A stretch of 50,477 nt of DNA from Verrucomicrobiota bacterium. Its GTDB lineage: Bacteria; Verrucomicrobiota; Verrucomicrobiia; Verrucomicrobiales; DEV007. Made by a program: the position numbers and the translations under genes. Each line of letters opens with the position of its first letter. Position 1 is the stretch's first letter. The notes beneath the pieces were generated by a model. It saw nothing but the letters and a program-made list of their open reading frames with translations, had not been told where the DNA came from and ran no database searches. The stretch spans positions 1-50,477 of the forward strand of contig JAGWVU010000035.1 in the NCBI GenBank assembly GCA_018970725.1, read 5' to 3'. This document shows, piece by piece, positions 1-50,477 of this stretch.

Positions 1-225
1 GGGCTGAAAAATGCGCAGCGGTCTCATGAACTGTGTTCACATGAAACAATCTACACTGTCGCGCAACAGGAAGTTCGAAGCTTCGCATCAACTGAACATC
101 TGGAATCATGGTGTTCTTACGTGCAAATTGCCTGACCCCATTAACGCCATCCTGATTTTTCAATTCCCTGCGCACCAAAGGCGGCAGACATCGCGCTGGT
201 GAGGAGGGTGAGGTTGGGCGGATAA
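1..225. other. No gene recognised at the left edge
   Basis: No convincing gene is seen here. One 63-codon frame is open at 11-202, but it has no ribosome binding site, no signal peptide or membrane segment, and does not resemble a known family. The stretch is less GC-rich than the rest of the window. It is the 3' flank of the FAD oxidoreductase gene. Confidence 0.5.
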
Positions 226-1626
226 CTACGCTTGCTGACGCACTTTTGCGATGAGCGGCTGCACCTCGCTCCAGGGGGCCTCATGCGGTGTCATTTTGTG
301 TTTCGCAGCGAAAGCCGCGGTGGCTCCGGCGGCCTCGCCCATGGCGACGGCATTGCCGGTGACGCGGTAGCTGGCATGGGCGATGAAATCACCGCTGATG
401 CAGCGGCCAGCCATCATGAGACCATCCACATCCCGGGCGATGAGTGCCCGCAGCGGAATGTCGTAGGGCTTTGTCTTCACGCCGGCGTTGCTATAGGCGG
501 ATTTTTTGTTTTCCTCGGCGCTTAGCGCGTGGATGTCCACGGGGAAGGTGGCGCGGACAACGGCGTCGGCTTGCACGGCACCTTGGACAAGGTCTTCGCC
601 AGTCATGAAATAGCGACCTTTGATGCGGCGGCCATCGCGGATGCCGATCTGCTCCGGTGTGGCGGCGACTTGCACGCCATCCCAGGGGCCGCCGAGCTTG
701 CGCAGGCCGCGCACGATTTGATGAATCTCGCCCCTGGCGCGGAGCGTCGCCTCGGTGACTTGCGCGGCATCGGTGGCGTTGATGCCGTATTCGTGGTTGG
801 CCATGAGGAGCACGAGATTTCCCTGAATGGGAAACAAGCAGGCACGACCATAGCTCGGCGTGACGCCCGCCCGCTTCAGTGTGTCCTGAAACGCCTTCGG
901 GCCGACATGGCGCCCGTCATCGCCAGTGCCGTGCATGCAGTCGGCGATCTGCGAGACGTCCTTCACCACGAGTAGGGCATACATCGTCATGGGTTGGCAG
1001 GGGCAGGATTTTTCGCGACCGATTTCAAACTCGCAACCCGCCTGCGCACCGAGGTCGCCATCGCCTGTGGTGTCGATGAAAACAGGTGCCCGCCAGGCCT
1101 GTCGACCGCTTTTGGATTCAGTAACGATGGTGCGGAGGGTGCGACCCTCGAGATACGCGGCGGTGACGCGGGTGTGGAGTTGCGCATTGACGCCCGCAAC
1201 GCTGCAAAGCTCTTCCAACAACAGTTTCATCTCCTCCGGTTGATAGCTGAGGCCGTTCATGCCGCCGCCGTTGATGGCATCGCGTTCCCGCAGGCGGCGC
1301 ACGAGTTCCCCATTGAAACCCGGCTTGTCGAAATCGAGCAGGTATCCGAGCAGTGAGGAGGTCCACACGCCGCCGAGTGAGCCATGCGTCTCAAACAAGC
1401 GCACCTTGGCCCCCGCCCGGGCCGCCGTGATGGCCGCCGTGACTCCGGCAGGGCCCGCGCCACAGACGATCACATCGGCGTCGTTGTTCACGGTCAGGTC
1501 GCGGGCTGCCTCGTGAAACAGAGTCGAGGATGCTTGGGATGGTTCGGCCGCAAGGGCGCTTGGGGAAACCGCGCCGGATGAGGCGGCGAGCGTGGTGAGG
1601 AACTGGCGGCGATTGGGTTGATTCAT
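226..1626 (-). CDS. Tat-exported FAD-dependent oxidoreductase
   Basis: The 466-residue product starts with a twin-arginine signal (NRRQFL, about residue 4) followed by an Ala/Ser-rich hydrophobic stretch. A Rossmann FAD motif, GAGPAG, lies at residues 56-61 after DADVIV. The C-terminal part has GRCISGDFIAHASYR and GNAVAMGEAAG, typical of the FAD_oxidored family (PF12831) common in planctomycetes and verrucomicrobia. These flavoproteins act outside the cytoplasm, often next to glycan-degradation genes; the substrate cannot be told from sequence. I chose the ATG at 1626 because it places the twin arginines near the N-terminus; a TTG seven codons upstream is possible. It is the last gene of a run that begins with the two BNR proteins, 170 bp after the nearer one. 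Confidence 0.85.
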   Translation of the reverse strand: MNQPNRRQFLTTLAASSGAVSPSALAAEPSQASSTLFHEAARDLTVNNDADVIVCGAGPAGVTAAITAARAGAKVRLFETHGSLGGVWTSSLLGYLLDFDKPGFNGELVRRLRERDAINGGGMNGLSYQPEEMKLLLEELCSVAGVNAQLHTRVTAAYLEGRTLRTIVTESKSGRQAWRAPVFIDTTGDGDLGAQAGCEFEIGREKSCPCQPMTMYALLVVKDVSQIADCMHGTGDDGRHVGPKAFQDTLKRAGVTPSYGRACLFPIQGNLVLLMANHEYGINATDAAQVTEATLRARGEIHQIVRGLRKLGGPWDGVQVAATPEQIGIRDGRRIKGRYFMTGEDLVQGAVQADAVVRATFPVDIHALSAEENKKSAYSNAGVKTKPYDIPLRALIARDVDGLMMAGRCISGDFIAHASYRVTGNAVAMGEAAGATAAFAAKHKMTPHEAPWSEVQPLIAKVRQQA

Positions 1627-1769
1627 AGGGTTTTTTTGGCTAGCCAAGAGTTGCAGGAATCAATTTGCAGCGGTGCGCGCGCCCGACAGGAAATGCCATT
1701 TGGCAGCACCTTGCGAGGCGATCGTGGCAATCTGCCGGGTATTGAAGTGCTTCATGGCTTGCAGGACAA

Positions 1770-1818
1770 GGGTTTCATGATGGTCTTCCTCGTGATCGTT
1801 ACAGTTTCGGGCGGATGT
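1770..1818. repeat. 49-bp direct repeat, left copy
   Basis: This stretch matches 3116-3164 at 43 of 49 positions, in the same orientation and without gaps. It covers the last codons of the BNR gene at 1799-3097 (coding IRPKL then stop) and the sequence just after it. The two copies bracket that gene, which suggests an old tandem duplication of a sialidase gene with later loss, or insertion of the gene as a cassette. Confidence 0.8.
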
Positions 1819-3097
1819 CCATCGCCAGGGACCGGAAGTTGCGAACGCGGTGGAATGTCGCGAGGTCGGCGTCATGGTAGTCGCCTGAATCGCGGCCCGT
1901 GCGCGAGAGCAGGGCGATGTCGTCGCCGTCGATCACCATCGAAGGATACATGAAGGACTTGCTCATCTTCTCGGCTTTGGCAATACAACCCGCCTGGAAC
2001 CAGTTCAGGGCATCGAGACTGTAGGAGAGCATGAGAATCCTCCGGTCCTCGCGCAAAGAATGCCAAGGTGACGGCTTGGAATCCGGGAGCCGCTCTGCTG
2101 CATGGATGAGATCCTGTGAATTCGTGGCGTAATTGGATGCCATCCAGAACAGCCTCGAGGGCTCATCCCAAAGGATGTAGAACATGCATTGACCGCCGGG
2201 CACCGGGTAGAGCTGGGTGAATTTAAGTGTCAGCTTTCCGTTTTCATTTTTCAGATCATAGATGGCTGCCATGTTTTGGGTTCCATAGAGGTTGATACAG
2301 GCCCTAGCGATGACCAGCATGCGCCCATAGACGTCCACCAGATTGCCTTCAAGGGTGCGCATTATCGTTGCGCCAAGCCCGTCGGTGAAACTGCCAGAGA
2401 CCAGCGCATCGGGAATGGGCATCTCCGCCAGATTGGAGTGAATCCATGCCTCGGGATTAAGGAGACCTTTCTTCAGTTCGCATGCGACCACTGCCATTTT
2501 CTGAAAGGCGTTGGAATTCGGCCAGTAGAGCCACCCGTCCTTCACCACCATCCCAGTCTGAATGCCATTAGGTTTAAACTCCTGATCCGCCTTGATCACC
2601 TCGACCGGTTCGGTCCAACTCGTGCCCTCGTCATCGCTGGCGCTGACCGATAAACCCTTACCGGTCGTGAACATGTAAAGTCGGCCGTCATGGACGTAGA
2701 GCGCGACGTCGTCCCAGTCCGGCTTCTCGCAGACCTTGGTCCACGTCTTCCCTCCATCCTTGCTACGCGAGACATAGATGGCGCGGGTTTTCTTTTTCCG
2801 CCCCCAGACCGGCGCAGCCACGATGAGGCAACCGTTCGGTAGGATGGTCAGGGCCGGATCGTGGATGAAGTGTTCTTTGTCAGGCACCTGGGTGACCACC
2901 ACATAGTCCTGGCCGAGCGACTGGTTCAGTGGCGTTCGGGATTTGTCCTTGCCCGCGTCATCCGCCGCCACCGCACTCGTGGTCACTCCGGCCAAGCTGC
3001 TGAGAGCCGCGGCGGATTGAAGGAAGTGCCGACGGGTAACGAGGTTCGGTGAACCTGGTTGTAGTGGTTGGTTCGTGTTGGGTTTGCTTTCGTTCAT
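1799..3097 (-). CDS. Tat-exported BNR/sialidase-like protein
   Basis: The 432-residue product has a twin-arginine signal (TRRHFLQ, residues 21-27) ending near AVAADD. Two Asp-box motifs typical of sialidase propeller blades are visible: SKDGGKTW at 112-119 and SASDDEGTSW at 152-161. It is probably an extracytoplasmic glycoside-binding or sialidase-like (BNR, exo-alpha-sialidase superfamily) protein. I chose the ATG at 3097 because AGGAG lies 5 nt upstream. A GTG at 3172, overlapping the preceding stop, and an ATG at 3124 also open the frame, but the sequence between 3116 and 3164 is a repeat of this gene's own 3' end, so the longer versions look like artefacts. It is co-oriented with the BNR gene at 3169-4941, and their regulator is probably the divergent AraC protein. 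Confidence 0.82.
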   Translation of the reverse strand: MNESKPNTNQPLQPGSPNLVTRRHFLQSAAALSSLAGVTTSAVAADDAGKDKSRTPLNQSLGQDYVVVTQVPDKEHFIHDPALTILPNGCLIVAAPVWGRKKKTRAIYVSRSKDGGKTWTKVCEKPDWDDVALYVHDGRLYMFTTGKGLSVSASDDEGTSWTEPVEVIKADQEFKPNGIQTGMVVKDGWLYWPNSNAFQKMAVVACELKKGLLNPEAWIHSNLAEMPIPDALVSGSFTDGLGATIMRTLEGNLVDVYGRMLVIARACINLYGTQNMAAIYDLKNENGKLTLKFTQLYPVPGGQCMFYILWDEPSRLFWMASNYATNSQDLIHAAERLPDSKPSPWHSLREDRRILMLSYSLDALNWFQAGCIAKAEKMSKSFMYPSMVIDGDDIALLSRTGRDSGDYHDADLATFHRVRNFRSLAMDIRPKL

Positions 3098-3115
3098 GGC
3101 GACTCCTGCTGCGGT

Positions 3116-3164
3116 GGGTTTCATGAGGGTTTTCTTCGCGTTCGTTCCAGTTTCGGGCGGATGT
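3116..3164. repeat. 49-bp direct repeat, right copy
   Basis: This is the second copy of the repeat at 1770-1818 (43/49 identical). Here it lies between the two BNR genes. It still contains codons equivalent to the IRPKL end of the left gene, but the stop codon is changed (TAA to GAA), so it looks like a leftover 3' end of a lost or shuffled paralogue. Confidence 0.8.
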
Positions 3165-3168
3165 TCGT

Positions 3169-4941
3169 TCACTTCTTCATGAGTTGCGCTGCGGTCTGCT
3201 TCACGGGGACTTGGAGGCGGCAGCGGTCGGAGATGGGTTTGCCCGCAGCCACATCCTCCTCGGTGAAGACGGCCATCAGGATCTGGCCGGCTCCGCGGCC
3301 CTGATCGTAAACCACGTAGATTCTCCCGTCGTCCGCCTGGAACCCGTCTGGATAGCTGCAGCCGCGTTCCTCCAAGAGCAGGCCGCCCCGCCAGGACACA
3401 CCATCGTCGTCGGACAGGTAGGCGGTCAGATGCGTGCGGTTGGGGATTGGGTTGTCCCCTTGCAGCGCGCCGTGCTTGACCATCAGGATGCGGCCGGACG
3501 CCAGGCGCAGCGTCATGATTCGCGCCACGGCGTGAGGGATCGCCGTTGGCACCGGTTTGGACCAGTTGAAACCGCGGTCATACGATGTGGTTTCCACGCG
3601 TCCGTCCCGCGTGCGGATCAGGCAGACGAGGGTGCCGTCGGCTTTCTCGAACAATGCAGGTTCGTCCCAACAGGGGTTTTTTGGCGAGCGAACGCCGCCG
3701 CGGCGTTGCCAGGTTTTTCCTTGATCGGTTGAGACCAGGAAGTTGGTCATTCGCCAGGGATCGAGCTCCGCGAAGGCCCGGTTTTGGGGGCGGTCATTGG
3801 GTATGTTGTAATCCTCAGGCTTCATCGGGGCAGACAATCCAATGTATTCGCGGTGATAAAGGCTGATGGGCAGTAGCCACGCGCCGTCCTGGAGCACGAC
3901 CGGCTTGGCGAGCACGATGCCGTCATGCAGGCGTTCCGGGATGGACCATTCGAGGTTCTCCGCATCCGGATGGTCGCAATGCGCGGCCCAGACGCCGCTT
4001 CGACCATCAGTGTAACTCAGGGAATAGCTGAAAAACCACCAGAGCCGCCCGTTCGGATCGACCCAGATATTGCCTTCGCGAAAATTGCGGGTGAAGCCGT
4101 TGGGCGTGCGGGGCTCCCGGAGCACGTGGCGCGTTGTCCAGGACTTGCCGTCGTCATCGCTTGCGGCCATGAGCTGCCAGGATTTTGGCCCGTCTTCTCC
4201 GCCGCCAAAGAGCACGCAAAGCCGGCCGCCGCGCGTGCGGGTGATACCGCCGCACCCATGAATGAAGTTGCTGTATTCCGGGCCCAGTTCCGGCTCGAAG
4301 AACGGGCGGATGCGCGGGGGAATCAGCGCAAGCGGCTGGTCTTCGGCGATCCGCTGTTCGATCGCATCCTGTTCCGCAAGTTCACGAGTGCCTCCGATCC
4401 TGAACATGAATCCCTGAGCCCCGCTGACGACTTTGACGGCCAGCAGGTTGCGCCCCTTTTTGAGCGGCAGGGTGAGGCGGTGTTTGATGTGTTCCGTGTA
4501 GGTGTTGTGGGTGTCGAGCGCGTCGCAGACCACCTGGCCGTTGCACCAAATCTTCATCCGCGAGTCAGCCCCCGCCCCGGCTTCCACACTTCGGTCGGCG
4601 TCCGAATCGATGGAGGTCAGCAGGTAGGCTGTCCTGCCGGACCAGACACCGCCATGGCGTGTCTGGAGGTCCAAATAGAGGAAGCGGCGGCAGCGCTCCA
4701 GCCGTGTCGCCTTGACGCTCAAGGTGAGGCCGCCCACCTCGAGCGTGGCTGGAATGTCTTTGATGGCGGTGAAATCCGGTTCCGGCGTGTTGCGGTCGGC
4801 CATGCCGTAGAGAAACCATTCCGCAGGAAACTCGCAGTTGGCGGCGTGCGTGGGTTTCGGAGTATCGGAAGCTCGTGCGACTGGCAAGGCCAGCAGCAGG
4901 GCGGCAAGCGGCGTGAGCAGGAGGGCGGTGAGGAGGGTCAT
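3169..4941 (-). CDS. Secreted BNR/sialidase family protein with N-terminal beta-sandwich
   Basis: The product is 590 residues from the ATG at 4941, which opens directly on a strong Leu/Ala-rich signal peptide (cleavage near VARA-SDTP, about residue 24). Residues 30-190 look like a jelly-roll sugar-binding module (KIWCNGQVV, then LPLKKGRNLLAVKV). The rest is a six-bladed-propeller-type sialidase domain with Asp boxes SDDDGKSW (261-268), STDQGKTW and SDDDGVSW, plus repeated R-x-G blade motifs. A likely role is cleavage or recognition of sialylated or related glycans outside the cell; the exact glycosidic substrate is unknown. In-frame ATGs at 4995 and 4998 would add a basic N-terminal extension. 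It is the first gene of the cassette and divergent from an AraC regulator 60 bp away. Confidence 0.83.
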   Translation of the reverse strand: MTLLTALLLTPLAALLLALPVARASDTPKPTHAANCEFPAEWFLYGMADRNTPEPDFTAIKDIPATLEVGGLTLSVKATRLERCRRFLYLDLQTRHGGVWSGRTAYLLTSIDSDADRSVEAGAGADSRMKIWCNGQVVCDALDTHNTYTEHIKHRLTLPLKKGRNLLAVKVVSGAQGFMFRIGGTRELAEQDAIEQRIAEDQPLALIPPRIRPFFEPELGPEYSNFIHGCGGITRTRGGRLCVLFGGGEDGPKSWQLMAASDDDGKSWTTRHVLREPRTPNGFTRNFREGNIWVDPNGRLWWFFSYSLSYTDGRSGVWAAHCDHPDAENLEWSIPERLHDGIVLAKPVVLQDGAWLLPISLYHREYIGLSAPMKPEDYNIPNDRPQNRAFAELDPWRMTNFLVSTDQGKTWQRRGGVRSPKNPCWDEPALFEKADGTLVCLIRTRDGRVETTSYDRGFNWSKPVPTAIPHAVARIMTLRLASGRILMVKHGALQGDNPIPNRTHLTAYLSDDDGVSWRGGLLLEERGCSYPDGFQADDGRIYVVYDQGRGAGQILMAVFTEEDVAAGKPISDRCRLQVPVKQTAAQLMKK

Positions 4942-5001
4942 CCCAAAGAAATACCACTCGCGCCATCGGATTGTTACGGCAGAGTCTTGCGACATCATCA
5001 C

Positions 5002-5931
5002 ATGAACGATTTCGCAATGTCCTGTTCCTCTGACGACGTCCCGACCATCTCGGCGCCGAACTTTCTGAGTCTTCACGACCTTGCCTTGTCGGGCGATGAT
5101 CTGTCCTGGGGAGCGCTGGACTATGTGTCGACCAGCATGCGCTTTGCGGCGGAGCCGCTGAACTGGCACCGGCATCCCGGCCAGGAGCTGCTGTTCATGC
5201 TCAAGGGGGCCAGCGGCTATCAGTTTGATGGGGGCCAAAAAATGGAGCTAACCGGCGGCCACTTCATGCTGATCCCCGGGTGCATGGCCCACCGTGGGGC
5301 CCGCCTGGTCCGCGAACCCTCGACGCTTTGTGCCGTGATCCTCAGTGCCGAGGCGACCGCATGGAGCGGCGGCATCTTCACGCCGGATGAAGCGGCTTGG
5401 ATTCGCTCCAGCCTTTGCACGGAAACACCGCAAATCCGGCCCATGACCGCGGCGATGCGCCACGCCACGCGCTGGCTGCACGAGAACATGGTCAACCTTG
5501 ATCGTGCCAAGAGCAGGGATCGGGAACTCCTCGTGGGCATCCGCCTTCAGACGGGCTTCCTCGTTCTTCAGGCAGCGCTCCAGATCAGTGAGCAAGCCGA
5601 GACCTCGCCCACGTTGTTGATCGAGCGCGCCAAGGCCTATCTCACCTCCCACCATGCCGAACCCTTCACCATGAGCCACCTGACGGAGCACACGCGTTGC
5701 AGCCGGACGTGGCTCTTTCAGGCCTTCAAGCAGGAGACGGGGATGACGCCCTTGGACTGGCTCCAGCGTTTTCGCGTCGGCAAAGCGGTGGAATTGCTCC
5801 AGACCACGGACCGCACCCTCGAGGACATCGCCACCGCCGTCGGACTGACCTCCGGCCCCTATCTGTGCCACACCGTCAAGCGCTACACGGGCCGCACGCC
5901 CGGCGGGCACCGGAGGACAACGGTTCCGTGA
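5002..5931 (+). CDS. AraC-family transcriptional regulator
   Basis: The product has 309 residues. The N-terminal half has a cupin-like sensor (NWHRHPGQELLFMLKG, with the metal/ligand-type H-x-H and following Gly turns). The C-terminal ~100 residues carry two helix-turn-helix motifs of the AraC/XylS type: MSHLTEHTRCSRTWLFQAFK and LEDIATAVGLTSG-PYLCHTVKRYTG-TPGGHR. The start is the ATG at 5002 or that at 5017; neither has a clear ribosome binding site. The frame is open far upstream, but that part is antisense to the BNR gene. Its divergent position, about 60 bp from that gene, makes it the likely sugar-responsive activator of the BNR/oxidoreductase run. Confidence 0.88.
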   Translation: MNDFAMSCSSDDVPTISAPNFLSLHDLALSGDDLSWGALDYVSTSMRFAAEPLNWHRHPGQELLFMLKGASGYQFDGGQKMELTGGHFMLIPGCMAHRGARLVREPSTLCAVILSAEATAWSGGIFTPDEAAWIRSSLCTETPQIRPMTAAMRHATRWLHENMVNLDRAKSRDRELLVGIRLQTGFLVLQAALQISEQAETSPTLLIERAKAYLTSHHAEPFTMSHLTEHTRCSRTWLFQAFKQETGMTPLDWLQRFRVGKAVELLQTTDRTLEDIATAVGLTSGPYLCHTVKRYTGRTPGGHRRTTVP

Positions 5932-5961
5932 TAGGCGGTGGGACGCGCGGGGATCTCACGG
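5926..5961. terminator. Weak inverted repeat spanning two convergent stop codons
   Basis: The arms CCGTGA (5926-5931) and TCACGG (5956-5961) are perfect complements separated by 24 nt. The TGA of the AraC gene and the TGA of the minus-strand gene sit in mirrored positions inside them. Only three base pairs lie outside the stops, so this is weak alone; it gains weight from similar sites at 6720, 23046 and 23781. Confidence 0.3.
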
Positions 5962-6315
5962 CTCTTTCCGGGAAGTCCCCGGCTGAATCCGGGCTTCGGC
6001 TTGGGCCATTTCGGCGTTGAGCGCGCGCAAGCGTTGTTCTCCGGAGGTGATCTCATCCGTGATCCTGGCGATTTCCGCGGCGGCGGCTTGCTCCGCCTGG
6101 AGCTGGGCCTGGCGTCCGTAAAGCCGTTTGAGTCGGTGCGTCAGGGCGAGCCTCTGGGTTTGCATGGCTTGGAACCGGTCGACGTTCAAGGCAAACTCCT
6201 TTCGCTCGCGGATGGTGGCTTCGGCGCGGTGACCGAGAATTCGTCCCCAGATGGAGATCCCGAGGGTGACCAGGGCGAGGGCAAAGACAATGGCGGCCTG
6301 GACCGTGCGGTTCAT
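5956..6315 (-). CDS. Small membrane-anchored coiled-coil protein
   Basis: I do not recognise a family. From the ATG at 6315 the product has 119 residues: an N-terminal membrane helix (about residues 5-25, VQAAIVFALALVTLGISIWG) and then a long charged helix rich in Arg, Gln, Glu and Ala (RLKRLYGRQAQLQAEQAAAA, EIARITDEITSGEQRLRALN), predicted as a coiled coil. It resembles the general layout of small cell-envelope or division-associated proteins such as FtsL/FtsB, but no specific motif supports that. The gene is convergent with the AraC gene. Confidence 0.55.
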   Translation of the reverse strand: MNRTVQAAIVFALALVTLGISIWGRILGHRAEATIRERKEFALNVDRFQAMQTQRLALTHRLKRLYGRQAQLQAEQAAAAEIARITDEITSGEQRLRALNAEMAQAEARIQPGTSRKEP

Positions 6316-6375
6316 GGCTGGGAAGGAACGGAGGAAGCCCGATCCGTCAACCGGGTTTGGAGGGGAGAAAAATCC

Positions 6376-6404
6376 TTGACGAGTCCCTGCGCAAGGACTG
6401 CTAT
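6376..6404 (+). promoter_or_regulatory. Sigma70-like promoter
   Basis: The -35 box TTGACG (6376-6381) is followed by a 17-nt spacer and the -10 box TGCTAT (6399-6404). It points rightward to the small secreted ORF at 6521. Just after the expected start, CCCC-TTTT-GGGG (6409-6420) could fold into a short hairpin at the 5' end of the transcript. Confidence 0.5.
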
Positions 6405-6520
6405 CGTCCCCTTTTGGGGGCACGTTGTCCCACCGGTCCGCCCGGCCTGCCGCACCGCTTCTGAATCATGCGTCATAGCCCTTGTCCGCATTCCCCTGAC
6501 CTGACGACCTTGCCGAAGCC

Positions 6521-6728
6521 CATGAAATCCGCCCTCTGCCACCTCCTTGCCTTGCTCTTCTTCACGGTTCCCTCACGCGCTGACGGGCCGGCAGGTTCGA
6601 TTATCCTGCCCGGATTCGATTCCACCGGATCGACTTCGCAGGAAGCGCTTTTGGAAGGAGGCACCGTTTTTGCCGGGGAGGGCGTCAGGATTGTTTTGCC
6701 AGAAGGACCACACGGTCAAGCGGGATGA
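6521..6728 (+). CDS. Small secreted protein, unknown function
   Basis: This is a 68-residue frame starting at ATG 6521 with a plausible signal peptide (KSALCHLLALLFFTVPSRAD). The remaining ~45 residues are Gly/Ser/Glu-rich (GSIILPGFDSTGSTS) with no recognisable domain. Two observations support a real gene: a good promoter about 120 nt upstream (6376-6404), and its stop codon lying in the arm of a 15-bp inverted repeat that also contains the kdpD stop. It could equally be a small RNA with an incidental frame, or a truncated gene. Confidence 0.4.
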
Positions 6729-6783
6729 TGGTTCCCGCCCCGGTCCATCCGTTCCGTAAGCTGGAAGTGAACCATCATCCCGC
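6720..6783. terminator. 15-bp perfect inverted repeat between convergent genes
   Basis: Arms GCGGGATGATGGTTC (6720-6734) and its exact complement (6769-6783) are separated by 34 nt. The stop codon of the small ORF (6726-6728) and the stop of kdpD (6775-6777) occupy exactly mirrored positions. There is no T-run. It is probably a bidirectional terminator or an RNA-stabilising hairpin for both transcripts. Confidence 0.7.
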
Positions 6784-8760
6784 CGCGCCGTCTTTGTGGG
6801 GAGGAACCACCGCCTGCAGCAGATTTGGTTCCTCGAGAACGAGGGCCAGTTGTCGGGCGAAGGTTTCGAGCATTTCCCGCAGGGCGAAATCGAGTCTGGC
6901 CTGTGGCGGCAGTTTCACTCCCAGAACTCCGACGATGGAAGTGGCGGTCTGCAAGGGGAACCAGGTCGCGGAAGCGTGGGGCAGGGTGTCCGTGAAGCGG
7001 CCGGCGGATTGTCGGTTGTCGAAAGACCAGGCGACCACGCCCCATTCTTCTGCGGTGGGAAGGAACGTGCTGGCGGGGTGGACGGAGCTGGGCAGGGTCC
7101 GGTTGAACCTGGGGACCACGAGGGCGGTGGGTCCGTGGACCAGCCCGGTGATGGTGCGGAGGGCTTGCGCCAGACCTTCGGACTTCCCCGCGGTCAGGGT
7201 GGCGCATTGGGTCACCTGAAGGAGGGCCTCGGTTTGGCGGAGGCGCTGCCGTTCCGCCTTCTCGCGCTGCCGGAGGCGGGAGATGAGGCCTCCGGTGAAG
7301 GAGGTGGCGAGGAAGAAGATCCCGAGCAGGGGCCAGTCCTCCGCCTTTCGGATGGACAAGGTGAATTGGGGTGGGAGGAAGAAGAAGGCCCAGCAGAACG
7401 TGCTCAGGCAGGCCATGAAGAGCGCCGTTCCGGGTTGCAGCCGCAGGCCGGCGACCGTCATGGCAAGGAGAAACAGGAGGGCGGCGAATGTGGGTCCGGT
7501 CAAGGGCACGAGGCTCCACCCGAGGCTGGCAACGGTGGTCACGACCACCAGAGCCTCGCCCCATTCGGCCATGAGGGAACCCGGTGGCAAGAGAACCTCC
7601 GGCCCCCGTTTTTTCCGGGAACCGGCACCCGGCAAGGGGCGCACCAGGGAGATGTCGATATCGCCGCTTTCCCGGATGATCCGGTCCAGCCGGCAACGGT
7701 CCCGGTATCCCCGCCAGCCTGGTTCCGGCTTACCCATGATGAGTTGGGTCACGTTGCGTTCCCGGGCGAGTTGCAGGAGGCCTTGCGCGGTGTTTTCCGC
7801 CATGACGGAGACGACCTCGCCGCCGAGTCGCCGGGCAAGGCCCGAGGAGCGGCTGAGAAGTTCCTGCCGCGGCGGGCTGAGTTCCCCCGGGGCCTCCACC
7901 CGGACGGCCAGCCATGGACAATTGAGGCGCGCGGCGCAGCGGCGGGTCCAGCGGATGAGACTTTCCGAGAGCGGATCCGGGCCGACTTCGACCATGAGCC
8001 GGGGATTCGTCTTCCACGGGCTGCCGACCCGGTTGAACCGCCGGATATCGTCCAGATCCCGGTCGACGCGTTCCGCGGTGAGGCGCAGGGCCAGCTCGCG
8101 CAGGGCGGTGAGATTCCGTTCCCGGAAAAAGGCCCGGGCCGCCTCCTCCGCGCGGGGACCGATGCAGACTTTGCCCTCGGCCAACCGTTCGAGCAGTTTC
8201 CCCACGCTGAGATCGATCAGCTGGATTTCGTGGGCGGAGTCGAGGATGGAATCGGGGATGGTCTCGCGGACGACGATTCCGGTGATCTGGCGCACGATGT
8301 CCACCTGACTTTCGATGTGCTGGACGTTGAGGGTTGAGTAGACATCAATGCCGGCCGCGAGAAGTTCGAGGACATCCTGGTAACGCTTGGCGTGGCGGGC
8401 GCCCGGGGCGTTGGTGTGGGCCAATTCGTCCACCAGAATGAGGGAGGGTGGGGAGGCAAGGGCGGCGTCGAGATCGAACTCTTCGAGAACCGTGCCGTGG
8501 TGGGAGAGTTTGCGACGGGGCAGGGAGGGGATGCCCTCGAGGAGCACCGCCGTTTCCGGGCGGCCATGGGTCTCCACCAGTCCGGCGAGAACCTCGGTGC
8601 CTTCCTCCATCCGCTTGCGCGCGGTCTGGAGCATGGCGTAGGTTTTGCCGACGCCGGGGCACATGCCCAAAAAGATGTGCAGTTTTCCATGGTGCGGTTC
8701 CTCTTTCTGGAGCCTCGCGAGGAGTGCTCCGGGTTCCGGACGGTCTGGGAGCCCGGTCAT
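6775..8760 (-). CDS. kdpD: KdpD-type potassium sensor lacking the kinase domain
   Basis: The product has 661 residues. In order: the KdpD P-loop domain (Walker A GMCPGVGKT at 32-40, Walker B ILVDELAHTNAPG), a Usp-like domain (about 270-380, LIMGKPEPGWRGYRD), a four-helix DUF4118 membrane region (about 395-500), and a GAF-like domain. The protein ends about 25 residues after the GAF domain, where the H-box (HisKA) and ATPase domains of a full-length KdpD (around 890 residues) would follow. No kinase remnant is seen downstream in any frame, and no kdpE is present. It overlaps kdpC by ATGA. It may be a K+/ATP/c-di-AMP-type sensor that acts on an unlinked kinase or directly on KdpFABC; that is inference. 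Confidence 0.9.
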   Translation of the reverse strand: MTGLPDRPEPGALLARLQKEEPHHGKLHIFLGMCPGVGKTYAMLQTARKRMEEGTEVLAGLVETHGRPETAVLLEGIPSLPRRKLSHHGTVLEEFDLDAALASPPSLILVDELAHTNAPGARHAKRYQDVLELLAAGIDVYSTLNVQHIESQVDIVRQITGIVVRETIPDSILDSAHEIQLIDLSVGKLLERLAEGKVCIGPRAEEAARAFFRERNLTALRELALRLTAERVDRDLDDIRRFNRVGSPWKTNPRLMVEVGPDPLSESLIRWTRRCAARLNCPWLAVRVEAPGELSPPRQELLSRSSGLARRLGGEVVSVMAENTAQGLLQLARERNVTQLIMGKPEPGWRGYRDRCRLDRIIRESGDIDISLVRPLPGAGSRKKRGPEVLLPPGSLMAEWGEALVVVTTVASLGWSLVPLTGPTFAALLFLLAMTVAGLRLQPGTALFMACLSTFCWAFFFLPPQFTLSIRKAEDWPLLGIFFLATSFTGGLISRLRQREKAERQRLRQTEALLQVTQCATLTAGKSEGLAQALRTITGLVHGPTALVVPRFNRTLPSSVHPASTFLPTAEEWGVVAWSFDNRQSAGRFTDTLPHASATWFPLQTATSIVGVLGVKLPPQARLDFALREMLETFARQLALVLEEPNLLQAVVPPHKDGAAG

Positions 8761-9335
8761 GGCAGCTCTTCGAGAGCGAGGTTGAGTTTGAGCACATGGA
8801 CTCCGGGGACCCCGAAGAGAAGCAGGGGCGGGGATTCCGTGTGCTTCCGGACGAGCTGGCGGACCGTCTCGACCGGAACGCCGCGGGCCCGGGCCACCCG
8901 GGGGGTCTGGCAGGCCGCGTTATGGAGGCTGATGTGCGGGTCCAGGCCACTCGCGGAGGCGGTCACGGCATCGGCCGGGACTTCGGCATCGGCGGCGAGT
9001 CCGTTCAACGTCCGGTAATCGATGATCCTTTGCCGGAGAAGATCCCGCAACTTCAGCGAGGTGGGGCCGAGATTGTGGCCGCCCGAGTCCGCGGCGTCGT
9101 AGCCGGTGGCGCTCGGGCGAGGGTGGAAGCAGTCCGGTTCGTTGAAGGCCTGGCCGAGGAGGATGGAGCCGCGGATGGAGCCGGTCCCGTCCCGCAGGAG
9201 GCTGCCGTGCGCCTTGTCCTGGAAGAAAAACCGGGCCGTGACGGTGACCATGATGGGATAGAGGCCACAGGTGACGGTGGCGAGAACGAGGGTGACGCGG
9301 GCGGCCCGGAAGAGTTCGGGGAAGGGAGTTTTCAT
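8757..9335 (-). CDS. kdpC: Potassium-transporting ATPase subunit C
   Basis: The 192-residue product has one N-terminal membrane helix (ARVTLVLATVTCGLYPIMVT) and the family motifs GSxLxGQxF (GSILLGQAF), FHPRPSATGYD, SxNLGPTS-type (GHNLGPTSLKL) and DAVTASASGLDPHISL. KdpC assembles with KdpA and KdpB in the inner membrane and assists ATP binding. It begins 4 nt after the kdpB stop and shares an ATGA overlap with kdpD, so the four genes form one transcript. Confidence 0.95.
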   Translation of the reverse strand: MKTPFPELFRAARVTLVLATVTCGLYPIMVTVTARFFFQDKAHGSLLRDGTGSIRGSILLGQAFNEPDCFHPRPSATGYDAADSGGHNLGPTSLKLRDLLRQRIIDYRTLNGLAADAEVPADAVTASASGLDPHISLHNAACQTPRVARARGVPVETVRQLVRKHTESPPLLLFGVPGVHVLKLNLALEELP

Positions 9336-9339
9336 GGGA

Positions 9340-11364
9340 TCATGAGAGGGGCAAAAGACGGGCCACGAGGAGGTCGAGGAGTTTGATCCCGGCGAATGGC
9401 GCGGCGAGACCGCCGAGTCCGTAGGTCAGAAGATGGCGCCGCAACACGGCCGCCGCGCCCATGGGACGGTAGGGGACACCCTTGAGGGCGAGGGGAATCA
9501 GGGCCACGAGGATGAGGGCATTGAAGATCACCGCGCTGAGGATGGCGCTTTGCGGACTGCTCAGGCGCATCAGGTTCAGGGGCTCGATGCAGGGGAATCT
9601 GGAGACCAGCATCGCGGGGAGGATGGCGAAATACTTGGCGGCGTCGTTGGCCAGGCTGAAGGTGGTGAGCGCGCCCCGCGTCATGAGGATTTGTTTCCCG
9701 ATCCCGACGATTTCGATGAGCTTGGTGGGATTGCTATCGAGGTCGACCATGTTGCCGGCTTCCCTCGCGGCTTGGCTGCCGGTGTTCATGGCAACCCCGA
9801 CATCCGCCTGGGCAAGGGCGGGGGCGTCGTTGGTGCCGTCTCCGGTCATGGCGACGAGACGGCCCTCCGCTTGTTCGCTGCGGATGCGGCGGAGTTTGTC
9901 CTCCGGAGTGGCCCCGGCCATGAAATCATCCACGCCCGCCTCGGCGGCGATGGCGGCGGCGGTCAGTGGGTTGTCGCCCGTGATCATGACCGTTTTGATG
10001 CCCATCTTGCGCAGTTGGGCGAAGCGTTCCCTGATCCCGCCTTTGACGACGTCCTTGAGTTCCACGACCCCGAGCACGCGGTGGTCCTCGGCGACGACGA
10101 GGGGCGTGCGGCCGTTGCGGCAAGCGGTTTCCACGAGGCGGAGGACTTCGGCGGGGAAGCGGCCGCTGCGGCTTTCGATGTGGGCCTTGATCGAATCCGC
10201 CGCTCCCTTGCGGAGGCAGCGTCCCTCGAGGTCCACGCCGCTCATGCGCGTCCGGGCGGAGAAGGGGATGAAGGTGGCCCGGGCTTGGGTCAGGTCCCGT
10301 CCGCGGAGGTTGAATCGTTGTTTGGCGAGAACCACGATGCTGCGTCCCTCCGGCGTCTCATCGGCGAGGGAGGCGAGTTGGGCGGTGTCCGCAAGCTGGA
10401 GTTCCGAGACTCCCCGGGCGGGTCGGAAGTCCGACGCCATCCGGTTGCCGATCGTGATGGTCCCGGTTTTGTCGAGCAAAAGCACGTCGATATCTCCGGC
10501 GGCCTCGATGGCGCGGCCGGAAGTGGCGATGACATTGCGGCGGAGGAGGCGATCGATGCCGCTGATGCCGATGGCGCTGAGCAAACCGCCGATGGTTGTC
10601 GGGATGAGGCAAACCATCAGGGCGACCAGGGTGGGCAACGGAAAATCAAGCCGCGAGAAGGTGCCGAGCGGTTTCAGGGTGGCGCAGACCAGCAGGAAGA
10701 GCGCGGTCATGGCGGAGAGGAGAATGGTCAGGGCGATCTCGTTCGGCGTCTTCTGCCGCCTGGCGCCCTCCACCATCGCGATCATCCGGTCCAGAAAGGT
10801 GCCACCCTTTTCCGAGGTGACGCGGATGACGAGGCGATCGCTCAGCACCCGGGTCCCGCCGGTCGCCGCGCTGCGATCTCCCCCGCTTTCCCGGATGACC
10901 GGGGCGGATTCCCCGGTGATGGCCGACTCGTCCACACTGGCGATGCCCTCGATGATCTCGCCGTCGGCGGGAACGACGTCACCGGCCTCGCAGACCACCA
11001 CGTCCCCCGGTTCCAGGGAGGAAGCCGGGACGGGTTCGATGCCGTGGCTTCCGCGGCGTCTGGCCATGGTGTCCTCACGGGCTTTGCGCAGGGTCTCCGC
11101 CCCGGCTTTGCCCCGGCCTTCGGCGAGGGCTTCGGCGAAATTGGCGAAGAGCACGGTGAACCAGAGCCAGACGGCGAGGTGGAGCACGAAGAGCCGGTCG
11201 GAGCCCGCGGTGCCGAGGCTCAGGGTGGTGAGGACGGCCCCGGCCAGGGTGACGAACATCACTGGGTTGTTCCCCATCAGCCTCGGGTCGAGCTTGCGGA
11301 ATGCCCCGGCCGCGGCCCTTGTCAGGATCGGGAGATCGAACGGTGGTGGGGATTTCGCGGCCAT
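9340..11364 (-). CDS. kdpB: Potassium-transporting P-type ATPase subunit B
   Basis: The 674-residue product is the catalytic subunit of the high-affinity K+ pump. It shows the P-type hallmarks: TGES (150-153, dephosphorylation loop), phosphorylated Asp in DKTGTIT (Asp 298), MITGDN and [10 protein letters not shown] hinge motifs, and KdpB-specific [20 protein letters not shown]. The length is normal for the family. It lies 13 nt downstream of kdpA. The long frames on the opposite strand (up to ~690 codons) are GC-rich shadows of this gene. Confidence 0.96.
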
Positions 11365-11377
11365 GGGGCAGCCGGGG

Positions 11378-13090
11378 TCAGAAAAGGTGGCCCTGGTGCA
11401 TCAGAAAATGCTCGACGATCGGGCCGAGGGTGAGCACCGGGAAAAAATTCAGCGCTCCCACCAGCAGGACGGTGGCGAGGAGCAGGACCGTGAACGTGGG
11501 GCCGTCGACCGGAAAAGTTCCGGCCCCCGGAGGCGCGGGTTGTTTGGCGGCCAGTGATCCCGCGATGGCCATGACGGGCAGGATCACGAGAAAGCGCCCG
11601 GTCAACATTGCCAGGGCCAGCGTGAGATTGTAGGGCGGCGTGTCGGTCGCGAGCCCGGCGAACGCGCTGCCGTTGTTCCCGGTGGCCGAGCTGTAGGCAT
11701 AGAGAATCTCGGTCAACCCGTGGGGGCCGGGGTTGCCGGGACCTTCGAGGCCCCACCGGCTCACGGAGGCCAGGGCCGTGAAGACGAGGATCGTGCCGGT
11801 GGGGGTCAAGAGGGCGATCACGGCGAGCCGGATCTCCGCGGCACCGATTTTCTTGCCGAGATATTCCGGGGTGCGGCCGACCATGAGGCCGGCGATGAAC
11901 ACCGTGAGGATCACGAAGACGAGCATGCCGTAGAGTCCCGCGCCGGCCCCGCCGATGACCACTTCGCCCAAATCGATGAGGAAAAGCGGCACGAGGCCTC
12001 CGACCGGGGTGAACGAGTCGTGCAGGCAGTTGACGGCACCGCACGAGGCGGCGGCGGTGAGGGAAGCGAAGAGAGCGGAATGGAAAATCCCGAAACGCAC
12101 CTCCTTGCCCTCCATGTTTCCCTCCGCCCGGGCGATTCCGAGTTGATGATGGATGGGATTGCCGGCGGCTTCGGACGAAGCGCAGATGACCACGGCGCTC
12201 ACGAGCAGGCAGATCATGGCGGTCCAGACGGCCCAGCCATGCGCCTGGTTGCCTGACATGCGTCCGAGATAATGGGTCAACCCGCTTCCCAGGGCTGGGA
12301 TGGCCAGCATCTGCAGGAAGTTGCCCAGCGCGGTGGGGTTCTCGAAAGGATGGGCCGCGTTGGCCCTCATGAAGCCTCCCCCGTTGGTGCCGAGAATCTT
12401 GATGGCGGCCTGTGAGGCGACCGGCCCTTGGGCCATGATTTGCTCCCGGCCCTCGAGCGTGGCGGCGCGGGTTGGCGGATCGAAATTCTGGATGACCCCC
12501 TGTGAGGCCAGGAGGACTGACAAGACAAGCGAAGCGGGCAGGAGGATCAGGCAGGTGACCCGCACGAGGTCGTTCCAAAAGTTTCCCACCGTCGCTCCGG
12601 GACCGCGGGTGATGCCGCGCACCAGCGCCGCCGCGACGGCCATGCCGACGGCTGCGGAGGTAAAATTGTGATAGGTCAGTGCCACCATTTGGGAAAGGTG
12701 GGAGAGCGAGGATTCCCCGCCGTAGCTTTGCCAGTCGGTGTTGGTGAGGTAACTCACGGTGGTGTTGAAGGCCAGGTCAGGGCCGGGGCCGGGGAAATGC
12801 GATGGATTCAAAGGGAGGAGCCCTTGAAAACCGAGCAGGAAGAACGTCAGGAGGAAACCGCAGAAGCTGAAGGCGAGGATTGATTTGGTATAACCCAACC
12901 AGGTTTGTCCGGCGCGCGGGTCGGTCCCGGTGAGGCGTCCGGTGAGGATCTCCAGGGGCTTGAGGATGCGGTCCCACGGCCTGCCCCCTCCGCCTTCCAG
13001 AACCGCGACCATGAGGATGCCGAGTGGTTTCGTGAGGAGGGCGAGCGCCGCCAGATAGAGGATCAAGGTGAGCCAGTCGGACGGTTCCAT
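11378..13090 (-). CDS. kdpA: Potassium-transporting ATPase subunit A
   Basis: The 570-residue, multi-membrane-spanning product is the K+ channel-like subunit of KdpFABC. Selectivity-filter-type loops are recognisable, for example [37 protein letters not shown] and [14 protein letters not shown]. The N-terminus [19 protein letters not shown] is a membrane helix, so the start is credible although no ribosome binding site is seen. No kdpF-like mini-gene lies upstream. As in other bacteria the operon is expected to be induced at low external K+, but no KdpE-type site can be identified. Confidence 0.96.
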
Positions 13091-13417
13091 TTTCAGGAAG
13101 GAAAATCGTTCCGGTCGGCCGCCCCGGCAAGGCGAAGGCCACGAGTCCGTGCCCCTGTCCGGGCATGGTGGGAGAGGCAGAGGAGCGCATGAGGAAAGCG
13201 TCCTGCACCGCAGGTGGGCTCACCGCGCTGCCGATTTCCGAAGGTCGTCCGGACTACAGTCCGGCGCCGCTTGCTTCGCCTACTACAGACGGGCGCGCAG
13301 TCAGGCGGGACGCCCGCAAGACCTCACAGCCGGGACGGCTGTGTCCCGACCCTGGTGGTCTGCGGTCGGACCCCAGGTCTCCCATCCGGTTTTTGGGCCG
13401 GGAAAACGGGGGGCGAA
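13091..13417. repeat. 327-bp intergenic region with a cluster of hairpins
   Basis: This gap between the ThuA-cytochrome gene and kdpA has no gene. Five short inverted repeats occur between 13202 and 13377: CCTGC-ACC-GCAGG (13202-13214), CCGGACT-AC-AGTCCGG (13249-13264), GCGGG-ACG-CCCGC (13305-13317), ACAGCC-GGGAC-GGCTGT (13326-13342), and a 9-bp stem with one bulge at 13351-13377. They resemble REP-type intergenic palindromes and could terminate the upstream transcript. I see no clear kdp promoter. Confidence 0.7.
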
Positions 13418-16400
13418 TCAACCGCGGAGGGACTGCAGCCAGGCGATGAGATCGACGAGTTCTTTGGCGCTGAGGATGGCGGCGAGGCCGGGGGGCATGA
13501 GGCTGGTGGTCATCTCCTCGCGATGGGCGATCTGGTCCTTGCGAAGGGCTTGATTGACGCCGCCGGGAAGGCGGATGGTCAATTCGGCGCCGGTTTCACC
13601 GGTGATGAAGCCGGCGAAGGAAGAGCCGTCCTTGGTCTGCACGACCACGCCTTGAAAGCCGTGGCTGATGGCCGCGCCGGGGTAGAGGATGGCTTCGTAA
13701 AGGCCTTCCGCGGAGAGTTTGCCGCCAATGCCGGACAAGTCCGGACCGAATTCGACGCCGGAGGAGCCGACCTTGTGGCAGGTGATGCAGGTGCCCTTGC
13801 TGAAGGCGGCCTTGCCGTGGTCGGGGTTGCCCTTCATGGCGAGAAGTTCGGTCACCGGCGGCAGGCTTTCGGTGCCGAGTGCGGCGGGGACCTTGAACTT
13901 GGTTTTGGCGGCTTCGCGCAGGGTTTCGTTGGCCGAGCGGGCGAGCATGGTGGCCGCGAGGAAGTGGAGATCCGCCGGCAGTTTGCCGCTTTCCGCCAGT
14001 TTCACCAATTCCTGGCCGCCCCCGAGGGACGAAGCCAGGGAGGAGACCAGTTCGCGGCGCAGTTCGGGAGACAACTCCTTCCGGTTCAGCTGGGCGGAGA
14101 GCAGTTTGACGGCCGGGTTGTCCGCCACTTTGCCGATGATCCGGATCAGGGAGACGGCCTTGTCCGGCTTGGCTTCCCTGGCGGCTTCGGTGAGGATGCG
14201 CGTGGAAGCGTTTGCGTCGCGGAGCAGGATCCGGGTGGCATCGACCGCTTCCTCGCTTTCCGGGGAAGCGAAGATCACCTCAACCATCTCAGCCTCGAAA
14301 CCCGGCAGGTTGAGCTTTTCGATCAAATCGATCAGTTCCGGCCGGCCGCGCAACGGGGCCAGCAGGGTGTCGAGCCGCGCGGTGCCGCCTTGGATCTGGG
14401 CGACGCCATCGCGGCCGAGCAATCCGGCGGCCGCCAAGGCCACCTCCGGGGAGCCTTCCTTGAAGATCCGGACGTAGGCGGCCTGGGTCGCCGCCGGGTC
14501 GGGCTGGAAATGGAGGGCCCGGATCAGGCCGGGATTCCGGGCGCCGTCGCGGAGGACGAGTTCGGCAATTTTGGCGGCGGAAACCTTGGCCCGGCTGCGC
14601 CAGACGATGTCATCGTGCGGTTGGGGCAGGGCGGCGAGCCGGCTGTCCCAGTGCAGGTCCGCGCCGATCCCGAGGGCTTCGAGATACCAGCGGTCCCTGC
14701 CGTCGTAGCGCTTGGCCAGGGCGGCCCAGAACTTGTCGGCCACGGGGCCGGGGAGGAAGCGCACCGCGAGGCTCATTTCCCGCAAGACGGCGGGGTCCCG
14801 CTCATGGTCGAGCGCCACGATGAGGGGCGTGAGGAAGCCGGAGACCAGTTCGGGGTCGTCCGCGAGGCGCCGGGCTCCTCCGAAGAAGGAGCGCCAGGCT
14901 CGGATGGCGGTGACGCGCAGGTTGGGATCGGCCCCGAGCAGGGTCTCCGTCATGAGGGGAGGGAAGCCGTTGCGGTCGATCCCCGAGGCGAGAAGCCACA
15001 AGGCTCTGGCGCGGAGGTGGGTGGGAGCCTCGGCATTGCGGAAGAGGGAGTGCAGCGCGGGGATGGCCGCCTCCGGGGACGAGGCGAGCTTTTGCCAAGC
15101 GAGGTAGCGGGCGGATTCGTTCGGTGACTTGAGGGCTTCCAAGGCGCCTTCGATCGAGTCGAAGCGATAGGCCGGGACGGCCGGGTGCCGATGGCCCTTG
15201 GGAGCGAGACGGAAGATGCGCCCGCGTTCGAGATCCGCCATGCCATGGCCTCCGACGCCGGGGTCATACCAGTCCGCCACGAACAGGGAGCCGTCCGGGG
15301 CCACGGCCACGTCGCTGGGGCGGAACCAAGGGTTGCGGCTGTTCTCCATGAGGGTGACCATCTCCGCGCGGTAACCGGCTCCGGACGGTTTGACGGGGTA
15401 GGCGCGGACGACGTTGGGCCCGGCGTCGCAGTGGATCGGCTGGCCGCGGAGGGCTTCGGGGAGGAGGGAGCCCTCGTAAAAACAGAGGCCGGTGGGCGAG
15501 CCCGCGCCGGTCTGGAGCAGATTGGGAACGACGCCGGGGTCGTCGAGGTGCCAGTGGCGGAGAGGGACCTCGTCATTCATGCCGGGCCGGGGATCCCGCC
15601 AACCGGCCCGGGTGATCTCGTCCTTGTAGCCGTAGTTCCCATACTCCATGACGAAGTTGATGCGCACCCCCTTGTTGCCGTCGTCGTCATTGTCCGATTG
15701 CCAGATGGTGCCGAAGGAATCGAGCGCGAGTTCCCAGTTGTTGCGGAAGTTCCAGCCGAGCGTTTCCACCGCGGAGCCGTCGAGGTTGCAGCGGAAGACC
15801 ATGCCCTCCTGGTAGGGCAGGTTGCCGGCGCGCACTTCCCGTCCCGCCAGGTCGACGACCACCTTGCCCGAGGGGTCACAGAGCTGGGTCGCGGCGTTGC
15901 CAAAGTTGAAGTAGAGCTTGCCGTCCGGGCCGAAGTGAAAGGCGTGGATGCCATGGTCGTGCTGGGTGCCGCCGATGCGGGTGAAGAGAACCTGTTTGGA
16001 ACCGGCGTCCGCCTTGCCGTCGCCATCCCGGTCGTAGAGGCTGAAGACCTCGTCCCCGCAGGAGATGATGACCCGGTCGCCGAGGACACAAATGCCGTGG
16101 GCGCTGTCCACATCATGGCCTTGGTGAAAGACCTTGGACTGGTCCACCTTACCGTCGGCATCGGTGTCCTGAAGAATCAGGATGCGGTCGCCTTCGGGGC
16201 GTTTCCCCAAATGCTTGCGGTAGTTCACCACCTCGCAGACCCAGACGCGGCCGAGGTGATCGACATCGATGGCGCTCGGGCTGAGGAGGGCGGGTTCGGA
16301 GGCGAAGAGTTGCGCTTCGAGTTGGGGATGTAACTGCATTCCGGACAGGGCTTCGGAGGGCTGGTGGGGGTCCGGTTGTTTCGGGGCCGGGGCGGCGGCC

Positions 16401-17383
16401 GCTTTTGGGGCGGGCTCTTGGGGTTGGGGCTTGGCTCCGCCGAATTGCACCGCCAGGGCGGTCAACTGATCGCGGGTGGGGCGGGTGGTTTCGATGCCGT
16501 CGGCGGGGATCTCCAGGCCGGCGGTCCAGGCGATGCCGTTGAGGAGGCACTTGCGGAAGTTGTCCTCCTCGAAATTCCAGTGGAAGTGGATGCCGGTGAA
16601 GCCGAACCCGCGTCCCTTGCGGTATTCCGCGGAGCGCTCGAAGGTCCAGGCGACCGGTTGCGGCCGGCCTTCAGCGACGGCCTTGCGGGCGGCCGGGTTT
16701 CCGGAGTGCGGGCCGTCCGGACGGGTCATGGTGGAGGGGGGCGCGACGGCGGCGAGGATGGGGGTGATGGCTTTGGACTCCCCGTTGAAACGCAGGTGGA
16801 AATACCATTCATCCTTGATTTTGAAGGGCTTGATGCCCCTGGCCACCGGGTGATCCGGGAAGGCCATGAAGTCCGGTTCCCAGGTGGGATTGACGGACCA
16901 GTTCGCCTCGAAATACCCGCCCATCCATTGGGACATGCCTTTGGCGGCAGGGCCGAGCGGGACCTCGACGGCGTAATGGAGACAGGCCAAACCGACGCCC
17001 TGACGCATCAAACGATCGAATTCCGCGACGTGCGGGTTGACGAGATGACCGTTGCCGCCGGAGCAGAAGAGCACCACCGAGTCCGCTCCGGCGAAGAAGG
17101 AGGCGGGATCGGCGGGCCAATTGATGGAATAGCGGGCCTCGACTTTCTTCTCCGGGAACTTCGCTTGCAAGGCCTGACCGATGAGGCGGCACCCGGCCGC
17201 GTATTCGTGCTCGCCGAACCCATGGGATTTCTTGTGGGAAACGAAGCAGATGATGGTGGGGTCGGGCGGGGTGGCGGGCGCCTTGGCTTTTTGGGCCGGA
17301 GCGGCTTGCATGGCCAAGAGCACCGTCCCGAGGACGAGCAGGGCGGTCGGGGCGTCTGAAGGTTTGGTCAATGGCAAGGGCAT
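13418..17383 (-). CDS. ThuA / PVC-type dehydrogenase / HEAT / c-type heme fusion protein
   Basis: The 1321-residue secreted protein starts at ATG 17383, directly on a signal peptide (PTALLVLGTVLLAMQAAPAQ). Domains in order: ThuA-like (about 40-270, ICFVSHKKSHGFGEHEY, SGGNGHLV, GLACLHYAVE); an Ala/Pro linker; a PVC-type membrane-bound dehydrogenase beta-propeller (about 350-740, LWVCEVVNYRKH-like, FVADWYDPGVGGHG); HEAT-like helices (about 760-1150); and a PVC-type heme-binding domain with one CITCHK motif (about residue 1200) followed by GPDLSGIGGK. The family is known as a marker of Planctomycetota/Verrucomicrobiota and is thought to oxidise carbohydrates in the periplasm, passing electrons to the bound heme; the substrate is unknown. 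An upstream in-frame ATG at 17428 precedes the signal peptide and is less likely. Confidence 0.92.
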   Translation of the reverse strand: MPLPLTKPSDAPTALLVLGTVLLAMQAAPAQKAKAPATPPDPTIICFVSHKKSHGFGEHEYAAGCRLIGQALQAKFPEKKVEARYSINWPADPASFFAGADSVVLFCSGGNGHLVNPHVAEFDRLMRQGVGLACLHYAVEVPLGPAAKGMSQWMGGYFEANWSVNPTWEPDFMAFPDHPVARGIKPFKIKDEWYFHLRFNGESKAITPILAAVAPPSTMTRPDGPHSGNPAARKAVAEGRPQPVAWTFERSAEYRKGRGFGFTGIHFHWNFEEDNFRKCLLNGIAWTAGLEIPADGIETTRPTRDQLTALAVQFGGAKPQPQEPAPKAAAAPAPKQPDPHQPSEALSGMQLHPQLEAQLFASEPALLSPSAIDVDHLGRVWVCEVVNYRKHLGKRPEGDRILILQDTDADGKVDQSKVFHQGHDVDSAHGICVLGDRVIISCGDEVFSLYDRDGDGKADAGSKQVLFTRIGGTQHDHGIHAFHFGPDGKLYFNFGNAATQLCDPSGKVVVDLAGREVRAGNLPYQEGMVFRCNLDGSAVETLGWNFRNNWELALDSFGTIWQSDNDDDGNKGVRINFVMEYGNYGYKDEITRAGWRDPRPGMNDEVPLRHWHLDDPGVVPNLLQTGAGSPTGLCFYEGSLLPEALRGQPIHCDAGPNVVRAYPVKPSGAGYRAEMVTLMENSRNPWFRPSDVAVAPDGSLFVADWYDPGVGGHGMADLERGRIFRLAPKGHRHPAVPAYRFDSIEGALEALKSPNESARYLAWQKLASSPEAAIPALHSLFRNAEAPTHLRARALWLLASGIDRNGFPPLMTETLLGADPNLRVTAIRAWRSFFGGARRLADDPELVSGFLTPLIVALDHERDPAVLREMSLAVRFLPGPVADKFWAALAKRYDGRDRWYLEALGIGADLHWDSRLAALPQPHDDIVWRSRAKVSAAKIAELVLRDGARNPGLIRALHFQPDPAATQAAYVRIFKEGSPEVALAAAGLLGRDGVAQIQGGTARLDTLLAPLRGRPELIDLIEKLNLPGFEAEMVEVIFASPESEEAVDATRILLRDANASTRILTEAAREAKPDKAVSLIRIIGKVADNPAVKLLSAQLNRKELSPELRRELVSSLASSLGGGQELVKLAESGKLPADLHFLAATMLARSANETLREAAKTKFKVPAALGTESLPPVTELLAMKGNPDHGKAAFSKGTCITCHKVGSSGVEFGPDLSGIGGKLSAEGLYEAILYPGAAISHGFQGVVVQTKDGSSFAGFITGETGAELTIRLPGGVNQALRKDQIAHREEMTTSLMPPGLAAILSAKELVDLIAWLQSLRG

Positions 17384-17475
17384 GGGAGGAACCTGCCGAC
17401 TCCGCGCCGTCTTGTCAATCAGGGGCAACGGCCGCTTGATCCGGGGGAGGGTCCGGGGTAAACAGGAGAACGTCC

Positions 17476-18399
17476 ATGCCGGAAGTGAATGTCCAGAAAT
17501 CCGCAGTGATCCGGGCCGGGTTGGACCGGGTGTATGCCTCGGTGCGGAGCTTCCGGGACTGGGTCCACTGGTTCCCGTGGCTGGCGGTCGAGCCGGAGGT
17601 TGAGCGGCATTTTCTGGCGGATCACGGCGGGTTCGCCTGGGAAGGCGCAGTGGCCGGAGAAGGACGCGTCGAGGTGTTGGAGGAGGACGGTCCCCGATCC
17701 CTGCGGTTGCGGTGGACCTGGTTGAAACCGGGAAAATGGCAAGGGGACCTCGGGTTCAAATTCCGCGATCTGGGCGGGAACCAAGGGGTCGAGGTGATTT
17801 GGTCGATCACCGGGGGCCTGCCGTTCGGGCGGATCCGGGAACCGGAGCGGGTCGCGAACCTTTTGGGGCGTGACGCCGGGCTGGGTTTGCGGTTGCTGCA
17901 GATTTGTGCGGCGGAAGGCGGCGCGAAGTGGCGGCTGGAAACCCCGGGCCGGGTGCTGTTTCCCGGGGGACGCTATGTGGGCCTGAAACGCGAGGTGCCG
18001 GAAGGGGAGGATCCGGACGATGCGGCCGCCGCCTTTGGCGAGGTGACCGCTTGGTTGGAGTCGCGCAAGACGGCCGCCCTGGGGCCGCGCACCCTGTTGT
18101 GGTCCGGTGGAGACGGCGGCAAGGGAGGGCGCGAGGTGATCGCCGCCTTTCAAGTGGGGAGCGGCACGCTCAAGGGGAAGCTGCCGCCCGGCTTGGTGAG
18201 CATCGACGTGCCCGGAGGCAAGGCGGAACTGGTCCGCCTCATCGGTCCCCCGGCCTGTCTGCCTCTGGCGCGGGCCTCGGTGCGGGCGCGGGTCGAGGCC
18301 TTGGGTTTGGAGCGGAGGCTTTCCCTGGACCTTCTCCAGGTGGAGGAGAAGCGGGCGGACGGGGCGCCCGTGACGGCGGTTTATCTTCCGGTGAAGTAA
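17476..18399 (+). CDS. SRPBCC-domain / GyrI-like effector-binding protein
   Basis: The product has 307 residues. The first ~145 form an SRPBCC (polyketide cyclase/START-type) domain: IRAGLDRVYASVRSFRDWVH, WFPWL, VEVIWSITGGLPFG. The C-terminal half (about 160-307) fits a GyrI-like/SOUL-type small-molecule-binding domain, ending with LLQVEEKRADGAPVTAVYLP. Such proteins bind hydrophobic small molecules in the cytoplasm; no signal peptide or catalytic residues are seen. AGGAG lies 7 nt before the ATG, one of the few clear ribosome binding sites in the window. It is divergent from the ThuA-cytochrome gene and convergent with the L,D-transpeptidase gene. Confidence 0.8.
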   Translation: MPEVNVQKSAVIRAGLDRVYASVRSFRDWVHWFPWLAVEPEVERHFLADHGGFAWEGAVAGEGRVEVLEEDGPRSLRLRWTWLKPGKWQGDLGFKFRDLGGNQGVEVIWSITGGLPFGRIREPERVANLLGRDAGLGLRLLQICAAEGGAKWRLETPGRVLFPGGRYVGLKREVPEGEDPDDAAAAFGEVTAWLESRKTAALGPRTLLWSGGDGGKGGREVIAAFQVGSGTLKGKLPPGLVSIDVPGGKAELVRLIGPPACLPLARASVRARVEALGLERRLSLDLLQVEEKRADGAPVTAVYLPVK

Positions 18400-18415
18400 G
18401 GCCGAGCCCGGCTTT
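18398..18415. terminator. Short hairpin between convergent stops
   Basis: AAGGCCG (18398-18404), loop AGCC, CGGCTTT (18409-18415): seven pairs including one G-U on the plus strand, running into TTTT. The stem takes in parts of both convergent TAA stop codons. It is a short terminator candidate for the SRPBCC gene. Confidence 0.4.
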
Positions 18416-19176
18416 TAGACGCCCTTCCAGGAATGCTGGACGGTGACCTCGGTGCCCAACTGGGTATGATCGAAAATCATTTCGGCCACTTGGTAGGGGA
18501 GCCGGATGCAGCCGTGGGAAGCCGGGTATCCCGGCAGGTGACCGGCATGAGTTCCGTAGGGCGTGGTTCCCAATCGCATCCAGAACGGCATGCCGACGTG
18601 ATAGAGATTGGAAATTTTCCCGGTCCGGACGCGCTCGCTCATCCGGAACGTTCCGGTGGGGGTGATCATCCCGGCCCGGGCGGAGGAGACCGGCGTGCTG
18701 ATGGCGACTTTGCCGTTGATGAGGAGGTAGGCTTTCTGTTTGCCCAGATCGACCACGACCCGGGAATTGGGTCCCTTCCATTGGGAAAGGAGGCGCTGGT
18801 TGACGGTCACCTCGGACATGGGGTAGGTTTTGGGTTTGGCCCACGGGGAACCCACTGGCACGGAACCGCTCTTGGCCGGCAGGACGGTTTTGGGGGCGGG
18901 TTTCTTCGCGGCAGCCGTTTTGGCGGGGACGGGTTTGGCTTTGGGCGTGGCCGCCTTGGCCGTGCCCGGTTTGGTGGCGGGTGGCTTGGGAGCGAACGGA
19001 TTGGGAAACGGGGAGGGGGCGGGGACCGTTTTGGCCGCTTTCGGCGGGGTCTTGGGAACGGTTTTTTTCTGGGCCGTTTCCGCGGAAGCGGTCAGGGCGG
19101 GGAGCAGGGCGAGCGCCAAAAGGGCATGGAGCCCGCGGCGCAGGGATTTCAGAGGGTGCGTGGCGTTGTGTTTCAT
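18415..19176 (-). CDS. L,D-transpeptidase (YkuD family)
   Basis: The 253-residue product has a basic N-terminus and signal peptide (GLHALLALALLPALTASAE), then a ~75-residue Lys/Pro/Ala-rich linker that could cross or contact peptidoglycan, and a C-terminal YkuD catalytic domain. The active-site signature is intact: HVGMPFWMRL, GTHAGHLPG and SHGCIRL (Cys 223). The reaction is formation of 3-3 peptide cross-links or anchoring of proteins to peptidoglycan in the periplasm. It is divergent from the aldehyde dehydrogenase gene. Confidence 0.92.
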   Translation of the reverse strand: MKHNATHPLKSLRRGLHALLALALLPALTASAETAQKKTVPKTPPKAAKTVPAPSPFPNPFAPKPPATKPGTAKAATPKAKPVPAKTAAAKKPAPKTVLPAKSGSVPVGSPWAKPKTYPMSEVTVNQRLLSQWKGPNSRVVVDLGKQKAYLLINGKVAISTPVSSARAGMITPTGTFRMSERVRTGKISNLYHVGMPFWMRLGTTPYGTHAGHLPGYPASHGCIRLPYQVAEMIFDHTQLGTEVTVQHSWKGV

Positions 19177-19262
19177 GGCGGAAAATGGAGCGGGCCTTCA
19201 GGATTTCATGCAGCATTTTTCCGATCCGCGTCGGATTGGCAACGCCTTTTCTCGGTTCGCGC

Positions 19263-19300
19263 TGGCCGGGGGCTGGAATCTGGTTCTACTTTGGGCCGTC
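19263..19300 (+). promoter_or_regulatory. Possible promoter of the aldehyde dehydrogenase gene
   Basis: TGGCCG (19263-19268), an 18-nt spacer and TACTTT (19287-19292) fit a weak -35/-10 pair. The -10 box ends 8 nt before the ATG, so the transcript would begin at or next to the start codon. The match to consensus is modest; it is listed because the same geometry recurs at 40234-40263 and 46474-46501. Confidence 0.3.
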
Positions 19301-20782
19301 ATGAAGGAAAAGCCTTCCCGTCCGCCCGGCCCCGAATTGAAGTTTGGGACCGCCTTGGAATACGCCCCGAGTCCGGAGACCACGCCGGTGCCGTTGCGCA
19401 AGCGCTACGATTTGTTCATCGACGGCGAATTCGTCCTGCCGGCCGAGGGACGCACCTTCGAGACGATCAACCCGGCGACCGGGAAGAAATTGGCCACGCT
19501 TTCCGAGGCCGGGCCGGCGGATCTCGATCGCGCGGTCGAGGCGGCCCGGCGGGCGTTGCGGGGACCCTGGGGGGCCATGGCGGCGAAGGAACGGGGCAAA
19601 TACCTCTTCCGGATTGCCCGGATGATCCAGGAGCGGTCGCGCGAACTCGCCATTCTGGAGACGATGGACAACGGCAAACCGATCCGGGAGACGAGGGATA
19701 TCGATCTGCCGTTGGTGGCCGCGCATTTTTTTTATCACGCGGGTTGGGCCGACAAACTCGCCTATGCCTTTCCCGGCCGCGTCCCACGTCCGGTTGGCGT
19801 GGCCGGGCAGATCATCCCGTGGAATTTCCCGCTGCTCATGCTGGCCTGGAAGATCGCTCCGGCCTTGGCCTGCGGGAACACGGTGGTCCTCAAACCCGCG
19901 GAAACCACCTCGATCACCGCGCTGCACCTCGCGGAAATCCTCCAAGATGCCGGGCTGCCCAAGGGCGTGGTCAACATCGTCACCGGGGACGGCTCCCTCG
20001 GGGAACGGATCGTCCGGCACCCGGGGATCGACAAGATCGCCTTCACCGGTTCGACGGAGGTCGGCAAATCGATCTCCAAAGCCGTGTCCGGCACCTCGAA
20101 GAAGCTGACCCTCGAACTCGGGGGCAAGGCGGCCCAGATCGTGATGGAAGACGCCTCGCTCGACGAAGCGGTCGAGGGCATCGTCAATGGCATCACCTTG
20201 AACCAAGGCCATGTTTGCTGCGCCGGAAGCCGTCTGCTGGTGCAAGAAGGGATCCAGGAGGCGCTGCTCGAGCGGTTGCGGCTCCGCTTGCAGACGTTGC
20301 GGGTCGGTGATCCGCTCGACAAAAACACGGACGTCGGGGCCATCCACTCGGCCGCGCAGCTCGCCCGGATCGAGGAACTTGTCGCCTCCGGAATCAGCGA
20401 GGGAGCCTCCTTGGTTCAAAGCGGCTGTCCCCTGCCGGAGAGCGGGGGATTCTGGTTTCGTCCGGGCTTTTTCACCGGGGTGACTCCCTCGCACCGGATC
20501 GCCCGGGAAGAGATATTCGGTCCGGTGTTGAGCGTGCTCACGTTCCGGACGCCCGGGGAGGCGATCGAGCGGGCGAACAATACCGCCTACGGTTTGAGTG
20601 CGGGGGTCTGGACGCAGAAAGGCAGCCGGATTCTCAAGATGGCCGGTCAGCTCAAGGCCGGGGTCGTGTGGGCGAACACCTATCATAAATTCGATCCGGC
20701 GAGTCCCTTTGGCGGCTACAAGGAGAGCGGTTTTGGCCGGGAAGGCGGTCTCCAGGGGTTGGCCGCCTATGTCAGGCTGTGA
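19301..20782 (+). CDS. Aldehyde dehydrogenase (NAD(P)+ family)
   Basis: The 493-residue product is a cytoplasmic ALDH-superfamily enzyme that oxidises an aldehyde to the acid. Visible motifs are IIPWNFPLLMLAWKIAPALA and NTVVLKPAE (cofactor binding), FTGSTEVGK, the general base Glu 272 in LELGGK, and the catalytic Cys 306 in NQGHVCCAGSRL. The Gln usually found before the catalytic loop (GQ-x-C) is His here. EEIFGPVLSV and GGYKESGFGREGG complete the C-terminal part. The first ~30 residues before LRKRYDLFIDGEF are extra but short. The substrate cannot be predicted. The next gene begins 13 nt after the stop. Confidence 0.92.
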   Translation: MKEKPSRPPGPELKFGTALEYAPSPETTPVPLRKRYDLFIDGEFVLPAEGRTFETINPATGKKLATLSEAGPADLDRAVEAARRALRGPWGAMAAKERGKYLFRIARMIQERSRELAILETMDNGKPIRETRDIDLPLVAAHFFYHAGWADKLAYAFPGRVPRPVGVAGQIIPWNFPLLMLAWKIAPALACGNTVVLKPAETTSITALHLAEILQDAGLPKGVVNIVTGDGSLGERIVRHPGIDKIAFTGSTEVGKSISKAVSGTSKKLTLELGGKAAQIVMEDASLDEAVEGIVNGITLNQGHVCCAGSRLLVQEGIQEALLERLRLRLQTLRVGDPLDKNTDVGAIHSAAQLARIEELVASGISEGASLVQSGCPLPESGGFWFRPGFFTGVTPSHRIAREEIFGPVLSVLTFRTPGEAIERANNTAYGLSAGVWTQKGSRILKMAGQLKAGVVWANTYHKFDPASPFGGYKESGFGREGGLQGLAAYVRL

Positions 20783-20795
20783 GCGGGAGGCAGCG

Positions 20796-21410
20796 ATGAT
20801 CCGGCCCCGCTTTCCCCGCGCCACCGAGCTGGCCCATGCGTGGGTCGGAGACCGGTTGCGGGGACGGGTCGGGATGAGGGCGGTCGATGCCACGGCGGGG
20901 AACGGTCACGACACCGAATTTCTGGCACGTGGCGTGGGGCCGGAGGGGAGGGTTTTCGCCTACGACGTGCAGGCGGAAGCGCTCGAGACCACGCGGCGGC
21001 GGTTGGAGGCGGCGGGTTTGCTGGAGCGGGTCGGTCTGCGGCTGGCGAGCCATGAAGAGCTGGGGGAGGCCGGGGCGATCGACATCGCGATGTTCAATCT
21101 GGGGTATTGTCCCGGGGGTGACAAGCATCTGGTCACGCGGACGGATTCGACGTTGCGGGCCTTGGAGGCGGCCACGGCGGGATTGAATCCGGGTGGGCTT
21201 GTGACGGTGGTGTGTTATCCCGGCCACCCTGGGGGAGGGGAGGAAGCGGACGCGGTGGTGGCTTGGACGCGGCGTCTGGATGCCCGGCGCTTCCGGGCGA
21301 TGCATTGTTCGATGCTGCTGGCGCAAGGAGAGGCGGCTCCCTTTCTGGTGGGCATCGAGCGATTCGGTCCGACGCTCAAAAGAGCCGCTCGTTCCGCAGC
21401 AGTTCGGTGA
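20796..21410 (+). CDS. Class I SAM-dependent methyltransferase, MnmM/YtqB-like
   Basis: The product has 204 residues from ATG 20796, with GGGAGG 5 nt upstream. It has the SAM-binding motif VDATAGNGHDTEFLA, acidic FAYDVQ, and the family signature FNLGYCPGGDK (usually NLGYLPGGDK) of PF06962. Bacillus YtqB of this family is MnmM, which methylates the aminomethyl group of tRNA wobble uridines. It probably shares a transcript with the aldehyde dehydrogenase gene, which looks fortuitous. The 3' end overlaps the convergent LysR gene by 35 bp. Confidence 0.85.
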   Translation: MIRPRFPRATELAHAWVGDRLRGRVGMRAVDATAGNGHDTEFLARGVGPEGRVFAYDVQAEALETTRRRLEAAGLLERVGLRLASHEELGEAGAIDIAMFNLGYCPGGDKHLVTRTDSTLRALEAATAGLNPGGLVTVVCYPGHPGGGEEADAVVAWTRRLDARRFRAMHCSMLLAQGEAAPFLVGIERFGPTLKRAARSAAVR

Positions 21411-22275
21411 ACTCGCGGGCGGCGGCCGAAAGTTCTTCCCCGGCGCGACGGATGACGCCGAGGGGGCGCACGATTTCCGCGGAGGGCACCTCGAGTTTGG
21501 CTTCGGCCAGACGTCCGCCGCGCACTTCGGCGTAAACGGTCCGCTGGGGCACGATGGCGACCGCGTTTTCCACTTCCACGGCGCGCTTCACCAGTTCCAC
21601 GTTGTCCAGGGCCATCAATTCGTTGACCTGGACTTTCGCCTTGGCCAGCATGGCGTCGATCGCTTTGCGGGTCGGCAGGTCCGGCTCGAAGGAGATGAAG
21701 CGGAGTCCGGCCAATTCCGGGAGCCGCACGCTGGAGCGCTCCGCCAGTTCATGGTCCGGCGGAAGAATCAGGACCAGTTCGTCCTGCCAGAACGTGTCGC
21801 AATCCAATCCGGCATGACCTTCCCGGTTGGGGTAGGCGACGAAGCCGAGGTCCGCGCGGTGTTCCGCCACTTCGCGGTAGACGTGATCCGAGCGGTGGTA
21901 ATCGACCCGCACCTCGGCGTTCGGGTAATGATCACGGAACCATTTCAGGTAGGGGGGCAACTCGTGCAGGCCGATGGAGTAAACGGTGCTGATCCGCAGG
22001 GAACCGCTCACCGGCTGTTGCATTTCACGCAGGCGGCGTCGGCAATCATCGTAGAGCGCCAGGATGCGGTGCGCGTTTTCGAGCAGAAGTTTGCCCTCCG
22101 GGGTCGGCTCGGTGTTATGGCGCAGGCGCAGCAGGAGGCGCGTGCCGAGTTCCTTCTCCATCGCCGCGATGCGTTGGCTGACCGCGCTCTGGGTGAGACG
22201 GTGTTTTTCCGCGGCGATCGAGAAGCTGCCCGCCTCCACGAGGTCACAAAAGAGCCTGAGGGTTTCGATTTGCAT
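21376..22275 (-). CDS. LysR-family transcriptional regulator
   Basis: The 299-residue product has an N-terminal winged helix (IETLRLFCDLVEAGSFSIAA, LTQSAVSQRIAAMEKELGTR) and a periplasmic-binding-protein-like effector domain (from about 90: GSLRISTVYSIGLHELPPYL). The target is unknown. The closest divergent gene is the YggS gene, 75 bp away, so autoregulation and control of that gene are possible. A weak promoter (TTGCGG, 18 nt, TAATCT on the minus strand) lies 12 nt before its ATG. Confidence 0.92.
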   Translation of the reverse strand: MQIETLRLFCDLVEAGSFSIAAEKHRLTQSAVSQRIAAMEKELGTRLLLRLRHNTEPTPEGKLLLENAHRILALYDDCRRRLREMQQPVSGSLRISTVYSIGLHELPPYLKWFRDHYPNAEVRVDYHRSDHVYREVAEHRADLGFVAYPNREGHAGLDCDTFWQDELVLILPPDHELAERSSVRLPELAGLRFISFEPDLPTRKAIDAMLAKAKVQVNELMALDNVELVKRAVEVENAVAIVPQRTVYAEVRGGRLAEAKLEVPSAEIVRPLGVIRRAGEELSAAAREFTELLRNERLF

Positions 22276-22350
22276 CGAGAGGGGCGGAGATTACTCTGGA
22301 AGCCCGGTTGTCCGCAAGAGCGAGCGCCGGGAATTCGGACAGGAAAACGC

Positions 22351-23049
22351 ATGGCCGGGCCGGACTCCACCCGCATTCGCACCAATTTGGAAAGCGTGCA
22401 GGCCGCCATCGAGGCGGCGGCGGTGCGTGCCGGGCGCGCGTCCCAGGAAGTCACGCTGGTGGCCGTCTCCAAGACTTGGCCCGCCGAAATCGTCCGGCTG
22501 GCGGTGGAGGCCGGGCAGCGGGTCTTCGGGGAAAACAAGGTGCAGGAAGGAGAAGCCAAGGCACCGCTGCTCCCGCCGCATTTGGATTGGCATCACATCG
22601 GCAATCTCCAGAAGAACAAGGTGCGCAAGGCGCTGGCCGTCTTTTCCACCCTGCACGGCGTGGACAGTCTCGATCTGGCCCGCCAGATCGACCGCATCGC
22701 GGCCGACGAGGGCTTGGAACCGGCCGTCTTTTTGCAGGTCAACCTAGCGCGGGAGGCGAGCAAGCACGGGTTTACCGAGGACCAGTTGCGGCAGGATTTC
22801 GAGGCGTTGCTCGGGCTCGACCGCCTGCGGATTCAAGGCCTGATGATCATCCCTCCCTTCAAGGAGGATCCCGGGGAGACGCGGCCGATGTTCGCCGCCT
22901 TGCGTGCCTTGCGCGATGAGTTGTCCGGGCGTTTCGGGGTGCCGTTGCCCGGGCTCTCAATGGGCATGAGCCACGATTACCCCGTGGCGGTGGAGGAGGG
23001 AGCGACGCTGGTGCGGGTCGGGTCCGCGATTTTCGGAAGCCGCGGTTGA
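22351..23049 (+). CDS. YggS/PLPBP-type pyridoxal phosphate homeostasis protein
   Basis: The 232-residue product has the complete YggS signature: the PLP-binding Lys 41 in VAVSKTWP, FGENKVQE, WHHIGNLQKNKVR, LQVNLAREASKHGF, GLMIIPP and LSMGMSHDYPVAV. It is a single-domain TIM-barrel PLP carrier that buffers cytoplasmic PLP and amino/keto acid pools. AGGA lies 7 nt upstream of the ATG. It is convergent with the PII-like gene. Confidence 0.95.
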   Translation: MAGPDSTRIRTNLESVQAAIEAAAVRAGRASQEVTLVAVSKTWPAEIVRLAVEAGQRVFGENKVQEGEAKAPLLPPHLDWHHIGNLQKNKVRKALAVFSTLHGVDSLDLARQIDRIAADEGLEPAVFLQVNLAREASKHGFTEDQLRQDFEALLGLDRLRIQGLMIIPPFKEDPGETRPMFAALRALRDELSGRFGVPLPGLSMGMSHDYPVAVEEGATLVRVGSAIFGSRG

Positions 23050-23069
23050 GCGGGAAGGAAGCCGGTCAA
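23046..23069. terminator. Imperfect inverted repeat spanning two convergent stops
   Basis: TTGAGCGG (23046-23053) and CCGGTCAA (23062-23069) pair at 7 of 8 positions around an 8-nt loop. The TGA stops of the YggS gene (23047-23049) and of the PII-like gene (23066-23068) lie in mirrored positions. Confidence 0.4.
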
Positions 23070-23395
23070 ACGGCCACTTCGCCATGCTCGTTGGTGCGGA
23101 TGCGGATGACGTCGTGGACTCCTTGGACCCAAATCGGGGCGGAAGCGGAGATGGCTTGGATCGCCTCGATCGCGGCCTCCTCCCGATGGTCCGGAACCAC
23201 CACCTCAACCTTGAGGCCGGGATCGAAATCAACCCGGATGGGGACGCTGCCGAAGTATTGGGCCCCGATCCGTTTGTCCAAGTCCCGGAAACGCCGGATC
23301 TCGCTCACCGTCATGGCCACGAATCCGTTCTGGGTCAGCGAATCCCGGACTTCTTCGAGCAGATAAGGTTTGATGATGGCTTCGACTTTTTTCAT
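23066..23395 (-). CDS. Divergent PII-like signalling protein
   Basis: The 109-residue product aligns with GlnB over its core: N-terminus KKVEAIIKPYLLEEVRDSL, LKVEVVVPD, and C-terminal DVIRIRTNEHGEVAV. The T-loop region lacks the usual GRQKGH segment and is about two residues longer. The B-loop (TGKIGDGKIF in GlnB) is shortened by about five residues to SAPIWVQ, with no Gly-Asp-Gly-Lys. Canonical ATP/2-oxoglutarate binding and uridylylation therefore look unlikely. It may be a PII-like trimer with another ligand. No amtB, glnA or glnD is nearby. Confidence 0.82.
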   Translation of the reverse strand: MKKVEAIIKPYLLEEVRDSLTQNGFVAMTVSEIRRFRDLDKRIGAQYFGSVPIRVDFDPGLKVEVVVPDHREEAAIEAIQAISASAPIWVQGVHDVIRIRTNEHGEVAV

Positions 23396-23565
23396 GCTGC
23401 CTGTGGTGCAGGTGGGGAGGAAGCAAGTTCGATACCAGTGTGCTCCGCAGGTTGCCGTAGAAAAACGTTCGAATCCGCGACCGGGGATTCCCGAGGCGGC
23501 CGGGTTTCCCGCTGGACAGCGCCGGGAGTTCGCGTCATGCTTAAGCCGAAGGTCCATTTCCTCAC

Positions 23566-23784
23566 ATGAATGTCATCTCCATTATCATCGGCATCGTAAC
23601 CTTGATCCTCTTGATCGTGGGCTTGGTGCCCCTTTTGGGATGGATCAACTGGCTCGTGGTGGTCCTCTGCGTGGTCGGGATCGTCTTCGGCGCCGTCTCC
23701 AAACAGAAGTCGGGCATGGTCGTGAACGGAGCCATTCTGGTGATCAGCCTCCTCCGCCTCTTCTTGGGAGGCGGGATCCTCTGA
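23566..23784 (+). CDS. Small integral membrane protein
   Basis: The 72-residue product consists almost entirely of three hydrophobic segments (SIIIGIVTLILLIVGLVPLL, WLVVVLCVVGIVFGAV, GAILVISLLRLFLGGG) joined by short loops, the middle one containing the basic motif SKQKSG. It resembles small DUF4190-like membrane proteins, but no function is known. Divergent from the PII-like gene; the stop codon lies in a palindrome shared with the gene at 23801. Confidence 0.65.
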   Translation: MNVISIIIGIVTLILLIVGLVPLLGWINWLVVVLCVVGIVFGAVSKQKSGMVVNGAILVISLLRLFLGGGIL

Positions 23785-23804
23785 GCCTTTGGCCGCAGGC
23801 TCAG
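23781..23804. terminator. 8-bp perfect inverted repeat spanning two convergent stops
   Basis: CTGAGCCT (23781-23788), loop TTGGCCGC, AGGCTCAG (23797-23804). The TGA of the small membrane protein (23782-23784) and the TGA of the propeller gene (23801-23803) are exactly mirrored. It is probably a bidirectional terminator without U-tail. Confidence 0.55.
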
Positions 23805-25099
23805 TCCGCGATCCGGTAGACGTGGGTCGTGGTTCGCAGGTAGAGCGAGGTGCCGTCCGTGGCCGGACTGGCGAAGAGGCCGGCCGGCAGCCTGTTTTCG
23901 CCCACTTTCCGGAAGGTGGTTCCATCACGGATGACCAACCCTTTGCCCCCCTCGTCAAAGAGGTAAACCAGGTCGTCCGCCGCGAGGAGCGATGCCGAGA
24001 AAGGCATCTCGGAAATCCGTTCCGCCCAGATTTCCTCTCCGGTGGCGCGGTTCAGGCAGGAGAGGACGCCTTGGTCGGAGAGGGCGTAGAGCCGGTCCCC
24101 GACGATCACGGGAGAGCAACGGTTCGGCATTCTCTTGGCGTTCTTCCAAACCACGTGGGAGGCTGACAGTTCTCCCTTGGCCTGTGGATCGAGCCGCAGG
24201 GCCCAGAGTTCCGACTTGCCGTAACCGGTGTTCAGGTAGATCCGGTCCCGGTCGAAAAGCGTGCGCGAGGCCGAGGAATGCTCCTTCCAGTGCACGCTCC
24301 AGATTTCGTCCCCGGTCAGGGGATCGTAAGCCCATGCGGCCTTGGCCCCGGGGCTGATCATCCACACAAAGTCCTCGCCGCGGACAAACACGGGGGTGTT
24401 GAACGCCTTGCGCATATCCCCGTCCCGCTCCGGCGTCCCGTCAGGGGTCAGGTCGCCGTAGTTGGTGCCGCGCTGGCGATGCCAGACCGTTTTGCCGGTG
24501 GCCTTGTCGAGCGCCTCCAGATACTGGCGGTCCGCGCCGTCGAAGGTCAGGATGAGGAGGTTCCCATAAAGCACCGGTGAGGAGGCCGGGCCGCGATAGT
24601 GATCACAAGGCAAGTCCCGGCGGGACCAGAGCGTGGCGAAGGTTTTGGTGTCCAGGCAGGCGGTGCCGTAGCTGCCGAAGTGGAGGTAGACGCGGCCTTC
24701 CTCGATCACCGGGGACGGTGACGCGTAGGTGTTGCGGTCGTTCCCCAACGGGGCCGGAGCCGGGTTCCGGAAAAGCAGCTCCTGATGGAGGATCTTTCCC
24801 GTGAGCCGTTCGAGGCAGAGGACGGATTGTTCCTTGCCGTCCTCGGTGGCCGTGGTGAGCCAGAGTTGCTCCCCCCAAATCACCGGGGTCGACCAGCCTT
24901 TTCCCGGGATGGCCGTTTTCCAGGCCACGTGCTCGGTTTCGCTCCAACTCACTGGAAGTTTGGAGCCGGCGGGCGCTTGACCGTCCGAGGTGGGACCCCT
25001 GAAGTCAGGCCAGTCGGCGGCCAAGGCCGGGCCGGTCAGCAACGCCGCAAGAAGAAGAGGATGGTTCACGGGAGTAGAAACGACCTCAGGATGCCGCAT
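23801..25099 (-). CDS. Secreted PQQ-like beta-propeller protein
   Basis: The product (432 residues from ATG 25099) has a signal peptide HPLLLAALLTGPALA and then WPDFRGPTSDGQAP, a start typical of verrucomicrobial and planctomycete PQQ-repeat (WD40-like) proteins. Blade motifs such as CLERLTGKIL, LDKATGKTVWHRQRG, YDPLTGDEIWSV and LNRATGEEIWAE recur. These proteins are exported propellers; PQQ binding and enzyme activity are not shown by sequence. A GTG at 25069, just before the signal peptide, is an equally good start. The 5' end overlaps the isomerase gene by 14 bp, so both are co-transcribed. Confidence 0.85.
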   Translation of the reverse strand: MRHPEVVSTPVNHPLLLAALLTGPALAADWPDFRGPTSDGQAPAGSKLPVSWSETEHVAWKTAIPGKGWSTPVIWGEQLWLTTATEDGKEQSVLCLERLTGKILHQELLFRNPAPAPLGNDRNTYASPSPVIEEGRVYLHFGSYGTACLDTKTFATLWSRRDLPCDHYRGPASSPVLYGNLLILTFDGADRQYLEALDKATGKTVWHRQRGTNYGDLTPDGTPERDGDMRKAFNTPVFVRGEDFVWMISPGAKAAWAYDPLTGDEIWSVHWKEHSSASRTLFDRDRIYLNTGYGKSELWALRLDPQAKGELSASHVVWKNAKRMPNRCSPVIVGDRLYALSDQGVLSCLNRATGEEIWAERISEMPFSASLLAADDLVYLFDEGGKGLVIRDGTTFRKVGENRLPAGLFASPATDGTSLYLRTTTHVYRIAD

Positions 25100-25913
25100 C
25101 TTGCAAGAAACAACGCCTCATGCAAGCCATACTCTCTTCCAGAATCCGTTCCGGGCCGGGCCTGTAATCGAAGACTTCCACGCTGACCCAACCCTGATAA
25201 TCGATTTCCTTCAAGGCCGCGAAGATCGGAGCGCAGTCGACTTCGCCCATGCCCGGCCCGAGCAGGTTTGGGTCGTTGGCGTGAAAGTGGGCCACCCAGG
25301 GGGCGCTCTGCCGGATGATGTCCGGGATCGGAATCGCCTCGGTCGACATGGCCTTGATATCCAGATGGAGGCGGACTTGCGGGGAATCGATCCGTTCGGC
25401 CAGTTCAATGCCGAGCGCGGCGGTGTTGAGGAAATTTCCTTCGGCGGGGCCGAGCGGTTCGAGGGCGAGGGTGATGCCGCGTTCTTCGAGGACGGGCACG
25501 GCCTGGCGGATGGTTTCCGCGGCGAAGTCCATGGCTTGTTCGTGCGTCACGCCGGGGAGGAGGTTGCGTTGCACCGGAGAGCCCAGGACCATCAGCTTCC
25601 CACCGAGATCGGCGCAGAGATGGGTCAGGGCTCCGAGGTAATCACCGGTGCGGCGGCGCACTCCTGGGTCCGGAGTGGTCAGGTAGTAGCCCTCGGTTTT
25701 TGCGAGCAACCAGTGCAGGCCGACGATCTCCAAACCGAGGTCCGCGGCGAGGCTTTTCACCGATTCCCTTTGCGCGGCGGTCACCGAATGGGCGTCCTTT
25801 GCCAGGGTGAACGGTGCGATCTCGATCCCGGTGTAGCCAAGGTTCCGGGCCGCGGCAAAGGCTTCCGGAAACGGCCGGTCCCCGAACATTTCGTTGCAGA
25901 AGGCGAATTTCAT
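25086..25913 (-). CDS. Sugar phosphate isomerase/epimerase (AP endonuclease 2 fold)
   Basis: The 275-residue product is a TIM-barrel of the xylose-isomerase-like family (PF01261): KFAFCNEMFGDRPFPEAFAA, GYTGIEIAPF, GITLALEPLGPAEGNFLNT, VRLHLDIKAM, HFHANDPNLLGPGMGEVD and GWVSVEVFDY. Metal-binding Glu, Asp, His and Glu positions (EPL, HLD, HAND, EVF) are present. There is no signal peptide, so it is cytoplasmic. Members epimerise or isomerise sugars and inositols, including 3-keto sugars. The pairing with an exported propeller suggests a sugar-oxidation pathway. Confidence 0.87.
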   Translation of the reverse strand: MKFAFCNEMFGDRPFPEAFAAARNLGYTGIEIAPFTLAKDAHSVTAAQRESVKSLAADLGLEIVGLHWLLAKTEGYYLTTPDPGVRRRTGDYLGALTHLCADLGGKLMVLGSPVQRNLLPGVTHEQAMDFAAETIRQAVPVLEERGITLALEPLGPAEGNFLNTAALGIELAERIDSPQVRLHLDIKAMSTEAIPIPDIIRQSAPWVAHFHANDPNLLGPGMGEVDCAPIFAALKEIDYQGWVSVEVFDYRPGPERILEESMACMRRCFLQDAAS

Positions 25914-25952
25914 GAGAGCTCGGCGGGACCCTTCCCCCGACCTTCCCCGGTT

Positions 25953-27035
25953 TCAACTGCCGTTCCCCGGAAGTTGCAGGGCCTTGGCCCGGGGACTGTC
26001 CTTGAGTTCCGCGAAGACGAGACGCCCAGCGCTGGTCTTGGTGAAGCCAACCACCACCACATTCTGGACCGTCCCGAGATGTTTCCGGGCCTCGTTCACC
26101 ACGATCATGGTGCCGTCTCCGAGGAAACCGACCGCCTGCTCCGCGTCCTTGCCCTCCTTGATCAGGGTGAGGTGCAATTCGTCGCCCGGCTTCAACACCG
26201 GGCGCAGCGCGACCGCCAGTTCCTCCAGATTGAGCGCGGTCACTCCCTGCAGGCGTGCGGTGCGTTGCAGGTTGGAATCGGTGGTCACAATCCGGGCCCC
26301 GAGGCTCCGGGCGAGGGTGATCAATTTCATGTCCGCCGCCTGCTCCGCGGGGCCGATGGGTTCCTGGACCACCAGTTCGGTGCGTTGCGCCTGGCGCATC
26401 TGCTCGAGGCACTCCAAGCCCCGGCGGCCGCGCTCCGCCATGGGCTCGATCCCTTGTTCCGCTTGCTCGCGAAGATCCTCGATGACTTCGCGCGGTACGT
26501 GAAAGGATCCCCCGAGAAATCCGCTGGCACAGACCTTGGGGAGCCGCCCGTCCGCGAGGACATCGAGCCCGATCACGGAAGGTTGATCCCGGATTCCGTC
26601 CTGACGGAACCGCACATAGGGAATCAGCAGGGAAAACTCCTCCCGGTTCGCCCGCAAGGCCAGCATCATCCCGAGAAAGCCGAGCCCGAGATAGAGGATC
26701 AGTTCAAAGGTGGAGCGCGCCTCTTGGAATTCCTGGAGACCTTTGGTCCGGAAGAAACCGATGCCGGAAACCAACCATGCGCCCGTCAGCCCGACCAGCA
26801 GCCCCACCGTCGCATGCGAGAAGCGCCGGAAGGTGAGATCGCGAAGACCGAGCTCGAGAGCCACGAACAGCGCGGCCAGAAAGGCCCCCCACAAGGAACC
26901 GGTGGCCCACGCGTGGCCGTAGCCGGCGGAGATCGAGGCCCCCAACGACATCGAGACCAGCACGAAGGCCAGCCGGATCACGTGCATCAGGGCGGGACGG
27001 GCGAGGGTTTTGCGCTCCATGGATGGGAGCATCAT
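25953..27035 (-). CDS. Membrane-anchored PIN-TRAM domain protein (YacL-like)
   Basis: The product has 360 residues. Four membrane helices occupy about residues 15-140 (MHVIRLAFVLVSMSLGASIS, WGAFLAALFVALELG, VGLLVGLTGAWLVSGIGFF, LILYLGLGFLGMMLAL). A PIN nuclease-like domain follows (VIGLDVLADGRLP, VPREVIEDLREQ, ADMKLITLA, IVTTDSNLQRTARLQGV), then a C-terminal TRAM domain (PGDELHLTLIKEGKDAEQAV). The later acidic residues are present, but the first Asp of the usual LDTS-VIIDGR motif is not in its normal place. ATGs at 27035, 27032 and 27020 are possible; a TTG further upstream is less likely. Confidence 0.85.
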   Translation of the reverse strand: MMLPSMERKTLARPALMHVIRLAFVLVSMSLGASISAGYGHAWATGSLWGAFLAALFVALELGLRDLTFRRFSHATVGLLVGLTGAWLVSGIGFFRTKGLQEFQEARSTFELILYLGLGFLGMMLALRANREEFSLLIPYVRFRQDGIRDQPSVIGLDVLADGRLPKVCASGFLGGSFHVPREVIEDLREQAEQGIEPMAERGRRGLECLEQMRQAQRTELVVQEPIGPAEQAADMKLITLARSLGARIVTTDSNLQRTARLQGVTALNLEELAVALRPVLKPGDELHLTLIKEGKDAEQAVGFLGDGTMIVVNEARKHLGTVQNVVVVGFTKTSAGRLVFAELKDSPRAKALQLPGNGS

Positions 27036-27237
27036 CCTACGCCGATCCGAAATTCTCAAGCCGCGGCAGCAAGAGCTTCAAGCGCGGTGGAAAGGGAATT
27101 TCCGAGGGGCTCATTGGTGCAAAAATGTCGGGAGTCGCCCGGTGAGGGCGTCCAGAGCGTGCTCAAGGGTGTCTGGAGCAAACCGCTGCCTTTGGCCCGA
27201 CGGCGAATGGATGCCGTAGTAGCCGAAAGGGCGGGCC

Positions 27238-27828
27238 TCAGGGCAGCTCCTTGATCTGGATGTGGCGGTATTCCATCGTGTCCCGGTCTGCTTCGAGGCC
27301 GATGGGACCGGAGGCGGGGAGTTCGAGGGCTTCGGCGAGAATCTCGCCGTTGCAGGTGCAGCGCGCCTTGCCGTTGGTGACGACCACTTCGATGAGGTTC
27401 CAATCCTGCGGTTTGTATTTCTTCAGCTCCTTGTAAGGACCGGCCACGAGGTAGTCACGGCATTGGAGTTGGGGCTTGCGCAGGAAGATGCCGCTGTCGG
27501 CGTTCACGGCGGCGCGGAACTCGAGTTTCAGAATGAAGTCCTTGGGAAATTCCCGGATCGTGTAGAGCTGGCGGAGACGGGGCCCCTTCCCCTCGGCGTA
27601 AGGGTTCACGGTGAGAGACTCCCCTTGGGCGGAGTAGCGGCCATCACTGGCCTGCGCCTTGGCATTGAACGATTCGAGAGGTTGGCCCGCCTTGTCCCGG
27701 TAACCCCACCCGGTGAGGTCGATGCCGTTGTAGAGACTGGTGAAGCCGGGGTCCGGCGTCCAAGGGGCATCGGCGGCGGGGGCGGAAGAGAGAAGCAGGG
27801 GGAGAAAAAGGAGGGAGAAGGGTTTCAT
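27238..27828 (-). CDS. Secreted 3-keto-disaccharide hydrolase (DUF1080)
   Basis: The 196-residue product starts at ATG 27828 with a signal peptide (PFSLLFLPLLLSSAPAADA). The rest is the concanavalin-like DUF1080 domain (PF06439): FTSLYNGIDLTGWGYRD, FILKLEFRAAVNADSGIFLR, WNLIEVVVTNGKARCTCNGE, GPIGLEADRDTMEYRHIQIKEL. Characterised members hydrolyse 3-ketoglycosides, and the family is greatly expanded in this phylum. It fits the neighbouring TIM-barrel and propeller genes as part of exported sugar metabolism. Confidence 0.9.
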   Translation of the reverse strand: MKPFSLLFLPLLLSSAPAADAPWTPDPGFTSLYNGIDLTGWGYRDKAGQPLESFNAKAQASDGRYSAQGESLTVNPYAEGKGPRLRQLYTIREFPKDFILKLEFRAAVNADSGIFLRKPQLQCRDYLVAGPYKELKKYKPQDWNLIEVVVTNGKARCTCNGEILAEALELPASGPIGLEADRDTMEYRHIQIKELP

Positions 27829-27920
27829 CGGGGCTGCGGTTGGAGACTTCCCCGGAATCAAAGGGAAGATCGGTTGCGGGTGCAAGCCGATTTCTCAGGG
27901 AGGCGGTGTCCGGGGGACTT

Positions 27921-28289
27921 TCAATCGGCATTCCGCATAAAATCGGCGGTCAGGGTGAAGAAGGAAGTGAGTTCTTCCCGACAAGGTCCTGGGACGTTCA
28001 CCTCTTCCATGGCGGCCAGCATCAGGGACATCCAACGGTCCCGCTCCGCCACGCCGATGCGAAAGGGGAGGTGACGCATGCGCAACCTGGGATGACCGCG
28101 TTCCTCGATGTATTTCGGTGACCCGCCGAAGCGGTAGACGAGGAAGTCCCGGAGCCGGCTTTCCGCGCCGGCCCAATCATCGGGCGGATAGAGGGTGCCG
28201 ATGAGGTCATCGGTCCTGACGCGGCGATAGAACGCGGCCACCAGCTGGGTGAAGCCGGCCTCCCCCAATTGGTCGAATGGAGCGGTCAT
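27921..28289 (-). CDS. Group II truncated hemoglobin
   Basis: The 122-residue product starts at ATG 28289. It contains the truncated-hemoglobin core: FTQLVAAFYRRVRTDDLIGT, LYPPDDWAGAESRLRDFLVY, FGGSPKYIEERGHPRLRMRH (the last His is the expected proximal heme ligand), LPFRIGVAERDRWMSLMLAAM. It probably binds O2 or NO in the cytoplasm. It lies 20 nt after the valS stop and is probably co-transcribed with it. Confidence 0.9.
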   Translation of the reverse strand: MTAPFDQLGEAGFTQLVAAFYRRVRTDDLIGTLYPPDDWAGAESRLRDFLVYRFGGSPKYIEERGHPRLRMRHLPFRIGVAERDRWMSLMLAAMEEVNVPGPCREELTSFFTLTADFMRNAD

Positions 28290-28309
28290 TGGGATCCGGG
28301 GTGGCGGGG

Positions 28310-31075
28310 TCAGCCGAGCTTGCGGATCATTTCGAGGAGTTGATCGTGACGGTCCTGCCATTCACCGAGGCGCTCGCGCTCGAGCTGGACCACCTCGGGT
28401 TTGGCGTTGGCGACAAAGCTTTCGTTGGCGAGCTTGCCCTGGGACTTGGCCAGTTCCCGGGCGATCTTCTCGAGTTCCTTGTCGAGGCGGGCCTTTTCGG
28501 CGGCCACATCGATGAGTCCGGCCAGAGGCATGTGGAGTTTGCCGATGGGGGTGAGGGCGGCGGGGGCATTTTCCGTTTCCGGAGCGGATTCCGGGGTGAC
28601 CAGCTCGCAGGCGGAAGCCCCGGCGAGGAGGGCGAAGGTGGCCAGCTCATCCGCGATCCAACTTTGGGCCGCTCCGGGATCGGGCTCGAGGAGGAAGCGG
28701 ACTTTCCTCGCCGCGAGATTGTATTCCGCCTTGAGATTGCGGGCGCGGTTGACGGCTTGATAGAGGGCGGAGGCGCGGGCTTGGGATTCGGCGAGGTGTT
28801 TGATGCCCTTGGTGGCGCGTTCCTGGGGAAGCGGGGTGAGCATGAGCAGAGCGCCGTTGGTGGCGAAGCCGAGGCTTTCCCAGAGTTCCTCAGTGAGGTG
28901 GGGCATGAAAGGGTGGAGATGTTGGAGGAAGCGCCCGAAGACGGTATCCATGGTTTGCAAGACCGCCGATTTGCGCGCGGAATCCCCTCCGCGGAGATCT
29001 CCCTTGACCGCTTCAAGATACCAGTCGCAATAATCACCCCAGAAAAAGCCGTGGAGCAGTTCGGCGATCTGGCTGAAGCGATAGTCCGCATAGGCCGTCT
29101 CGATCTGGCCTTCCATCGTATCGAGCTTGGCGAGGATATCGATGTCCACCAGGGAACGCTTGGATTTGGTGGCGGCGGCAGGGCCCTGCATGAGGCGGAA
29201 GTTGGCGGCGTTCCAGATTTTGGTGGCAAAGTTGCGTCCCTCCTCGACTTGTGGATAGGAACCGCCGCCACTGGCACATTCGTCAAATTGCTTGATGGCT
29301 TTGGGGCCTTCGCCGCCGTTGAACCCGGCCCGCTCCTCATGGAAACGGACATCGGAACCGATCGGCGCGGTCTTCAACAGGGAATAGCGCAGAGCGTCCG
29401 CGCCGAGCACCTCGATGATGTCGAGGGGGTCGGGGCTGTTTCCCAGGGACTTGGATAACTTCCGGCCGAACCGGTCCCGGATGATGGACGTGTAGTAGAC
29501 ATTCCGGAAAGGCAATTGTCCTTCCACGTAATATCCTGCCATGATCATCCGGGCCACCCAGAAAAAGAGAATGTCCGGACCGGTCACCAGATCGGAGGTT
29601 GGATAGAATTTCTCGAGGGTTGGAGAGGACGTTTGATCGCTGTCGCACATGGTGGCGAACGGCCAGAGCCAGGAACTGAACCAAGTATCGAGCACGTCCT
29701 CGTCCCGCACCCAGTTTTCCGGGTCCGCGGGGGCGTCGATCTGGCAGTGGAGATCGCCGCGCCGCACGGCCGAGAGATCGAGGTTTTCCGCTTCGCGCAA
29801 GGCGTCCGCCTTGTCCTTGCGATACCACACCGGGATTTGGTGTCCCCACCAGAGCTGGCGGCTGATGCACCAATCCTGAATGTTTTCCATCCAGTGAAGG
29901 TAGGTCTTCTTCCAGCGTTCCGGGCGGAAGGTGATTTCGTCCTGCTCGACCGCCTTGGTGGCCTCGGGAACGCAGGGATACCGGAGGAACCATTGCATCG
30001 AGAGGCGGGGTTCGATCGGCACGTCGGCGCGTTCGGAGTAGCCGACCGCGTTTTCGTAGTCCTCGACCTTCACAAGCTGGCCCATTTCCTCCAGCTTGCG
30101 GGCCGCGGCCTTGCGGGCCTCGAACCGGTCCATCCCTTCGAACCCGGGTCCGGCCAGCGCGTTGAGGGTTCCATCGGGGTGGAAAACATCGATGATGGGC
30201 AGGTTGTGACGTTGCCCGATGGCGAAGTCCGCCTTGTCATGGGCCGGCGTGACCTTGAGCACCCCGGTGCCGAATTCGGGATCGAGCGAGTCCTCGGCAA
30301 TGATCGGGATTTTGGCTTTGGGGAAGGGGCGCCAGACGAATTTGCCGATGAGGTCCCGGTAGCGTTCGTCCTTGGGATGGACGGCGACGGCGGTATCGCC
30401 CATCAGAGTTTCCGGACGGGTGGTGGCGATCTCCAGCCAACGGTTTTTGGAGCCGACGACCTGATACCGCATGGTGTAGAGCTTGCCGCGTTGCGGCTTC
30501 ATGATGACCTCCTCGTCGCTGAGCGCGGTCAGGGAGACCGGGCACCAGTTGACCATGCGTTTGCCGCGGTAGATGAGGCCGGAGTTGAAGAGGTCCACGA
30601 AGATGCGGGAGATCCAGCGCGAGTAGGCCGGGTCCATCGTGAAACGCTCGCGGGACCAGTCGCACGAGCAGCCGAGACGCTTGAGCTGGCTGATGATGAT
30701 ACCGCCGTGCTGCTCTTTCCATTTCCACACTTCGGCGAGGAATTTCTCGCGCCCGAGTTCGCGGCGTGAGGTGCCCTCCTTGCGGAGTTTGGCCTCGACG
30801 CGGGATTGGGTGGCGATCCCGGCATGGTCGGTCCCGGGAAGCCAGAGAACGGCCTTTCCCTGCTGACGGGCGCGCCGGGCGAGGATATCCTGAATGGTGT
30901 TGTTGAGGACGTGGCCGAGGTGGAGGATGCCGGTGACGTTCGGTGGAGGGATGACGATGGAGTAGGCTTCCCGCCCACTGGTTTCGTCCCCGCGAAAGGC
31001 ATCGGCCTCCAACCAGCGTTGGGACCATTTGCGCTCGACTTCCTGGGGTTGGTAGGATTTGCTGGGTTCGGCCAT
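28310..31075 (-). CDS. valS: Valyl-tRNA synthetase
   Basis: The 921-residue class I synthetase charges tRNA-Val. Its HIGH motif is ILHLGH in PPPNVTGILHLGHVLNNT. The editing domain is present (ATTRPETLMGDTAVAVHP). The KMSKS motif is KLSKSLGNSPDPLDII. The anticodon-binding domain (FMPHLTEELWESLGF) and the C-terminal coiled coil that grips the tRNA (KARLDKELEKIARELAKSQG) follow. The length is normal for the family. No T-box leader is seen upstream. The ATG at 31075 is well placed. Confidence 0.97.
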   Translation of the reverse strand: MAEPSKSYQPQEVERKWSQRWLEADAFRGDETSGREAYSIVIPPPNVTGILHLGHVLNNTIQDILARRARQQGKAVLWLPGTDHAGIATQSRVEAKLRKEGTSRRELGREKFLAEVWKWKEQHGGIIISQLKRLGCSCDWSRERFTMDPAYSRWISRIFVDLFNSGLIYRGKRMVNWCPVSLTALSDEEVIMKPQRGKLYTMRYQVVGSKNRWLEIATTRPETLMGDTAVAVHPKDERYRDLIGKFVWRPFPKAKIPIIAEDSLDPEFGTGVLKVTPAHDKADFAIGQRHNLPIIDVFHPDGTLNALAGPGFEGMDRFEARKAAARKLEEMGQLVKVEDYENAVGYSERADVPIEPRLSMQWFLRYPCVPEATKAVEQDEITFRPERWKKTYLHWMENIQDWCISRQLWWGHQIPVWYRKDKADALREAENLDLSAVRRGDLHCQIDAPADPENWVRDEDVLDTWFSSWLWPFATMCDSDQTSSPTLEKFYPTSDLVTGPDILFFWVARMIMAGYYVEGQLPFRNVYYTSIIRDRFGRKLSKSLGNSPDPLDIIEVLGADALRYSLLKTAPIGSDVRFHEERAGFNGGEGPKAIKQFDECASGGGSYPQVEEGRNFATKIWNAANFRLMQGPAAATKSKRSLVDIDILAKLDTMEGQIETAYADYRFSQIAELLHGFFWGDYCDWYLEAVKGDLRGGDSARKSAVLQTMDTVFGRFLQHLHPFMPHLTEELWESLGFATNGALLMLTPLPQERATKGIKHLAESQARASALYQAVNRARNLKAEYNLAARKVRFLLEPDPGAAQSWIADELATFALLAGASACELVTPESAPETENAPAALTPIGKLHMPLAGLIDVAAEKARLDKELEKIARELAKSQGKLANESFVANAKPEVVQLERERLGEWQDRHDQLLEMIRKLG

Positions 31076-31137
31076 GGCGGAATCTCCGGGGGGCGGAAGG
31101 TAGCACGGCCTGGCGGGGAGCCAAGGGGAAGATGTCG

Positions 31138-31169
31138 GCGTGAGGGAACGGACTTGCGTTCCCCCACGC
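31138..31169. terminator. Strong hairpin between 3D-domain gene and valS
   Basis: GCGTG (31138-31142) pairs with CACGC (31165-31169), and GGGAACG (31144-31150) pairs with CGTTCCC (31157-31163) around a 6-nt loop. The one mismatch (31143/31164) becomes a G-U pair in minus-strand RNA, giving 13 continuous pairs. There is no U-run; it is a terminator or processing-site candidate upstream of valS. Confidence 0.55.
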
Positions 31170-31180
31170 GGGCCGGGAGG

Positions 31181-31197
31181 CCTCCGGAGCCCGGAGG
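31181..31197. terminator. Second hairpin just after the 3D-domain gene
   Basis: CCTCCGG (31181-31187), AGC loop, CCGGAGG (31191-31197). It begins three bases after the stop codon of the 3D-domain gene on the minus strand. Together with the hairpin at 31138-31169 it forms a tandem termination region. Confidence 0.5.
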
Positions 31198-31199
31198 AT

Positions 31200-31781
31200 T
31201 CAGGAGCGCCGGGATTTCGAACGCTGGCCCGTTTCGAGGATCTTGATCTGCACGTGCCGGGTGCCCCAGGCGTTCATGGAGGCCAGGCTGGGCCGGTAGA
31301 TGTCGATCGTATCCGTGCCGTAAAGCGCTCCGCCGCAATCGTCGATGACGTAGACGGTCGGCTCGCCGACGATTTGGAATTTGGTGCCGAGGGGGAACCG
31401 GGACCAATCCGCCGCCGCCGAGGTGTAAGAGCGGGAACTACGCAGGGTCGTCCCGATGGCGGTGCTGCGCCCGTAGGCTTGGTGACCGGACTCCTCATGG
31501 GTGTAGGCGGTGGTGCGGACCGTCCGGATCATCTGCCCGAGCCGATGCAAAGGGGAGGCGGAGGAGGGGCGGGACTTGGCGGAGGACGCCGCGAAATGGA
31601 CCGGTTTTTCGGAGGACCGGGAAACCTTTCTGACCCGGTTTGGATGCCGCGAAGCGAATTGTCCCTGAAGCGGCTTACTGCCGAGGGCAGCGAATGAGAG
31701 ATCGGATCCAGCGACCCACAAGGCAATTGCAAGGGCGATTCCACCGGGGCCGGGCTTTCGAATCAAGGTCAGACTCTTCAT
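31200..31781 (-). CDS. 3D-domain (MltA-like) cell-wall protein
   Basis: The 193-residue product starts at ATG 31781 with a hydrophobic signal segment (GGIALAIALWVAGSDLSFAA), then a basic Ser-rich linker, then a C-terminal 3D domain: VRTTAYTHEES, FPLGTKFQI and VYVIDDCGGALYGTDTIDIY with the three characteristic aspartates. The 3D (RlpA/MltA C-terminal) fold is found in lytic transglycosylases and in Rpf/Stps-type muralytic enzymes, so it probably acts on peptidoglycan. An in-frame start 23 codons upstream is possible. Confidence 0.85.
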   Translation of the reverse strand: MKSLTLIRKPGPGGIALAIALWVAGSDLSFAALGSKPLQGQFASRHPNRVRKVSRSSEKPVHFAASSAKSRPSSASPLHRLGQMIRTVRTTAYTHEESGHQAYGRSTAIGTTLRSSRSYTSAAADWSRFPLGTKFQIVGEPTVYVIDDCGGALYGTDTIDIYRPSLASMNAWGTRHVQIKILETGQRSKSRRS

Positions 31782-31877
31782 GGCCGCGACTAGACAGCCC
31801 ATGGCCGCCAGCGCAACAAAAAAATCCGCACACCTCCAAAAAAACAACATCGGCGAGGGTGGTTTTGCCTATCATTT

Positions 31878-32612
31878 TTACAAAAACGCCTGGGAGATGA
31901 TGCTCAGGGCATAGGCGGCGGCGGTATCGGTCCGGAGAATGTGAGGTCCTAACCGTAGAGGATGATAACCTGCCTCCAAAAGGCTGTCCAACTCGCGCGG
32001 GGTGAAGTCGCCCTCGGGACCAGTCACCACGGAGACCGAAGCGGGCGGGATCGCTCCCGGCCACCAGCGGACCAGCGGGGCGGCCAGGGGGGAGAGGGCG
32101 GCGACGCAGCGGAGTTCGGAGGGATCCTGACCGGTGGTGAGAAAGGAGTCGAGACGTTGGGGAGTTGCGACGACGGGCAACCAGTTGCGACCGCATTGTT
32201 TGCAGGCCTCGAGGGCGACGCGTTGCCATTTTTCCCGGCGACGTCCCGGGTCGTCGATCTTGACGACGCAGCGGTCCGTGAGGAGGGGAATGATGTGAGT
32301 GGCTCCGATTTCGGTGGCCTGCCTGACGATGTCCTCGATGAGTTGTCCCTTGGGAATGGCGGCGGCGAGGAGGATGGGGACGGGGTCGGGTTGTCGTTCC
32401 GGTTCGTCTGTCAGGGTGAGAAAGACTTGGGACCCGGTGAGGCTTGCCACCATGGCCCGGGCGGAAAGACCGGCGCCATCGAAGAGTTCGAGGGCATCGC
32501 CCGGGCGCAGGCGGAGGACGCGGGCACAGTGGAGGGCCTCATCTCCGGAAAGGAGCAGGGGAGAGGAGGACCACAGGGGGGAGGGCAGATGGAACCGGTG
32601 GAAGGCGCCCAT
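31878..32612 (-). CDS. rsmE: 16S rRNA m3U1498 methyltransferase
   Basis: The 244-residue product has the RsmE layout: an N-terminal PUA-like domain (HCARVLRLRPGDALELFDGA) and a C-terminal SPOUT knot methyltransferase domain (QLIEDIVRQATEIGATHIIP, RWQRVALEACKQCGRNWLP-like, VTGPEGDFTPREL, LGPHILRTDTAAAYAL). It methylates U1498 of 16S rRNA. It begins 21 nt after the dnaJ stop; a dnaJ-rsmE order is common in bacteria. Confidence 0.95.
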   Translation of the reverse strand: MGAFHRFHLPSPLWSSSPLLLSGDEALHCARVLRLRPGDALELFDGAGLSARAMVASLTGSQVFLTLTDEPERQPDPVPILLAAAIPKGQLIEDIVRQATEIGATHIIPLLTDRCVVKIDDPGRRREKWQRVALEACKQCGRNWLPVVATPQRLDSFLTTGQDPSELRCVAALSPLAAPLVRWWPGAIPPASVSVVTGPEGDFTPRELDSLLEAGYHPLRLGPHILRTDTAAAYALSIISQAFL

Positions 32613-32633
32613 GACCTGGCTGCCGCGGGCGGA

Positions 32634-33806
32634 CTATTGGAGAAAGGATTTGGCGCGATCGAGGAAGGAGCGGCGGGCGGGTTGGTTCTTGTCCTCAAGG
32701 CTGGCGATGAAAGCCTGGAGTTTGTCCCGCTGGGCCTGGTTGAGCTTGGAGGGGACCTCGACCTGGACGTGGAGGTAGAGGTTGCCCTTGTCCTTGCTGC
32801 CGTAGCCGAGGATGCCGCCAGCGGCGACGCGGATGGTGGTGCCACCCTGGGTGCCCGCGGGGACCTTGATGACCTTCTTTCCTTCCAAAGTGGGCACCTC
32901 GATATCTCCGCCGAGCGCGGCTTTGTCCAAGGGGACGGGGAATTCACAGTGGAGGTCATCGCCGTCCCGCTCGAAAAGCTCGTGTTCCCTGATGTGGATG
33001 ACGACGTGGAGGTCACCGTGGGGACCGCCGCGGAAGCCGGCCTCGCCATTTCCCGGGGAGCGGAGGCGCTGGCCTTCGCGGATGCCGGCGGGGACCTTGA
33101 ACTTGATCCGGGCGCGCTGCAGGGTGCGGCCGTCTCCGGCGCAAGTGCGGCAGGGGTCGCTGAGAACGCCGCCGGTGCCGCGGCAGGTCGGGCAGGTTTG
33201 CTGCACGTGGAAGAAGCCCTTGGAGGAGACCACCTGACCGGCGCCACCACAGGTGGTGCACTGTTTCATGCCGCCGGAGGGGGAACCGGCCCCGGTGCAG
33301 GTCTCGCAGGTATCGTATTTTTCGATTTCGATGAGCTTGTTGCAGCCGAAGGCGGCCTCCTCCAGCGTGATGGGAAGGTCGTAGCGCAGGTCCGATCCAC
33401 GCTGTCGGCCGCTGGCGTCGCGCCGCCGGGCGCCACCGGCCCCGGGATTTCCAAAGATTTCGTCGAAGATGGAGCCACCGCCTCCCGCGCCTCCCGCGCC
33501 GCCGGCACCGCCGAAAACCTCGCGGAAGATATCGAAGGGATCATGGAACGGTCCGCCGGAAGGACCCGCGGCCCCCGCGCCCTGCTTGAAGGCGGCATGG
33601 CCGTAACGATCGTAAGCCGCTCGTTTTTGGTCGTCCGAGAGCACTTCGTAAGCCTCGCCCACCTCCTTGAATTTGGCTTCGGCGGCGGCATCGCCCGGGT
33701 TCTGGTCCGGATGATATTTCATGGCCAGCTTGCGATACGCCTTTTTGATATCGGACGAGGAGGCGTTCTTGGGGACGCCGAGCAGTTCGTAGTAATCCTG
33801 GGCCAT
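32634..33806 (-). CDS. dnaJ: Chaperone DnaJ
   Basis: The 390-residue product is a full type I DnaJ. It has a J domain with the HPD motif ([16 protein letters not shown]), a Gly-rich stretch, and four zinc-binding repeats [24 protein letters not shown] and CRTCAGDG, followed by the substrate-binding domains. It stimulates the DnaK ATPase. It lies 29 nt after grpE. No CIRCE operator is seen, and hrcA and dnaK are not in the window. Confidence 0.97.
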
Positions 33807-33835
33807 GAGGGGAAAGAGAGGGCGTGGGGTGGGAA

Positions 33836-34417
33836 TCAGCCTTGGGGGAGGGGGGCGCCGGGATCGGCGACCGGGCCCGGACCTTTGGAGACCACGACGT
33901 TGGCGGCCCGGAGGACGCGGTCCTGCAAACGGTAACCGCGACGCAGGGTGGTCAGGATCCGTCCGTCCGGCAGGGTCTCGCTGAATTCCAGCTGGACCGC
34001 CTCGTGGAGATTGGGATCGAAAACCTCGCCGACCTCCCCGAACTCGGTGACTCCTTGGTTCACGAGGAAATCGGTGAGTTGTTTCATGACCATGGACATG
34101 CCTTGGAACACGACCGAGCTCTCCGATTCCTGACGGGCCGCCTCGAGCCCGAAGCGGAAGTTGTCGACGATGGGGAAAAGATCCTCAAGGAGGGAGGTGT
34201 TGCCGAACTTGATGGCATCCGCCTTTTCCCGGGCCATGCGTTTGCGGAAATTCTCAAGTTCCGCCTGACCGCGCAGCGCAAGGTCTTTCCAGCGCTCCAT
34301 CTCCTGCCAGGCGGCCGATGCCGGATCAACCGGGGCCTCGACCTTGTCCGCGGGGGACCCGGCTTCGGAGGCGGTGGTGTTCTCGAGAGGTTCTTCTTCG
34401 CTTGTGATGGGATTCAT
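33836..34417 (-). CDS. grpE: Nucleotide exchange factor GrpE
   Basis: The 193-residue product has an acidic N-terminus, the long helix ([40 protein letters not shown]), [12 protein letters not shown], and a C-terminal beta-domain ([35 protein letters not shown]). It releases ADP from DnaK. It is directly upstream of dnaJ in a grpE-dnaJ-rsmE run. The PP2C gene ends 39 nt before it, so it may be read through from that gene. Confidence 0.96.
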
Positions 34418-34456
34418 GGTCAGGTAAGCCTCCCGCGCCGTGGCGGGCAGTCAATA

Positions 34457-35902
34457 TCATCCCTTTTTGATGACGATCAAGGTGATGTCGTCGCTTTGCG
34501 CCTCGCTTCCGGCAAAGCCGCGGACGTCCTCGCAGATTCCCGTCATGATGCTTTCGACAGGTTCGGAGGCGCGGAGTTGCAGGCTTTGGCCGAGGCGTTC
34601 GCCCCCGTATTCCTCCCCGGCCGCGTTGACCGCCTCGGTCAGGCCGTCGGTGTAGAGCAACATCGTGTCGCCCGGTTCCAGAAGGCATTCCCGGTCCGTG
34701 ATGACGCGCTCGAAGACATCGCCGTCGTCGATCCCAACCGCCAGGCCGACCGGGGCCACCGGTTCGACGAGGCCGGTGGCCTTGCGATGGATCAGGGCCG
34801 GCCGGTGCCCGGCGCGGGAGATCAGCAGGTGCCCGGTTTCCGCGTCGAGGACGAGGTAGGTCATGGTGATGAACATGTCCTCTCGGATATCGGGAAAGAT
34901 CTGGCGATTGACCACTGAGAGAACCCGGGCGGGGGAGAGTTCGCCGGCGGCCCGGGTGCGCAGGACGCTGCGGCAGGTGGCCATGATGAGGGAAGCGGGC
35001 ACCCCCTTCCCGGCGACGTCGGCGATGGCGACCCCGAGGTGGCGATCATCCACGGAGACGTAATCGTAATAATCCCCGCTTACGATCATCGCGGGAAAAC
35101 TGGCGGCGGCGATGGTGTAACCCCGGAATTCAGGGGCTTTGGCGGGGAGCAGGATGCGTTGGAACTCGCTGGCGGTGCGCAATTCAGCGTCGAGCCTGCG
35201 CTTTTCGCTTGCCTCGCGGTGCACCATCGCGCTGCCGAGGGCAAAGGAGGATTGTCTGGTGAGGGACTCGAAAACGGAGCGGTCGTTCTGGTTGAAAGGC
35301 CGCCCCGGGCGTTGTCGGGCGGCGGTCAGGAGGCCGATGATTTTTTCCGCATAGACCAGGGGGGCGATGAGCAATTCCACCTGGAAGGCGGAGGCGTCCG
35401 GAGCGCCGCTGAACCGGGGATGCTCCGCGAGGTTGTTGAGCCAGAGGCTGTGGTGGTGGCGGAGGGCTTCGCCGTAGACGGGGTGGGAGACCGGGATGGT
35501 CTGGAGACGGAGGTAATTGAGGCGTTCGGCCTGGCCGGCGGAGCCTGAGAGGAGCGGGGCGGGAACCTCGAACAGGAGGGGGCAGGCGGGCGAGATCATC
35601 ATGGGGACGAGCTCGGCCCGGGCTGGATCGAGGATATGGAGGGCGGCCCCGTCACATTCCAGAACCTGGACCAATCCCTCCACCATGAACCGGTGCATCG
35701 TCGCGGTGGATTGGCTTTTCTGCAGCTGGTTCCCCAGGCCGTCGAGGAAGTCGAACGCGCGGACCTGTTCTTTCTGCACATCTTCCAAGGCGTGGGCCAG
35801 GGAACCGTTGCGGACGGTCTGCCGGAAGAGGAGATAGGCGGAAACGAGCAGTAGGAGACAGAGGAAAGGCAGCATTTCCAGGCGTTGTAGACGTTCCCTC
35901 AA
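34457..35902 (-). CDS. Membrane-anchored GAF-PP2C phosphatase (RsbU/SpoIIE type)
   Basis: The 481-residue product has one N-terminal membrane helix (MLPFLCLLLLVSAYLLF), a GAF domain (about 70-220), and a C-terminal PP2C-like phosphatase domain with metal-binding motifs GDYYDY, IADVAGKGVPASL, YTDGLTEA and SDDITLIVIKKG. In partner-switching systems such enzymes dephosphorylate an STAS protein; an STAS gene lies directly upstream, 33 nt away. The frame opens with TTG at 35902; an ATG at 35875, at the start of the helix, is also plausible. An anti-sigma kinase is not in the window. Confidence 0.9.
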   Translation of the reverse strand: MRERLQRLEMLPFLCLLLLVSAYLLFRQTVRNGSLAHALEDVQKEQVRAFDFLDGLGNQLQKSQSTATMHRFMVEGLVQVLECDGAALHILDPARAELVPMMISPACPLLFEVPAPLLSGSAGQAERLNYLRLQTIPVSHPVYGEALRHHHSLWLNNLAEHPRFSGAPDASAFQVELLIAPLVYAEKIIGLLTAARQRPGRPFNQNDRSVFESLTRQSSFALGSAMVHREASEKRRLDAELRTASEFQRILLPAKAPEFRGYTIAAASFPAMIVSGDYYDYVSVDDRHLGVAIADVAGKGVPASLIMATCRSVLRTRAAGELSPARVLSVVNRQIFPDIREDMFITMTYLVLDAETGHLLISRAGHRPALIHRKATGLVEPVAPVGLAVGIDDGDVFERVITDRECLLEPGDTMLLYTDGLTEAVNAAGEEYGGERLGQSLQLRASEPVESIMTGICEDVRGFAGSEAQSDDITLIVIKKG

Positions 35903-35935
35903 GCGGGTCCACAGGCCGGGGTGCCGGAACCGGAC

Positions 35936-36460
35936 CTACTCGGAAAGGGATTGTCGGAGGATCTCCAGGACATTGCGGAAGCGGGGAATATTATCGCGGT
36001 GGACTTGGCAAAGGGTCTCATGCGCCTCCGTCACGGCGAGACGGCGGGCCTGGGGGTCGGCCGGGGCGGACGGGACCGGTTCCTGGGGTTGTTCCGCGAG
36101 TTGCTGTCTTTCCCGGGCCCAAAGGTTGCCGTTGCAATCGACGTTGAGGATGCGGTCGAGCCCCAGTTCGTGGAAGGATTGCAGGTTGCGTTCCCCCGGG
36201 TTCACGATGTCGAGGCCGCCGCCCTGGACCTTCCGCAGCCGGAGGGCCATGCCGGCGAGCGTTCCCATGAAGGTTGAATCCATCCCGGGGCAGTCGCCGA
36301 GATCGATCACGATTTTGGGCTGGCCCCTGGCGATCATGAGATCGACGAACTGGCGGAGGTCGCGGCTGCAATCGACGGAACCCTTGGAATGAATCCTGAC
36401 CCAGACCACCCCTCCGAGGAGGGCGGCCATCATCGCGGTAGGGGCAAGCGCGGGGTTCAT
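35936..36460 (-). CDS. STAS-domain anti-sigma factor antagonist
   Basis: The 174-residue product starts at ATG 36460. It carries an STAS domain at about residues 15-110: GVVWVRIHSKGSVDCSRDLR, KIVIDLGDCPGMDSTFMGTL with the usual phosphorylatable Ser in DST, and GGLDIVNPG. A ~60-residue C-terminal tail (EQPQEPVPSAPADPQARRLA) is extra. It is the likely substrate of the adjacent PP2C phosphatase, in a partner-switching regulator of sigma factor or envelope function. Confidence 0.85.
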   Translation of the reverse strand: MNPALAPTAMMAALLGGVVWVRIHSKGSVDCSRDLRQFVDLMIARGQPKIVIDLGDCPGMDSTFMGTLAGMALRLRKVQGGGLDIVNPGERNLQSFHELGLDRILNVDCNGNLWARERQQLAEQPQEPVPSAPADPQARRLAVTEAHETLCQVHRDNIPRFRNVLEILRQSLSE

Positions 36461-36556
36461 GGGGCGGAGCGTGGCGTCCGGACGTTTTCGGGTTTCCCGC
36501 CGGGGCGTTGTCCCCGGCGCGGCAGGCCCGGACAACGGAACGGCCCAGACTCCGGA

Positions 36557-37150
36557 TCAGTCCCTCCAGAGATAGGATTTCTCCGCGGCGAGGACGGCAC
36601 CGGCCCGCAGGATAGAGACTTTCCAAGCGACGACATCTCCGCCGTTCTTCGGAGTGGCCTTGGTTTCAGCAGGGCGGTCCGAGCGGAGCCTGAGGAGATA
36701 GACATCGACTTCACGGTCAGTGAGCGCGGAACCATCCGGCCAAGTCCATTCACCGGCGTAATCCCGTCCGGTGACCTGAAACTTGGTGGAGTTTGTTCGT
36801 TCGACGTCGTCAACGGTGATTTCCTGCACATGGACTTCAGCGCCCGTGTGTGCTTGAAGATACTCGAAACGAACAACAATTCCAGAAGATGCGTCTTTGG
36901 CGCGCCAGAGAACGGTGAAATATTTTCCGCGCCGGGCGCGTTGCTCTTCTGCGGTGACCGCGCCGTGGAGGAGGTGGCGTCGTTCAAAGCTGATCATGGC
37001 GTCCGACGTTTGCTGGTTGCGTTCGAACGTCACTGCGGTGCAGAGAACCTTGCGGATCTCGATCTCCTCGGTGGCGAAAGCGGCGGGGGCGGCCAGGGCG
37101 AGGGCTCCTCCCAACGACAGGAGAATCCGGCGAGTTTTTCGGGGTGTCAT
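36557..37150 (-). CDS. Secreted protein, unknown function
   Basis: I do not recognise a family. From ATG 37150 the product has 197 residues: basic N-terminus and signal peptide (RRILLSLGGALALAAPAAFA, then TEE) and a single beta-rich domain (KVLCTAVTFERNQQTSD, YFTVLWRAKDASSG, VVAWKVSILRAGAVLAAEK). It has a regular alternating pattern of a beta-sandwich. It is divergent from serS, and 96 bp upstream of the STAS gene. Confidence 0.6.
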   Translation of the reverse strand: MTPRKTRRILLSLGGALALAAPAAFATEEIEIRKVLCTAVTFERNQQTSDAMISFERRHLLHGAVTAEEQRARRGKYFTVLWRAKDASSGIVVRFEYLQAHTGAEVHVQEITVDDVERTNSTKFQVTGRDYAGEWTWPDGSALTDREVDVYLLRLRSDRPAETKATPKNGGDVVAWKVSILRAGAVLAAEKSYLWRD

Positions 37151-37297
37151 GGCTTGGTCTTCGTGCGGTAACCCATTCTCCAAATGCCAACGCTTGGGGG
37201 TGCTGTCCAGAGAATATGGGGGAAAATGATCCCGGATCCGCCCCTTCCCGCCAAGCTTTGTCTTGCTTTTCACCCACTCTGACTAGTGTCTGGGCTC

Positions 37298-38569
37298 ATG
37301 CTGGACATCCGAATCCTGCGGGAGGAACCCGACCGTGTCAGAGCCAGGCTCGCTTCCCGGGGCGGTGAGGCGCACCTCGCCGTCGATGAGGTTTTGGCTT
37401 GCGACAGCGAACGCCGCGAGGCGGAGACGGAACGCCAGCGGCTCCAGGGGGAACGCAAGTCCGCCTCCAAGCGGATCGGTCAACTCAAGGGCAAGGGCGA
37501 GGACACGTCCGCGATCGAGGACGAAGTCCGTGCCCTCGGGGACCGGATCGATGAAGTGGGGCGCCGGGCGGATGCGGCGGACGCGCGGCAGCGGGAGCTT
37601 CTCCTGCGGATTCCGAACCTGCCGCACGAGGCCTGTCCGCCGGGGCTCGATGAATCCGCCAATCCGGTGGTGCGCGAATGGGGAACCAAGCCCGCTTTCG
37701 CCTTTGCGCCCAAGGATCACCTGACGCTGGCGGAGAAGCTCGGGTTGCTCGATTTCGAGAACGCCACCAAAATTAGCGGGAGCGGGTTCTGCGTCTTCCG
37801 GGGGGCGGGGGCGCGGTTGGAGCGGGCCCTGATCAATTTCCTGCTCGATCTCCACACCGGCAGCCACGGCTATGAAGAGGTCAGCCCGCCCTTCGTCATC
37901 AACCGGGACTGCATGTTCGGCACCGGCCAGCTCCCGAAGTTCGAGGAAGACATGTATGGACTGGAGGAAAACCGCTTTTTCCTCGCGCCCACGGCCGAGG
38001 TCCCGGTCACCAATCTCTGGCGGGAGATGATCCTCAAGGAGGAGGACTTGCCGGTGAAAGCCACCGCCTACACCCCCTGCTTCCGTCGCGAGGCCGGTTC
38101 CGCCGGTCGTGACAACCGGGGGCTCATCCGGATGCACCAGTTCGACAAAGTGGAGCTGGTGCAAATCGTCCGTCCGGAGGATTCCTTCGAGGCGTTGGAA
38201 CGGCTCACCGCCGAGGCGGAGACCGTGTTGCAGCGGCTCGGTCTCCACTACCGCACCATCGAGCTCTGTTCGGGCGACCTCGGGTTTGGTTCGGCGAAGA
38301 CCTACGACATCGAGGTCTGGGCTCCCGGTCATGGCAAATACCTCGAGGTCTCGAGCTGCAGCAACTTCGTCGATTATCAGGCCCGGCGGATGAATCTCCG
38401 TTTCAAGGACAAGGAAGGGAAAAACCGGTTTTGCCACACCCTGAACGGTTCCGGCACCGCCCTGCCCCGGCTTTACGTGGCCCTCCTCGAGACCGGGCAA
38501 CAGGAGGATGGATCGATCCGCCTCCCCGAAGCGCTGCATCCCCATTTCGGCGCGTCCGAGATCCGGTGA
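37298..38569 (+). CDS. serS: Seryl-tRNA synthetase
   Basis: The product has 423 residues. It shows the N-terminal tRNA-binding coiled coil (RREAETERQRLQGERKSASK) and the class II core: motif 2 CFRREAGSAGRDNRGLIRMH and motif 3 LNGSGTALPRLYVALLE, plus LEVSSCSNFVDYQARRMN. I chose the ATG at 37298 because MLDIRILRE is the usual start of the family; a GTG four codons upstream is possible. The stop codon overlaps the GTG start of tilS. Confidence 0.97.
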   Translation: MLDIRILREEPDRVRARLASRGGEAHLAVDEVLACDSERREAETERQRLQGERKSASKRIGQLKGKGEDTSAIEDEVRALGDRIDEVGRRADAADARQRELLLRIPNLPHEACPPGLDESANPVVREWGTKPAFAFAPKDHLTLAEKLGLLDFENATKISGSGFCVFRGAGARLERALINFLLDLHTGSHGYEEVSPPFVINRDCMFGTGQLPKFEEDMYGLEENRFFLAPTAEVPVTNLWREMILKEEDLPVKATAYTPCFRREAGSAGRDNRGLIRMHQFDKVELVQIVRPEDSFEALERLTAEAETVLQRLGLHYRTIELCSGDLGFGSAKTYDIEVWAPGHGKYLEVSSCSNFVDYQARRMNLRFKDKEGKNRFCHTLNGSGTALPRLYVALLETGQQEDGSIRLPEALHPHFGASEIR

Positions 38570-39543
38570 ACCTTCTTCTGCCACCGGATTGTTCCCCGGA
38601 AACCCGGTTCCTGCTCGGGATTTCCGGAGGTCGGGATTCCGTTGCCCTCTTGGAAGCCCTCTGGGCGGCGGGGTATCGTCACCTCATCCTCTGCCACCTG
38701 AATCACCAGCTCCGCGGCAGCGACTCCGACGGGGACGCGGCCTTCGTCGCGGATCTGGCCCGCGCCTACGGGCTGGAGGCGGAGATCGGGTCCGGGGATG
38801 TCCGGGCCCTCGCCGCCCGGGCCCGGATTTCCATCGAGCTGGCGGCGCGACGGGCCCGGCTTTCTTTTTTCAAAGAATGCGCCGCGCGGCATGACATTCC
38901 CCGCGTCTTGCTGGCCCATCACGCCGGGGATCAGGTCGAGACCATCCTGATGCGGCTTTTGCGGGGCACCGGAAGAAAAGGCTTGGGAGGGATGCGCCCG
39001 GTGGCCCGTCTCGGCGGATTGATTCTGATCCGGCCTTTTCTGCAAACCCGGCGGGATCACCTGCCGCTGCCGGCGCGTTTTCGGGAAGACGCTTCCAACG
39101 CCACCGACCTGTTTTTGCGCAACCGCTTGCGCAACCGGGCCATCCCCGTTTTGCGCGAGGCATTCGGCCGGGATTTCACGGAGGCGGTCGGCTCCATGGC
39201 GGAGGTTTTGCGGGAGGAAGAGCGCTTGCTCGAGCAATGGGCCGGGGAATCCCTCCGCTCCCTCGGGGATGGCGGGAACGGACTGGACGCCAAGCGTTTC
39301 CGGGCCCTGCCCGTCGCCTTGCAGCGGAGAGTGTTGCTCGGGTGGATGAGCGGAGCCGGGGTCCCGGGGATCGGTTTCCGTCACGTCGAGGCGGCCCGCC
39401 AGGTCGGACTCGGTTCCGCGTCTCCCGCCAAAGTCAATTTGCCAGGGGACTGGCACTTGCGGCGGCGGGCCGGGAGTCTGCTGCTCGATCCTCCTTCCCC
39501 GGGGCCCTCAGGCCACCTTGGCGATCTGGGCCGTCCGCAGTGA
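38566..39543 (+). CDS. tilS: tRNA(Ile)-lysidine synthase, short form
   Basis: The 325-residue product opens with GTG at 38566, overlapping the serS stop (GTGA). The N-type ATP pyrophosphatase domain is clear: P-loop SGGRDSVALLEAL, CHLNHQLRGSDSDGDAAFV, LLAHHAGDQVETILMRLLRG, GLGGMRPV, RPFLQTRR and EDASNATDLFLRNRLRNRAIP. It converts C34 of one tRNA-Ile to lysidine in the cytoplasm. The C-terminal TilS_C domain found in many homologues (about 430 residues) is not obvious. The 3' end overlaps the convergent gene by 36 bp. Confidence 0.93.
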   Translation: MNLLLPPDCSPETRFLLGISGGRDSVALLEALWAAGYRHLILCHLNHQLRGSDSDGDAAFVADLARAYGLEAEIGSGDVRALAARARISIELAARRARLSFFKECAARHDIPRVLLAHHAGDQVETILMRLLRGTGRKGLGGMRPVARLGGLILIRPFLQTRRDHLPLPARFREDASNATDLFLRNRLRNRAIPVLREAFGRDFTEAVGSMAEVLREEERLLEQWAGESLRSLGDGGNGLDAKRFRALPVALQRRVLLGWMSGAGVPGIGFRHVEAARQVGLGSASPAKVNLPGDWHLRRRAGSLLLDPPSPGPSGHLGDLGRPQ

Positions 39544-40101
39544 AGCACTCCGGTGGCTGACGACCGCTCCCGAATCAATGTCGCTCCCCACCATCGCCTG
39601 AAAGATTTTTCCCGCCCCGGCAAGGAAGGCCGGATACATGAAAAAATCATCGTCGATCACGACCGTGGAAAGGAGATTGCGGCCGAACCGCTGCACCCGG
39701 AGTTCCACGGAGACCGGTTCGGTGCTGGCGAGGCAGGAGCGGCTCATGTAACCGATGACCCCCGCGTCGTTGATCAGATCCATGACCGCGCCGGTCACGG
39801 GGTCGATGGCGATGCCGATGCCCGCCGTGTAGGAAGGATTGAGGAGCCCGCAGAAGAGGGATTGGCGCAGGAAGTCGCGCCGCAGGTCGACCCGGAAGGA
39901 AATTTCGGAATGGAACGAGTTCAACCGGACCGCATCGATCAACTCCACCCCGTAGGCGGAAGTCACCGGGTGATGGGGCCGGGTCCGCATGAAGATCTTG
40001 CACCGGGCGACGGAAAACTCCGCCGCAGGACGGGCGTTCCGGACGGAAGAAACACCGGGGAAGGGGATGAGATTGGAGGGTGGTGAAGGAACGAAGTTCA
40101 T
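39508..40101 (-). CDS. Conserved-looking hypothetical protein
   Basis: The 197-residue product is not recognised. It has no signal peptide or membrane helix. The centre is compact and beta-rich, with a striking acidic/hydrophobic stretch: AGIGIAIDPVTGAVMDLIND, AGVIGYMS, then RNLLSTVVIDDDFFMYPAFL. It may be a small ligand-binding or structural protein. An internal Met (codon 38, FMRTRPHHPVTSAYG) is an alternative start. It is preceded by an unusually AT-rich region and overlaps the 3' end of tilS. Confidence 0.6.
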   Translation of the reverse strand: MNFVPSPPSNLIPFPGVSSVRNARPAAEFSVARCKIFMRTRPHHPVTSAYGVELIDAVRLNSFHSEISFRVDLRRDFLRQSLFCGLLNPSYTAGIGIAIDPVTGAVMDLINDAGVIGYMSRSCLASTEPVSVELRVQRFGRNLLSTVVIDDDFFMYPAFLAGAGKIFQAMVGSDIDSGAVVSHRSASLRTAQIAKVA

Positions 40102-40200
40102 GATGGAGGAGCGGCGTGGGATATAAAATTAACTTTGAATAGAATATCAGCAAATAAAGGTCATCTCTACTAAAATATTTAAAAAGTTTAAGCTATTATG
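40102..40200 (-). promoter_or_regulatory. AT-rich upstream region of the hypothetical gene
   Basis: From about 40120 to 40200 the sequence is mostly A and T in an otherwise GC-rich window. On the minus strand TTGCTG with TAATTT or TTTTAT 16-19 nt further could be a promoter for the gene ending at 39508. A-runs spaced along the region may give curved DNA or a binding site for a nucleoid protein. Confidence 0.4.
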
Positions 40201-40233
40201 AGTCGAGGATCCGATTCTCTTTGTTTTCGGGGG

Positions 40234-40263
40234 TGGACGGGAGGGCCGATTGCGGCATAGCTT
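40234..40263 (+). promoter_or_regulatory. Possible promoter of the propeller gene at 40271
   Basis: TGGACG (40234-40239), an 18-nt spacer and TAGCTT (40258-40263). The -10 box ends 7 nt before the ATG, so the message would be leaderless or nearly so. Confidence 0.35.
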
Positions 40264-40270
40264 GGGAGCC

Positions 40271-41551
40271 ATGAGAAAAATCCTCGATTTGCTGGTGGGT
40301 CTCAGTCTGGGTTGGGTGGCTGCTGGCCAGGCCCAGGAATGGCCGCGATTCCTCGGGGCGGACGGGAGGGCGCGCGCCGAAGCCCCGGAAGTGCCGAGTG
40401 AGTTCGGGGTGAAGGATTACGTCTGGCAACGACAATTGCCCGGTACGGGACATTCCTCTCCGGTGCTTTGGGGGAACCGGCTCTTCGTCGTGGTGGTGAG
40501 CGGAGAGACGGAACGGAAGATCATGTGCTATGATGCCACCAACGGGAACGCGTTGTGGGAGAAGTCCTTCCCGTTCTTGACGTATGCGAAGCACCGGTTC
40601 AACGAGTTCGCTTCCGCGACGCCATGCCTCGATGACCAGCGGTTGTATGTGACGTGGACGAACGGGGCGGAGAACGAAGCCCTGGCCCTGACGCACGATG
40701 GTGCGGTGGTTTGGAAGCGGGTCCTGGGACCGGTGCAAGGGGACCATGGAAGCGGTTCTTCTCCAGTGCTGGTCGATGGGGTCGTGTTTGTCTTCTGGGA
40801 TCATCTGGCCAACCGGAATACCACGTATGCAGGACTTGATCCGGCCACGGGAAAGGATGTTTGGCGTCGTCAGGTCCCGTGGACGGGTGAGGGGGAGTTG
40901 AAGACGACCTACAGCTCCCCGGCGGTCTATCGCGGGAGCAAGGGGAAGAACGAGATCATTGTCTCCAGCATGATCTTCGGGGTGGAGAGCCTCGACCCCC
41001 GGACCGGCGGGATCAACTGGGTCTACAATCCGGGTTTCAAAGAGCGCACCGTGGGCAGTCCGGTGGTGGGGGATGGTGTGATTTTCGCCGCCTGGGGTTC
41101 CGGGAACGGAGCCAAGAATCATGTCGCCCTGATCCCCGGATCGGAAACGCCGGATGGACAGCCCAAGGTGGCTTGGCGCAAGCAACACGAAGATGGAACG
41201 CTGGATAACAAGGGGCTTCCCTATGTTCCCACGCCGGTCTTTCACGACGGTCTCTTCTATATGTGGGGGGACAGTGGCATCCTCCAGGCGCTGGACGGAA
41301 AGACCGGGGCCGTGGTCTTCGGCCCGGAGCGCGTGGGCGGAGAGTTTTATTCCAATCCGGTCGTGGTCGGGAATCGCATTTTCTGCGGAAGCCGGGATTT
41401 GGGGGAAATGATCGTCATCGAGGCCAGCCGTCGATACCATCTGATTGCCCGCAACCCGGTGGGAACCGGCATCAACGCCACGCCTGCCGTGGCCGGGGGC
41501 AAACTTTTCATCCGGACGAACGGCAACCTCATCTGCCTGGGAGCCCGTTGA
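40271..41551 (+). CDS. Secreted PQQ-like beta-propeller protein
   Basis: The 426-residue product starts at ATG 40271 with a signal peptide (KILDLLVGLSLGWVAAGQAQ) followed by EWPRFLGADGRARAE, the same start pattern as the propeller protein at 23801-25099. Blade motifs include YDATNGNALWEKSF, LDPATGKDVWRRQVP, LDPRTGGINWVYNPG and LDGKTGAVVFGPE. It is extracytoplasmic; enzymatic activity is unproven. It is a distant paralogue of the other propeller. It may be read together with the next gene 184 bp downstream. Confidence 0.85.
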   Translation: MRKILDLLVGLSLGWVAAGQAQEWPRFLGADGRARAEAPEVPSEFGVKDYVWQRQLPGTGHSSPVLWGNRLFVVVVSGETERKIMCYDATNGNALWEKSFPFLTYAKHRFNEFASATPCLDDQRLYVTWTNGAENEALALTHDGAVVWKRVLGPVQGDHGSGSSPVLVDGVVFVFWDHLANRNTTYAGLDPATGKDVWRRQVPWTGEGELKTTYSSPAVYRGSKGKNEIIVSSMIFGVESLDPRTGGINWVYNPGFKERTVGSPVVGDGVIFAAWGSGNGAKNHVALIPGSETPDGQPKVAWRKQHEDGTLDNKGLPYVPTPVFHDGLFYMWGDSGILQALDGKTGAVVFGPERVGGEFYSNPVVVGNRIFCGSRDLGEMIVIEASRRYHLIARNPVGTGINATPAVAGGKLFIRTNGNLICLGAR

Positions 41552-41735
41552 TGGGCATTTCGGATTTCAGCCCGCCCACGAGTCATCGGCCGGCCCGGGA
41601 TGGTGGGGTTGCAGTGGACGGAAAAGGCGGATTAGGCGCTCGGCAAGGGAGATCGCGTTCGAGTCATCAAGAACACGCGCGACGGGAAGCCATGGCGGGC
41701 TGTGCCCTGTCACCGACCGTTCTTCCCCGCACTGC

Positions 41736-42542
41736 ATGAACCGCCGCACCTTTGTCTCATCGATCGCCGCTCTCAGCCCGGCGCTCGCCGTCGCTGATGA
41801 ATCCGGGCGCTCCGCCTTCCACGCCGTTGCGTGCCAAGGCAAGTATCCCAAACACCTCCAAGGCTTTTGCACGAATGATCGCGATGCCATCTTCTGGTGC
41901 TTCACCGAGACCTTGGTGAAGACCGATCCGGATGGACGCGTGCTCAAGCAAGTGCCCGTCGCGACGCATCACGGCGATCTTTGCCACAAAGGTGGCCGTG
42001 TGTATGTCGCGGTGAACTTGGGCAAGTTCAATGAGCCTGCGGGCAAGGAAGACTCATGGGTTTATGTCTATGACGCGGACACGCTCGCCGAGGTGGCACG
42101 GCATCCGGTCCCGGAACTCGTGCATGGCGCAGGCGGTATGGCGTATCACGATGGCCGGTTCATCATCATCGGTGGTCTGCCGCCGGGCGTGAAGGAAAAC
42201 TATGTATATGAATACGACGAGAACTTCCGCTTCCAGAAGCGTCACGTCCTCGCCAGCGGCTACACCCTGATGGGGATTCAAACGGTGACGCACGCGGAGG
42301 GCGCATGGTGGTTCGGCTGTTACGGCAGGCCCGCCGTTTTGCTGCGCTCGGATGAGAAGTTTCAGGTCACCGGCAAGTGGGAGTTCAACGCCTCGGTCGG
42401 CATCGCTTCGCTGGATCACGGACGTTTCCTGATCTCGCAAAACACCACCCTCCTGGCGGAAGACGGGAAAACAAAGCTCAACCAAGGGTGTCTCGTGATC
42501 GCTCACGCCGGCGGGGAAGGCTTCCCTGTGATTGGGAAGTGA
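41736..42542 (+). CDS. Tat-type exported propeller-like protein, unknown function
   Basis: The 268-residue product starts at ATG 41736 with a twin-arginine-like leader (NRRTFVSSIAALSPALAVAD). The rest is built of repeated beta-strand segments: FCTNDRDAIFWCFTETLVK, VYVYDADTLAEVARHPVPEL, YEYDENFRFQKRHVLASGYT and GIASLDHGRFLISQNT, which suggests a beta-propeller. No enzyme signature is seen. The frame is open upstream, but that part overlaps the preceding propeller gene. It is convergent with the coiled-coil gene at 42568. Confidence 0.65.
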   Translation: MNRRTFVSSIAALSPALAVADESGRSAFHAVACQGKYPKHLQGFCTNDRDAIFWCFTETLVKTDPDGRVLKQVPVATHHGDLCHKGGRVYVAVNLGKFNEPAGKEDSWVYVYDADTLAEVARHPVPELVHGAGGMAYHDGRFIIIGGLPPGVKENYVYEYDENFRFQKRHVLASGYTLMGIQTVTHAEGAWWFGCYGRPAVLLRSDEKFQVTGKWEFNASVGIASLDHGRFLISQNTTLLAEDGKTKLNQGCLVIAHAGGEGFPVIGK

Positions 42543-42567
42543 GCTCGCTCCTGATGGCTCCGGGTGT

Positions 42568-43263
42568 TCAAAAACCTCCCGGTCTCGAGGAGTTTCCCGG
42601 AAACCGGAGGGCCTTCGGGATCGCCGGCTTTTTGACCGGGGCCACGGGGGCGGAGGGGACCCCGCCCGGGCGAATCCCCGCGATGACCGCTCCGGCCTTC
42701 CGCTGAAGGGTTTCGCGGGCTGTCGCCGCTCCTTCGAGTTGGATGTTGATCTCGAACTCGGCTTTGAGGGCGTCGAGCTTGGTCCGTGTGCCGCTGCAAG
42801 CCGCCCCGAGCGTCTGCACCTCTTTTTCCAAGGCTGCGATTCGTCCCTCGACCTGCTTCACTTTCTCCCCGGCGGTGCCGCGTGCGTCCGGAGAGATCGA
42901 GGTGAGTTTGGCGTTGAGGTCCGCGATCCGTTTGCGCAAGGCCTGCATTTCCTTGGAAAGATCCCCGCCGGTCGCGGAGGCCTTGAGGTCGGATTGGCGG
43001 CGCAGGTTTTCCAGGCCGGTGAAGAGGTTTTCCCATTCCGTGGGAAGATCCGGTTGTTCCTTGGCGATCCAGTCGTTCAGGAGCTTTTCCAAGGCCTCCC
43101 ATTGTCCGGCCACCCTCCGTTCCAGCGCCTCGCACTGCTCGACGATGCTCATTCCACCGGCGGCGACGTCACGGGCATCCTGCGCTGGAAGCGATCCGTG
43201 TGTCCCATGGATGAGCCAGAAGAGCAGCAGAACCAGTGTGCGACGCCTCATACAATGGAACAT
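42568..43263 (-). CDS. Secreted helical protein, SUMF1-less paralogue of the next two genes
   Basis: The 231-residue product (ATG 43263, GGAGG just upstream; ATG 43251 also possible) has a signal peptide RRRTLVLLLFWLIHGTHGSL and a predicted all-helical region. It closely matches the N-terminal ~170 residues of the proteins at 43350 and 44861: WEALEKLLNDWIAKEQPDLP, GLENLRRQSDLKASATGGDL, GTRTKLDALKAEFEINIQLE. It ends after a Pro-rich tail where the SUMF1 domain begins in its paralogues; no remnant of that domain follows. It may be a truncated duplicate or a dedicated helical partner. The family is unknown to me. Confidence 0.7.
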   Translation of the reverse strand: MFHCMRRRTLVLLLFWLIHGTHGSLPAQDARDVAAGGMSIVEQCEALERRVAGQWEALEKLLNDWIAKEQPDLPTEWENLFTGLENLRRQSDLKASATGGDLSKEMQALRKRIADLNAKLTSISPDARGTAGEKVKQVEGRIAALEKEVQTLGAACSGTRTKLDALKAEFEINIQLEGAATARETLQRKAGAVIAGIRPGGVPSAPVAPVKKPAIPKALRFPGNSSRPGGF

Positions 43264-43289
43264 GATCCTCCGCCCGGGCCGGGGACGGT

Positions 43290-43303
43290 GCAACCGGGAA
43301 ATC
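43290..43303 (-). promoter_or_regulatory. Shared 14-bp upstream box, copy 1
   Basis: The plus strand reads GCAACCGGGAAATC; the minus strand reads GATTTCCCGGTTGC. It lies 26 nt before the ATG at 43263. The identical box occurs upstream of both paralogues (44828 and 46386). Confidence 0.6.
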
Positions 43304-43349
43304 GGGGAGCCCGGGAATGATGACGGGAGGAGTCCTTTGGGACGTTGCC

Positions 43350-44804
43350 CTACGGCCCGCTGCCCGTTTCCAAGACGATCCGGAAGCCGTTGGCACCTCC
43401 GCGGGAATCGGGCCTGCCCCGGGCGCGACACCCTGAGCGCAAACTGATTTCCGAAAAGCTGAACCAAGAACCCCCGCGGAGGACCCGGTATTGATGGGGA
43501 TCACGCTCATCGGCGCCCGAATCCCGCAAGACCTTCTGGACCTCGGGATCGTTCATCGAGAGTTGGAACCAATCCTCACACCACTCCCAAACATTGCCGC
43601 CCAAGTCATGGAAGCCGAATGGATTCGGCGCGTAGGAACCGACTGGCGCGGTTCGTTCCGCGCCGTCATCATAATCTCCGATCACTTCGTAGCGCCCCGC
43701 CTTGAAGGCCCCGGTATTGGCCTCGATCCCCGCGTAATTCCCGGCCCTGGGCGGCGGCGGAAACGCGCCTTTCCATGGATACTCCTGCCCGCCGACCGCC
43801 GCCGACCACTCCGCATCCGTGGGCAACCGGTAGCGGCGCCCCTCCTGCCGGGACAACCACTCGCAGAACGCCCGCGCATCCTCCCAGCTGACACAGACGA
43901 CCGGATGATCTCCCGTCTGTGCGGCGCGTTTCGGGAATCCGGGATTCATCCAACTCCCGCCCACCTGTTTCCACCCGCCCTTTTCCAGCGTGTAAGCACC
44001 TTCCGTCGCCTCGTAGCCGGTATCGCGGACAAAGGCATCGAAATCCCTGACCCGCGTCTCGGTCCGGCTCATCAAGACGCCCGGCTTCCCCGGCAGCGGA
44101 ATGAATTCCAGCCCCAGGGAATTGAGGAACGGCTTTTCCTTGGTCACGACGCTCTCCCGTCCGGCGGGAACGGGCGCGGGGACGCCCGCCATTGCGCCGA
44201 CCGCATCGCCACGTTTCCGGCGGATCTCAACGATTAAATCACCGACCTTTTGGCGAAGGGTTTCCCGCGCTTTGGCCGCCCCTTCCAACTGGATGTTGAC
44301 CTCGAACGTGTCTTTGAGCGCGTCCAGTTTTGTCCGGGTGCTCCCGCAGACCGTCGCGAGCGATTGCACGGCCTTCTCCAACGCTCCGATCCGTCCCTCA
44401 ACCTGCCTGACTTTCGCCGCGGCGTCCCGGCGGGTCTCCTCCGGCACGGACGCCAGCTTGGCGTTCAGGTCGGCGATTCGTCGGCGGAGGTCCGTCATTT
44501 CCTTGGCAAGGTCACCACCCGTCGCGGAGTTTTTCAGGTCGGATTCACGCCGCAGGTTTTCGAGACCGGCGGACAAGCCCGCCCACTCCACCGGCAAGTC
44601 GGGTTGTTCCTTGCTGATCCAGTCGGACAGCAGTTTCTCCAAAACCTCCCACTGCGCGGTCACCCTCCGCTCCATCACCTCGCACTGCCCGATGATGCTC
44701 ATGCCTCCGGCCTGCACGTCACGGGCCTCCTGAGCCGGGAGCCATCCTTGCGTCCCTTGCAACAGCAGCAGCGGAAGCAACATCCAGCGCCTCATCGAGC
44801 GCAT
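43350..44804 (-). CDS. Secreted helical + SUMF1 (FGE-like) protein
   Basis: The 484-residue product starts at ATG 44804 (AAGG upstream; ATG 44795 also possible). It has a signal peptide (RRWMLLPLLLLQGTQGWLPA), a helical domain (about 30-200: WEVLEKLLSDWISKEQPDLP, LRRRIADLNAKLASVP, FEVNIQLEGAAKARE) and a C-terminal SUMF1/FGE-sulfatase domain (about 230-480: FIPLPGKPGVLMSRTETRV, CVSWEDARAFCEWLSRQEGR, RLPTDAEWSAA, LGGNVWEWCEDW, VLRGGSWFSFSEISLRSGCR, NGFRIVLE). The two cysteines needed by formylglycine-generating enzymes are replaced by Ser after GGSW, so formylglycine formation is unlikely. It is probably a periplasmic binding or structural protein. Confidence 0.82.
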   Translation of the reverse strand: MRSMRRWMLLPLLLLQGTQGWLPAQEARDVQAGGMSIIGQCEVMERRVTAQWEVLEKLLSDWISKEQPDLPVEWAGLSAGLENLRRESDLKNSATGGDLAKEMTDLRRRIADLNAKLASVPEETRRDAAAKVRQVEGRIGALEKAVQSLATVCGSTRTKLDALKDTFEVNIQLEGAAKARETLRQKVGDLIVEIRRKRGDAVGAMAGVPAPVPAGRESVVTKEKPFLNSLGLEFIPLPGKPGVLMSRTETRVRDFDAFVRDTGYEATEGAYTLEKGGWKQVGGSWMNPGFPKRAAQTGDHPVVCVSWEDARAFCEWLSRQEGRRYRLPTDAEWSAAVGGQEYPWKGAFPPPPRAGNYAGIEANTGAFKAGRYEVIGDYDDGAERTAPVGSYAPNPFGFHDLGGNVWEWCEDWFQLSMNDPEVQKVLRDSGADERDPHQYRVLRGGSWFSFSEISLRSGCRARGRPDSRGGANGFRIVLETGSGP

Positions 44805-44827
44805 CCTCACCTTGCACCGGGATCGGC

Positions 44828-44841
44828 GCAACCGGGAAATC
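44828..44841 (-). promoter_or_regulatory. Shared 14-bp upstream box, copy 2
   Basis: GCAACCGGGAAATC on the plus strand, identical to copies 1 and 3, lying 23 nt before the ATG at 44804. Copies 1 and 2 are also alike for several bases on either side. Confidence 0.6.
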
Positions 44842-44860
44842 GGGCGCCCCTGCCCGATTC

Positions 44861-46348
44861 CTAACTGCCTTCCCTCACATCCAACACCAGGCGAAATCCG
44901 CGGGTGTCACAACGATAGCCAGGCGCGCCGAAGTCCCTGCAGGAGGAGCGCAACGACGTTTCCGCCTCGTCAAACCACGAGCCTCCGCGCAACACGCGGA
45001 AGGATTCTCCCCCGCCATCGCCGAATCCTGCCTGCCGGTATTCCTTCTGGATGTCGGGATCGTTCATCGTCAGGAGAAACCAATCCTCGCACCATTCCCA
45101 GACGTTGCCTCCCAGATCATAAAACCCGAGTTCATTGGGTTCCTGAGAGGCGACCGGAGCGGTGCGTGGGGCGGCGTCGCGGTAACCGTTGAGCACGCCA
45201 TAACGGTTGGCTGCGAAAACCCCGGTCAGGGCCTCCTCCCCGGCGTAATTGCCCGCACCGGCGGGCGGCGGAAACGTTTCGCCCCAAGGATATTTGGCGG
45301 GCCCGGCGGCGGCGGACCACTCCGCATCCGAGGGCAAACGATAGCGCAAGCCCTCGCCTTGATACAACCAGGTGCAGAAAGCCTTGGCGTCTTCCCAACT
45401 GACACAGACCGCAGGATGATCCGCGCCCTCGCCCTCTTCCCAGGCGAAGCGGGGGTTCCTCCACGTGCCTCCAGCCCGCTTCCATCCACCTTCTTCCAAG
45501 GTGCAGGCCCCTTCGGTGGCGTCGTAGGAAGTCGCCGCGACAAACCGTTCGAAGTCCCGGACCCGGGTCTCGGTCCGGCACATCAACAAGCCCGGATGCC
45601 CCGGCAGCGGGAGAAACTCCAGCCCCAGGGCGTTCACGAACGGTTCCTCGCGCGTCGCCCGGCGCGCCCGCTCCACCAGGATCGGCAATGGGACCGGAGC
45701 CCGCACCGCTCTGCCCATCGCCCAGGAACCGGACCGCTCCGGGGAGGTGGCGGTGCCCGGTCCGCCGCGGGCCTCACGAATTTCATCCAGCGCCGTGCCG
45801 GCCCGTTTGCGGAGACCTTCCCGGGCCTTGTTGGCTCCGGAGAGTTGGATGTTCACCTCGAACTCGACCTTCCACTTCTCCAGGTTGGCCAAAAGCCAGC
45901 CGCAGGTTTCTCCCAAGGCCTCGAGTTCCTTCCCCAGAACGTCAACCCGCGCCGCGACCTGCCGCAGTTTTTCCCCGGCGGGCTGGCGGGACTCGGCCGG
46001 CATGGAAGGAACCTTCGAAGTCAGGTCGGTGATCCGGGCGCGCAGAACCAGAAGATCCCTGCTGAAATCACTGCCGGTCAGTGAATGGCGGAGATCGCTC
46101 TCCTGCTGAAGATTGGCCAGATTGGTGAGTAACCCGCTCCATGAAGCCGGGAGGTCCGGCTCGTCCTCCGCGATCCAGCCGACGAGAAGCTGTTCCAGCG
46201 CGTCCCATTGGCCGGCGACCCTCTGCTCGAGCGCCTCGCACTGCTGGAGGATGGTGCGATCCCCGGCCTGGATGTCACGGGCGTCTTGCGCGCACAGAGC
46301 GCCGGGAATGGCTGGCAGGAGGATCAGGGCCGATATCCAGCGATTCAT
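44861..46348 (-). CDS. Secreted helical + SUMF1 (FGE-like) protein, first of three paralogues
   Basis: The 495-residue product starts at ATG 46348 with a signal peptide (WISALILLPAIPGALCAQ). Its helical domain is more divergent than in the other two (WDALEQLLVGWIAEDEPDLP, VEFEVNIQLSGANKAREGLR). The SUMF1 domain covers about 245-490: FLPLPGHPGLLMCRTETRV, CVSWEDAKAFCTWLYQGEGL, RLPSDAEWSAA, LGGNVWEWCEDW, VLRGGSWFDEAETSLRSSCR, GFRLVL. At the positions of the two catalytic FGE cysteines it has Asp and Ser. It lies divergent, 160 bp from the coiled-coil/DUF58 operon, and is probably the ancestral copy or first gene of the tandem set. Confidence 0.82.
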   Translation of the reverse strand: MNRWISALILLPAIPGALCAQDARDIQAGDRTILQQCEALEQRVAGQWDALEQLLVGWIAEDEPDLPASWSGLLTNLANLQQESDLRHSLTGSDFSRDLLVLRARITDLTSKVPSMPAESRQPAGEKLRQVAARVDVLGKELEALGETCGWLLANLEKWKVEFEVNIQLSGANKAREGLRKRAGTALDEIREARGGPGTATSPERSGSWAMGRAVRAPVPLPILVERARRATREEPFVNALGLEFLPLPGHPGLLMCRTETRVRDFERFVAATSYDATEGACTLEEGGWKRAGGTWRNPRFAWEEGEGADHPAVCVSWEDAKAFCTWLYQGEGLRYRLPSDAEWSAAAGPAKYPWGETFPPPAGAGNYAGEEALTGVFAANRYGVLNGYRDAAPRTAPVASQEPNELGFYDLGGNVWEWCEDWFLLTMNDPDIQKEYRQAGFGDGGGESFRVLRGGSWFDEAETSLRSSCRDFGAPGYRCDTRGFRLVLDVREGS

Positions 46349-46385
46349 AACCGGTGGGTTGACACTAGCCGTGAAGGGGGCGGAA

Positions 46386-46399
46386 GCAACCGGGAAATC
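46386..46399 (-). promoter_or_regulatory. Shared 14-bp upstream box, copy 3
   Basis: GCAACCGGGAAATC on the plus strand, identical to the other two copies. On the minus strand its final TTGC could be part of a -35 box: TTGCTT, 16 nt, TAGTGT, ending 13 nt before the ATG at 46348. Confidence 0.55.
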
Positions 46400-46473
46400 C
46401 GCGCGGGCGGCGGTCAGGCAAATGACAAACCAATGCGCGCTGCCACACCCTGCCGCGAAGTTCCAAGGCCGGA

Positions 46474-46501
46474 TTGACTTCCAGCGGCCGAAGGGTAGAA
46501 T
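46474..46501 (+). promoter_or_regulatory. Near-consensus promoter of the coiled-coil/DUF58 operon
   Basis: -35 TTGACT (46474-46479), 16-nt spacer, -10 TAGAAT (46496-46501). The ATG of the first gene begins 8 nt after the -10 box, so transcription should start at or within a base of the start codon: a leaderless message. Confidence 0.65.
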
Positions 46502-46508
46502 CGCGGGT

Positions 46509-47198
46509 ATGAAACCCGGAATCGCTTGTGTCGTAGGAATCGTCTTGGCAGGGCTCGGCGCGGTGCACGCGCAAACGGAGGCGGCGCCACCGGCCGGTGA
46601 TCCGAACGCAGGCGGCCAGCCCGCGGCCAATCCGTTACCGCAGGAGTTCGTTCCGTTGCAAGCGGAGGCGGAGAAACTCGCTCAATCCGTGGACAAGGCC
46701 CTCGCGGATGTGAAGCGGGCGATGACGACCCAGAACCGGCAGGAATTGATTCGGGCTCTGGACGCGGTCATTGCGAACATCCAAGGCTCGGTCGACAAGA
46801 CCGCGAAGGAACTGGAGCCGGAGGCGTTCAGGACGATGGAGCGGGCCCAGGAGAAGGCGAGGGAGCTGAAAGGCAAAGCGGGCCAGCCTTCTTTCGAGGA
46901 GTCGCAACGGCAGAGACTGCTGAAGATGGCGGAGCGCTACACCGCCAATGCGGCCGAGGGCGTGGAGATCATCAAGCGGTTGCAGGACACCCGGGGGGCC
47001 TTGGAGCAGGACTTGAAGACCTTCGAGAACGAAAAGGAGGTCATCATCGACGAGCTGGAGCTGCTCGGTTTTGAGGACACCCTCAAGTCCCTTCGCGAGG
47101 TGGTGGACAACATGGGCAATGTCAGCCTCAAAATCCGCGGCATGGTTTCCGGCCCGGCCGTCGGTCCCTCCGTGGTCACGCCGCCCGCGGGTTCCTGA
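46509..47198 (+). CDS. Secreted coiled-coil protein, unknown function
   Basis: The 229-residue product has a signal peptide (GIACVVGIVLAGLGAVHAQ), a Pro/Ala/Gly-rich stretch, then a nearly continuous charged helix (AEKLAQSVDKALADVKRAMT, TQNRQELIRALDAVIANIQG, KRLQDTRGALEQDLKTFENE, LKSLREVVDNMGNVSLKIRG). No family is recognised. The start is fixed by the promoter directly in front. It is the first gene of a run of four co-oriented genes that ends with a transglutaminase-like protein, and divergent from the helical SUMF1 paralogues. Confidence 0.7.
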   Translation: MKPGIACVVGIVLAGLGAVHAQTEAAPPAGDPNAGGQPAANPLPQEFVPLQAEAEKLAQSVDKALADVKRAMTTQNRQELIRALDAVIANIQGSVDKTAKELEPEAFRTMERAQEKARELKGKAGQPSFEESQRQRLLKMAERYTANAAEGVEIIKRLQDTRGALEQDLKTFENEKEVIIDELELLGFEDTLKSLREVVDNMGNVSLKIRGMVSGPAVGPSVVTPPAGS

Positions 47199-47223
47199 GC
47201 CGCGCCGTCCAACCTTTCCCCCC

Positions 47224-47607
47224 ATGGTCCGGACCCACGCCCTGCTCGCTTCTCTTCTCGCCCTGGCGGTTTCCGCTCAGGACCGCGCCCCGGTCCCGCC
47301 TGCGGCGCCCGTGATCGAGTCCGTCGAAACCGTTGCGAAGAAGGTGTTGGCCCAGCTTGACGCCCGGATCGCCGATGCCGGCAAGCGTTGGCGGGCTGAG
47401 TCCGACTCGGCGGGCAACCCCGCTCTCGGTGAGACGGAACGTGAGCGCCATCGGCAAAGCGCGGCCCGGCTCGAGACGCTATTGAAGGGATTTCTCGAGC
47501 AGCGGGCCAAACTGGTCTCCCAGTTGCGTCTGCTCGAGGAAGCCAAGAACGTGGCGCCGGTCCAGCCTCCGCCCTCTCCGGGGCCGGGCGCCCCCAAAAA
47601 GGAATAG
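47224..47607 (+). CDS. Small secreted coiled-coil protein, unknown function
   Basis: The 127-residue product has a signal peptide (THALLASLLALAVSAQ), a helical middle (SVETVAKKVLAQLDARIADA, SAARLETLLKGFLEQRAKLV, SQLRLLEEAKN) and a Pro-rich C-terminus (PVQPPPSPGPGAPKKE). No family is recognised. It lies 25 nt after the preceding coiled-coil gene and 16 nt before the DUF58-like gene, so it is part of the same transcript. Confidence 0.65.
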   Translation: MVRTHALLASLLALAVSAQDRAPVPPAAPVIESVETVAKKVLAQLDARIADAGKRWRAESDSAGNPALGETERERHRQSAARLETLLKGFLEQRAKLVSQLRLLEEAKNVAPVQPPPSPGPGAPKKE

Positions 47608-47623
47608 AGCGTCCGGGATCTTG

Positions 47624-48841
47624 ATGAGGGTTGGCCTCCGGCACATCCGCCTCCATTGGCCGACATCGTCCACGGGCTCCGTGGTCGCGCTCACCGCCAT
47701 GGCATTCGGGTTGGGAACCCGGGTCTGGTTGCGCGATGAAGTCGCCAACGCCATCGCCCTGTTGCTGGGGGTGATTCTGGCGGGGGAACTCTTGTTGCTG
47801 TTCCTCAGCCGCCTCTCGCTTCGGGGACCGGTTTTCCGCCGGATCCTGCCCGAGCCCGGGTGGATCGAAGCGGACCCGGGCGGCGCCGCGGAAACCGCGC
47901 CCTGGGCGCTCGAGCCCTCCCCTTGGTGGAATCGCCTCGGCCTTTGTTGGCTTGAACTGACCTGGTCGGCGGGCGGGCCCCTTCTTTTGGCGCCGCCCCG
48001 TCTGCGCCCCGATGGCCGGATTGAGGTGAATCTCGCGCGACGCGGCGAATACGCGATCCAACGAAGACTCACCCTGCGCGACTGCCTTGCGCTGGTGCGT
48101 GCCTCGATTCTGCTTCCGATGGAACTGCCGCTGATCGCTTTGCCCCGGAGGTCGCCGGGAGTGATGAACCTGCTCCGGACCCTGGCGCCGGCGGGAGATC
48201 GTTGGGTGCCTTCCGGGAGACCGGACGGCGATTGGTTCGCAATCAAACCCGCCGAACCGCAAACGCCACGGCGCCTGCTCCTCTGGAAACTCACGGAAAA
48301 GAGTGGCTCGCCCCAGCGGATGCGCCGGGCCCCGGAGACAGTCGGGTCGACCGAGTTTCGCACCGGGTTGTTTCTCTGCCTTTCTCCGGAGGACGAGCCG
48401 GCGGCCTCCGTGTTGCGATCCATCTTTGAATCCCACTGGGCGGATGAGGAATTGCTGGGCGTGGAGTGGTGCTATGCGGACAGTTGCGAGCCGGGCACCC
48501 TGACGTCCAAGCGCGGGTCCTCCCGCCGCGAGGCCCTGACCCGGCTCGCCCGGTCCGGGCATCCGGGAAGCGCTCCGTGGGATCCTGCGGAAGGGCTGCG
48601 GAGGTTTCTTGCCGGGACCGCGGGCTGGAGATTGAACCGGTTGTTGATCTTCCACGGCGGACCGACGGTTGCCGATTGGCAACGGGGATTCAGCCCTCCC
48701 CGGGGAATCGAAGTGCGATGGCTTCACGTCGAGTCCGGGGTATCCAATCAACTAAGCGAGACGGTCCGCCGCGGAGAAACGGTTTGGCTTCACTTGACCA
48801 TCGCGCGGCAGTTTCCGGCCCCGGGCGGCCCCCCTTCATGA
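47624..48841 (+). CDS. DUF58-like membrane protein
   Basis: The 405-residue product has two N-terminal membrane helices (TGSVVALTAMAFGLGTRVW, NAIALLLGVILAGELLLLFL) followed by a large soluble part. The segment DGDWFAIKPAEPQTPRRLLL-WKL resembles the DUF58 signature (G-x-E/D-F-x-x-L-R-x-Y-x-x-x-D-x-R-x-I-x-W-K), and the position directly before a transglutaminase-like gene matches the known MoxR-DUF58-TgpA operon type. The match is weak, and no MoxR ATPase is in the window. The stop overlaps the next start (ATGA). Confidence 0.6.
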   Translation: MRVGLRHIRLHWPTSSTGSVVALTAMAFGLGTRVWLRDEVANAIALLLGVILAGELLLLFLSRLSLRGPVFRRILPEPGWIEADPGGAAETAPWALEPSPWWNRLGLCWLELTWSAGGPLLLAPPRLRPDGRIEVNLARRGEYAIQRRLTLRDCLALVRASILLPMELPLIALPRRSPGVMNLLRTLAPAGDRWVPSGRPDGDWFAIKPAEPQTPRRLLLWKLTEKSGSPQRMRRAPETVGSTEFRTGLFLCLSPEDEPAASVLRSIFESHWADEELLGVEWCYADSCEPGTLTSKRGSSRREALTRLARSGHPGSAPWDPAEGLRRFLAGTAGWRLNRLLIFHGGPTVADWQRGFSPPRGIEVRWLHVESGVSNQLSETVRRGETVWLHLTIARQFPAPGGPPS

Positions 48842-50477
48842 GCGCGCTCTCCACCGCAGTGAGGAAATCGACCGCCATGTGGGCATGGGTGCCGTTGTGC
48901 CTCTGGTATGGAGGGTTCGCCGGGGGAACGGCCGGGGCCATCGGCTCGGCACTGGGTTGGCTTGGTGGTTCGGTTGGCGGCGTTCTCGTGGCGGGGCATC
49001 CGGCTTTTGCCCGACCGGTCCGCCGTTGGGTTCCGCTGGCCGGCATCCTCGCGACGGCGCCCCTGGCCTTTTTGGTTGCGTTTCCCGTCGCGCGGATCGT
49101 AGCGGGTTTCCTGTGCAGTCTCCGTCCTGAATCCACCGCGTGGTGGACTCTGTCGGGCCACGCTGTCGTCCAAGCTTCCGGCTTTGCCTTCTGCCTGGCG
49201 GCGTGGGCCCGCCATCGTCTCCTCCCGGGCCTGGTCCTCGAGGTCGCCCTTGGAGCGCTCATGGCTTTGGCTCCCTTGGCGGCGCATCGCCACGGCGGCT
49301 TGCCGTATCCCTACTGGCTCGCCGATGGCGCCGCCGCCCGGGGTTGGGACCTTCATTCCGGCTATTTCGCCGCGGGATTGGTCTTCGTCTTCTGCCTCGT
49401 CCCGCGCATGGCGTGGACCGGTTCCCCCCGAGGCGGCCGAAAAATGCTCGCCGCCACGGGCGCCCTGCTCCTCGTTTGGGTTCCGCTCTCCTTTGGACTC
49501 TTTCCGGCGATGCGATTGCCTCTGGGAGCCGCCGCGCCCCCGCCGCCGCCTCCACCCGAGTCCGCTCCAGAGGCGAACGAACAGGATCAGCCCCCCCCGC
49601 CCCAACCCCCGGAACCAACCTATGAGGCGTTGGTCCGCTTCCAATCACTGCCCCCCGAATCACCGCGCGAATGGAAGGGACATCTCTTCCGGCTCCAGGC
49701 GGAAGTCTCCGGAGCCAGCTCTGCCCCGGGGACATCCCTCGCTTCGGACGTCTTTGTGTTTTCGGGGCTCGACCCGGATGGGCCCCCGGTTCATCCCGAG
49801 GCCACCCGCATCGAGCCGTTCCGCCCTCCACCCGGTTGCCGGGCCGCCTTTCACACCGTTTCCATTCTTCCGGCCCGGGGCTTCGATCCGGAATTGCTCT
49901 TTCTCTATCGGGCGGACGAGACCGGCGCGATCCGGCGGATTGAGGCGGAGCCTTTGCCGGAGACCTGGCATTGGATCAGGGAATCGCTCGACGGGGAACC
50001 CGGTTTCGGCACCCGCAGTCCGGCGGAAAGGATCGGCACCACCGTGAAATGGTTGCGCCGGAACACGTTCGCGGATCCACCGGCGGCCCGGCAAGGCGGT
50101 TCCCCCCGGAATCTTGAGCAGCGGATCCAGGCCCGCAAGGTTCCGATCCACGGCTCGGTCGATGAAATCATCGGTCTCGCGGTTCGCCTCCTCCGCGCCG
50201 ACGGAATCCCGGCGAGGGTCGGGCGAGGATACCGGTATCCCTTCGCCCAAACAGGGGACGAATCCTCCGACTTCCTGCTCTACGACTGGATGAGAACCTC
50301 ATGGCTCGAGGTCGGGATGGGTTCCGCCGGTTGGACGCCCCTGGTTTTTCCGGTGGAGGGCGAGCCGGCTCCGCAGGCCAACCAAGTCGACTCCGAAACC
50401 CTGCAGCAGGTGCTCGAACTGTTGCGCCGGGAATCCTCCGTGCCCAATCCGCCGGCGCTGCGAACCTGGCTCCCCGC
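48838..50477 (+). CDS. TgpA-like membrane protein with inactive transglutaminase-like domain (3' end outside window)
   Basis: A frame of 546 codons runs from ATG 48838, overlapping the DUF58-like stop, off the right edge without a stop. Roughly the first 230 residues contain six or so membrane helices (for example WAWVPLCLWYGGFAGG, ILATAPLAFLVAFPVARIV, FAAGLVFVFCLVPRMAW). A Pro-rich linker (AAAPPPPPPPESAPE) follows, then a periplasmic domain. Near 441-505 it matches the transglutaminase core by the flanking motifs ADGIPARVGRGY, SWLEVG and GWTPL, but the expected Cys, His and Asp are Val 441, Thr 487 and Val 503 or Phe 504. It is probably a non-catalytic relative that binds peptides or envelope polymers. 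Confidence 0.75.
   Translation, partial: MSALSTAVRKSTAMWAWVPLCLWYGGFAGGTAGAIGSALGWLGGSVGGVLVAGHPAFARPVRRWVPLAGILATAPLAFLVAFPVARIVAGFLCSLRPESTAWWTLSGHAVVQASGFAFCLAAWARHRLLPGLVLEVALGALMALAPLAAHRHGGLPYPYWLADGAAARGWDLHSGYFAAGLVFVFCLVPRMAWTGSPRGGRKMLAATGALLLVWVPLSFGLFPAMRLPLGAAAPPPPPPPESAPEANEQDQPPPPQPPEPTYEALVRFQSLPPESPREWKGHLFRLQAEVSGASSAPGTSLASDVFVFSGLDPDGPPVHPEATRIEPFRPPPGCRAAFHTVSILPARGFDPELLFLYRADETGAIRRIEAEPLPETWHWIRESLDGEPGFGTRSPAERIGTTVKWLRRNTFADPPAARQGGSPRNLEQRIQARKVPIHGSVDEIIGLAVRLLRADGIPARVGRGYRYPFAQTGDESSDFLLYDWMRTSWLEVGMGSAGWTPLVFPVEGEPAPQANQVDSETLQQVLELLRRESSVPNPPALRTWLP

Follow-up and report, generated by a model that had tools for sequence, protein, structure and literature searches.

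The window analysed here is 50,477 nucleotides long and is the complete contig C6 (JAGWVU010000035.1) of a 4.9-Mb Verrucomicrobiota assembly (96.5% complete, 108 contigs). Seven genes, called A to G below, lie at its far end on both sides of a divergent intergenic region (Table 1). The initial annotation had described three secreted paralogues on the minus strand and four genes on the plus strand that share a divergent region of 160 bp, and the exact distance was confirmed. All seven products had been described as secreted or membrane proteins, in agreement with the signal-peptide-like N-terminal segments of A, B, C, D and E (judged from sequence) and the hydrophobic membrane segments found in F and G. 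The F and G reading frames share four bases.

Table 1. Genes and other features at the end of contig C6 (positions in the window)
Feature	Position	Strand	Description
Gene C	42568..43251	-	secreted helical-domain protein without SUMF1; recovered by the helical profile
14-bp motif GATTTCCCGGTTGC before C	43290..43303	-	exact copy
Gene B	43350..44795	-	secreted; helical domain and catalytically dead SUMF1; PF03781, E 4.7e-46
14-bp motif GATTTCCCGGTTGC before B	44828..44841	-	exact copy
Gene A	44861..46348	-	secreted; helical domain and catalytically dead SUMF1; PF03781, E 1.3e-43
A/D divergent intergenic region	46349..46508	none	exactly 160 bp
14-bp motif GATTTCCCGGTTGC before A	46386..46399	-	exact copy
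Sigma-70-like TTGACT-16-TAGAAT	46474-46501		directly before D; consensus match only
Gene D	46509..47198	+	coiled-coil protein, secreted; orthologs in same place in G137 and G113
Gene E	47224..47607	+	short coiled-coil protein, secreted; positional orthologs in G137 and G113
Gene F	47624..48841	+	membrane protein, degenerate DUF58; hhalign to DUF58 of homologous operons
Gene G	48838..50477	+	multi-pass membrane pseudo-transglutaminase; cut by contig end; rest on contig C38

A, B and C encode paralogous proteins. Over the helical part the identity is 54% for A/B, 68-69% for B/C and 47% for A/C. C ends after the helical domain, and A and B go on into a SUMF1 domain. Fold searches with the helical part returned generic helical bundles only; a resemblance to alpha-pore-forming toxins was weak and not significant. 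AlphaFold models of F and A were too poor for use (pLDDT 38 and 49).

No MoxR gene had been seen at this locus in the initial annotation. Since contig C6 stops where the window stops, this is a contig-end effect: contig C38 (6503 bp), when reverse-complemented, matches the final 242 bases of the window end to end at 97% identity, and the MoxR gene that was to be looked for past position 50477 is found on it directly after G. C38 carries on G in frame, followed by the MoxR AAA+ ATPase (H; PF07726, E 1.7e-43, with Walker motifs seen in the alignment) and a secreted TPR protein (I). On the strand opposite to G-H-I, C38 has genes for a small protein and a fourth helical-SUMF1 protein, K. A fifth such gene, L, is located at the end of contig C27; the terminal 108 bp of this contig match a gene at the far end of C38. 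The join of C6 and C38 is inferred from the overlap of 242 bp at 97% identity rather than read from one contig; it is supported by two other genomes that have the same continuation on single contigs. The 97% identity in the overlap suggests strain variation.

The 14-bp motif GATTTCCCGGTTGC ends 32-38 bases upstream of the starts of A, B and C. The 4.9-Mb genome has five exact copies, namely the ones before A, B and C and two inside coding genes. A degenerate form was found upstream of L (equalled in 2 of 1000 shuffles) and a weaker form upstream of K (equalled in 56 of 1000). The motif was also looked for before D and was not found there. The motif may serve as a common regulatory site, or it may be left over from duplication.

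Two further confident copies were detected with a profile built from the five helical domains. Both are in G137, 12 kb apart on contig JAIXYN010000095.1 of a Verrucomicrobiaceae MAG from a pond. The interval between these two helical genes contains two copies of D together with E, F, G, MoxR and I, in the order of the window. G113, reached by a search with F, has the same core order D-E-F-G-MoxR-I. Its operon is preceded by two helical genes, one of them fused to Sel1 repeats, and is followed by a gene whose membrane protein product combines coil, SH3 and SUMF1 domains. G137 and G113 are of the same genus and belong to another family of the window's order. In both genomes MoxR is on the same contig as the DUF58 and transglutaminase genes, and in G113 the F/G, G/H and H/I reading frames abut or overlap. 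The orthologs of D stand in the same position; identity is 49% in G137, which has two of them, and 24% in G113. The positional ortholog of E in G137 shows 29% identity (E 0.005), and the one in G113 was assigned by position only. Restriction-like and TIR-like genes (judged from sequence) are located near the operon of G137.

The helical domains of the window genome and G137 were clearly related in profile-profile comparison (hhalign 96.3%, E 2e-9), and the match of the window genome to G113 alone was weak (11%, E 0.0027). With a helical profile built without G113, the two satellite genes of that genome took the top two places among 2082 ORFs (E 0.0018 and 0.02). The initial annotation held that the module would be a coincidence if the paralogues and the operon were never neighbours in related genomes; helical proteins adjoin the operon in both G137 and G113, with weaker homology in the latter. 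A chance placement of unrelated secreted genes beside an ordinary operon would fit the low identities and the small number of genomes, and is highly improbable given that order and flanking are identical in three genomes of two families. As far as sequence can tell, the arrangement is more than coincidence because it recurs in two genomes of another family. We concluded that the seven window genes are very probably part of one conserved module, with the core D-E-F-G-H-I and helical satellites.

The module is rare and fast-diverging. It was present in 1 of 75 genomes of the window's family, and F was present in 2 of 68 genomes of the other family (G137 and G113) and convincing in no further genome of the set examined. 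Within the one genus, F shows 33% identity over its best stretch. The F and G proteins were too divergent for single-sequence searches in the window's family. A weak F match in G066 and a helical match in G071 received no support from their neighbours, and an F profile match in G084 was rejected for internal stops. The first scan of genome contigs with the helical alignment gave nothing, and a plasmid search with F gave no match.

The C-termini of the helical proteins differ across the module genomes, being nothing, SUMF1 or Sel1; the SUMF1 domain is not present on the helical copies of G137. The window genome has 26 SUMF1 matches. Elsewhere in this genome, a relative of A and B carries a fused caspase-like domain, and a further SUMF1 is joined to a TIR-like one (both names judged from sequence). 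A single origin for all SUMF1 domains of the module was not supported; they do not form one clade. Because SUMF1 is not monophyletic and is also fused to other domains, it looks like an exchangeable module, and the helical domain looks like the constant part of the satellites. Of the partners first proposed for the operon, the helical domain thus recurs, and SUMF1 is not constant, being of more than one lineage and missing in G137.

The catalytic cysteine pair of FGE is missing in A, B, the C38 and C27 copies (K and L) and the SUMF1 protein of G113; A matches FGE structures but does not have these cysteines. The second enzyme fold has lost its residues as well. The transglutaminase core fold of G was recognized by PF01841 in all three module genomes (window G, E 8.7e-6), and the Cys, His and Asp positions are replaced in all three G proteins: HGSVDEI / TSWLEV / PLVFP in the window, RGSAGHI / FSWVEI / PLVFT in G137 and CGMEQL / QHWAEV / PLPLH in G113. 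Both folds had been taken as catalytically dead, and the absence of the FGE cysteines and the transglutaminase triad bears this out.

The closest relatives of the module MoxR outside the phylum are from Myxococcota, Gammaproteobacteria and Acidobacteriota. These outside loci often have a transglutaminase gene directly upstream of MoxR (44 loci among the matches listed), and the Cys-His-Asp signature is found in them (a few fit the pattern only partly), e.g. GYCVHFAYA...GHAWPEIY...VDPTP in L062. Many have a DUF58 gene before the transglutaminase gene and a large gene downstream, with TPR in both of the two that were scanned. The module has this order of DUF58, transglutaminase, MoxR and secreted TPR protein. 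Homology to the outside proteins was strong for F (DUF58 proteins; hhalign 99.7%, E 2e-26), G (transglutaminases; 99.9%, E 3e-35) and I (TPR proteins; 99.2%, E 6e-20). F has no Pfam match of its own, and hhalign of F with the ordinary DUF58 proteins of its own genome gave no significance. One homologous outside DUF58 protein passes the PF01882 cut-off, and F is therefore a degenerate DUF58 protein, as its earlier designation as DUF58-like had it. In the MoxR tree, the module and outside operons are split from classical MoxR (support 99/96). The MoxRs of the three modules group together (100/99), with G113 on a long branch, and this group is tentatively placed as sister to the outside clade (midpoint rooting, long branches). 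F-G-H-I represents a divergent branch of a DUF58-transglutaminase-MoxR-TPR operon that occurs in several phyla. Outside operons such as those of Pseudohongiella sp. O18 (L062) and Myxococcales (L048) share the gene order and homologous F, G and I, and their MoxR is the probable sister in the tree; they differ in keeping the triad and, in the loci examined, in having no D, E or SUMF1 and no convincing helical neighbours. A literature search, mostly outside subscription journals, found no description of this multi-phylum operon.

The outside operons bear on the possibility that the operon works as a machine for envelope stress or protein quality, and that the helical-SUMF1 genes are neighbours held by common regulation rather than clients. 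Their lack of helical and SUMF1 partners in the loci examined is in line with it, and so is the number of SUMF1 domains in the window genome and their mixed origin within the module. However, the operon has helical neighbours in all three genomes, no confident copies were found in G137 away from its operon, and the upstream motif of A, B and C does not precede D. We consider this explanation unlikely.

The locus had been likened to the MoxR-DUF58-TgpA type. This holds for the adjoining MoxR, DUF58 and membrane transglutaminase-fold genes, and fails for the classical order and the active triad. The TgpA operon of Pseudomonas aeruginosa (PA2875-PA2874-PA2873) encodes a membrane protein of the transglutaminase type with a reported critical role in viability (PMC3507681); the triad of TgpA is intact and active, whereas that of module G is lost. 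Classical operons of Verrucomicrobiota (L219, L221, L224-L228, L231) also have MoxR, DUF58 and a transglutaminase-type membrane protein side by side. Their order is MoxR-DUF58-transglutaminase, their MoxR is on a separate branch, and they contain no D, E, TPR, helical or SUMF1 genes. A broad F profile retrieved mainly ordinary DUF58 proteins; 16 neighbourhoods were inspected, all of the classical or a partial type, and none included D or E or any helical or SUMF1 gene. The type IX secretion ring likewise has a secreted envelope protein with a non-catalytic FGE/SUMF1 fold, PorK/GldK, and in PorK the repurposed fold serves as a structural hub (PMC12421860). The module score of 73.8 bits is far under the GldK cut-off of 350, and the module showed no further type IX components. 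What is new here is the different gene order, the lost triad and the added D/E and helical satellites; the MoxR-DUF58-transglutaminase kind itself is known. No published description of the module was found in the literature search, again mostly outside subscription journals.

MoxR-vWA ternary conflict systems are on record (PMC7159879) and resemble the module in combining MoxR, a partner family and variable accessory proteins. The module could thus be a system of defence or antagonism, in which the MoxR/DUF58/pseudo-transglutaminase core gates secreted helical proteins with variable C-termini as sensors or effectors. Its sporadic distribution in the two families, the fast divergence of F even inside one genus and the varying C-termini are consistent with this, as are the caspase-like and TIR-like fusions of SUMF1 relatives in the same genome and the restriction-like and TIR-like genes near the G137 operon (all judged from sequence). 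Against it, the satellites have no recognised toxin or nuclease domain, and PADLOC gave nothing convincing on the module, with coiled-coil similarity only. The third component of the ternary systems is VMAP, iSTAND, FtsH or a beta-propeller, and neither PADLOC nor Pfam pointed to any of these among the scanned module proteins; the module partners all look membrane-bound or secreted. The module MoxR is above the bpMoxR cut-off (33.1 vs. 27 bits) and its AAA_3 score is far higher (148 bits). The wider F-G-H-I operon is also widespread with its enzyme intact. A conflict role is quite unlikely on this evidence.

As the likeliest of these readings, we tentatively propose instead that MoxR drives an inner-membrane F/G scaffold by which envelope proteins are remodelled or assembled, with the helical-SUMF1 proteins as clients. 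The helical proteins are linked to the operon products by co-location only. MoxR is reported to act with vWA-type partner proteins to remodel complexes (PMC9976466, PMC3893208). In the module, MoxR hexamers on the cytoplasmic side of the inner membrane would engage F and G and remodel them with ATP. G would no longer act chemically, and its transglutaminase-like periplasmic fold would offer a surface for docking or for binding substrates. The conformational change would be handed on to the periplasmic I, D and E, whose part would be to assemble the helical proteins in the envelope, release them or set them in place there. By analogy with PorK, the SUMF1 domains may be non-enzymatic docking domains. 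Taken together, the anatomy of the module and this mechanism form a statement that we hold at slightly less than even confidence. The more general idea of a trans-envelope system, in which an ATP-driven MoxR complex assembles or displays a dedicated set of secreted proteins with a common N-terminal helical address domain and interchangeable C-termini through a catalysis-free transglutaminase-fold scaffold, is speculative and rather doubtful.

MoxR-DUF58-transglutaminase operons are common and poorly understood. The branch described here keeps the ATPase and the membrane core, drops the active site and gains candidate clients, so that a mechanical role of the family may be separable from a chemical one. 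The module supplies concrete proteins for testing as substrates, and a description of the multi-phylum DUF58-transglutaminase-MoxR-TPR operon seems worthwhile as well.

The transglutaminase triad (Cys-His-Asp) was found intact in a DUF58-transglutaminase-MoxR-TPR operon that occurs outside the module in several phyla (loci L046-L123). A literature search returned no description of this multi-phylum operon, which is seemingly undescribed.

Two SUMF1 fusions were read elsewhere in the genome of the window (see the table). In the tree, the SUMF1 domain of the caspase-like fusion (L179) and the SUMF1 domains of A and B, the secreted helical-SUMF1 proteins of the minus strand, nest together.

Features located on other contigs of the same genome
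Feature	Sequence	Position	Strand	Remark
L013, secreted protein gene (MKLSIPCLS..., DSDGDGLNDANDP repeat)	contig C38	1-789	-	
L179, signal peptide + caspase-like domain + SUMF1 domain fusion	G000:C90	1556-3250	+	caspase-like domain read from sequence
L183, TIR-like domain + SUMF1 domain fusion	G000:C88:9000-19000	4552-5715	+	read from sequence

A 108-bp stretch of L013 recurs with 98% identity at the end of contig C27 (L014), where it adjoins the fifth helical-SUMF1 gene. The recurrence may reflect an assembly fork, a strain difference or a gene duplication.

In G137, a genome from another family of the order, restriction-helicase-like and TIR-like genes, as judged by eye, lie within a few kb of the module (L026, G137:C53 24003-28144). 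The coiled-coil gene D is tandemly duplicated there (L026/L025, G137:C53 18706-20287). In the window, a putative sigma-70-like promoter (46474-46501), assigned by consensus match only, has its end 7 bases upstream of the start codon of D, so that the D transcript would be nearly leaderless.
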